The notes: generated by a model not told the origin, from the sequence alone. Positions 1-37,654 are shown, numbered from the stretch's first letter. The stretch: 37,654 nucleotides of DNA from Acidimicrobiia bacterium (GCA_040880805.1 JBBDHW010000055.1:1-37654), one strand, 5' to 3'. Made by a program: numbers and translations.

Positions 1-3000
1 TGCTCGCCCGCGCGCTGCTCGTCGACGGCAACGTCGACGAGGCCGACGAGATGGCGACCGCGAGCGAGCAGCTCGCCGGCCAGAACCTCAAGACCGCGAT
101 CGGCTGGCGGGTGGCGCGCGCCGAGGTGCTCGCCGAGCGCGGTGACGTGGCCGGCGCGGTCGCGATCGCGGAGCAAGCGGTCGACATCGCGGCCGGGACC
201 GACCTCGTCATCGACCACGCCGATGCCTGCGCCGCGCTCACCGCGCTGCGCGCCCGCGCGGGCGACGCGGCCGGGGCCCGGGCCGCGCGTGCCGACGCCC
301 GGCGTCTCTACGAGCAGAAGGGCGCAACCGTCCCCGCGGAACGCCTCGCCGAGAACGAAGCGCCCGCGGCGACCACGCACCCCGTGCCGTCGCTGCCGCG
401 GTCGGTGCGCGACGACAACGAGGAACGTCACGATCACCCCCGGGCCGAGAACCGCGCGAGCCGGGTGCTCGCCCGCTACGAGCAGCTCGTATCCGAACGC
501 CGGTACGACGAGGCGGCCGCCCTGTACGCCGACGACCTCGTGGCCACCGACCGACGCTCCGGGGTCTCGGTTCCGCCGTTGGGACCGGTCGAGCTCCAGC
601 AGGGTGTGCGGCTCACCTTCGACCTGTTCGACGGGTTCGACAGCGTCAACGTCGCGGTACGCGGCGAGCGCCTGGTCCTGAGCAAGCTGGCGCTGCGAAC
701 TCACGACGGTCTCGAGGTCCCCTTCCTTCAGCTCTTCGAGATCGACGACTCCGACCGGATCCGCGCGACGACCCACTTCGACCCCGATGCCCTCGCCGAC
801 GCGATCGACGAGCTCGACGAGCGGTACCTCGCGGGCGAGGGCGCCGAGCACGCGGACGCGATCCGCCCGATGCTCGAGCACCTCGCCGCGTTCCACGCGC
901 GGGACTGGGAGGCACTGGCGCAGAGCGTGCGCGACTACGAAATCGTCGACCATCGCGGCCTGTGGCCGGACACCGGACCCGAGGCCTACGTCGAGCGGAT
1001 GCAGAGCCTGGCGGCAACAGCGCCCGACGTGACGATCGTCGCCCGGCAGCTCCATCTACGCGGCGACGCGGGCTTGATCACTGCCGTTGTCCGGGCGACC
1101 GCGGCGCAGGGCGACCGTTACGAGTACACGTTCCACACCGTCAGCCGTCCCGGTCGCATGGAGTATTTCGACGAGGAGGACTTCGCGGCCGCGCTCGCAC
1201 GCTTCGACGAGCTGAGCCGCACCGACCCGAGTCCGCCGCGCGTCGAGAACGCCGCAAGCCGTATCTGGGCGCAAGTGATCGCCGCGGTCAACTCGGGAGC
1301 CAGCCTCGACGACCTTGCAGAGCTGTACGCACCGTTCCACTTGGACGACCGCCGACCGGTCGTCAACTTCGGCGAGCGTGACAGCGCCGGCGTGGGCCGG
1401 GCGCTCGACGTCTTCCGCGAGCAGGGCTACGAATTCGAGGTTCCGACCGCGCTCGCCGTTCGAGGAGAACGCCTTGCACTGTGCGCGAGCCGGTCCCGGA
1501 CGTCCGGCGGCTACGAGAGCGCCCAGCTCGATGTCGTCGAGGTCGACGAGCAGGGCCGGCTGCTCGACTGCGTCCAGTTCGGCGAGGCCGACCTCGACGC
1601 CGCGATCGACGAGCTCGACACCCGCTACCTCGCCGGCGAGGGCGCCGAACACTCAGATGTCGTGCGCGCGGCGGGGCGGGTCCAACATGCCTTCAACGAA
1701 GAACCGGACGCACTCGACGCGCTCTGCTCGCCGGACTTCATGCTCGACGACCACCGTCGCCTCATGTACGGCGAGGGCGACCGTGACTACTTCGTCTCGA
1801 TCCGACGCGCCAGCTCCGACGCGCACGTCCGGGCAACGGCCACGATCAACCGCAGCATCTTCGTCCAGGGTCGAGCGCTCCTGGCGGTCCAGGATCTTCA
1901 CCGCGACGACGCGGACGGCGCCGACTACCGCTGGGGGTACAGCGTGTTGGTGGCGTTCGACGCGTTGTGGCGTCTCCAGCGCCTCGAGTGGTTCGACGAC
2001 GACCACTGGGATGCCGCGCTCGCCCGCTTCGACGAGCTCGCAGCCGAGGTTCCCGAGCCGGCTGCGGCCAAGCCCGATTCGTACGCCCTGTTGACTCGCG
2101 CCGTGCGGTGCGCGCACGCATACGACGAAGCGTTCGCGGCGCAGGACTGGGATCGCATCGAGGCGTCATACCACGACGATGTCGTCAACGAGGACCGGCG
2201 CAACGCTGTCAGCTCGGGCGTCACGACCGGACGAGACGGGTTGCTCGAGCTCGTTCGCCGGTTGGTCGACGTCGGGTTCACGACCGTCACGCAGACACCC
2301 GTTGCGGTCCGCGGTGAGGCCCTCGCGCTCGTGCACCGAACCTGGGAGACGGCGAGCGGCTATTGCCTCGAGCTGCTCGCCGTCATCGAGTACGACGAAG
2401 AGGACCGGATGACCGCGAACGTCATGTTCGACCTCGACGGCCATGGGGCCGCCCTCCAGGGGCTCGACGACCGATACTGCGCAGGCGAAGGCGCGGCCGA
2501 CGCGTACCTGATCCGCCGCGCGGGTGACTTCGTCCGGTCGCTCGCCTCACCCGATGGGGCCGCGACGCTCGCCCTGGTCCATCCCGACGTCCGCTTCACG
2601 GACCACCGCCGCCTCGGGTTGGGGACGTTGGGGTTCGACGGTGTGCGCGGGATCCTGGCCGCTCGCGCCGAGCAGATCGCCGCGGACACGTCGTACTTCC
2701 GGGACCTCGCGGTGCGCGACTCCACGACGATGGGGCTGCTCGTGTCAGCCGGGACCGGTCCCGATGGTACCGAGGTGCTCTACGAGCTGTATTGGGTGTC
2801 CCGCTGGGTGGCGGGGAGGACGCTCGACGTCGACGGGTACGACCCACCCGACCACGACGCGGCCCGCGCCCGCTTCGACCAGCTCGCGGCCACCGACCCG
2901 CGCACACCGCACATCCACAACGCTGCCCTGCAGGTGTTCGCTCGGGCCGACTGGCTCCTCGGCCATGGTGAAGCCGCTGCGGGATACGCGCTCATGGCGG

Positions 3001-3725
3001 ACGACGTGGTCGGCACCTTCCGTCGTCGGGCCGTGTCGAGTCCGCCGACCTCCGGGAGGGAGGAGTTCGAACGCGTCATCCGGTCGATGCGCGAGACCTT
3101 CCCCCGTGCGACCTACGAGCCGGTCGCGGTACGCGGTGACCGCCTCGCGCTGGTCAGGATCAACATGCTCACCGACGCGGGCTTCGAGGTTCCACATCTC
3201 GGTCTGTACGAGATCGACGAGGCCGAGCTGATCTCGCGCGTGGTGACATTCGACGACTCCGACCTCGTCGGCGCGCTCGAGGAGTTGGAGCAACGACACC
3301 GCGAGCTGAGCGGCGACACGTACACACATGCCGAGCAGTCATTCGCGGAGCGTTCGATCGCCTACCAACGTGGCGACCTCGACACGATGCTCACGTTCTT
3401 GAGTCAGCACTACCAAGTGGTCGATCACACGCCGGTCGGGTTCGGAACCGCCGATGCCGCGGGCCTTCGCGCGCAGATTGCAGCTTGGGATCCCCAGGTG
3501 CCGACAGTCGTGATCCAGGCCAAGCGGTACGTGTCGGAGCGCGCCATCCTCGAAGCGATCGCGCACCGCGGCACGACCGATGACGGTTCCGACTACGTCT
3601 GGGAGAACGCCACCGTCGCGTGCTTCGACGCGAACGGACTGGTGGTCGCCGACCACAGCTTCCCGATCGAGCAATGGGACGAGGCGGTCGCCCTGTTCGA
3701 CGAGCTCGCGACCCTCGAGCCGTAG
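1..3725 (+). CDS. 3' part of a giant regulator-like protein: TPR-like tail plus about eight NTF2/SnoaL-like domains
   Basis: The reading frame is open from the left edge of the window (frame of base 3), so the gene is cut by the window and the ATG at 51 is probably internal. The first 100 or so residues are alanine-rich helical repeats ending in a DARRLYEQKG motif, typical of the TPR tail of actinobacterial cyclase/AAA-ATPase/TPR proteins; that upstream architecture is inferred. From about residue 130 (counted from base 51) a composite unit of roughly 270 residues recurs four times, starting near residues 132, 397, 672 and 953. Each unit appears to hold two NTF2/SnoaL-like folds. Recurring motifs are AVRGERLAL, DDRR or DHRR, and FDELDERYLAGEGAEH. 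No catalytic residues can be assigned. The repeats may bind a small ligand or form a scaffold; this is a guess. VapBC follows 57 bp downstream on the same strand. Confidence 0.75.
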   Translation, partial: LARALLVDGNVDEADEMATASEQLAGQNLKTAIGWRVARAEVLAERGDVAGAVAIAEQAVDIAAGTDLVIDHADACAALTALRARAGDAAGARAARADARRLYEQKGATVPAERLAENEAPAATTHPVPSLPRSVRDDNEERHDHPRAENRASRVLARYEQLVSERRYDEAAALYADDLVATDRRSGVSVPPLGPVELQQGVRLTFDLFDGFDSVNVAVRGERLVLSKLALRTHDGLEVPFLQLFEIDDSDRIRATTHFDPDALADAIDELDERYLAGEGAEHADAIRPMLEHLAAFHARDWEALAQSVRDYEIVDHRGLWPDTGPEAYVERMQSLAATAPDVTIVARQLHLRGDAGLITAVVRATAAQGDRYEYTFHTVSRPGRMEYFDEEDFAAALARFDELSRTDPSPPRVENAASRIWAQVIAAVNSGASLDDLAELYAPFHLDDRRPVVNFGERDSAGVGRALDVFREQGYEFEVPTALAVRGERLALCASRSRTSGGYESAQLDVVEVDEQGRLLDCVQFGEADLDAAIDELDTRYLAGEGAEHSDVVRAAGRVQHAFNEEPDALDALCSPDFMLDDHRRLMYGEGDRDYFVSIRRASSDAHVRATATINRSIFVQGRALLAVQDLHRDDADGADYRWGYSVLVAFDALWRLQRLEWFDDDHWDAALARFDELAAEVPEPAAAKPDSYALLTRAVRCAHAYDEAFAAQDWDRIEASYHDDVVNEDRRNAVSSGVTTGRDGLLELVRRLVDVGFTTVTQTPVAVRGEALALVHRTWETASGYCLELLAVIEYDEEDRMTANVMFDLDGHGAALQGLDDRYCAGEGAADAYLIRRAGDFVRSLASPDGAATLALVHPDVRFTDHRRLGLGTLGFDGVRGILAARAEQIAADTSYFRDLAVRDSTTMGLLVSAGTGPDGTEVLYELYWVSRWVAGRTLDVDGYDPPDHDAARARFDQLAATDPRTPHIHNAALQVFARADWLLGHGEAAAGYALMADDVVGTFRRRAVSSPPTSGREEFERVIRSMRETFPRATYEPVAVRGDRLALVRINMLTDAGFEVPHLGLYEIDEAELISRVVTFDDSDLVGALEELEQRHRELSGDTYTHAEQSFAERSIAYQRGDLDTMLTFLSQHYQVVDHTPVGFGTADAAGLRAQIAAWDPQVPTVVIQAKRYVSERAILEAIAHRGTTDDGSDYVWENATVACFDANGLVVADHSFPIEQWDEAVALFDELATLEP

Positions 3726-3744
3726 CGCCGCCGAAGACGACCGG

Positions 3745-3783
3745 TACACGCTTCCTACACGTCCTTGGTGTAGAATGCGTGTA
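3745..3783 (+). promoter_or_regulatory. Palindromic operator and leaderless promoter of vapBC
   Basis: A symmetric two-tier inverted repeat covers the start of vapB. The outer arms are TACACGC (3745-3751) and GCGTGTA (3777-3783); the inner arms are CTACAC (3755-3760) and GTGTAG (3768-3773). The 3-nt gaps are equal on both sides and the centre is 7 nt. A -10 box TAGAAT (3771-3776) lies inside, 6 nt before the ATG, so transcription would begin at or next to the start codon. VapB-family antitoxins usually bind such palindromes with VapC to repress their own operon. The geometry is seen directly; the function is inferred. Confidence 0.75.
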
Positions 3784-3995
3784 TGGCTCGGGTCCGGACG
3801 AACATCGAGATCGAAGACAGCTACGTCCGGGCGATCATGCAGCGCTACCGAGTGCGGACCAAGACCGAGGCCGTCGACCTCGCCCTCCGCCACCTCGCGG
3901 GACAGCCGATGACCCGCGCCGAGGCACTCGCCATGCACGGCGCGCTCGCCATCGACGAAGTGCCGGCCGACGGCGCACCGGCCGATCACGCGTGA
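3783..3995 (+). CDS. vapB: VapB-type antitoxin
   Basis: This 70-residue protein begins with a ribbon-helix-helix-like segment (MARVRTNIEIEDSYVRAIM), then an arginine-rich helix carrying TKTEAVDLALRHL, the usual N-terminal DNA-binding form of VapB/DUF2191 antitoxins. The acidic, alanine-rich tail would wrap the toxin. The gene overlaps the next one by 4 nt (GTGA), the classic coupled toxin-antitoxin layout, and starts inside its own palindromic operator with no room for a ribosome binding site. In the family, VapB neutralises the VapC ribonuclease and represses the operon with it. Length and arrangement are typical. Confidence 0.85.
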   Translation: MARVRTNIEIEDSYVRAIMQRYRVRTKTEAVDLALRHLAGQPMTRAEALAMHGALAIDEVPADGAPADHA

Positions 3996-4399
3996 TCCTC
4001 GCCGACACCTCGGCGTGGGTCGAGTACGACCGCGCCAGCGACAGCGCGGTCGACCGGCGTCTCACTGAATTGATCGCGCACGACAACCCGATCGCGGTCA
4101 CCGAGCCCGTCATCATGGAGGTGCTCGCGGGCGCGCGTACCGACGAGCGCGAGTCAGAGCTCCGGCGGCTGCTCATGCGGTTCGAGCTCCTCACCTTCGA
4201 TACGACCGCCGATTTCGAAGGCGCGGCTCGTATCTACCGCCGATGCCGCGCAGTCGGCGTAACCCCGCGAGGCATGATCGACTGCATGATCGCGGCCGTC
4301 GCGGCGCGCACCAATTCGGCGCTGCTCGCCCACGACGCCAACCTCGACCGGGTCGCTCGGGTCGTAGGCATCGAGATCGACGACGCGTCGGCGGCGTAG
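3992..4399 (+). CDS. vapC: VapC-type PIN-domain toxin
   Basis: This 135-residue PIN-domain protein starts at a GTG overlapping the vapB stop. The open frame extends further upstream, but the overlap and the N-terminal VILADTSAWVEY make 3992 the natural start. The acidic metal-binding residues of PIN nucleases are visible: Asp near residue 5 in LADTSAW, Glu in EPVIMEVLAG, Asp in MIDCMIAA and Asp in AHDANLDR. VapC toxins are Mg-dependent ribonucleases that cut tRNA or rRNA and stop growth when the antitoxin is lost. The protein looks complete. Its specific RNA target cannot be read from sequence. Confidence 0.88.
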   Translation: MILADTSAWVEYDRASDSAVDRRLTELIAHDNPIAVTEPVIMEVLAGARTDERESELRRLLMRFELLTFDTTADFEGAARIYRRCRAVGVTPRGMIDCMIAAVAARTNSALLAHDANLDRVARVVGIEIDDASAA

Positions 4400-4420
4400 C
4401 GGCCGGCCACCCGACGATCA

Positions 4421-5187
4421 CTACGAGGCGTCGGCGCTTCGCCAGACGACCTCGAAGAGACGCACCGGGTCGTCGAAGCCCTTCAGCGTGACGTCGCCCC
4501 GGTCCCGGGTTCGCCCGCGACCAGCACCACACGGCGCGCGCCGGCTTCGACCTCCTTCCACGCGTCGACGACTGCGTCGCGCTCGGCCTCGCGGCCGACG
4601 AATGCGAACATGTCGCCCTGGTCGATGACCGGCGGCAACGGCACGGCACGTTCGACGTCGCCTTCGTCGGCCAGCCGCGTCCACACGACTTCGCACGCCG
4701 TGATCGCCTCCATGCCCTTCGCATCGACGTCACCGACGAGGCGCAGCTCGTGCTCAGTGCGCGATCCGGCGAGGACGCGAACGATGTCCGACACCAGAAT
4801 CTGGTCGCCCTCGGCCGCCGCGCACAGCCGCGACGCCTCCACCACCGGCGTCCCGAACCAATCGCCGTCCTCGAACGACGCGTCACCCGCGCTGATCCCG
4901 ACCCGCATCGCCAACCGCGTCCCGGCGGCTCGGCGGTTCTGCGCGTCGACGCCATACTGCATCGCCACCGCGCCGGCGATCGCATCGGCCGCGGCCGGGT
5001 ACGAGACCATCAGCGCGTCGCCGATCGACTTGACTTCGGTTCCGCCCGTGCGGCAGATCGCCTGGCGCAGGACGGTGAAGTGCTCGCGCCGGAGGTCATC
5101 GGCCGCGGCGTCGCCGACGTCCTGAGACAGTGCGGTCGAACCGACGAGATCAGTGAAGAGAATCGTCACCAATCCCGACGTGCCCAC
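4421..5187 (-). pseudogene. Hybrid truncated class III adenylate/guanylate cyclase gene
   Basis: From the GTG at 5187 (good GGGAGGGG ribosome binding site) an open frame runs to a stop at 4483, giving 234 residues. It holds a class III cyclase domain with both metal-binding regions (FTDLVGSTAL and KSIGDALMVSY), a linker, and the start of an AAA/NTPase domain (FVGREAERDA, then VVLVAGEPGTG). It stops inside the Walker A motif before the lysine. From about 4500 the next frame reads GDVTLKGFDDPVRLFEVVW and ends at 4421. That is the typical C-terminal end of a different cyclase domain, because this protein already has its own equivalent (DAKGMEAITACEVVW). The gene therefore looks like a deletion or recombination product. 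The cyclase domain itself may still fold. The ATPase and TPR parts expected in this family are gone. Confidence 0.7.
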
Positions 5188-5506
5188 AGCCCCTCCCGAC
5201 CGCGGCCTCGCAACGCGGTCGTCGGAAAAACGCTACTGCGAGTGGGAAGGGCCGATGAGATGCGTGCCGCGTTGGTCGGCGTCCGACGATCTGGCCGGTG
5301 GCGACACTCGCGACGTGCGCGTTCCCAGAGAACAGCGGGCCACCAAGCCAAGGTTGCGATTTCCGATTACCGCTGGCGGCAGGTCGGCCGCGTATCACGC
5401 TCTTCGTTTCGTGTTCGAGTAACGACCGCACTCGACACGAGGACGGACAAGCGTGAGTACTCCGAAACGGCTTGTGCACGCCGAAAGTCGTCCACGCCAT
5501 GTCGGT
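5188..5506. other. Non-coding stretch at the left edge of the island
   Basis: No convincing gene is visible. The open frames crossing it lack conserved motifs and clear start sites. It separates the core-like cyclase remnant from the accessory genes and should hold the cyclase promoter on the minus strand. Confidence 0.5.
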
Positions 5507-5519
5507 GTGGAGGTGATGG
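5507..5519 (+). repeat. 13-bp direct repeat, candidate left attachment core
   Basis: GTGGAGGTGATGG here is identical to 18184-18196, the end of the tRNA-Ala gene next to the serine recombinase remnant. The two copies bracket the accessory genes in direct orientation. Caution: the inner GGAGGTGAT is also an ideal Shine-Dalgarno sequence and sits 5 bp before the GTG at 5521, so part of the match may be convergent. Confidence 0.45.
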
Positions 5520-5520
5520 T

Positions 5521-5874
5521 GTGGAGCTAATCGCGTTGCTTTCGAACCCCTCTGTCAACCCGGAGTGGGACGAACTGCTCCAGATGGCGAAGGCAGGTGA
5601 GCTGTAGAACCGGCGTCCAGAGGCTGACGTTCGTCAACGCGACTTTCGTAACCGACGATGCTGGATCGAGGGGGATCCCGATTGGAGATTCTTGGCTCCA
5701 GTGACTGCCCGCTTCCTCGGCCGCGAAGGCGCGCTGTACACGCACGTAGACAACAAGAAGCACGACGTCACCGACGACGTCGAGTGGGACCGAATCTGCA
5801 TCGCGGCCGCCTGGGTCACGCTCGATCGCTATGAATCGGCCATAACCAGCGGCAACTGGGAGCCAGAACTATGA
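5521..5874 (+). pseudogene. Frameshifted small gene upstream of, and coupled to, the 455-aa gene
   Basis: Protein-like sequence runs through this stretch but changes frame. GTG at 5521, after a strong GGAGGTGAT site, opens 28 residues (ELIALLSNPSVNPEWDELL) ending in TAG at 5605. A second frame, open from a GTG at 5597, reads RTGVQRLTFVNATFVTDDAG. It appears to slip back to the first frame at a run of five G (5670-5674) and continues DPDWRFLAPVTARFLGREGA to the stop at 5872-5874. That stop overlaps the next ATG by 4 nt. The whole would give about 115 residues. It may be a broken gene, two small coupled genes, or an assembly error at the G run. The product is not recognised. Confidence 0.5.
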
Positions 5875-7238
5875 CGACTCGCCGTCAAACTGTTCTGCAC
5901 GAAGAGCAGATCGAAGCTGTGATCGACCAGTTCAACGAGTTCGCTGACAAACAGGCTGACCTCGTCCGAGGCAAGAACCGTGAGCGCGTCTACACATTGA
6001 AGCCGGAGCATCAGCCATCGGTCGATGCTGCTCTCTCGGCGCAGCTTCGGGACGTTCTGGAAGACGAGATCGTTCCCGCGACCGAACTAGAGGACGCCAA
6101 AATCCTCCCGGTCGAACTCGACCATGAGGTGATCAAGAAGGCACTGATCGGTCTCAAGCTGGAGACACTCAAGAGAGTCGCGGAACGCAGCGCTCTCGAA
6201 GGTACCGGTAACGCCGAAAGTCTCGCCACGCGGATCGCGGAGAGCTACGCATGGAATCGAGAAGAGATCGCGCGGCTCATTCTCGCAAGCGAGGACGAGC
6301 CCGCTGTTGAGCGAGCGCATGTCGACCGTCTCTATGCGCTATACGACTCGCCGCCGCTCGACTATGTCTACGAACGCCTCAGATACGTACTCGGGCGCTA
6401 CATCCGTATCGGCGTCGCTCGCTGGTTCGTCTTCGAAGAACTCGAGAGTGTGACCGGACAACTCACGCTGCGGGGAACGCTACGCGCGTACAACGCGACT
6501 GTCACCGAAGTCGAAGCCAATCCAACGGTCGTCGGAACACCCGCACGCGATCACAGGATTGAACTCCTAGTAGACAACAGTCCGCTACTCCACGTCCGTC
6601 ACGGGAGCGCTAACGAGAGCTCGGCTGCCGTGCGTGCACTCGAAATCGCCACCCGCATCCAGGTACTTGGAAAGCCGACGCTGGGCGCAGGCGCCTCAGC
6701 GGCGCTTGCGACCCTCGCACCTGCGTCACTCTTTATGCTCGACCTGCTCACGACCCGATTCGGCACCGCAGGACTTCATAACAAGAACATGACGGTCGCA
6801 CGGTTCCAGGTCGACGATGACGACCGAGGCGAAGAGCCGGAGTCGAGGCCAAGACTTCGCGCGGTGCGCTTCGAGGGTGCTCACCTTCTCGACTCCGCCG
6901 CCGCGTGCAAACTGCTCGCCGACGAGGGCCGCGCGCTCGTAGACATGTCGATAACCGTTCGCTCGGCGCTCAGGGCCGACGGTGAGACGGGCCGCTTTCC
7001 GGTTCGAGTAGCCATCGAACGAGACCATGTTCTCGCGATGACCGGTTTCGGAACGCTTCCGGGACTGTCGTTCGGCGTGCACGCCGCCGTCGTGGATGCG
7101 GTCACCGAAGAACTCGGCGACGGCTTGGCGGACGTAAATGCCCTCGCTGAATTGGCTACGAAGATCGAAGAGAGGGCGCGCAGCACGGTCCCGATCGAGG
7201 AAGCCGACATGCTGCGAGACAACGAGCCGTCGACGTAG
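5871..7238 (+). CDS. Unrecognised 455-aa protein with a SAP-like segment
   Basis: The ATG overlaps the upstream stop (ATGA), so translation is probably coupled. I do not recognise the protein as a whole. Residues about 90-126 (ALIGLKLETLKRVAERSALE, followed by a short loop and a second helix, LATRIAESY) resemble the helix-loop-helix of SAP or SAP-like nucleic-acid-binding motifs. The N-terminus is charged and helical. The remainder, about 150-455, looks like a mixed alpha/beta globular domain with no transmembrane segments or obvious catalytic motif. Codon use is less GC-biased than in the flanking core genes, fitting an acquired gene. Its position at the edge of an island with nuclease, helicase and methylase genes suggests, but does not prove, a mobile-element or defence role. 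Confidence 0.7.
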   Translation: MTTRRQTVLHEEQIEAVIDQFNEFADKQADLVRGKNRERVYTLKPEHQPSVDAALSAQLRDVLEDEIVPATELEDAKILPVELDHEVIKKALIGLKLETLKRVAERSALEGTGNAESLATRIAESYAWNREEIARLILASEDEPAVERAHVDRLYALYDSPPLDYVYERLRYVLGRYIRIGVARWFVFEELESVTGQLTLRGTLRAYNATVTEVEANPTVVGTPARDHRIELLVDNSPLLHVRHGSANESSAAVRALEIATRIQVLGKPTLGAGASAALATLAPASLFMLDLLTTRFGTAGLHNKNMTVARFQVDDDDRGEEPESRPRLRAVRFEGAHLLDSAAACKLLADEGRALVDMSITVRSALRADGETGRFPVRVAIERDHVLAMTGFGTLPGLSFGVHAAVVDAVTEELGDGLADVNALAELATKIEERARSTVPIEEADMLRDNEPST

Positions 7239-7554
7239 GGGCGCGCGGGCCCGCGCAGAGGGGATTGGGCCGCTCAGTGACTCGCGGCCTGGCTGAGTAA
7301 GACCGCCATGCCCAGCAGTGTCCAAACGCGAATGCACCGGAACGTCGCCATGACCATCCACCGGGGGAGTTCTGAACCAGTTACCGCGGCCAGGCTGGTG
7401 GCGGGGTCCAAGAGCTCTGGCGAACCTACGGCGGCCCTGAATGCGGCGTGAACGTCCTGTTCCCCATTGAGCGCGCCGACACGGTGCCCATCTCCGTGGT
7501 TGGACGCTGCGGACGGGCGTACTTCAGATCCACCCAGCAATAGTGCGCTGCTGG
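7239..7554. other. Non-coding stretch between two accessory operons
   Basis: I see no supported gene. The minus-strand frame across it runs on as antisense of the 225-aa gene and has no family features. The right end carries the promoter of the next gene. Confidence 0.5.
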
Positions 7555-7560
7555 TATCGT
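7555..7560 (+). promoter_or_regulatory. -10 box TATCGT, probable leaderless promoter
   Basis: A TANNNT hexamer lies 7 nt before the ATG at 7568 and no Shine-Dalgarno sequence is present, so the mRNA probably starts at the initiation codon. No clear -35 element is seen. Confidence 0.45.
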
Positions 7561-7567
7561 CCTCATC

Positions 7568-8245
7568 ATGGACTATGACGAGTTTCTTCATCTGCTGCGG
7601 GTTGGTGAGCCAAAGCGTTTCGTTGAGCTCCTGATCGAAACCCTCCGGCAGGTCTACGCCTTCAATGCTGACCGCCACGAGGAAGACATGGGCGACGACG
7701 CCCAGACGTTCGGCTTCCTCGTCTACCGAAACGGCTGGCGAAGGTTGGAAGATCAGCTGGGCTCCCTGGCCGGTGTTTCTACCCGGCGCCCCAACAACTC
7801 GTTGCAGATTCAGGTCGAGGGCGGCGTCCACTTCCACGTGTACCGCGGCGGCAATGACGAGACCTTCGACATCTACACGTATGACTTCTCAACCGGCACC
7901 CAGACCAAGGTGTCATTGCCAGCTCACAACGGGCGGCAGCTGAGCCTGTTCGAACAGGAGGAACCCGCGGCCGATCATGTGTGGCGCTTGGACGAGCTGG
8001 TATTTGTGCACGCGGGCAACCCAGACACCGGGCTCACCGGAGTGTGGGTTGGAGCGCCCATCCCGGAGGCAGCCGACGGCTCCCAATGGGCATGGGTGCT
8101 GCCGCTCTACTCCGGTGAAAGTGATGGCGCCCGCGCCAAGGACGACACGACTGCTCCTGTCTCACCGTTCGACGCGCTCGACGAACCTGACCTCGACGTT
8201 GGACTTCTCGACGACGAAGCAGACCAGGGCGAAGAGGCCGGATGA
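7568..8245 (+). CDS. Unrecognised 225-aa protein coupled to the XRE/ImmA gene
   Basis: I do not recognise a family. The N-terminal half reads as a compact mixed fold (YDEFLHLLRVGEPKRFVELL, then a beta-rich part around VEGGVHFHVYRGGNDETFDI). The tail from about residue 190 is acidic and low-complexity (DALDEPDLDVGLLDDEAD). No membrane segment or signal peptide is present. The stop overlaps the next ATG by 4 nt, so the protein is very likely made with the XRE-ImmA/IrrE protein and may be its partner or substrate. In known XRE/ImmA pairs the metallopeptidase cleaves a repressor or inhibitor; whether this protein plays that part is unknown. Confidence 0.75.
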   Translation: MDYDEFLHLLRVGEPKRFVELLIETLRQVYAFNADRHEEDMGDDAQTFGFLVYRNGWRRLEDQLGSLAGVSTRRPNNSLQIQVEGGVHFHVYRGGNDETFDIYTYDFSTGTQTKVSLPAHNGRQLSLFEQEEPAADHVWRLDELVFVHAGNPDTGLTGVWVGAPIPEAADGSQWAWVLPLYSGESDGARAKDDTTAPVSPFDALDEPDLDVGLLDDEADQGEEAG

Positions 8246-9438
8246 GCCCATCTGGCGCTGCGGCAGCGGCTGCGATCTTCGATCGCCGTCGGCTCACCCA
8301 AGCCCGCGAGCACAAGGGTCTCACCAAACATGACCTAGCAGTGAAGGTTGGCGTGAGCCCCGCTGTCATCGGTCAATACGAAGCTGGCGCGACCAACCCG
8401 AGCGGCGATGTGCTCGGTCGACTGGCGTTGGCTCTCGGGTTCTCGGTGGACTTTTTTGCCCGTGGCGGGGACAAAAGTGTTTCCCTCACCGATGCCCATT
8501 TCCGCAGTCTTCGTTCGACGACACGAGCCCAGCGCCGTCAAGCGATTACGCAGGCGATCTTTGCTGCCGAGATCGCTGCTGCCCTTGAAGAGCACATCCG
8601 CTTACCGGCTCTCGACCTCCCGCACTACGAGCTACCGCCCGGCGCGCACGGGCTGGCCGCGATCGAAGCTCTAGCGGACCAGGCTCGGGTCGATCTTGAA
8701 CTCGGTACCGGGCCGATTCCGCACATGGTGCGGCTTCTTGAGTCAAGGGGCGTGGTGGCTGTACGACTCCGCGCCGAAACTGAACGCGTAAGCGCGTTCT
8801 CGTGTCCCTTTCGCCCACGCCCCGTGGTAGTCCTCAGCACCAATCGCGACGACAAGGCGCGGTCGCGTATGGACGCGGCACACGAGCTAGCGCATCTCCT
8901 CTTGCATCACGAGGTCGACCCCGGTTCTCAGAGCATGGAGAGACAAGCGAACGCGTTCGCAGCCGCATTTCTCATGCCACCCGACGCAATCCGCCCTTAC
9001 CTTCCCGTTCGCCTGCATTGGCAACGACTTGTTGAAGCCAAACAAACCTGGGGAGTGTCGCTGGCCGCGCTGCTGTACCGATCGCGCACCCTTGGCGTAA
9101 TAAGTGAGGCTGCATATCGGAGGGCCATAGTCAGCCTCGGTCGGCACACCTGGGAGGACGGGACAACCTGGCGAAGGCGAGAACCTGCACCGCTGGGCGT
9201 ACCAGAAGAGCCAGCGCTCCTGCATCGTGCGGCCGAACTGGCCACTACCCGTGGGTTCACGCTGGAAGGTCTCGCCGAGCGGGTTCGCCTGCCTCTTACC
9301 CTTGTTCAGGAGACAATCGGTCTCGAGGACGAAGCTCCGATGGTCGCTGTTCAGCAAGGCCCCTCGAGTCTGCGGACTGTTACCCCTCCGCGGAGCGAGC
9401 TCAACGAAGAAGGTCCTTGCCAGCCGGCGGTCCGCTGA
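8242..9438 (+). CDS. XRE-family HTH regulator fused to an ImmA/IrrE metallopeptidase
   Basis: The protein is 398 residues. Residues about 14-72 form a classic XRE helix-turn-helix (LTQAREHKGLTKHDLAVKVG, then SPAVIGQYEAGATNPSGDVL). The middle holds an ImmA/IrrE (peptidase M78) domain with zinc motif HELAH at residues 214-218 and the following ERQANAFAAAFLMP segment that supplies the third ligand in this family. The C-terminal 100 residues are not assigned. Such proteins act as stress- or phage-responsive switches in mobile elements and toxin-antitoxin-like pairs. It is coupled by ATGA to the 225-aa gene and converges on the methyltransferase operon, so it may control island genes; that is inference. 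The active site looks intact. Confidence 0.88.
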   Translation: MSPSGAAAAAAIFDRRRLTQAREHKGLTKHDLAVKVGVSPAVIGQYEAGATNPSGDVLGRLALALGFSVDFFARGGDKSVSLTDAHFRSLRSTTRAQRRQAITQAIFAAEIAAALEEHIRLPALDLPHYELPPGAHGLAAIEALADQARVDLELGTGPIPHMVRLLESRGVVAVRLRAETERVSAFSCPFRPRPVVVLSTNRDDKARSRMDAAHELAHLLLHHEVDPGSQSMERQANAFAAAFLMPPDAIRPYLPVRLHWQRLVEAKQTWGVSLAALLYRSRTLGVISEAAYRRAIVSLGRHTWEDGTTWRRREPAPLGVPEEPALLHRAAELATTRGFTLEGLAERVRLPLTLVQETIGLEDEAPMVAVQQGPSSLRTVTPPRSELNEEGPCQPAVR

Positions 9439-9611
9439 ATGAAGCGAAATAGGGCCAGGAACGCTCATGGCAAGCGGGGTGCGGCCAGACCACCACCTCA
9501 CAGGGTAGGGCGAGAAGCGCACGCGAGTCCCGTGAAGCGCCCACACTTTGCTTGCGCACATGATGGCACCATCACGAGAACGCTGTTGCGGCTTTCCTGA
9601 TTGCGCGGTCT

Positions 9612-11585
9612 TCAGGACCGGACGCTGCGAGGTGCAATGAATCGTTGCTGGTCGAGTCGTCTTGGGAACCGTTTCTCCCAGCCCGCGCTCAAGTAGCCGA
9701 TCTTGAGGCTGTACTCGCCAATCGCTCGCAGAAAGTCGGCTTCGATCCCGTCGAGTGTCGCCTTGGCTCGGTGACGTCGCCTGGGGCTGGCGTCCTTAGC
9801 AGCGAGATCTAGGACTAGATCGAGACTGCACGACCGCAACCCACGTTTCCGGTACTCGGTTTCGTTTTCCGCGTGCACAATTTCGTAACCGAGTGCTTCA
9901 AAGCCTGCGGTATCTAGGGCAGCGAGTAGGTCAGCCCACGCGTCGAGGTTGCGGTTCGCGAATGTCAAGACCAAGTGGCCAGTCGGCTTGAGGACGCGCC
10001 GTATCTCCTTGAAGATGCGCGTGAGTGTCGTTCGATACGATGCGCCATTGCGAATCAAGCCCTCGCGTCCGTTCGGCACTGCTTCGTCGGTCGGTGCCCC
10101 GGTGCGGATGCCGCTCCAGGCAAGTAGTGGTAGCGACAGTGCGCCGTATTGAACGTCGTCGTGGTACGGCGGATCGGTCAAGACCAAGTCTGCGGTTCCG
10201 CCTTGTAGCACCAGCCGCTGGGAGCCTCCCTCGACGACCCAGGCGTCGAATGCCTTCGGCATCCGCGACCGGCTACCGAGCGCGGTACTTCTGCGGACGA
10301 GTAGCGCGCCGCCCATCTGTTCTTCCATCCAGTCGATTGCCCCGCTGGTGCGCGCGACTCGCCGTGTAAGGGTTCCACGGCCGCTGGTAGCACCCCAAAC
10401 GTTTGGTTCTGCGGCGAGTGTTGTGAAGTTGTAGCGATGCCCGGCCATGGCTTCGTAGGACTTGAGGTAGTACCGATCCCAGCGAGAGAGATGGCCAGCC
10501 ATCTCGGATGTGCCGCGCAGCAGTGTCTTGAGCAGTTGACTGGCGCTGCCGTGAACGCCCTCGATCTTTGCTGCCTTCTCCAGCAGCTGTTCCAGAACGA
10601 ACTGCTGGCGTCTCGGGTAGAGATCGTCGAGGGTCTTGAAGCCGTGTCGCCGGAGGGATGAGGTCTCGGGTCCGACATCGATCTTCCCAAGTCTTTTCGT
10701 CGGCTTCCAGCACGGGTCATTCGCTTGGCGGATCTCGTTCGGCCGTGGTCGGGCGAGCTCGCGGCGATCTGCGCCGACCCGCTCGACGAGTGCGACGTCC
10801 CAGGACAGCTGTTGGTCTCGCGTTCGAGCAGCGATTGGTTCGTTGTGGTTGCACGAGGGACAGGTGATCATGCGATTGGTTGTGTAGTTCGCGTACGGGT
10901 CAACGCGTCGAGCGCACCGAGGACAGCGATGATGAACGGTGCTGTCGCCGTGAAACAGATGTCCTGCGGGACACGCGAGCCACGCGCCGCTGTCGTCTCG
11001 TTCTCGCCGATGTGTGAGGCTGACGAGCGCATGCGGGAAGATGCGATGTCGATGCCGACACGCCGAGCAAGAGCTGACGGCCACGCGCAACGTGTGCGCG
11101 ATCTCACCCGGTGAGCCATCTGCGAGTGTTGTGGCGTAGGCGCGTTTGCGCAGATTGCGACTCGCACGCTCCAGTTCTTCGTACGCTTTCTGGAGGGCTT
11201 GGCTGTTCGTGAGACGCAGCATGGTGGTCAGCCCGCGAGCAGCCCACGGGTTGACGTCCTGCGCGTAGATCCGATGGTTGCGCGAAGCTGCCGCAAGCGA
11301 CACGACCCCGCCTCCTGCGAATGGATCGACTACGAGCATTTCGCTACCGAGGTCTTGCTCTGCCGCGTCCAAGAGCGATCCGAAGACTGCTTCTGTCCGC
11401 CGCGCCCACCAGCGATAGACGACAATCGGCGGCAAGTACGTTTCGCGTCGCTTGACCTCGATAGCAGCGCGAGTCGACACATCGTCTGCGTCAAGGTGAC
11501 GCAAGATACTGAGCCGCAACGCGCCCGGCTCGCGGTCCACAGGTCTGACCGAGCTGGGGGCTCGGTCAGCCCGTCGTCTCGGCAT
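9612..11585 (-). CDS. DNA methyltransferase with WWARR, DPFAGGG and DPPY motifs and zinc ribbons (DUF1156-like)
   Basis: The start is taken at the ATG at 11585, which overlaps the upstream stop (TGATG), giving 657 residues; the open frame extends 23 codons further. WWARR at 59-63 and VDPFAGGG at 86-93 (motif I, AdoMet binding) are followed much later by LTDPPYHDD at about 469-477 (motif IV), the catalytic signature of amino methyltransferases (N6-adenine or N4-cytosine). Between them lie cysteine pairs at 173/176, 221/224 and 242/245, with a further Cys at 205: zinc ribbons that could recognise DNA. The WWARR-to-DPFAGGG layout resembles DUF1156-type methylases known from defence loci. It is the last gene of a four-gene operon and probably marks self DNA. 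Confidence 0.85.
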   Translation of the reverse strand: MPRRRADRAPSSVRPVDREPGALRLSILRHLDADDVSTRAAIEVKRRETYLPPIVVYRWWARRTEAVFGSLLDAAEQDLGSEMLVVDPFAGGGVVSLAAASRNHRIYAQDVNPWAARGLTTMLRLTNSQALQKAYEELERASRNLRKRAYATTLADGSPGEIAHTLRVAVSSCSACRHRHRIFPHALVSLTHRRERDDSGAWLACPAGHLFHGDSTVHHRCPRCARRVDPYANYTTNRMITCPSCNHNEPIAARTRDQQLSWDVALVERVGADRRELARPRPNEIRQANDPCWKPTKRLGKIDVGPETSSLRRHGFKTLDDLYPRRQQFVLEQLLEKAAKIEGVHGSASQLLKTLLRGTSEMAGHLSRWDRYYLKSYEAMAGHRYNFTTLAAEPNVWGATSGRGTLTRRVARTSGAIDWMEEQMGGALLVRRSTALGSRSRMPKAFDAWVVEGGSQRLVLQGGTADLVLTDPPYHDDVQYGALSLPLLAWSGIRTGAPTDEAVPNGREGLIRNGASYRTTLTRIFKEIRRVLKPTGHLVLTFANRNLDAWADLLAALDTAGFEALGYEIVHAENETEYRKRGLRSCSLDLVLDLAAKDASPRRRHRAKATLDGIEADFLRAIGEYSLKIGYLSAGWEKRFPRRLDQQRFIAPRSVRS

Positions 11586-12490
11586 CAGGCATCGAGTGGT
11601 GGCAGCCCAGGCTTGAACAAACCAGGGTGAGCTCGGATCCTCGCTGTTTGCCAAGTCCCACGGTCGTGGGCATCACGAGGCAACAAGGGATGAATTGTGT
11701 CGTAACGACACCAGCCTACGACGCTGGCCCCGCCTGCTAGTGGCACGTGACACATCGTCAGTATCCATTCTCGTAGGCGCCGGCCCGTCTCGGCCTCGGC
11801 ACGCGAGATGAAGAACTCGAGCGCGAGCCGATGACGAGAACTGGACTTGACCTCAATTCGCCACACGCCTCCCGGTAACCGTGGAGCGCGGACGTCGTAA
11901 CCCAGTTGGTCCGAACGCTCGCTGAGCCTGCATACCTGTTCAGCGAGATCGTCTCTTCCGAGGCGCAGGAGTTCGGCTCGCGCCTCGGCGACCACCAGCT
12001 CCTCGCCTGCTGCACCAATGACTCGCCGCTGGGTATCATTGGCGATCCTGGCGGCTGCGAGCAGGATCGCCTCGCGCCGATCGGGGTCCGGAAAGGCTGA
12101 AGTCAATCTTGTTGTGACGAGATCAGGCAGGAGCTCGTTCGCGACGCCGTTTCCTGTCACGGCTGCACCGAGCCACGTCGGTGAGGCAGTGGCGAGTGCC
12201 TCGATCGCAAGATTCTCGCAGGCACCGGCGTCGTCGTCCGTAGCGAGTTCCTGGAGTTGAATCGTCGGAGTGATCCACTCCCCGTTCATCTCGGCGAGAC
12301 CCCACGCCACGAGCCGCTGTTCAGCGTGTTCGAGATCGAGAATGTGGAACGCGCCAGCTCGCGGTAGCCCCCGATAGGCGAGGTGCAGATCCTGACGCCG
12401 AGTTCCGGTGGGGGGAAGTAGCCGAGCGACGTGCAACGCGCCGCGCAATTCGTAGGCCGTCGGCACCTGATGGACCGTGGCGTCACGCAT
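11585..12490 (-). CDS. DUF3883-like PD-(D/E)XK nuclease-fold protein
   Basis: The 301-residue protein overlaps the helicase gene by 8 nt upstream and the methylase start by 1 nt downstream, so all are probably translated together. The C-terminal half has the DUF3883 pattern: an AGEELVVAEARAELL helix around 161-175, then GYDV (Asp199), then WRIEVKSSS (Glu213 and Lys215), followed by LALEFFISRAEAE. Asp...Glu-X-Lys is the catalytic arrangement of restriction-endonuclease-like nucleases. The N-terminal 150 residues look like a winged-helix or helical region and are unassigned. In context the protein is the likely cleavage subunit of a restriction-like system. Nuclease activity is inferred from motif and family, not shown. 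Confidence 0.75.
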   Translation of the reverse strand: MRDATVHQVPTAYELRGALHVARLLPPTGTRRQDLHLAYRGLPRAGAFHILDLEHAEQRLVAWGLAEMNGEWITPTIQLQELATDDDAGACENLAIEALATASPTWLGAAVTGNGVANELLPDLVTTRLTSAFPDPDRREAILLAAARIANDTQRRVIGAAGEELVVAEARAELLRLGRDDLAEQVCRLSERSDQLGYDVRAPRLPGGVWRIEVKSSSRHRLALEFFISRAEAETGRRLREWILTMCHVPLAGGASVVGWCRYDTIHPLLPRDAHDRGTWQTARIRAHPGLFKPGLPPLDA

Positions 12491-14375
12491 CTGCCTGCCT
12501 CAGATGGGCGAACAGCGCAGCGATGTCGTCGAGACCTTCGATGGCATACCCGTAGTCCTCCTCATCGGGCAGCGCCATGGTCAGAAGGTCATGATCATCG
12601 AGCATGTGGGCCAGACGCTCCGCCTTGGTCGCGACGCGCTGGTCGACGACCTCGTCCACCGTGTTCTCAGTCATGAGAAATGTCACGTAGGTGCTTTGAG
12701 TCGGAGGTAGGCCGAGGCGATGAATGCGGTCCAGGCTCTGTAGGTACTGCCCCGCATTGAAAGTTCGGTCGAGGTACACGGCGTGGTGGCAGACCTCATG
12801 GAGACTGATTCCTTCACCCACCGCAGCCGGGTTGGCGAGCAGCACCGAGCAGTGCGGGTCATTGCGGAACCGCTCAAGCTCGGTTTGCCTGGTTCGGGCC
12901 GCGCCAGTCCCGTCCTCTTCCATTGGCACGCCACCGTGAATGAGCGCAGGCTCGAATGGCTGGAGCTCGCGGTTCGCCAGCGTTACTAAGTTGCGGACGA
13001 AGTTCGACCAAACGAGTGTCTTCTCGCCCTGTGCGGTGTTGTCGCGAACGAGGCGGGCAAGCTCAACAAACTTTCTCGGCACTTCGTGCTGCGGATAGAC
13101 CATGAGTAGCTCTGCCAGCGCTGATCCCGCCTCGACGTCCAACGGCGGATGACGGAACTCGATCGGATCATCCCGTGAGCCTCCGGCGACCAAGAGCGCG
13201 GGGTTTGTGGCGGCTTCGATGAGGTACATCGCAACCTGGCCCATCCGCGCGAGGCTGACCTGGTCAGCGCGGGTGGTTGCATATTGTCCCGCGTAGCGGC
13301 GGCTCAACGCAGCGTAGATCTCTGCCTGTAGCCCCTCCAGCGGCACCTGCCGTACGTCGAAGAAGACGGGCGGCAGTCCAAGCTCGCTCTTCGTCGTGCG
13401 CACGAAGAGGGGACCAATTCGTTGCGCGACTTCGTGCACCGCCTCGGGCGTTGGCTCGCGGTCAAGGGCGGCCGCGGGGAGCAGCCGGCGGCCTTGATTG
13501 GGCCACACGAAGTCGAGTACGGCTTCGAGGTCACGCGGATGGTGAGGAGCCGGCGTTCCGGTCAGGACGTCTCGGCGAGCTGCACGGTACGCCAAGCTGA
13601 GACACGTTCGGCCCCACTCTCCGGACCAACCGCGTTTCATGCGATGCGCTTCATCGAGTACCAGATGCGTTGGCATTCGCGCGACCCACTGGACGATCTC
13701 GTCATAGCTGTAGAGAAGCCGTTGGTAGCCGACGAGGAGGACCTCCGCATCGCGGTCGGGGGAGGTACCGCCATACACGCTGACGAGCGGCGCAGGCCGC
13801 ATGCAGCGCTCAGCCTCCACGTGCCATGTTTCGAAGGCTGATTTCGGCGCCACAACGAGTAGCTGCGCAACCCGGCTCGCTGCACGTTCGGCTTCGTACA
13901 GCGCGTATGTCACCGCAGTCTTCCCTGCTCCCGGAACCGAGAAATTTGCGCCATGCTGCAGGGAAAGCAGCTTTGCGAGGTCGCGAGTCTGGAAGTCACG
14001 AAGCGAGCGCTCGAAGCGGGTTTCGCCAAGCCGATCGATTGCGTCGGACTCAGAACCTGAAGCGTCGGTGCTCAACGATCGCTCAAGGTGCGTCCTCTCA
14101 GCACGCGCGACCTCGACGAGCTCTAGTACGTGTTCATCAAGCTGGACGTCGACGCCGTGCCGACGGCACTGCTGGACGAGCCACTGACGCCGGGCCAGGA
14201 AACGCTCCACCGGGATGCTGACGGTGTGAACAGTTCCGCGTTGGGTGGCGCCCCATTCAGCGATGATCTGTAACCACATCGTCTCAGGAACAGCCCCGAC
14301 GCGAGACATCTGCACAGAAAGCGTGAGGGGCTGCGCCGTCAGGTGGAGCGACGGTCGCGGCTCAGCGTCAGTCAC
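12483..14375 (-). CDS. SNF2-type superfamily 2 helicase/translocase
   Basis: This 630-residue protein has the full set of SNF2/SF2 motifs: Walker A SVPGAGKT (146-153), motif II DEAH (241-244), motif III LTGTP (271-275), an RTTKSELGLPP segment typical of SNF2 proteins around 326-336, motif V NPAAVGEGISL (515-525) and motif VI QSLDRIHRLG (546-555). The N-terminal 120 residues are specific to this protein and could contact partners or DNA. SNF2 enzymes use ATP to translocate on duplex DNA. The start lies 3 nt after the ParB-like gene and the end overlaps the nuclease gene. It is the likely motor of the four-gene system. It differs from the longer DISARM DrmD-type helicases in length, but the same broad family is involved. 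Confidence 0.9.
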   Translation of the reverse strand: MTDAEPRPSLHLTAQPLTLSVQMSRVGAVPETMWLQIIAEWGATQRGTVHTVSIPVERFLARRQWLVQQCRRHGVDVQLDEHVLELVEVARAERTHLERSLSTDASGSESDAIDRLGETRFERSLRDFQTRDLAKLLSLQHGANFSVPGAGKTAVTYALYEAERAASRVAQLLVVAPKSAFETWHVEAERCMRPAPLVSVYGGTSPDRDAEVLLVGYQRLLYSYDEIVQWVARMPTHLVLDEAHRMKRGWSGEWGRTCLSLAYRAARRDVLTGTPAPHHPRDLEAVLDFVWPNQGRRLLPAAALDREPTPEAVHEVAQRIGPLFVRTTKSELGLPPVFFDVRQVPLEGLQAEIYAALSRRYAGQYATTRADQVSLARMGQVAMYLIEAATNPALLVAGGSRDDPIEFRHPPLDVEAGSALAELLMVYPQHEVPRKFVELARLVRDNTAQGEKTLVWSNFVRNLVTLANRELQPFEPALIHGGVPMEEDGTGAARTRQTELERFRNDPHCSVLLANPAAVGEGISLHEVCHHAVYLDRTFNAGQYLQSLDRIHRLGLPPTQSTYVTFLMTENTVDEVVDQRVATKAERLAHMLDDHDLLTMALPDEEDYGYAIEGLDDIAALFAHLRQADA

Positions 14376-14378
14376 TGA

Positions 14379-15776
14379 TCACGTCCCGTCGGCCTCGAAG
14401 GCCTCCTTGAGTTCCTTCAGATGCTTGGTGTTCTGGCGCAGCTGATAGTCGAACTGTGGCCGACTGAACCCCGAGCTTGAGGCCACTCGGGTGTATGCGT
14501 CGCGCGCGCGACGAACCTTCTGATCAGCTTCCTTGAGTAGCGCGACCGGCCGATCGAGCTTGTTGGATTTCAGGCGGTCGTCTTTCGCATCCTGCGTCGC
14601 GAGATCGAAAACGTTCCGCACTCGGTTGGTAAAGCCATCCTTGTCCAGGGTTACTACGGCGCCGTTAGGGGCTGGCAGTTCAATCCGTCGCTCGCCTGGG
14701 ACTCTTGCAAGCAACCCGAGCAAAGTCCCGCCATCGAGTGACGAGTTCTCGGGATGTTCCCATTCATCGTCAGCGAGAAGGTCGATGCCGGGTAGGTCGA
14801 CATCGCTGGCCTCAACGGGTGTAAGGAGACGTTCGGTGAAGCGCCCGAGATGTTCGTCCTCGGACAAGTGGGGTTGCACGTAGTCCTCGACGAACGATTG
14901 GTCGATCTCGCGCATCTCCCGATAGCCGAGCTGTGCCAACAGAGCAATGAAGCGGGCGGTCTTGAGACGCTCAGCTCCTTCTGGATCGTTTTGCAGCAGG
15001 TCTTCGTAGGCCTCGTCGATCTCTTGGAGAGCTTGCCGCTTGTCGTCGAATTCGGTCAGCCGGCGTGAGTCGCCACTGAGTGCTTGGAGATCTCGGATGA
15101 GGCCGAGCACACGAAGCGACTGTTCGATGCGCCGCCGCCCTTTCGCGAGCTCCATGGTCTCAGACGAGGTTGCCCAACCAAGCGAGCGGGCCACTTGATC
15201 GCTCGACTGGCCGTAACCCTGAATCAGGTCCTGGACAAAGAGGAGTTCGTTCGTGAGCGTGTAGTCCTGTCGCAGATCGCGTTGCATCTGCAACTTGAGC
15301 TCAACGTCGTCGATCTCCTTTGGGCCCGCATCAGCTGGAAGCACCGCGAGGCTGATGTATTCGACCGGCCGCGCCCCTTCTTCGGTGAGCTGCCTCAACG
15401 CAACGCAACGGGTGTTCGCATTGATGAGGACACCATCAGCAGTGACGACACCGGCGTCGCGTTGGCCCTCCTCGCGCAAATTTGCCCTGAGATCTTCAAA
15501 CCCCGGCGTTGCAGCCAGAATTGCGCTCAGAAGCGCCTGGGCCTCTTCGCTTTGAGGGTCTCTCGCGATGACATCACGGTCCGGAAGCGACTCCAGCTCA
15601 GACCGAATGCGGTGACTCCGATGATTGAGGAGTACGTGGTCGAGCGGGACTTCAACGACCGCCATAACCTTGGTGTCGCCCTTCCACGGAAGAGGCAAGT
15701 TGGCATCGCCAGGAGCGCGTGCCGCCAAGGCTTGTGCGATCTTCTGACGCCGAGCCGCTTCAGGTGGAATGGGCAC
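14379..15776 (-). CDS. ParB/sulfiredoxin-fold protein, first gene of the defence-like operon
   Basis: The open frame reaches 16037, but the upstream 87 codons are arginine-rich noise over IS debris. The GTG at 15776, 6 nt after GGGGAGA, gives a coherent 465-residue protein. Residues about 41-56 (VEVPLDHVLLNHRSHRI) and 109-130 (GVVTADGVLINANTRCVALR) match the start and the N-R-aalR motif of ParB-like nuclease/CTPase domains. The central part holds a helix-turn-helix-like segment (QSSDQVARSLGWATSSETM), as in ParB proteins. The C-terminus is charged and helical. ParB folds occur in plasmid partition, in nucleases and in modification systems. Here, upstream of a helicase, nuclease and methylase, a DNA-sensing or loading role is likely but unproven. 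Confidence 0.7.
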   Translation of the reverse strand: MPIPPEAARRQKIAQALAARAPGDANLPLPWKGDTKVMAVVEVPLDHVLLNHRSHRIRSELESLPDRDVIARDPQSEEAQALLSAILAATPGFEDLRANLREEGQRDAGVVTADGVLINANTRCVALRQLTEEGARPVEYISLAVLPADAGPKEIDDVELKLQMQRDLRQDYTLTNELLFVQDLIQGYGQSSDQVARSLGWATSSETMELAKGRRRIEQSLRVLGLIRDLQALSGDSRRLTEFDDKRQALQEIDEAYEDLLQNDPEGAERLKTARFIALLAQLGYREMREIDQSFVEDYVQPHLSEDEHLGRFTERLLTPVEASDVDLPGIDLLADDEWEHPENSSLDGGTLLGLLARVPGERRIELPAPNGAVVTLDKDGFTNRVRNVFDLATQDAKDDRLKSNKLDRPVALLKEADQKVRRARDAYTRVASSSGFSRPQFDYQLRQNTKHLKELKEAFEADGT

Positions 15777-16307
15777 CCTTGATCTCCCCACGTGCGACGA
15801 CCGGTCACCTTGAGTGTGTACCAATCGTACGGTTCCCGGGAGCACAGGGTTCCTTCGCCGCTGGACGCGGGTCGGGAGAGTGCTCGACAGCACTTCTACA
15901 GTTCGCGATATCGGTCCTGGACCCGTGACCACTGGACCCCGATGATGTCTCGGAGGCTGTCGGCGTGGTCGACGAGGCCGTGCACGTCGCAACCTTGGTG
16001 TGTGGCCTCGAAGTTGCCTTGGCATTGGGATGTCCACTGCTCCCCCATGCCGAGCAGTCCGCGGCGATGCGGTCGTTTGGCGTCGTCAGCGCCGAAGACA
16101 AAGCAAGGCGGGGGTGGAGTCGACCGGGAGCCCGGAGTGAACCGCCCTGGGGCACATCACTCTGGCTATTGGGATTTCAACCGTCTCGTTCGTGTGGTGG
16201 TGACCGTAGCGGTCGGCTTCGAACTGGGCGGGTGGGATGTCACCGAGCGCGCTGTGCAGCCGGGTGGTGTAAGAGATGATGCTTCCCGATCGGGGTTGAC
16301 ATGACGA
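15777..16307. other. Mobile-element debris with no intact gene
   Basis: This 531-bp stretch holds the operon's promoter region at its left end and decayed IS sequence. Besides the IS3-like tail annotated separately, a short minus-strand frame ending at 15896 reads as plausible protein (GCDVHGLVDHADSLRDIIGV). It has no start and no family that I recognise. Confidence 0.55.
16086..16283 (-). mobile_element. C-terminal remnant of an IS3-family transposase
   Basis: The minus strand reads SYTTRLHSALGDIPPAQFEA followed by DRYGHHH in one frame, the very C-terminal signature of IS3-family orfB transposases (RLHSALG.xPPaqfE). Nothing upstream continues the DDE domain and the frame runs into unrelated residues before the stop at 16086, so only the tail survives. 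It lies between the operon and the OmpA-like pseudogene. Confidence 0.65.
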
Positions 16308-17272
16308 CTACGCGCGCGAGTGCGCGACGATCGTGATTTCAGCGCGCCGGTTCCGCTGTCGACCGGCCGGGTCGTCATTCGAGGCAATCGGCCGCGAAGA
16401 ACCCCAACCATGCGCCGACACGAGGGGTTGTGGAACCCCGTGCGCGACGAGCCAGTTCGCGACCGTCTGTGCGCGCTCAAGTGACAGAGCCTGATTTCGG
16501 TCATCGTCTCCTGTGTTGTCGGTGTGGCCGTCGACGACGATCGAGGCCGCGCGAGCTTGCCGTATGGCGTTCAGCGCGTCGCCGAGCGCGGTGGTGGCGT
16601 CGGGCGACAGTTCGGCGGAGTCAATGGCGAAGAGAACGTCGCCCGGAAGAGTGACCTGTACGGCCCCCGTGGCTTGGTCGCGATGGATGCTCGCCCGTGT
16701 CTTGGTCACTGGGAAGGTGACGAGGTCGGTGTCGTACGCGAGGAGCTTCCCGGACCGCATTGGGCGAAGAGTCGTGACCAGAAGTCGCGGATGGTGTTGG
16801 CCTGCGCGTCTGTCAGCGGTGTTCCAGGATCATTGGTCCCGGCCCCGATGACGTAGATCTGCCAGCCCTTGCAGTTAGGTATCAGTCCGGCGGCTGTGGC
16901 GGTTGAGAGCATCGCGGTCGCGCCGCTCGACAGTACGGTGGCGTCGGTCATGTTGAGCGCGGCGTCGGTGTTCTCCATGTTCGAGAAGAGCAGCACGTCG
17001 ATCGTGGGGGTCGTGAGGCCGCTGACGTGGCTCGCGAGCGCGTCGAGGGCGCGGAAGACATTGCGCTGCGTGCCGCCGTGTCCTCCCATCAGCTTGTTGA
17101 GGGCTGCTGTGGCGGCGTTCATTTTGCAGGTGCGGTTCTGGTCGCGCAGCAGCTTGTTGTTGCCGGTGGCGTCGAGTCGCATGTTGATGGGCAGCGGCTG
17201 GGTGTCACGGGTCATGCCGTCGAGCAGGAGGCGGGCGTGGTCTGTGAAGCCGGCCGCGAGGATGATGCCCAT
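16308..17272 (-). pseudogene. Frameshifted and 5'-truncated VWA/OmpA-like surface protein gene
   Basis: Two frames make one decayed gene. From about 17290 (first ATG 17272) the minus strand reads MGIILAAGFTDHARLLLDGM, then VSGLTTPTIDVLLFSNMENT and GWQIYVIGAGTNDPG, which looks like a von Willebrand A-type domain. It ends at 16706. An overlapping frame from 16760 gives 150 residues with a full OmpA C-terminal peptidoglycan-binding domain: VLFAIDSAELSPDATTALGD, VDGHTDNTGDDDRNQALSLE, RA.TVANWLV and NRRAEI. A single-base shift near 16750 would join them. The 5' end is lost where the sequence changes to the serine recombinase at about 17285. The OmpA part alone may still be translatable but has no signal peptide. 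Confidence 0.7.
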
Positions 17273-17289
17273 TGCTTTGGTGCGGGTCC

Positions 17290-18193
17290 CATCCGCCACG
17301 TCCACAACCTGTTGCGCGACCCCTTCTACGTCGGGCTCGTCACCTGGGCTGGCATCCAATACCCAGGCACACACGAACCGCTCGTCTCCATCGAGACCTT
17401 CGCCACCGTGCAAGCCATCATGCACAGCCGCAACCGCGCCGGCGAGAAGGTCCGCAAGCACCCCCACTACCTCAAGGGCACCATCTTCTGCGCGCGCTGC
17501 CAATCGCGTCTGTCGTTCGGGCGTTCCCGCGGCAAGAGTGGCGGCCAGTACGACTACTTCTTCTGCCTCGGACGCCACCAACGCCGCAACGACTGCGACC
17601 TTCCCTACATCCCCGTCGACGACATCGAAGACGCCGTCGCGGCCTACTACCGAACCATCCAACTCAGCGACGACACCGTTCGCGCCTTGCACGACGGCCT
17701 CATCGCGGCCATGCGCGCCCGAACCAGCGGCGCGGAACAACGCGCTCGGCAACAGCGCAAGCGCATCACCACACTTGAAGGAGAACGCCGGAAGTTGCTC
17801 CAAGCCCACCTCGCCGGCGCGATCACCCTCGACCTCCTCAAGGAACAACAAGACCGCATCACGCGACAGCTCGCCGACGCCGGTGCCGCCCTCGCCGCCA
17901 CCGAGATCGACTGGGAGACCATCGAGACCAACATCCACGCAGCCCTCGGCCTCGCCACCCACTTCGAAAAGGCCTACCGGCGAGCCAAGCCCACAACACG
18001 GCGACACATGAACCAAGCCGTCTTCGAAGCGGTCCACGTCGACGTCGAGGGCGTCGTCTACGCCCGCCTCGCCGAACCATTCGCCCAACTCCTCGCCGAC
18101 GACCTCATGGACCGCCTGGAACACGAACTGAAGAACCCCGCCCCTGTTCAACAGGATCGGGGTTCGCGAAAGAGAGCACTTTGGTGGAGGTGA
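17290..18193 (+). pseudogene. C-terminal half of a large serine recombinase
   Basis: From about 17290 the plus strand reads VHNLLRDPFYVGLVTWAGIQ, the end of the Recombinase domain, then HEPLVSIETFATVQAIM. A zinc ribbon follows (FCARC, YFFC and NDC), then a long coiled coil rich in Arg/Glu/Gln. This is the standard C-terminal half of large serine integrases. The N-terminal resolvase catalytic domain with its serine is absent: upstream codons are antisense of the OmpA/VWA remnant. The last codons (WWR and stop) lie within the tRNA-Ala 3' end, so the gene abuts the putative attachment site. It is inactive as an integrase but marks the island as mobile in origin. Confidence 0.85.
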
Positions 18194-18258
18194 TGGGACT
18201 TGAACCCACGACTTCTACGTTGCGAACGTAGCGCTCTACCGGGCTGAGCTACACCCCC
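18182..18258 (-). tRNA. tRNA-Ala (anticodon CGC)
   Basis: A complete cloverleaf can be folded: acceptor GGGGGTG with CACCTCC, D-arm GCTC/GAGC, anticodon stem CTACG/CGTAG with loop TTCGCAA (anticodon CGC), T-arm GTGGG/CCCAT with TTCAAGT, discriminator A, and an encoded CCA. Pair 3-70 is G:U, the identity element of tRNA-Ala. The 3' end faces the accessory island and the recombinase remnant, so it is the likely integration target. Confidence 0.97.
18184..18196 (+). repeat. 13-bp direct repeat, candidate right attachment core
   Basis: Identical to 5507-5519. It covers the last bases of the tRNA-Ala acceptor and T-stem region, and the stop codon of the recombinase remnant lies inside it. Confidence 0.45.
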
Positions 18259-18287
18259 GTGGAGCCAGTCAGGCTACCACCGAGGCA

Positions 18288-18929
18288 TCACGAGTCGTCC
18301 GCCGACATTCGCCCCTCGATGGCTTGCTGAAGGCGCGAAGCAACGAGTGCGGTGGTGACGTCGCCGCGCGTGCGCTCGAGTACCGCACGCAACGCGTCGG
18401 TGGTGCGCCGTAAACCACCGGTGAGCGCATCGGGATAGTCGATCGTGATCAGCAACCCGTACACGTCGTCCATCACCGCGAGCAGCCGCTCGGCTTCTTC
18501 GTTCTCGTTTCTGCGCAGGCAGTCGAGCACTTGGCGACGGAGCTCGCTCGCGGCCTCGGCCATCCCGTTGAGATACGCCTGGACTTCCACGCCCAACTCC
18601 GCCGCAGTCGGGATCGGATTGTCGGCGACGAACGCGAGCGTGAGGTTCGCTTCCGCGAATTCCTTCTTCGCGTCGTGGATGAAACCGGCGTACCGCACGT
18701 CGGGATGCTCCTCGAGCGCGGCGTCGGCTTCGGCGAGATAGGCGGCGGCGACCGCGATCAGCTCGCGTGCCTCACGAAACTCGCGACGGTGTACCGCTCG
18801 GATCGCGGTGCCACACGAACGGATCGCGGTACGCGCCGCGAGCAACGTGGTCTCGCGTGTCCGGTGCTTGCACTCGAGCGCGTCGTGGGCAGCCTCACCT
18901 GCGGCCGAGATCTGCCCCGAGTGGTCCAC
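18288..18929 (-). CDS. Translin-family protein
   Basis: The 213-residue all-helical protein shows the translin/TRAX pattern: LECKHRTRETTLLAARTAIR near the start, then AVHRREFREARELI, HPDVRYAGFIHDAKKEFAEA, a PIPTAAELGVEVQAYLNG turn, ELRRQVLDCLR, and LLAVMDDVYGLLITIDYPDA near the end. Translin proteins form octameric rings that bind single-stranded nucleic acid; eukaryotic TRAX is an endoribonuclease. In bacteria the role is unknown. The GTG start is 3 nt after the stop of the membrane protein gene, so the two form an operon. The next gene downstream is tRNA-Ala, 29 nt away. Function in this organism is open. Confidence 0.75.
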   Translation of the reverse strand: MDHSGQISAAGEAAHDALECKHRTRETTLLAARTAIRSCGTAIRAVHRREFREARELIAVAAAYLAEADAALEEHPDVRYAGFIHDAKKEFAEANLTLAFVADNPIPTAAELGVEVQAYLNGMAEAASELRRQVLDCLRRNENEEAERLLAVMDDVYGLLITIDYPDALTGGLRRTTDALRAVLERTRGDVTTALVASRLQQAIEGRMSADDS

Positions 18930-18932
18930 TCG

Positions 18933-19478
18933 TTAGCGCGACGCCGTCTGCCGCAACGGGACGAGGCGGGGGCCGTTGGACTCACTCGTTCCGAATTGGT
19001 CGGGTCCGTCGAGGAGATAGGGCGCCGGACGGCGGTATGCCGATCCGAGGAAGCGGACCTTCACGCGCTGCTCGCGCGCGCGCTGCCTGATCTGGACGAG
19101 CATGTACACGTACGCGAGGAGCGCGGCATCGGCGAGCAGGTTGAGCAGGATCAGCGGCGTCGATTGCGTGGCGACCGCCACGAGCAGCGTGGCGCCGACG
19201 GCACCCGCCAGCACGAGCAAGATGTCGCGGCGGCGCTTCTGGACCGTGCTCATCGGGCTGTGCGAGGCGGAGGGGGCGAACATCGGGCGGTGGAGCGAGA
19301 GTCCGGTCGACTTCTCGCGGTCACCGTGACGTCCGTTGGTACGCCCAAGTTGGGTGAGGCGGTGGTGGAAGTCGCCGACCGAGTCGGAGCGACCCTGCCG
19401 GTTCCGGGCTCGGAGGATCGTCGGACCCAAGAACGCGACCCAGGCCAAGCCAATGACCAGGATGACTACTACCGTCAA
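18933..19478 (-). CDS. Membrane protein resembling the GlpR/SepX divisome receptor
   Basis: The 181-residue protein (TTG start, weak GGGGGCGG site) has an N-terminal hydrophobic segment (VVVILVIGLAWVAFLGPTIL) followed at once by a basic stretch and SVGDFHHRLTQLGR. A central hydrophobic pair follows around residues 85-125 (ILLVLAGAVGATLLVAVAT and LILLNLLADAALLAYVYML) and then a basic cytoplasmic tail. An N-terminal anchor plus an S-x-x-F-x-x-x-L motif plus two central membrane helices is what I recall for actinobacterial GlpR/SepX proteins, which bind the MoeA-like protein Glp at the septum. A glp homologue lies 4 kb upstream in the same block. Assignment by shape and synteny only. Confidence 0.5.
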   Translation of the reverse strand: MTVVVILVIGLAWVAFLGPTILRARNRQGRSDSVGDFHHRLTQLGRTNGRHGDREKSTGLSLHRPMFAPSASHSPMSTVQKRRRDILLVLAGAVGATLLVAVATQSTPLILLNLLADAALLAYVYMLVQIRQRAREQRVKVRFLGSAYRRPAPYLLDGPDQFGTSESNGPRLVPLRQTASR

Positions 19479-19574
19479 CGAACCGCCCCCGATATCTGCC
19501 CGCCCAGTGGCAACGTAGCAACCGCCTCACGATCGTCCGGGGACCCCCGGGTTCCGAGCGGCGCCGTACCGGAA

Positions 19575-19592
19575 CGGGGCACTCTAGCCCCG
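19575..19592 (-). terminator. Short hairpin after moaC
   Basis: CGGGGC (19575-19580) pairs with GCCCCG (19587-19592) over a 6-nt loop, 8 nt past the moaC stop. No U-tract follows, so it would be a weak or Rho-type site. Confidence 0.3.
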
Positions 19593-19599
19593 GCGGCGC

Positions 19600-20103
19600 T
19601 CAAAGGTCGAGGTCGGCGTCGTACCTGGGAGCCCGGCGGTAGGTGCCCGAACGGCCTCCGGTCTTCTCCCAGAGCTCGAGATCGCCGATCGTCATGGCCC
19701 GGTCGATCGACTTGCACATGTCGTAGATGTTGAGGGCCGAGATGGCGCACGCGGTGAGCGCCTCCATCTCCACCCCCGTACGGTCGACCGTGTCGACCTG
19801 GGCCTCGACCAGCACGTGGTCGCGCTCGATACAGAAGTTCACGTAGACCGATCCGACGAGCAGCGGATGGCACAGGGGCAAGAGGCTGGGCGTCTGCTTG
19901 GCAGCCTGGATCCCCGCCACCCGTGAGACGGCGAGCACGTCACCCTTGCTGACGGCGCCAGAAGCGATCTTCGCCGCGGTGTCGGGATCCATGTTGACCT
20001 TGCACCGGGCGACGGCCCGGCGGTGCGTCGCATCCTTCGACGTGACGTCGACCATGCGTGCCCGGCCGAGTGGATCCAGGTGGGTGAACTCCGACGCCGA
20101 CAT
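19600..20103 (-). CDS. moaC: Cyclic pyranopterin monophosphate synthase MoaC
   Basis: MoaC makes cyclic pyranopterin monophosphate from the product of MoaA, the first step of molybdenum cofactor synthesis. The sequence has all its hallmarks: FTHLDPLGRARMVDVTSKDA near the start, AAKQTPSLLPLCHPL, GVEMEALTACAISALNIYDM, and CKSIDRAMTIGDLELWEKTG with GGRSG near the end. I prefer the ATG at 20103 (167 residues) over the TTG at 20112, because a TACACT -10 box lies 8 nt before it and no ribosome binding site is visible. moaA lies just upstream, separated by a hairpin repeat element. Confidence 0.96.
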   Translation of the reverse strand: MSASEFTHLDPLGRARMVDVTSKDATHRRAVARCKVNMDPDTAAKIASGAVSKGDVLAVSRVAGIQAAKQTPSLLPLCHPLLVGSVYVNFCIERDHVLVEAQVDTVDRTGVEMEALTACAISALNIYDMCKSIDRAMTIGDLELWEKTGGRSGTYRRAPRYDADLDL

Positions 20104-20111
20104 GGTCGACA

Positions 20112-20117
20112 AGTGTA
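20112..20117 (-). promoter_or_regulatory. -10 box TACACT, probable leaderless promoter of moaC
   Basis: The hexamer reads TACACT on the minus strand, 8 nt before the ATG at 20103. The upstream -35 area would fall within the adjacent hairpin element. Confidence 0.4.
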
Positions 20118-20169
20118 GGAGCGAACGGAAACGGGCCGGGTACCCCGGCCCGTCGTGAGCGACCCATGG
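20118..20169 (+). repeat. Dispersed hairpin element, copy A
   Basis: A perfect stem, ACGGGCCGGG with CCCGGCCCGT around a TAC loop, is flanked on the left by GGAGCGAACGG and on the right by GTGAGCGACCCATGG. The same flanks and loop with a different stem occur at 33008-33059, and a degenerate copy at 29620-29675. It lies between moaA and moaC. Confidence 0.75.
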
Positions 20170-20185
20170 TGTAGCGGATGGCTTG

Positions 20186-21196
<1,011 letters not shown>

Positions 21197-21203
21197 ACGC
21201 CCG

Positions 21204-21209
21204 AGACTA
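21204..21209 (-). promoter_or_regulatory. -10 box TAGTCT, probable leaderless promoter of moaA
   Basis: TAGTCT on the minus strand is 7 nt before the GTG at 21196. The same hexamer is used before the antitoxin gene at 29491. Confidence 0.45.
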
Positions 21210-21414
21210 TGCGACACCTGCCACAGTTCGACCGTGGGACTTGACGGGGTGCCACTCTGTGTGGTTGACTCTGCCACTGTAAGTAGTCGGGCTGGGACCG
21301 ACGAGGAGACCCCACCGAGACACCCACGGACGCGAAGAGCCAGCCACCAGATCGGGGAGGCGTTGATCCGCAGGCGACGAATTGGTCGCTTGAGCCTGCG
21401 GGGAGCCAGAGCGA

Positions 21415-21456
21415 AACCGGCCCCACCCACCAATGGGGGGCCGGTTGTTTCGTTTC
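21415..21456 (+). terminator. Strong hairpin with T-rich tail on the plus strand
   Basis: AACCGGCCCC pairs with GGGGCCGGTT over a 12-nt loop, followed by GTTTCGTTT. It looks like an intrinsic terminator for a plus-strand transcript, although no plus-strand gene lies upstream. It could instead act in the moaA leader on the other strand. Confidence 0.45.
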
Positions 21457-21662
21457 CAGGCAAGGAAACCCCGAATGGCACGCCAGAGCACGACGCACAC
21501 AATCCGAGGGATGTTCGCATTCGCAACACCGGCAGTGGCAAGAGAACCTGGCGCGCAGCTGCCAGACACCCCCGGGGATTGCAGCATGCGGTAACAGTCG
21601 TCCGGTCCGGCGCGCCGCTCTTTCGTGGGGGCAGAGCGGCTCGTCCCGGGGCGGGCTGGGGA

Positions 21663-21697
21663 GGCGATCGCCCGGGGATTTTCCCCGGGCGTTCGCC
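21663..21697 (-). terminator. Hairpin terminator after the CocE-type gene
   Basis: A 10-bp perfect stem (CGCCCGGGGA with TCCCCGGGCG, 3-nt loop) extends by 5 more pairs past one mismatch, starting 22 nt after the stop at 21720. There is no U-tract, as is common in high-GC actinobacteria. Confidence 0.65.
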
Positions 21698-21719
21698 ATT
21701 CCCCCACTCTCCTTCTCGT

Positions 21720-23312
21720 TCAAGCGTGTGGGAGCACGACCACGGAGTCGTGAAAGACGGCCTGGTCGGCGGGCTGCATCGTCGTGGCGGTGAACACCGA
21801 CTCGCCACTGCCGAGGTTGCGCGCGTACACCGGATGCGAGCCGCTCGACACTTGGACGCGTACGCGGTGCCCGGGCGCGAATCGGTACGCGGCCGGCCAC
21901 ATCGGCACCGACGCGCGGAAGCTGCCGTCGAACGCACGCGTGATCGACGACCGCGTGAAACGTTGCAAGCCGTCGCAGACGTTCATCGAACGGCCATCGG
22001 GGCACACGTCGCACACGCGCACGAAGAAGTCGGTGTGGTCGAGACTCGACGACACATGCAACTCTGCGTGCACGGGCCCGACGATCTCGAGCGCGCGATC
22101 GAGCACCTCGCCCGTGTACACGAGCACGTCAGGTCGCGCTTCGAGCTCTCGGTTGTCACGCGATCCGCCGGTGAGCATCCCGATGCCGCCGACCGACGGT
22201 GTGGGATCGGCCGGGTCGTACCGGTAGCGGTCGGGCTCGCGCGCGCCCTGCGGCGAGTCCGTGGACAGCCGCCCCTCGGGATGGAGGAACCACTGCGTCG
22301 CGCTCGACGGCGGCGGCCACGCCTCGAAGTCGCGCCATCCACCACCTTCCCCCAACACTTCGAGCGTGACCGTACGCTCGGGGAGCAGTCCGGTCATGCC
22401 CAACAGATGAGTGTCGAACCACAGGAGCGGCGCCTCGGTCATGCCACCCTCGCCGCCGCCGCCGATGTGGCCGCCCGCACCGATGCGGACCCACACCGGC
22501 GTGCCCCCCGCGCGCAGCGCGACGTAGTCGTCGAGCATCTGCGGGCATTGGTAGTCCTGCCAGCCATCGACGAGCAGGGTCGGCACCTCCCAGGTGCGGA
22601 GCAGGTTGCTGAAGTCGAGCGGTGCCCAGTAGGGATCTTCGGGATCGCCGTGCGCGAGTTGATCGTGGAACAGCGGCAGGTCCTCACCCGAGAGGAACTT
22701 GATCGCGTCGCCCAGCGGGAGATGGTCGAACCCCTGCTTCAGGGTCGCCATCCGTTGCGCGATGGCGTCCGGGGAAAGGTCGGCGGCCGCTTGCGGCTGC
22801 GGTTTGTTGAAGTTCACCGCGCCCATGTCCCACGGGATGATGATCTCGAGCGCGTACGAACCCCCCGGGTACCACGCGAAGCGGCGCACCGAGCCGCACA
22901 GCGCGACGGCCATCGCCTTGAGGTACGGAGGCCGCGTGGACGCGAGCGCCCACTGCGTGTAGCCCATGTAGCTCCCGCCGTAGGTTCCGAGGTTCCCGTC
23001 GAACCACGACTGTTCAGCGATCCAGTCCGCGGTCGCGCGCCCGTCGGGCACCTCCTCGAAGTAGCTGTGCGAGCCACCCGAGCCGTCGGTACCGCGCGAC
23101 GCCTGGAGCACGTAGCGGTAGCCGCGCTCGGCGAGCATCGGCCCGAAGCCCGTGCCGCTCACCCCGGCGCGGCCGTACGGCGTGCGTTCGAGAATCGTGG
23201 GCGTGCCCTCGACGCCGACCGGGTGGAAGACGTCGGTGAGCAACTCGACATCGTCGGGCATGGTCACGCGAATGTCGCGCTCGACCTTGACCTCGTTCGT
23301 GGGTTCGCGCAT
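21720..23312 (-). CDS. CocE/NonD family (X-Pro dipeptidyl peptidase-like) hydrolase
   Basis: The 530-residue serine hydrolase starts with EVKVERDIRVTMPDDVELLT, has the nucleophile elbow GGSYMG near residue 110 in the context YGGSYMGYTQWALA, and ends with the beta jelly-roll domain of the family (PVHAELHVSSSLDHTDFFVR, then DVCPDGRSMNVCDG). CocE-type enzymes hydrolyse esters or amides of varied substrates; the natural substrate here is unknown. No signal peptide is seen, so it is probably cytoplasmic. The ATG has a GAGGGGGA ribosome binding site and lies 22 nt after glp, so it is the last gene of the plsY-galU-glp run, followed by a strong hairpin. Confidence 0.9.
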   Translation of the reverse strand: MREPTNEVKVERDIRVTMPDDVELLTDVFHPVGVEGTPTILERTPYGRAGVSGTGFGPMLAERGYRYVLQASRGTDGSGGSHSYFEEVPDGRATADWIAEQSWFDGNLGTYGGSYMGYTQWALASTRPPYLKAMAVALCGSVRRFAWYPGGSYALEIIIPWDMGAVNFNKPQPQAAADLSPDAIAQRMATLKQGFDHLPLGDAIKFLSGEDLPLFHDQLAHGDPEDPYWAPLDFSNLLRTWEVPTLLVDGWQDYQCPQMLDDYVALRAGGTPVWVRIGAGGHIGGGGEGGMTEAPLLWFDTHLLGMTGLLPERTVTLEVLGEGGGWRDFEAWPPPSSATQWFLHPEGRLSTDSPQGAREPDRYRYDPADPTPSVGGIGMLTGGSRDNRELEARPDVLVYTGEVLDRALEIVGPVHAELHVSSSLDHTDFFVRVCDVCPDGRSMNVCDGLQRFTRSSITRAFDGSFRASVPMWPAAYRFAPGHRVRVQVSSGSHPVYARNLGSGESVFTATTMQPADQAVFHDSVVVLPHA

Positions 23313-23334
23313 CGTTCCCCCTCTCGTCTCGTGC

Positions 23335-24564
23335 TCAGTCGAGCAGCATCACCGTGACTTCGTCGCCCTCACCGACGCCGTCGCCGTCGGGCAGGAGCAC
23401 GAGCCCGTCGGCCAACGCGGTGGCGGCGAGCGCGTTGCTCTCCTGCTTCCCGACGCTCGCCACGACATAGCGGCCGTCCTCCACCCGCACGCGCACACGG
23501 TCGAGGTGCAGCTTGCCGTCGAACTTGCGCGCGAACGCGTGCTCCGCGCGCGCGATGACCTCGGCGCGGAAGGGAGCGGTGCGACCCATCATGGCGAGCA
23601 GCGCGGGACGCGCGAAGAGCTCGAAGCTCACGAGCGACGACACCGGATTGCCCGGTAGCCCGAACACCGGTCGGCCGCGCACGAACGCGAAGCACAGCGG
23701 CTTTGCCGGACGGATCGCCACCTGGTACCAGCTGACACACGCGCGGTCGTCGGGATCGTCGGCGGCGATGCGCTCGAGCGCGGCGCTCATGTAGTCGTAG
23801 TCGCCCACGGACACGCCGCCGCTCGTAATGACCGCGTCGCAGCGCGTCAGCGCGTCCTCGAGCGTCGCGGTCATCGCGGCCTCGTCGTCGCGCGCGATGC
23901 CCAGGTTGACGGCTTCGACACCCGCGCGATCGAGGAGGGCGAGCAGCATCGGCCGGTTGGCGTCGCGGATCTTGCCGGGGCGGAGCGCGCCCGACCCCAC
24001 GAGCTCGTCGCCGGTGGAGAGCACGCCCACCCGTGCGCGGGGGAACACCTGCACGCGACCGACGTCGATGCTCGCGAGTACCCCGAGGTGCGCCGGGCCG
24101 AGCTGGGTGCCGGGCCGGAAGACGACCTCGCCGGGCTCGACGTCGCCGCCGGCGCGGCGCACGTGGTCGCCTGCTGTCGCTTCCTGGTACACGAGCACGG
24201 CGTCGTCACCGTCGCGTTGCGTGCGCTCCACCATGACGACCGCGTCGGCACCGTCGGGCATGGGCGCGCCGGTCATGATGCGGATCGCCTCGCCGTCACC
24301 CACAGCGATCGTGGGCGCGCGTCCCGCCGGCAGCTCGCCGACAACCCGGAGCCGAGCAGGCGCGTCGTCGGTGGCGCCCACGGTGCTCTGCGCGCGCACG
24401 GCGTAGCCGTCCATCGCCGTGTTGGCGAACGGCGGGATCGGGCCGGTGGACACCACTTCGGCGGCCAGCACGAGGCCGAGCGTGTCGAACGACTCCAGCT
24501 CCACGGGCGCGAGCCGGCCGACGGCGCCGAGGATCGCGGACCGGACCTCGTCGAACTCGATCAC
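23335..24564 (-). CDS. glp: Gephyrin-like molybdotransferase Glp/MoeA
   Basis: The 409-residue MoeA-family protein inserts molybdate into adenylylated molybdopterin; its actinobacterial paralogue Glp also serves in cell division. Motifs seen are ANTAMDGYAVRA (MoeA domain I), GAPMPDGADAVVMVE, VLSTGDELVGSG, ITSGGVSVGDYDYM and FGLPGNPVSSLVSFELF, with a C-terminal domain IV ending in VTVMLLD. All expected catalytic regions are present, so enzymatic activity is likely. The start overlaps galU by 4 nt. The galU-glp pairing is the arrangement of mycobacterial and corynebacterial Glp loci, and a GlpR-like membrane protein lies downstream. moaA and moaC nearby support a molybdenum cofactor role too. 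Confidence 0.9.
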   Translation of the reverse strand: MIEFDEVRSAILGAVGRLAPVELESFDTLGLVLAAEVVSTGPIPPFANTAMDGYAVRAQSTVGATDDAPARLRVVGELPAGRAPTIAVGDGEAIRIMTGAPMPDGADAVVMVERTQRDGDDAVLVYQEATAGDHVRRAGGDVEPGEVVFRPGTQLGPAHLGVLASIDVGRVQVFPRARVGVLSTGDELVGSGALRPGKIRDANRPMLLALLDRAGVEAVNLGIARDDEAAMTATLEDALTRCDAVITSGGVSVGDYDYMSAALERIAADDPDDRACVSWYQVAIRPAKPLCFAFVRGRPVFGLPGNPVSSLVSFELFARPALLAMMGRTAPFRAEVIARAEHAFARKFDGKLHLDRVRVRVEDGRYVVASVGKQESNALAATALADGLVLLPDGDGVGEGDEVTVMLLD

Positions 24565-25448
24565 GCGAGGCCGCGCTTCCGGACGAGCTCGACCAGGTAC
24601 CGGGCGAGGTCAGGTCCGAGGTCGTCACGCTCGAGCGCGAGCTCGACGTTAGCCTGGAGGAAGCCCATGACCTTCCCGATGTCGTAGCGGCCCTCCGAGA
24701 AGATCTGTCCGAACACCGCTTCCGAACCGAGCAAGAGCCCGATCGCGTCCGTGAGCTGGTACTCGCCGTTCACCCCGGGTTCGATGCGGTCGAGCGCATC
24801 GAAGATCGACGGGGTGAACACGTAGCGGCCGATCACCGCGAGGTTCGACGGCGCCTCGTCCGGCTTCGGCTTCTCGACGATCGACCGCACCCGCCCGAGC
24901 GAGTCGCCGACGATGTCGACTTCCGCGCACCCGAGCGACGCAATCTCGTCGGGCGTGACCTCGAGGAGCGCGAGCACCGACGCGTGTTCGCGCGCGTGCA
25001 CGTCGAGCATCGACCGGAGCAGGCGCGCATCGTCGACCATGATGTCGTCGCCGAGCAGCACCGCGAACGGTTCGTCGCCGACGTGTTCGCGCGCCACCGA
25101 CACCGCGTGACCGAGGCCGAGTGGATCGCGCTGTCGGATGTAGTGGATGTCGGCGATGTCGTTGACGATCTGCACGTCGGCGAGCTGGTCGAGCTTTGCG
25201 GACTGCTCGAGGTAGTGCTCGAGCTCGACATTGCGGTCGAAGTGGTCCTCGATCGCGTGCTTCCCCCGGCCGGTGATGATGAGGATGTTGCGGAGGCCGG
25301 CCATTACGGCTTCCTCCACCACGTACTGGATCGACGGCTTGTCGACGACCGGGAGCATCTCCTTGGGCTGACTCTTGGTGACGGGGAGAAACCGCGTGCC
25401 GAGCCCCGCCGCTGGAATCACCGCTTTCGTCACCGGCTGCTTGGTCAC
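24561..25448 (-). CDS. galU: UTP-glucose-1-phosphate uridylyltransferase GalU
   Basis: GalU makes UDP-glucose from UTP and glucose 1-phosphate for cell-envelope glycans and trehalose. The 295-residue protein carries the nucleotide-binding signature VIPAAGLGTRFLPVTKSQPK with EMLPVVDKPSIQYVVEEA at the N-terminus, then DPLGLGHAVSVAREHVGDEP, LLGDDIMVD, and GRYVFTPSIFDALDRI. The GTG at 25448 is preceded 6 nt upstream by TAGCGT, a leaderless promoter overlapping the end of plsY. The stop overlaps glp by 4 nt. Typical length; nothing unusual. Confidence 0.97.
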   Translation of the reverse strand: MTKQPVTKAVIPAAGLGTRFLPVTKSQPKEMLPVVDKPSIQYVVEEAVMAGLRNILIITGRGKHAIEDHFDRNVELEHYLEQSAKLDQLADVQIVNDIADIHYIRQRDPLGLGHAVSVAREHVGDEPFAVLLGDDIMVDDARLLRSMLDVHAREHASVLALLEVTPDEIASLGCAEVDIVGDSLGRVRSIVEKPKPDEAPSNLAVIGRYVFTPSIFDALDRIEPGVNGEYQLTDAIGLLLGSEAVFGQIFSEGRYDIGKVMGFLQANVELALERDDLGPDLARYLVELVRKRGLA

Positions 25449-25454
25449 GGATTT

Positions 25455-25460
25455 ACGCTA
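25455..25460 (-). promoter_or_regulatory. -10 box TAGCGT, probable leaderless promoter of galU
   Basis: TAGCGT on the minus strand lies 6 nt before the GTG at 25448, just after the plsY stop. There is no ribosome binding site for galU. Confidence 0.45.
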
Positions 25461-25464
25461 CCGC

Positions 25465-26109
25465 TCAGTTGCCAGAGTCGTCGCGGGTGCCCGTGTCGTC
25501 ACGGGTGCCGGGGTCGAGCCCGAGCTCCTCGCCGCGGAACAGCCGCTTGAGGTTCGACGCGTGACGGGCAACGACGAGCACCGCGACCGCGGCGATCACG
25601 GTGACGTCACCCGCCGGGTGGCCCGCCAACGCGACCGCGATCGGGAACATGATCACCACCACGATCGACGCGAGCGACGCCTTGTGCGTGAGGCGCACGA
25701 TGACGAACCAGACCACGCCGCTCGCGAGCGTCAGCAACGGGAAGATCACAAACAGGACGCCCGCGCCCGTCGCCACACCACGGCCACCCTTGAAGTGGCG
25801 GGTGATCGGGAACGTGTGCCCGATGATCGCCGCGATCCCGAGCACGTACGCGCCGACGTGGCCGTCGGCGACGAGGAGACCGACACCGGCGGCGATGCCG
25901 CCCTTGGCCGCGTCGAGCGCGAACACGAGCACCCCCGACCGCCACCCGAGGACCCGGAAGGTGTTCGACGCCCCCGGATTCCCCGATCCGGCCGCCGTGA
26001 TGTCGATGCCTCGGCGCCGCGCGGCGATCTCGGCGCTCGGCAAGGTTCCGAGCAGGTACGCCAGCGGTACCAGCAAGCCGACAACGACGCCGTCACGCAT
26101 CAGGCCCAT
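25465..26109 (-). CDS. plsY: Acyl-phosphate glycerol-3-phosphate acyltransferase PlsY
   Basis: PlsY is the membrane enzyme that moves an acyl group from acyl-phosphate to glycerol 3-phosphate, the first step of phospholipid synthesis. Its three conserved loops are visible: GTLPSAEIAARRRGIDI, GSGNPGASNTFRVLG, and HTFPITRHFKGGRGVATGAG, between about five hydrophobic membrane segments. The protein is 214 residues from the ATG at 26109; an ATG three codons in (26100) is equally possible. The C-terminal 25 residues are polar (GTRDDTGTRDDSGN) and not part of the family core. The gene is divergent from the CIRCE-controlled FmdB gene. Confidence 0.95.
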   Translation of the reverse strand: MGLMRDGVVVGLLVPLAYLLGTLPSAEIAARRRGIDITAAGSGNPGASNTFRVLGWRSGVLVFALDAAKGGIAAGVGLLVADGHVGAYVLGIAAIIGHTFPITRHFKGGRGVATGAGVLFVIFPLLTLASGVVWFVIVRLTHKASLASIVVVIMFPIAVALAGHPAGDVTVIAAVAVLVVARHASNLKRLFRGEELGLDPGTRDDTGTRDDSGN

Positions 26110-26184
26110 TCAACGCCACTGCGGGTCACGGCGCACTCCAGCGGCGCGGGGTCGGGAGTGGGAATGTCCGGATTCGCGATAGGG

Positions 26185-26211
26185 TTAGCAGTCGAAAGCA
26201 ACGAGTGCTAA
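26185..26211 (+). promoter_or_regulatory. CIRCE heat-shock operator (HrcA binding site)
   Basis: The 27-bp element reads TTAGCAGTC, 9-nt spacer, GAGTGCTAA. This matches the CIRCE consensus (TTAGCACTC-N9-GAGTGCTAA) at 17 of 18 arm positions with exact spacing. A possible -10 box TAGGGT starts at 26180, so a bound HrcA repressor would cover the transcription start of the FmdB-type gene at 26241. Confidence 0.9.
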
Positions 26212-26240
26212 GCCCCGATCCCTTCGGGAGAGTTCCGGAC

Positions 26241-26651
26241 ATGCCTACCTACGTCTACGAGTGCGCGAAATGCGGTGAGGAGCTCGAGGCGTGGCAGTCG
26301 TTCTCCGACGATCCGCTGAAGAAGCACCCCGGATGCGGCGGCAAGCTCGCCAAGGTCATGCAGCCCGTCGGCATCGTGTTCAAGGGTTCGGGCTTCAACC
26401 GCACCGACAGCCGGAACGGAAGCAAGCGATCCCGCTCCGACGGATCGGGTGACACCAAAGACTCCACCTCGGAGAAGTCCGAGAAATCGGAGAAATCCGA
26501 GAAGTCCGAGAAGTCCGAGCAATCCGGCACGTCGACGAAGGCAGATCCGAAGGCCGACTCGTCCTCGGGCAACGGCGCGAAGAAGTCGTCCGACACGAAG
26601 CAGCCATCGAGCCCCAAAGAGTCCTCGACGTCGAGCACCACGTCGAGGTAG
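26241..26651 (+). CDS. FmdB-family zinc-ribbon protein with Lys/Ser/Glu-rich tail
   Basis: The 136-residue protein begins MPTYVYECAKCGEELEAWQS and continues through HPGCGGKLAKVMQPVGIVFK and GSGF, the standard FmdB/CxxC zinc-ribbon domain (Cys pairs CAKC and CGG). These proteins are called regulatory in databases but their biochemical role is poorly known. After residue 60 the chain is disordered and low-complexity, with an EKS triplet repeated about five times, then Ser/Lys/Asp-rich sequence. I chose the ATG at 26241 because the domain starts there; the frame extends 12 codons upstream into the CIRCE element. A CIRCE site just upstream implies heat-shock control by HrcA. Confidence 0.88.
   Translation: MPTYVYECAKCGEELEAWQSFSDDPLKKHPGCGGKLAKVMQPVGIVFKGSGFNRTDSRNGSKRSRSDGSGDTKDSTSEKSEKSEKSEKSEKSEQSGTSTKADPKADSSSGNGAKKSSDTKQPSSPKESSTSSTTSR
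26470..26524 (+). repeat. 9-bp tandem repeat encoding EKS triplets
   Basis: About six copies of a 9-bp unit GAGAARTCC (last base varies) lie in tandem inside the FmdB-type gene. Copy number could vary without a frameshift, because each unit is three codons. Confidence 0.8.
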
Positions 26652-26737
26652 TCCTCCGCACTTTCCTCCTTCGGCCCTCCTTCCTTCCCCCGCTCGTGCT
26701 CGACGCGGCCGCGTGCCGCCTTCGGGAAGGACTCCCC

Positions 26738-27418
26738 ATGCTCCGCCGCTCTCCCCGCGCGCTCGCCCTGCGCGCTGCCGCGCTCGTGGTGGCCGTCGTC
26801 ACCGCCGCCGTGGTCGCCTCCGACCTCGCCGCGCTCCACCGCCGCGCGGGCAATCTCGGGCCCGAACGCGACGCGATCGTCGCCGCCCACGACCTCGCGG
26901 TCGGCGACACCGTCGAGCGCAGTGATCTCGCGGTGCGTCACATTCATCAGTCGCAGCTTCCCGAGGGCGTCGCGCGCGACACCGCCGGTGCGCTCGGCCG
27001 CGTCGTGGTGGTTCCGGTGCTGCGCGGTGGCTATGTCGCCGCCCGCAATCTCGCGCCGCGCCGGCGCGCCGGCCTCGACGGGATCGTCCCCGCGGGGATG
27101 CGGGCGATCCGGGTCACGGTGAGCGGCGCGCTGCGGCCGCGCGCGGGCGCCGCCGTCGATGTGCTCGCGAGCTTCGACGCCCGCAGCAGTGAGACATCCG
27201 CCGACACGCCGGCGACGGTCGTGGTCGCCGCCGGCGTCCTCGTGCTGGGTACCGACACGCGCGCGAGTGGGGGCACCGGTCGGACCGACGCACTCGGCGT
27301 CACATTGCTCGTCGGTCGCGACCAGGCGGAGCGGCTCGCCGACGCGCAAGCGAACGGTGTACTCACGCTGGCGCTGGTCCCGCCCGAAGAGGCCGCGTCG
27401 CTTCCAGCCGATCGGTAA
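26738..27418 (+). CDS. SAF-domain membrane protein (CpaB/RcpC-like)
   Basis: The 226-residue protein has a basic N-terminus and one membrane-spanning segment (ALRAAALVVAVVTAAVVASDLA), then a SAF domain: VAAHDLAVGDTVERSDLAVR, an LGRVVVVPVLRGGYVAARNL stretch, then GIVPAGMRAIRVTVSG and a beta-rich remainder with VDVLASFDA. This is the layout of CpaB/RcpC proteins of Flp/Tad pili and of related stand-alone SAF proteins. No other pilus genes are in view, so a pilus role is uncertain. The start was moved to the ATG at 26738, 7 nt after GGAAGGA. Confidence 0.75.
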   Translation: MLRRSPRALALRAAALVVAVVTAAVVASDLAALHRRAGNLGPERDAIVAAHDLAVGDTVERSDLAVRHIHQSQLPEGVARDTAGALGRVVVVPVLRGGYVAARNLAPRRRAGLDGIVPAGMRAIRVTVSGALRPRAGAAVDVLASFDARSSETSADTPATVVVAAGVLVLGTDTRASGGTGRTDALGVTLLVGRDQAERLADAQANGVLTLALVPPEEAASLPADR

Positions 27419-27456
27419 CGTCGATCGGCGGAGCCGGTCAGTAGCATCCCGCGGCA

Positions 27457-28287
27457 TTGTCCACTCTCCACGCCATCATCCTCGGGATCGTCCAGGGCCT
27501 GTCGGAGTTCCTCCCGATCTCGTCGAGCGGTCACCTCATCCTCGTCCCGGAGCTGTTGGGCTGGAAGGATTTCGGCGGGAACCAGTCGCTCGAGAAGTCG
27601 TTCGACGTCGCCCTCCACCTCGGCACGCTGCTCGCGGCACTCTGGTACTTCCGGCCCGACCTGCTCGTGTATCTGCGCGCGGCGCTGCAGTCGATCCGCG
27701 TGCGTGCCGTCGACACGGTGGACGCGCGGCTCGCCTGGCTGCTGCTCCTCTCCGCGATCCCGGGCGCGATCGCAGGCGCCGCGCTCGAGAGCACGATCGA
27801 GCAAGAGCTCGGCGATCCGATCCTCATCGGCATCAACGCGATCGTGTTCGCCCTGCTCCTCGAGTGGGCCGATCGTGCAATGTCGGCCCGCGACACGGAA
27901 GACTTCCACACGCGAGACGCGGGCGTGATGGGCATCGCACAAGCACTCGCGCTCGCGCCCGGTGTGTCACGTGCGGGTGTGACGATCTCGGCTGGGCGCT
28001 GGCTGCATTTCGACCGACAAGCCGCAACCCGGCTCTCGTTCCTCATGAGCATCCCGATCATCGGCGGTGCGACGCTCTACAAGGGCGCGCAACTCGCGCG
28101 TGACGGAATCCCGAGTGGGTTCGGGAGCGCGTTCTTCTGGGGAGTTGCCGCGTCGGCAGTCAGCGGCTTCCTGGCGATCGCGTTCCTGCTCAGGTACGTG
28201 CGGACGCACTCGTTCCGCCCGTTCGTGATCTACCGCATCGTGGTGGGGATCGTCATCATCGTGATCTTCGCGACGGGGATCCGGTGA
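27457..28287 (+). CDS. uppP: Undecaprenyl-diphosphatase UppP
   Basis: UppP dephosphorylates undecaprenyl pyrophosphate so the lipid carrier of peptidoglycan synthesis can be reused; it is the BacA bacitracin-resistance enzyme. The 276-residue polytopic protein has the two catalytic signatures: GIVQGLSEFLPISSSGHLIL near residues 10-29 and PGVSRAGVTISAGRWLHFDR near 168-187. About eight hydrophobic segments follow the usual pattern. The start is a TTG at 27457; a TAGCAT box lies 9 nt upstream and no ribosome binding site is clear. It converges with the BtuF-like gene with only 3 nt between stops. Confidence 0.96.
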   Translation: MSTLHAIILGIVQGLSEFLPISSSGHLILVPELLGWKDFGGNQSLEKSFDVALHLGTLLAALWYFRPDLLVYLRAALQSIRVRAVDTVDARLAWLLLLSAIPGAIAGAALESTIEQELGDPILIGINAIVFALLLEWADRAMSARDTEDFHTRDAGVMGIAQALALAPGVSRAGVTISAGRWLHFDRQAATRLSFLMSIPIIGGATLYKGAQLARDGIPSGFGSAFFWGVAASAVSGFLAIAFLLRYVRTHSFRPFVIYRIVVGIVIIVIFATGIR

Positions 28288-28290
28288 CAA

Positions 28291-29187
28291 CTACCGCAGC
28301 GCCGTGATCACACCGGGAGGTGGCGCGCGAAACGCGCGCGGGTGCAGCGCCCATGCGAGCGCTTCCACGCCGTCGACGAGCCGTGGCCCCGGCCGGGAGA
28401 ACAACGCGTTCGCATCCGCCGCGAAGATGTGCTCCGCGTGCGCGAGCGCGGGTACATCGAGGAGGTAGCGGCCCTCTTCGACGGCTTGGTCGAACCCGTA
28501 GCCACACGGCATGAACACGGCGATGTCGGGCGCCGCCTCGGCGACTTCGTCCCACGCGAGCCGGCGCGACTGCTCACCCGTGACCGCGAGTACGGACGTT
28601 CCACCGGCGGCGTCGATCATGTCGGGCACCCAGTGACCCCCGCTGAACGGCGGGTCCGACCACTCGAGCGCGAACGTGCGCGGTCGGTGGTGCTGCCCGA
28701 CGGCGCGGCTCACAACCCCGACGCGAGAGCGCAGCTCGTCGACGAGCACGCGAGCCCGTGCACCGGTGCCAGTGGCATCCCCCACGACCGCAATGCAGTC
28801 GATGACCTCGTCGAGCGTCGACGGATCGAGCGAGATCACGTCGGCACGACAGCCGAGCACCTCGAGGGCCGCTTCCACCGCACCGGATGGCACCGCGCAC
28901 ACCTGGCACAGGTCCTGGGCGAGGATCAGATCGGGCTGGATGTCGCGAATGCGCGCCGCGTCGAGTGTGTAGATCGCCTCGCCCTCGGCAACGCGCGCAC
29001 TCACCGCGTCATCGATCTGCTTCGCGGTGAGTGACTCGTCGGTCGGAAGCGCCGTCCCGGACACCACCGGCTTGGTGCGCGCATCGGGCGGGTAGTCGCA
29101 CTCGAAGGTCACCCCGTCGAGCGAGTCGCCGAGCCCGAGCGCGAACACGATCTCCGTCGCCGACGGAATCAACGAGACGATCTTCAT
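28291..29187 (-). CDS. BtuF/FecB-like periplasmic-binding-fold protein without signal peptide
   Basis: The 298-residue protein starts MKIVSLIPSATEIVFALGLG and continues with GVTFECDYPP, IRDIQPDLILAQDLCQVCAV, ALEWSDPPFSGGHWVPDMID and AAPDIAVFMPCGYGFDQAV. This is a cobalamin/iron-siderophore-type class III binding protein fold. The first residues form the first beta strand directly, so there is no signal peptide or lipobox and the protein is probably cytoplasmic. No ABC transporter gene is adjacent. Such stand-alone BtuF-like proteins are common in actinobacteria; their ligand is unknown. The ATG overlaps a 15-codon remnant frame by 4 nt. Confidence 0.85.
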   Translation of the reverse strand: MKIVSLIPSATEIVFALGLGDSLDGVTFECDYPPDARTKPVVSGTALPTDESLTAKQIDDAVSARVAEGEAIYTLDAARIRDIQPDLILAQDLCQVCAVPSGAVEAALEVLGCRADVISLDPSTLDEVIDCIAVVGDATGTGARARVLVDELRSRVGVVSRAVGQHHRPRTFALEWSDPPFSGGHWVPDMIDAAGGTSVLAVTGEQSRRLAWDEVAEAAPDIAVFMPCGYGFDQAVEEGRYLLDVPALAHAEHIFAADANALFSRPGPRLVDGVEALAWALHPRAFRAPPPGVITALR

Positions 29188-29231
29188 CGCTGTGGCACGC
29201 GCGATCGTTTCGCATCGATCAAGACGTTCAT
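29184..29231 (-). pseudogene. Possible remnant of a PIN-domain toxin
   Basis: Seventeen nt after the antitoxin stop, an ATG opens MNVLIDAKRSRVPQR and stop. The first residues resemble the start of a PIN toxin (vLIDt), and the position is that of the expected toxin. It ends by overlapping the BtuF-like ATG. It may be all that remains after a deletion, or chance. Confidence 0.3.
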
Positions 29232-29248
29232 GTCACGGAGTTGCGCGC

Positions 29249-29491
29249 TCAGCACCGGTCCTCGCGGTATACGCGGCCACGAAGCTCGGCAAGCTCTTTC
29301 GTCCACGCCGCGTCCGGACGATGCCGACGAACCAACGACTTGATCTCGGCACCCGTGGCAGTGCTGACCGGCTCGAGCCGAGCTACCGCACGACCGCGGC
29401 GCACGATGGTGTACCGCTCTCGCCGGTGGTCAACGCCGTCGAGCAAGTCCGCGAAGTAGCGGAACGCATCGGTAGCGCTGATATCCGGCAC
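29249..29491 (-). CDS. Phd/YefM-type antitoxin, apparently orphan
   Basis: The 80-residue protein has the Phd/YefM N-terminal pattern: ISATDAFRYFADLLDGVDHR, then ERYTIVRRGRAVARLEPVST, the part that dimerises and binds operator DNA. The tail (TKELAELRGRVYREDRC) would contact a toxin. No intact toxin follows, only a 15-codon frame resembling the start of a PIN domain. A TAGTCT -10 box lies 6 nt before the GTG, so the transcript is probably leaderless. It may be a decayed module or may act against a toxin encoded elsewhere. Confidence 0.82.
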   Translation of the reverse strand: MPDISATDAFRYFADLLDGVDHRRERYTIVRRGRAVARLEPVSTATGAEIKSLVRRHRPDAAWTKELAELRGRVYREDRC

Positions 29492-29497
29492 GAAATC

Positions 29498-29503
29498 AGA
29501 CTA
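29498..29503 (-). promoter_or_regulatory. -10 box TAGTCT, probable leaderless promoter of the antitoxin
   Basis: TAGTCT on the minus strand, 6 nt before the GTG at 29491, without a ribosome binding site. Confidence 0.45.
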
Positions 29504-29619
29504 TGAGACTGAGGGGGTCGGAGCGGTCGAATGCGACCATGGGGCAGTCTCCGGGTAGATCCGCAGCGGGTGAAGGCGGAGGGCGGCGTTCCTCGGAGCG
29601 ACCGGTGGTTGCGGCTCGA

Positions 29620-29675
29620 GCGAGCGAACGGCCGCGCTCCGGGTATCCCGGCCCGTAGTGAGCGAGCCAAGAGGC
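29620..29675 (+). repeat. Dispersed hairpin element, degenerate copy C
   Basis: GAGCGAACGG, then CCGGG-TAT-CCCGG, then GTGAGCGAGCC matches the layout of copies A and B, but the outer part of the stem has mismatches. It lies between the antitoxin gene and the tldE end; the rest of that gap (29504-29783) shows no gene. Confidence 0.6.
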
Positions 29676-29783
29676 AGGGGCTCGACCGAGGTAGGCCGCT
29701 GCCGGCGCTCCGCAGGTGCGTTGGCCGGAGCCGCCCCGGATGGTCGAACCCGTCCGGCGGTGTAGCCAAACGGCATGAGTGCT

Positions 29784-31163
29784 TCAGCGGCCGGCGACCG
29801 ACATCTCGCCGAGGAGCAGAGTCATCCCCGCGGCACCACCGGGGAGCCACTCGAGGTCGGAGCCGATGTGCACGATGTCGTGCAGCATTCGCTGGAGCGT
29901 GGACGCGATCGTGATCTCGCGCACCGGTTCGGCGAACTCGCCGCCGCGCACCATGAGCCCTTCGGCACCCACGGAGAAGTCGCCGCTCACCGGATTGGTA
30001 CCGGAATGCAGGCCGCTGACCGACTGCACGAAGAGCGCCTCGGGCACCGAGGCGAGGATCTCCTCGGGAGAAAGCTCCCCCGGCACCAGATGCAACGCAC
30101 GTGCCCCCACGCCCGGCGGCGACTTGAACCCGCCTCTCACCGCCGACCCCGTGGTGGTGGTCGCGCCGCGGCGGGCCGTGTACACGTTGTGCAGGAACGC
30201 GTCGAGGCGGCCGCGCCCGATGAGCCCGAGCGGCCGCGTGGGCACACCTTCGGCGTCGTAGCTGGCGGCGCCGAACGCGTCCGCGAGCGTGGGGTCGTCG
30301 ACGAGGGTCACACCCGGCGCGGCGACCTCCTCGCCCTCGCGCGCGACGAACATCGAGCGCCCCTTCTGGATCGCCTCGGCGGAAAGGGCCGAGCCGATCA
30401 ACGAGATGAAGGAGCGCGTCACCTGTGGATCGAGCACGACGGGCAAGCGGCGAGATGCCGGCTGCTTGGCACCCAGCAATCGCACGGCGCGCTCGGCCGC
30501 GTCGTGCGCAGCCTCGTTCAGGTCGAGATCGCCGAACGCACGGCCGACCGAGTAGCCGCCGCCGGTCTGCGTGTCGTCGCCGTCGCCCGCCATCGCGTAT
30601 GCGGAGCAGGAGCACACCGTGCGCCGCGTGGAGACCTCCACGCCGTGGGAGTTCACGACGGCGCTCTCGGCGGCGGCGTCGCCGTACGAAGCGGACCGGA
30701 GACCGCGGATGCGCGGGTCGACGGCCTTGGTCGCGGCTTCGAGCTCGATCGCGAGCGCGACTTTGTCGGACGTGGGCACCGAGAGGAGCTCCTCGCGGAA
30801 CAGGTCGAGCTCGGTTGCTTCGATCCCGGCGAATTCGTCGGGCGTCACCAAGCCGTAGAACTCGTCCGGGGCGCCGAACCCCGCGTTGTCGCGGGCGTCG
30901 GCGAGCGTGTCGGCGACGACCTCGGGATCGAGCGATCCTGCCCACGCGTACCCTTGCCGGCCGTCGACGATCACGCGCACGCCGACTCCCTCGATCTCCG
31001 CGGTTGCGAGCGACTCGACCTCGCCGTTGAAGGCGTTCACATCGACGTCGCGCGACCGCACCACGTACGCCTCGATCTCCTCGCCCGTGCGTGCGGCGCC
31101 GGCGACGGAACGCCCGAGCTCGAGCAGGTCGACGCTTCTCAGCGGGGAAGGAGCCGGCCTCAT
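29784..31163 (-). CDS. pmbA: TldE/PmbA-type metalloprotease subunit
   Basis: The start is the ATG at 31163, overlapping the tldD stop (ATGA); the longer frame upstream is antisense of tldD. The 459-residue protein has the TldE pattern: EEIEAYVVRSRDVDVNAFNG and AEIEGVGVRVIVDGRQGYAW at the N-terminus, LPVVLDPQVTRSFISLIGSA in the middle, and SGDFSVGAEGLMVRGGEFAE with PVREITIASTLQRML near the end. TldE lacks the HExxxH motif and forms with TldD the heterodimer that degrades unfolded peptides and matures some ribosomal peptides such as microcins. No ribosomal peptide precursor is evident here. Confidence 0.93.
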   Translation of the reverse strand: MRPAPSPLRSVDLLELGRSVAGAARTGEEIEAYVVRSRDVDVNAFNGEVESLATAEIEGVGVRVIVDGRQGYAWAGSLDPEVVADTLADARDNAGFGAPDEFYGLVTPDEFAGIEATELDLFREELLSVPTSDKVALAIELEAATKAVDPRIRGLRSASYGDAAAESAVVNSHGVEVSTRRTVCSCSAYAMAGDGDDTQTGGGYSVGRAFGDLDLNEAAHDAAERAVRLLGAKQPASRRLPVVLDPQVTRSFISLIGSALSAEAIQKGRSMFVAREGEEVAAPGVTLVDDPTLADAFGAASYDAEGVPTRPLGLIGRGRLDAFLHNVYTARRGATTTTGSAVRGGFKSPPGVGARALHLVPGELSPEEILASVPEALFVQSVSGLHSGTNPVSGDFSVGAEGLMVRGGEFAEPVREITIASTLQRMLHDIVHIGSDLEWLPGGAAGMTLLLGEMSVAGR

Positions 31164-32548
31164 CCGGCGGTGCCGCCGACCGTGAGCTCGCGCACCCTGA
31201 GTGTGGGCTGACCCGACGACACCGGCACGCCCTGGCCGTCCTTGCCACAGGTGCCGGCCCATGTGTCGAAGTCGGACCCGACCGCGTCGACGAGCCGCAG
31301 CGTCTCCGGACCGTTGCCGATGAGCTGTGCGGCGCGCACCGGTTCGGTGATGTCGCCGTTCTCGATCATGTAGGCCTCGGTGATCCCGAACACGAAGTCG
31401 CCGGTGGCGGTGTTCACCTGACCGCCGCCGAGCGCGACGCAGTAGAGGCCGTGCGGCGTGTCGCGGATGATCGCGTCGGGATCGTCGTCCCCAACGAGTA
31501 GAAACGTGTTGGTCATCCGCACCATCGGCAGATGCTGGTAGGTCTCGCGCCGGCCGTTCCCGCTGCTCGCACGACCAACCTTCCGCGCCCGCAAGAGGTC
31601 CCACATGTAATTGGTGAGGACGCCGTCCTCGATGAGCACGTTGCGCTGTGCGGGTGCACCCTCGTCGTCGATCGCGAACGTTCCCCACTCGCGTGCGTAC
31701 GATCCGTCGTCGACGAGCGTGATCAATGGCGACGCGACGAGATCGCCGACGCGTCCGGCGAACACCGACCAGTCTTTCTCGACGAGGTCGGCCTCGAGGC
31801 CGTGCCCACACGCTTCGTGGAACAGCACGCCGCCCGCGCCGCGCTTGAGCACGACGGGCAGCTTGCCGGCGGGCGCGGGGCGGGCACGAAGCATCGTGAG
31901 CGCGCGTTGGGCGGCGGTGCGCGCGACTTCTTCGGGGTCGATCTCGTCGAAGTACTCGAACCCGATGCTGCGTCCCGGCGCTTCGAAGCCCGTCTGCATG
32001 CCCGTGTCGGCAACGGCGACGCAGCTCACACCGAAGCGGGTGCGCACCGCGTCGTCCTCGACGAGCAGGCCGTCGGAGTTGGCGACGAGGATCCGGCGCC
32101 GAGCGTCAGCGTACGACGCGGTCACCTGGCGGATCGAGTCGCTCTCGGCACGAGCGGCGTGGTCGGCACGCTCGAGCACTTCAGCCTTGCGCGCCTTCTC
32201 GACGGTCTCCGGCAGAATGCGTACGTCGTGAGGTCGTTCCACCGCCCGGCGCTCGAGCGCGACGACGTGCGTCTCGCCCGGCGCACCGCGAGCTGCCGCT
32301 GCGGCAGCGAGGGCGGCTGCGCTCAACCCCTGCTCGCTCAAATCGGCGGTGTGCGCGTATCCGGTGGTGTCGCCCCGGACCACGCGGATACCGGCCCCGC
32401 GCTCGCGGCCCGACACGAGCTCCTCCACCTTCGCGTCGTCGAGGCGGGCAGTGGCCACCCGGCGATCCTCGGCGAACACCTCGGCGAAGTCGCCACCGTC
32501 GCGGAGCGCCGTATGCAGCGTGCGTGAGAGAACCGATTCCTCGATCAC
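31160..32548 (-). CDS. tldD: TldD metalloprotease subunit
   Basis: The 462-residue catalytic partner of TldE has the zinc motif HEACGH at residues 244-249 in the context GVLFHEACGHGLEADLVEKD. Other family features are ERGAGIRVVRGDTTGYAHTA near the N-terminus, MTNTFLLVGDDDP, GGGQVNTATGDFVFGITEAY and the C-terminal GTCGKDGQGVPVSSGQPTLR. The GTG start has a weak GAGG site 7 nt upstream. The TldD/E complex digests peptides threaded into its cavity. tldD-tldE overlap by 4 nt and form an operon, divergent from the thioesterase gene. Confidence 0.95.
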   Translation of the reverse strand: MIEESVLSRTLHTALRDGGDFAEVFAEDRRVATARLDDAKVEELVSGRERGAGIRVVRGDTTGYAHTADLSEQGLSAAALAAAAAARGAPGETHVVALERRAVERPHDVRILPETVEKARKAEVLERADHAARAESDSIRQVTASYADARRRILVANSDGLLVEDDAVRTRFGVSCVAVADTGMQTGFEAPGRSIGFEYFDEIDPEEVARTAAQRALTMLRARPAPAGKLPVVLKRGAGGVLFHEACGHGLEADLVEKDWSVFAGRVGDLVASPLITLVDDGSYAREWGTFAIDDEGAPAQRNVLIEDGVLTNYMWDLLRARKVGRASSGNGRRETYQHLPMVRMTNTFLLVGDDDPDAIIRDTPHGLYCVALGGGQVNTATGDFVFGITEAYMIENGDITEPVRAAQLIGNGPETLRLVDAVGSDFDTWAGTCGKDGQGVPVSSGQPTLRVRELTVGGTAG

Positions 32549-32608
32549 GTCCGTACCTCGATCACGTCAATTCACACGCCAAGCCCCCGCTGGGGCAGAG
32601 GGGTTGTC

Positions 32609-32614
32609 TATCGT
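32609..32614 (+). promoter_or_regulatory. -10 box TATCGT, probable leaderless promoter of the thioesterase gene
   Basis: TATCGT lies 6 nt before the ATG at 32621, in the short gap between divergent genes. The same hexamer precedes the gene at 7568. Confidence 0.45.
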
Positions 32615-32620
32615 AGGCCG

Positions 32621-33004
32621 ATGCCGCCTCGCCCCGGTTTGTCCGCAACTGCAGAGCTCGTCGTTGCCGAGGACGACACCGCGCTCGCGCTGTCCACCGG
32701 TGACGTCCCCGTGCTCGCGACGCCGCGAGTGGTTCGACTCGCAGAGCAGGCCTCGGTGCGGGCCATCGACGGCACGCTCGCGGAGGGCACCACGAGCGTG
32801 GGGTACCGCGTGCAACTCGACCACCTCGCGCCCACTGCGGTGGGGGGCAAGGTGCGCGCCGAAGCGACCCTCGAGATGATCGAGGGCCGCAGGCTCACGT
32901 TTCGAGTGTCGGTGAGCGACGGCCACGGGCTGGTCGCGGCGGGACGCATCACGAGAGTGATCGTCGAACGGGCGCGCTTCCTGGAGAAGGCCACGGGCGC
33001 CTGA
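32621..33004 (+). CDS. FlK-like thioesterase (hotdog fold)
   Basis: The 127-residue protein matches the fluoroacetyl-CoA thioesterase-like family: MPPRPGLSATAELVVAEDDT, then GDVPVLATPRVVRLAEQASV with the conserved Thr/Glu-bearing segment, TTSVGYRVQLDHLAPTAVGG with the conserved His, and RRLTFRVSVSDGHGLVAAGR. The family hydrolyses acyl-CoA thioesters, probably as a detoxifying or housekeeping enzyme here. The gene stands alone, divergent from tldD, and ends just before hairpin element B, which separates it from the convergent alpha/beta hydrolase gene. Confidence 0.85.
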   Translation: MPPRPGLSATAELVVAEDDTALALSTGDVPVLATPRVVRLAEQASVRAIDGTLAEGTTSVGYRVQLDHLAPTAVGGKVRAEATLEMIEGRRLTFRVSVSDGHGLVAAGRITRVIVERARFLEKATGA

Positions 33005-33007
33005 GCA

Positions 33008-33059
33008 GGAGCGAGCGTCAGCGAATCGGGTATCCCGATTCGCAGCGAGCGACCCATGG
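33008..33059 (+). repeat. Dispersed hairpin element, copy B
   Basis: GGAGCGAGCG, then a perfect 10-bp stem GCGAATCGGG with CCCGATTCGC around a TAT loop, then GCGAGCGACCCATGG. Flanks and inner stem match copy A while the outer stem pairs differ in a compensated way. It lies between two convergent genes and could also act as a bidirectional terminator. Confidence 0.8.
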
Positions 33060-33914
33060 TCAGGCAAGGCCGGCGAAGAACCGGTCGACCGCGGCGAACC
33101 ACGCTGCAGGATTCTCGAACTGTGGTGAGTGACCGGCGTCGGGGATCAGCACCAGCCGAGCCTCCCTCACCGCGTCGGCCAGCAGAAATGACGCCTCGAC
33201 GAACGTCCCGTCCTCCTCGCCAACGAGCACGAGTGTCGGGCACGTGAGCGCAGCCAGCTCCGCCAGTTGATCCGGCTGACGGGTGATCTCCATCGCGAGC
33301 TCGCTCCACATCACCGGCGACAGCGTGGACCACTTGTGATCGCCGTACTCGCGGAACCCCGGGCGCTCGGCCTCCACTCGTTCGTGCGCCGCCGATCCCA
33401 ACGGGTTGACCTCGTCGAGCAGTTGACGCAGCGCGGCCATCCCGTCACGCCTGGCCACTTCGGCGCCCAAGCTCACGAGCTCCGGATCGATGCCCGGCGG
33501 AGGCCCGGCCGAGGTGTCCATGAGGACGAGCGCCTCGACGCGGCCGGGGCAGGCGAGGACCACGCGGCGGGCCACCATGCCACCCATCGAGTGCCCGAGC
33601 ATCCGGAACTGGTCGAGCTCGAGCGAATCGGCCACGGAGAGCACGTCGGCAGCCAGGCGGTCGAGCGAGTAGGCCGATGGCGCGTCGGGTGCGCCACTCT
33701 CGCCGTGGCCACGGAGGTCGAAGCGGACCACGCGGTGGTCACGCGCCAGCGCGTCGACGTGGTCGGCAAAGTCCTCTTTGGCGCCGCCGAAGCCGTGCAC
33801 CAGGATCAGGGCCGGCGCGTCGTCTCGGGACCCGGCCTCGGTCACCGAGAGCGCGAGCGAAACGCCGTCGTCGGTGGTGATGAACGCACTCGTCGCCGCT
33901 TCGAGCCCTGCCAT
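33060..33914 (-). CDS. Alpha/beta hydrolase
   Basis: The 284-residue protein has the alpha/beta-hydrolase core: ALILVHGFGGAKEDFADHVD (oxyanion loop HGFGG), VVRFDLRGHGESGAPDAPSA, nucleophile GHSMGG near residue 110, an acidic residue in LVLVGEEDGTF, and the catalytic His in IPDAGHSPQFENPAAW. It belongs to the broad esterase/lactonase group; the substrate cannot be told. The start was set to the ATG at 33914, where the fold begins; the longer frame upstream is antisense of the flippase-like gene. It is divergent from that gene with about 70 bp between. Confidence 0.9.
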   Translation of the reverse strand: MAGLEAATSAFITTDDGVSLALSVTEAGSRDDAPALILVHGFGGAKEDFADHVDALARDHRVVRFDLRGHGESGAPDAPSAYSLDRLAADVLSVADSLELDQFRMLGHSMGGMVARRVVLACPGRVEALVLMDTSAGPPPGIDPELVSLGAEVARRDGMAALRQLLDEVNPLGSAAHERVEAERPGFREYGDHKWSTLSPVMWSELAMEITRQPDQLAELAALTCPTLVLVGEEDGTFVEASFLLADAVREARLVLIPDAGHSPQFENPAAWFAAVDRFFAGLA

Positions 33915-33976
33915 GGCCCCAATCTTGCCAGCCGGACGAGCCTTCGCCCTCGGTCGGGGACGGCTGAACGACCCCG

Positions 33977-33982
33977 TAACAT
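33977..33982 (+). promoter_or_regulatory. -10 box TAACAT, probable leaderless promoter
   Basis: TAACAT ends 7 nt before the ATG at 33990 and overlaps the alternative ATG at 33981. This favours 33990 as the start of the flippase-like gene. Confidence 0.4.
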
Positions 33983-33989
33983 GAGCGGA

Positions 33990-35048
33990 ATGGCGGCGTC
34001 GGAAGTTCTTCGCGCGCGGGAAGGTGAGAACCCGAAGCGTCGTTCCGCCGCCTGGAAGCTCGGCCTGCGCATCCTCGTCAGCGCCGGCCTGTTGGTGTTC
34101 CTCATCACCAAGATCCCCTCCGACACGGTCGAACCGAAGAACACCCACGCCGGCACGCTCACCTTCCTCGCCGCTGCGCTCGCCCTCACGTTCGCGGGGT
34201 TCATCTTGTCGGCCTGGCGTTGGCAGCGCGTGCTCGCGGTGTTCGACGCCCACGTCCCGCTCCGGACGCTGCTCGGCTACTACCTCGCGGGTCAGTTCGT
34301 CGGCAACGTGCTTCCCTCGACGATCGGGGGCGACGTCCTTCGCGTGAGCCGTGCCGCAAAGTCCACGGGCAGCTCCGACGTCGCGTTCGCGTCCGTTGCG
34401 ATCGAGCGCCTCACGGGTTTCGTCGCGCTCCCTCTCCTCACGATGATCGGCCTGATGATCAAGCCGTCGCTCCTCGACGTCCCCCACGCGTGGATCTCGC
34501 TCGTGATCTCGCTCGCGACGGTCGCCGCGTTGCTCGTCATCCTCGTGGTGGCCGGCCACCCGCACCTGGCCGGTCGCTTCGCCAAGCACCAGAACTGGAT
34601 GCGCTTCGTCGGCGCGGTCCACATCGGCGTCGACCGGATGCGCCGCGAGCCGGGCCGTGCAACAAGCGTGCTCATCGCCGCGGTCGCATACCAGGCGTCG
34701 GTGGTGGCGGCCGTGTGGTGCGCGGTGCACGCGCTCGGCGTCTCGGTGCCCGATGCGTCCGTCCTCGCCTTCGTTCCCGCGGTCGCCATGGCGCAGGTGC
34801 TGCCGATCTCACTGTCGGGGCTCGGCATCCGTGAGGGGCTCCTCGTCCTGCTCCTGCACCCTCTCGGCGTCCCCACGGGGAAGGCGATCGGCGTCGGGCT
34901 GCTCTGGTACGGCATGACGCTCGTGGTCAGCCTGCTCGGTGCGCCGCTGTTCGCGGCCGGTTACCGGCAGGGGAAGGACGGCGAAATCGACGACACCGAC
35001 GGAGTGCCACCCGACACCGCGGTCGCCGGCCCCACCGTCGCGCCATGA
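33990..35048 (+). CDS. Lysylphosphatidylglycerol synthase transmembrane region/AglD-like membrane protein
   Basis: The 352-residue polytopic protein belongs to the UPF0104/LPG-synthase-TM family. Visible features are a first membrane helix after the basic KRRSAAWKLGLRILVSAGLL, FILSAWRWQRVLAVFD, PLRTLLGYYLAGQFVGNVLP followed by STIGGDVLRVSRAAK (family signature), AIERLTGFVALPLLTMIGLM, and AQVLPISLSGLGIREGLLVL near the end. About eight membrane segments are seen and there is no soluble synthase domain. Members are thought to move or modify lipid-linked substrates. The start could also be the ATG at 33981. It overlaps the PAP2 gene by 4 nt, so the two probably act in the same lipid pathway. Confidence 0.85.
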   Translation: MAASEVLRAREGENPKRRSAAWKLGLRILVSAGLLVFLITKIPSDTVEPKNTHAGTLTFLAAALALTFAGFILSAWRWQRVLAVFDAHVPLRTLLGYYLAGQFVGNVLPSTIGGDVLRVSRAAKSTGSSDVAFASVAIERLTGFVALPLLTMIGLMIKPSLLDVPHAWISLVISLATVAALLVILVVAGHPHLAGRFAKHQNWMRFVGAVHIGVDRMRREPGRATSVLIAAVAYQASVVAAVWCAVHALGVSVPDASVLAFVPAVAMAQVLPISLSGLGIREGLLVLLLHPLGVPTGKAIGVGLLWYGMTLVVSLLGAPLFAAGYRQGKDGEIDDTDGVPPDTAVAGPTVAP

Positions 35049-35908
35049 GCGTCGTCGAAGACGAACACGACGAGACGCTCACTGATCCGGCCCTTCCCCG
35101 GCGCCGCAGGCTTCGGGGTGGGCGTCGGCTGCGCGACGGTCACTACCTGTACTGGTGGGTGGAGATCCTCGCGGTCGTGGTGTTCTACGTGTTGTACTCG
35201 ACGATCCGGAACCTGCACCACGGAAACGCGGCGGAGGCATTCGAGCACGCGAAGGAGTTGATCCGGCTCCAGCGCGACCTCGGCATCAACCACGACCAGG
35301 CCATCCAGGACTGGGCGCTCGGATGGCGTCCTCTGATCATCGCCGCCAACTACTTCTACGGATCGCTGCACTTCATCGTGACCGGCGGCGTGATGGTGTA
35401 CCTGTACCGGAAGTGGAGCAACGACTATCCACTGTGGCGGAACACGCTCGCGGTCGCGACCGGCCTCGCGCTGATCGGCTTCGCACTGTTCCCGCTCATG
35501 CCGCCTCGGCTCCTGCCGGAGCACTACAACTTCGTCGACACGCTGGCGAAGGATCCTGCGTTCTGGTCGTTCAATTCCGGCGCGGTGAACAAGATCTCCA
35601 ATCAGTACGCCGCAATGCCGAGCGTGCACTGCGCGTGGGCCCTCTGGTGCGCGTGCGCCCTCGTGCCCCGGCTGAAGCACTGGTGGGCGAAGGCGCTCGC
35701 GGTGGTGTACCCGATCGCCACGGTCATCGCGATCGTGATCACGGCCAACCACTACATCATCGACGCGCCCGCCGGGTTCCTCGCTCTGGGCATCGGCTAC
35801 GCGGCCGCCCGCACGTTCACCCGCGCGGGTCGGGGTTTGAGCGATTCGGAACCGTCAGTCGTCGTTCCGACGGCGTCCGACGACCCAGCCGATCACAAAA
35901 CCGAGTAG
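35045..35908 (+). CDS. PAP2/AUR1-like phosphatase or phosphotransferase
   Basis: The 287-residue membrane protein carries the later phosphatase motifs of the PAP2 superfamily: MPSVHCAWALWCA near residue 192 (PSxH) and ITANHYIIDAPAGFLALGIG (H-x3-D). FPLMPPRLLPE stands in place of the first motif, as in AUR1-type inositol-phosphoceramide synthase relatives. Five or six hydrophobic segments are present. It could dephosphorylate a prenyl or lipid phosphate or transfer a phospho-head group. The first 30 residues are charged and cytoplasmic. It is coupled to the upstream flippase-like gene by ATGA. Its last 54 nt overlap the convergent LapA-domain gene. Confidence 0.88.
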   Translation: MSVVEDEHDETLTDPALPRRRRLRGGRRLRDGHYLYWWVEILAVVVFYVLYSTIRNLHHGNAAEAFEHAKELIRLQRDLGINHDQAIQDWALGWRPLIIAANYFYGSLHFIVTGGVMVYLYRKWSNDYPLWRNTLAVATGLALIGFALFPLMPPRLLPEHYNFVDTLAKDPAFWSFNSGAVNKISNQYAAMPSVHCAWALWCACALVPRLKHWWAKALAVVYPIATVIAIVITANHYIIDAPAGFLALGIGYAAARTFTRAGRGLSDSEPSVVVPTASDDPADHKTE

Positions 35909-36079
35909 CGCGCAGACGACGATCACGAGGACCAGCGGCGCGCGGACCGTCTCGAAGACAAAGTCGACACGAACGTCGTCGATGTTGGCGAGCGCGAAGA
36001 CCAACAGCACCAGCGCGCAGATGGCGACGACGACGTGGTGGGGCTTGATCCGGCTCTTGGCGTGCTGTTCGTCGACCAC
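35855..36079 (-). CDS. LapA-domain (DUF1049) small membrane protein
   Basis: From the GTG at 36079, 7 nt after GGAGGT, the product is 74 residues. A short basic head (DEQHAKSRIKPHH) leads into membrane helix 1 (VVVAICALVLLVFALANID), the short loop DVRVDFVFETVRAP, helix 2 (LVLVIVVCALLGFVIGWVVG) and the basic end RRRNDD. Two helices joined by a V-x-V/F-x-F loop is the LapA/DUF1049 pattern. The bacterial LapA protein helps assemble LPS with LapB in Gram-negatives; in actinobacteria the role is unknown. It follows the LysR gene by 4 nt. Confidence 0.82.
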   Translation of the reverse strand: MVDEQHAKSRIKPHHVVVAICALVLLVFALANIDDVRVDFVFETVRAPLVLVIVVCALLGFVIGWVVGRRRNDD

Positions 36080-36083
36080 CGGC

Positions 36084-37046
36084 CTACCTCCGCGCTGCGT
36101 TGCGTGTTTGCGTCCCGTCCCGGCCCCCGCGTGACCGTACCGCCTTGTGCCGTGGGTTGCGCGCACCCTTGTGGCCGGCGACGATGCGGGCGACGCTCTC
36201 GCGGACGGCACGGTCGGCGAGCGAGAGCTGCACGTCGCGGGCGTTCACGATCGCGAGCCGGCGAGGCGGCATGTGCGCGATCGCGACCGCGCGGAGATCG
36301 CCGAGGTCGGGCGGCAGCGCGGTCTCCGGGAGGATCGACCCGTAGTCACCTGCCGCAACCAGTTCGGCGATCAAACGGATGCCCTCGACTTCCACCGCCA
36401 CTTCGAGGGTGAGGCCCTGCGAGGCCGCGGCGCTCTCGACCTCGATGCGCAGAGGATTACCGGCCGGTGGAAGGACGAACGAGAGCTTGCTCAGGGCCGC
36501 GAGTGGCACGGGCTCCGCAGGCAGTGGCGTGTCGGCGTGGACGAGCGCGACGAGCGCCTCGTCGAGCAGGTGCTCCACGATGAGGCGGCGATCGTCGACC
36601 GGCTGGGTGACGACCGCCTGCGCGAGCTCGCCCTCGATCACCTCCGCCCACAAGCGTTCGGACGCGCCCTCATTGACGCGGAGCCTTACACCAGGTGCGC
36701 GCGTCCGCAGATCGGCGACGAGCGCGGGCATCAGCCAGCGGCTCGCGGTGCCGACGACGCCGAGCCGCGCGTGCCCGGCTTCGAGGCCCTGGAGCATCGA
36801 GAGGTCGGCGCGCATCGCCTCGAGCTCACGCTGCACGCGCCGCGCTCGTTCGAGGACTACGGCGCCGAACTCGGTTGGTTCTGCGCCTCGGCGACCGCGC
36901 ACGAGCAGTGGAACCCCGAGCTCGAGCTCGAGCTGACGGATCTGATCCGACACGTTCGACTGCACGGTGTTGAGCGCGTCGGCCGCGGCGGTGAACGAAC
37001 CCTCCTCCGCGATCGCCAGCAAGGTGTCGAGGTGCCGGAGCTCCAT
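36084..37046 (-). CDS. LysR-family transcriptional regulator
   Basis: The ATG at 37046, after AGGAGGAC, gives a 320-residue regulator; the frame upstream is spurious. Residues 1-60 form the LysR winged helix (MELRHLDTLLAIAEEGSFTA, AADALNTVQSNVSDQIRQLE, LGVPLLVRGRRG), followed by the substrate-binding domain (ARLGVVGTASRWLMPALVAD, EGELAQAVVTQPVDDRRLI, FVLPPAGNPLRIEVE). The effector is unknown. An inverted repeat of LysR type lies 43 bp upstream. The C-terminal 25 residues are basic and outside the family core. The LapA-domain gene follows in the same direction. Confidence 0.92.
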   Translation of the reverse strand: MELRHLDTLLAIAEEGSFTAAADALNTVQSNVSDQIRQLELELGVPLLVRGRRGAEPTEFGAVVLERARRVQRELEAMRADLSMLQGLEAGHARLGVVGTASRWLMPALVADLRTRAPGVRLRVNEGASERLWAEVIEGELAQAVVTQPVDDRRLIVEHLLDEALVALVHADTPLPAEPVPLAALSKLSFVLPPAGNPLRIEVESAAASQGLTLEVAVEVEGIRLIAELVAAGDYGSILPETALPPDLGDLRAVAIAHMPPRRLAIVNARDVQLSLADRAVRESVARIVAGHKGARNPRHKAVRSRGGRDGTQTRNAARR

Positions 37047-37088
37047 CGTGCCGTCCTCCTGGTCAACCTGCCGCTGTTCAACCGGGCA

Positions 37089-37107
37089 CCATCGCCAATA
37101 ACGATGG
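37089..37107. promoter_or_regulatory. Candidate LysR-type operator (T-N11-A dyad)
   Basis: CCATCG (37089-37094) pairs with CGATGG (37102-37107) around 7 nt and contains a T-N11-A core, the typical LysR-regulator site. It lies between the lysR and whiB genes, as expected for autoregulation. Confidence 0.5.
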
Positions 37108-37126
37108 ACACGATCCATATTAGCTG

Positions 37127-37156
37127 TTGGACAGATCAAGCGGGAGCGGGCAACAT
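37127..37156 (+). promoter_or_regulatory. Candidate whiB promoter
   Basis: TTGGAC (37127-37132), an 18-nt spacer and CAACAT (37151-37156) form a plausible sigma-70-type promoter. It would start the transcript near 37163, just before the leader hairpin. Confidence 0.35.
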
Positions 37157-37171
37157 GGACCCTCGCAGGAC

Positions 37172-37212
37172 GAATCGGGGAGCTGGTCATCCCCCCTCCG
37201 GCTCCCCGATTC
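37172..37212 (+). promoter_or_regulatory. Leader hairpin with a C6 loop upstream of whiB
   Basis: GAATCGGGGAGC (37172-37183) pairs perfectly with GCTCCCCGATTC (37201-37212) over a 17-nt loop holding six C (37191-37196). The whiB start at 37261 is preceded by GGGGTTGGGGG, which could pair with the C loop and hide the ribosome binding site. The fold is seen; the regulatory role is inferred. Confidence 0.55.
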
Positions 37213-37260
37213 TCCAGCACGCACGTACTCACAGAGGTTCTCGGGGTTGGGGGTTTCACA

Positions 37261-37611
37261 GTGTCCGTCGCGGAAATCGTTTCGAACCTGATCTTCTCCG
37301 GGCCGTTGACCTGGACAGACGAAGCGGCGTGCCGGGGCCAGAACGAACTGTTCTTCGCCCCTGCCGGCGAACGCCCCGAGACACGATCGATCCGTGAGGC
37401 CAAGGCGCGAGCCGTCTGCAACACCTGCGCGGCGCTGGATCCGTGCCGGCGTTGGGCCCGGGAGAACCGCGAGTACGGCTTCTGGGGCGGCGAGTCGGAG
37501 GAAGAGCGCGCCGCGGCGGGCTTCCGCGTCGACATGCCCGTGGGCCGCGTCGCGCGCTACCCCAGGGGCGACGGCACCCCCGTCGAGCCCCGCGCACCCC
37601 GAGTCGCCTAA
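37261..37611 (+). CDS. WhiB-family iron-sulfur transcription factor
   Basis: The 116-residue protein has the four Fe-S cysteines of the Wbl family at 24 (DEAACRG), 53, 56 and 62 (CNTCAALDPC), then the GFWGGESEEER turn at 73-83 and a basic C-terminus (RVARYPRGDGTPVEPRAPR). WhiB proteins bind the principal sigma factor and control division, stress or antibiotic responses, depending on the subtype; the subtype here is not clear. The GTG start has a G-rich site (TTGGGGG) 7 nt upstream. A long leader with a perfect 12-bp C6-loop hairpin precedes it. Wbl proteins are confined to Actinobacteria and their phages. Confidence 0.95.
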   Translation: MSVAEIVSNLIFSGPLTWTDEAACRGQNELFFAPAGERPETRSIREAKARAVCNTCAALDPCRRWARENREYGFWGGESEEERAAAGFRVDMPVGRVARYPRGDGTPVEPRAPRVA

Positions 37612-37654
37612 TAGTTCGCTCGCTCGCCGCGGCGCAGGATAACAGCGCCCCGGG

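Follow-up and report, generated by a model that had tools for sequence, protein, structure and literature searches.

An unnamed ParB–SNF2–DUF3883–methyltransferase operon as a candidate restriction-modification system

What might a ParB-like protein do in one operon with a SNF2 motor, a nuclease-type protein and a DNA methyltransferase? The question arises from a stretch of 37,654 nucleotides from an Acidimicrobiia bacterium (GCA_040880805.1, JBBDHW010000055.1; the window hereafter), in which a sequence-only reading had described four closely spaced minus-strand genes as a candidate new defence system, putatively self-sufficient and with a ParB-fold sensor. Checked on the sequence, this layout holds. 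The four genes span 9612–15776, all on the minus strand, and encode, as predicted, (i) a ParB-fold protein of 465 residues (14379–15776, with a GTG start at 15776 and the stop at 14379); (ii) a SNF2-family ATPase/translocase of 630 residues (12483–14375); (iii) a DUF3883/NOV_C protein of 301 residues (11585–12490); and (iv) a DUF1156/DISARM-like amino-methyltransferase of the alpha motif order (9612–11585). The first two genes are separated by a 3-nt gap, the second and third overlap by 8 nt (ATGCGTGA) and the third and fourth by 1 nt (TGATG), the methyltransferase being taken to start at the ATG at 11585; the TTG at 11654 that appears in a mechanical ORF list is the less likely start. A chance arrangement is excluded, since the set recurs in dozens of genomes.

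Predicted folds and conserved sites of the four proteins

By sequence, the ParB-fold protein scores below the Pfam cut-off, and PDB sequence searches with it and with the DUF3883 protein recovered no credible relatives, the M-protein coiled-coil matches that they returned being spurious. The AlphaFold2 model of the protein (pLDDT 92.6) bears out by fold the ParB-like identity that had been suggested: the best 15 Foldseek matches are all ParB, KorB or Noc structures, several with nucleotide bound (best E 1.5e-4, probability 1.00), with a probability of 1.00 against the structures of C. crescentus ParB, M. xanthus ParB and RK2 KorB. The match shows the ParB N-terminal fold with an HTH domain by which the superfamily is recognised. 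Residues R56, Q105, N121, R123, E159 and Q163 are invariant in a 60-member alignment; we read them, from the sequence rather than from a residue-level structural alignment, as probable counterparts of the ParB nucleotide-binding boxes, and propose that the protein is a DNA-binding subunit acting as an NTP-dependent clamp.

The other three proteins also retain the residues singled out in the sequence-only reading, namely the SNF2 helicase motifs, a D...ExK site in the third protein and the WWARR/DPFAGGG/DPPY signature of the methylase. The SNF2 protein matches SNF2-rel_dom (2e-16) and Helicase_C (1.9e-8) in Pfam, with a marginal match to the ResIII domain in Pfam/PADLOC, and its motifs PGAGKT, DEAH, TGTPAP and DRIHRLG are invariant among 8 diverse relatives. 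The DUF3883 protein matches NOV_C (PF13020, a relative of DUF3883; 5e-5) in Pfam and PDC-S36 (1.3e-16) in PADLOC, and consists of a helical N-terminal region followed by a predicted C-terminal nuclease domain of the PD-(D/E)XK type. In its relatives, G159, E163, D199, E213 and K215 are invariant; the putative E..D..ExK site is made up of E163, D199 and E213-x-K215, which at the sequence level is the pattern of a PD-(D/E)XK nuclease. The best nuclease fold match of its AlphaFold2 model (pLDDT 94.6) is the Hjc resolvase, with a Foldseek probability of 0.99 but an E of 0.014, a distant likeness that is suggestive rather than conclusive of a nuclease fold; the invariance of these residues is the better support for the predicted activity. 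DUF3883 has already been termed a novel REase domain (PMC3710099).

The methyltransferase matches N6_N4_Mtase (6e-7) in Pfam and, far under the cut-off, DUF1156_antiphage (2e-15) in NCBIfam. DPFAGGG (motif I), CxxC pairs and DPPY (motif IV) follow one another in that order, and WWARR is intact as well. The alpha order is usual for N6-adenine methylases; together with DPPY, it suggests that the product is probably N6-methyladenine.

Recurrence of the set, exchange of methylases and other nucleases

A scan of 84,980 species genomes, one per species, gave 327 relatives of the SNF2 protein, which is a rough count. The best 80 of these 327, together with plasmid and genome loci and one locus from a viral collection, form a set of 91 loci, a sample biased toward close relatives in which counts are not whole-family frequencies. 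The loci span five phyla (Actinomycetota, Acidobacteriota, Chloroflexota, Pseudomonadota and Bacillota), so that recurrence in unrelated genomes, a check named beforehand, was indeed observed. ParB adjoins SNF2 in 90 of the 91 loci, DUF3883 comes next in 63, and 83 loci have a methylase no more than 8 kb away (60 of the 64 loci with full flanks, the other four having no methylase of the three classes described below). The idea of a four-gene unit therefore stands in part: the set recurs, but the conserved core is ParB–SNF2, most often accompanied by DUF3883, and the methylase can be exchanged. The four-gene form is thus one flavour of a larger ParB–SNF2 family. Some relatives are found on plasmids and many copies are chromosomal; viral contigs scanned with the window SNF2 protein alone gave no matches, and the same scan with the SNF2 alignment did give matches. 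The window ParB is sparse in its phylum, being present in 3 of 396 genomes, its own included. Note that a same-order genome outside the 91-locus set has ParB–SNF2–DUF3883 together with fragments of an Eco57I-like methylase, although in broken frames.

Three methylase classes occur among the 91 loci: Dcm (5mC) in 61, the amino-methyltransferase type of the window (NMT) in 16 and an Eco57I-like type in 8, with both Dcm and an amino-methyltransferase in two loci. Strains of Kribbella, Nocardioides, Microbacterium and Curtobacterium are among the carriers of NMT-type loci. An apparent methylase-less group was discarded, all eight of its loci carrying the Eco57I-like methylase. On the SNF2 tree, the 16 NMT loci share a single group with the 8 Eco57I-like ones (SH-aLRT 98), and methylase class needs to change only twice, the minimum possible, against 20–24 times in the five shuffles listed. 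Since class changes are so few although this group covers four phyla (Actinomycetota, Acidobacteriota, Chloroflexota and Pseudomonadota), the genes move together. Likewise, SNF2 distances in the 16 NMT loci correlate with those of the methylase (r 0.93), ParB (0.96) and DUF3883 (0.96; Mantel p 2e-4), which demonstrates co-inheritance and not interaction, as neighbouring genes correlate even without functional contact. The methylase lies on the opposite strand in five loci; the operon form is therefore not required.

Vsr, which repairs the T:G mismatches arising from 5-methylcytosine, provides a second view of the methylases. Of the 61 Dcm loci, 52 have it, whereas it is missing from all 30 others (Fisher 2e-16, a p that is too small given the relatedness of the loci, which makes them non-independent); all 22 loci with only an amino-methylase lack it. 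The sole NMT locus with Vsr (L021) also holds a separate, complete Dcm/Vsr/MvaI-BcnI set, to which its Vsr was traced. Such a pattern would be expected of partner methylases that act on DNA and a window class that makes no 5mC; for the Dcm partners, Vsr co-occurrence is no more than a suggestion of activity.

The nuclease varies as well. DUF3883 is absent from 22 of the 59 Dcm-labelled loci and is therefore not the universal nuclease of the family. Directly upstream of ParB, many Dcm loci encode UP280 (for example L008, 11120–11983), which PADLOC assigns to the type II REases (REase_II, 2.5e-19) and which has no Pfam family. Two distant Bacillota loci (L013, 4317–8844; L014, 7953–13456) combine ParB and a longer SNF2 protein, with a PbeA-like N-terminal part in L013, with a MutH/Sau3AI-like REase near Dcm. 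In some Dcm loci lacking DUF3883, a protein of 230–247 residues upstream of ParB (L095, 7609–8301; L016, 10943–11686), for which no family match was found, is possibly an alternative nuclease. This leaves two readings: the nuclease, like the methylase, may be exchangeable, or ParB–SNF2 may be an accessory to several nucleases. An accessory role, in which ParB–SNF2, with or without DUF3883, would help, regulate or repair an ordinary restriction-modification system while another enzyme cuts, fits the frequency of UP280 in Dcm-type loci and the MutH/Sau3AI-like enzymes of Bacillota. We nevertheless hold it to be unlikely: in NMT-type operons such as that of the window, DUF3883 is the sole recognised nuclease, and its catalytic residues are invariant.

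Relation to known systems

By sequence and predicted fold, the operon encodes a methyltransferase together with a predicted DNA-cleaving component, the general hallmark of restriction-modification. Does it belong to a system already named? The earlier suspicion that none fits proved sound as far as PADLOC, NCBIfam and the searchable literature go: none of the PADLOC or NCBIfam models used here names the ParB–SNF2–DUF3883–methylase set, and a literature search, with subscription papers and REBASE outside its scope, found no description of a ParB–SNF2–DUF3883 system.

DISARM comes closest in its methylase. The window methyltransferase is 42–48% identical to the methylases of 15 other ParB–SNF2 loci; outside such loci, its closest relatives (46–47% identity) are the methylases of two drmA–drmB-like loci, so the methylase is not unique to the ParB–SNF2 system. 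In these two loci (L185, 7267–15499; L186, 6992–15669), DrmA- and DrmB-like genes lie beside the methylase, and L185 also has a DrmC-like gene. In the methylase tree, the ParB-linked members are separated from the rest by a modestly supported branch (86/89). DISARM (drmMI/drmMII with drmA, drmB, drmC and drmD) likewise couples a homologous amino-methylase to SF2 motors, including one of the SNF2 class (PADLOC weakly matches the window SNF2 protein to DrmD). One could thus envisage a DISARM variant in which ParB–SNF2–DUF3883 stands in place of DrmABC and the mechanism is unchanged. This we judge very improbable, as the window has ParB and DUF3883 instead of DrmA/B/C, and most relatives carry Dcm, so that the window-type methylase does not define the system. 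As had been noticed from the sequence, the usual DISARM genes are missing: among the window genes scanned, PADLOC gave no DrmB or DrmC match and only a weak DrmA match to the SNF2 protein (E 0.002). DISARM membership was therefore rejected. For the methylase the picture is mixed: alongside the 46–47% identity, no Drm methylase model is among the 25 PADLOC matches listed. The window system and DISARM-like loci have a methylase family in common and do not share the DISARM machinery.

Other systems were set aside on similar grounds. For BREX, PADLOC found neither PglZ/BrxZ nor a BrxC-type ATPase among the eight window proteins scanned, its BREX-type matches being limited to a local PglX-like match in the methylase and a weak BrxH match in the SNF2 protein. 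BREX-related systems and ARMADA follow a similar logic of N6-methylase plus Swi2/Snf2 helicase, but use PglZ/BrxC-like, HKD or YprA parts, and the portions of the two papers drawn on here contain no ParB–SNF2–DUF3883 set (PMC12839542, PMC12458937). Zorya was rejected on a partial ZorD helicase match with no ZorA/ZorB, and MADS on a partial mad2 methylase match (both PADLOC); type I and type III restriction-modification were rejected, with no HsdR, HsdS or Mod among the Pfam/PADLOC matches.

The nearest precedents are the SWI2/SNF2 restriction-modification operons with MORC ATPases described in 2008, which bring together an SNF2 helicase, DNA methylases (mostly cytosine), Vsr-family endonucleases and REases, but rely on GHKL/MORC ATPases and HNH or EcoRII-like nucleases, the term ParB being absent from that paper (Iyer et al. 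2008, PMC2292703). Two further systems are related through their parts: one has a COG1743-type methylase and an SNF2 protein joined to a REase (PMC7641849), and in the other DUF3883 itself is fused to SNF2 alongside HEPN-DUF499 (PMC3710099); in both, unlike here, the ATPase is DUF499 rather than ParB and the nuclease is fused to the helicase. Type II restriction-modification with Dcm and Vsr pairs a methylase with a REase, as the Dcm-type relatives do, but in its classical form needs neither an SNF2 motor nor a ParB protein. With the SNF2–Dcm–Vsr operons described in 2008 (PMC2292703), the kind of system is thus already known; the ParB–SNF2–DUF3883 form with exchangeable methylases was not found described in the literature searched (subscription papers excluded).

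Island setting and proposed mechanism

The operon lies in a region of 12.7 kb (5507–18258, about 5.5–18.2 kb) with a GC content of 0.627 against 0.69 outside. At its right end is a tRNA-Ala (CGC) gene found by ARAGORN (18182–18258, minus strand), the 3' end of which is the probable integration site: a 13-bp att-like direct repeat at the putative left end (5507–5519), where GC falls, is identical to 18184–18196 within it, a match that 0.4% of random 35-mers equal. The region also holds the remnant of a serine recombinase that lacks the N-terminal resolvase domain (17117–18193, plus strand; Pfam Zn_ribbon_recom 1.3e-12 and Recombinase 5.8e-6; PHROG integrase 3e-33). Convergent to the operon, an RmrT/RmrA pair (7568–9438, plus strand; PADLOC 4.7e-27 and 2e-113) corresponds to RosmerTA, a toxin–antitoxin-like defence system. 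The natural reading of the low-GC region is a defence island.

A mobile setting could point to partition or maintenance of the element, with the ParB protein acting as in ParABS, and the ParB fold, the island location and the plasmids among the relatives would agree with this. We give this explanation hardly any credence: no ParA match was found among the window genes scanned, the coupling to SNF2 and methylases is constant, and many copies are chromosomal. The RosmerTA neighbour, being of the toxin–antitoxin type, could in turn hint at abortive defence, in which ParB–SNF2–DUF3883 would stay silent on the methylated chromosome and kill the cell when a phage blocks methylation or sets the nuclease free to attack host DNA. 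Suicide of this kind would call for an identical gene set and methylase linkage; nothing specific distinguishes it from direct restriction, which the variants with type II REases resemble, and we think it quite unlikely.

We consider instead that the operon is probably an unnamed ATP-dependent multi-subunit restriction-modification system of which the ParB protein is a subunit, because of the ParB–SNF2 pairing, the methylase linkage, the Vsr pattern, the invariant DUF3883 site and the ParB fold; the co-inheritance of the genes, the RosmerTA neighbour, the tRNA island and the same-order genome with its Eco57I-like methylase fragments lend further support. In such a system, the methyltransferase would mark host sites, the ParB-fold protein would bind DNA, possibly as an NTP-dependent clamp, the SNF2 protein would translocate or remodel, and the PD-(D/E)XK domain of the DUF3883 protein would cut unmarked DNA, a presumed order of action that may serve in phage defence. 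ParB–SNF2, with or without DUF3883, would then be the restriction module, paired in each case with the class of methylase that protects the host. Apart from the ParB protein and the methylase, there is no obvious target-recognition subunit.

Restriction-modification of this kind would amount to a widespread unnamed architecture (about 327 SNF2 relatives in the 84,980 species genomes), missed by the PADLOC and NCBIfam models used, in which one conserved effector module takes different methylase classes, and it predicts a testable link between ParB-type proteins and restriction. A more specific version, which we offer tentatively and regard as doubtful, is that a clamp of the ParB nucleotide-switch type is loaded at targets that lack methylation and recruits the SNF2 protein and the DUF3883 nuclease, making this a distinct ATP-dependent restriction class with exchangeable methylase specificity. 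We know of no earlier case in which ParB clamping serves to tell self from non-self; if true, clamp loading here would be the first.

The island also contains a 455-residue frame (5871–7238, plus strand) without a Pfam, PADLOC, NCBIfam or PHROG match and, upstream of ParB, a 150-residue frame with an OmpA-like domain (16308–16760, minus strand). Elsewhere in the window, a 1224-residue frame (51–3725, plus strand) unusually fuses three SnoaL-like stretches into a single polypeptide.
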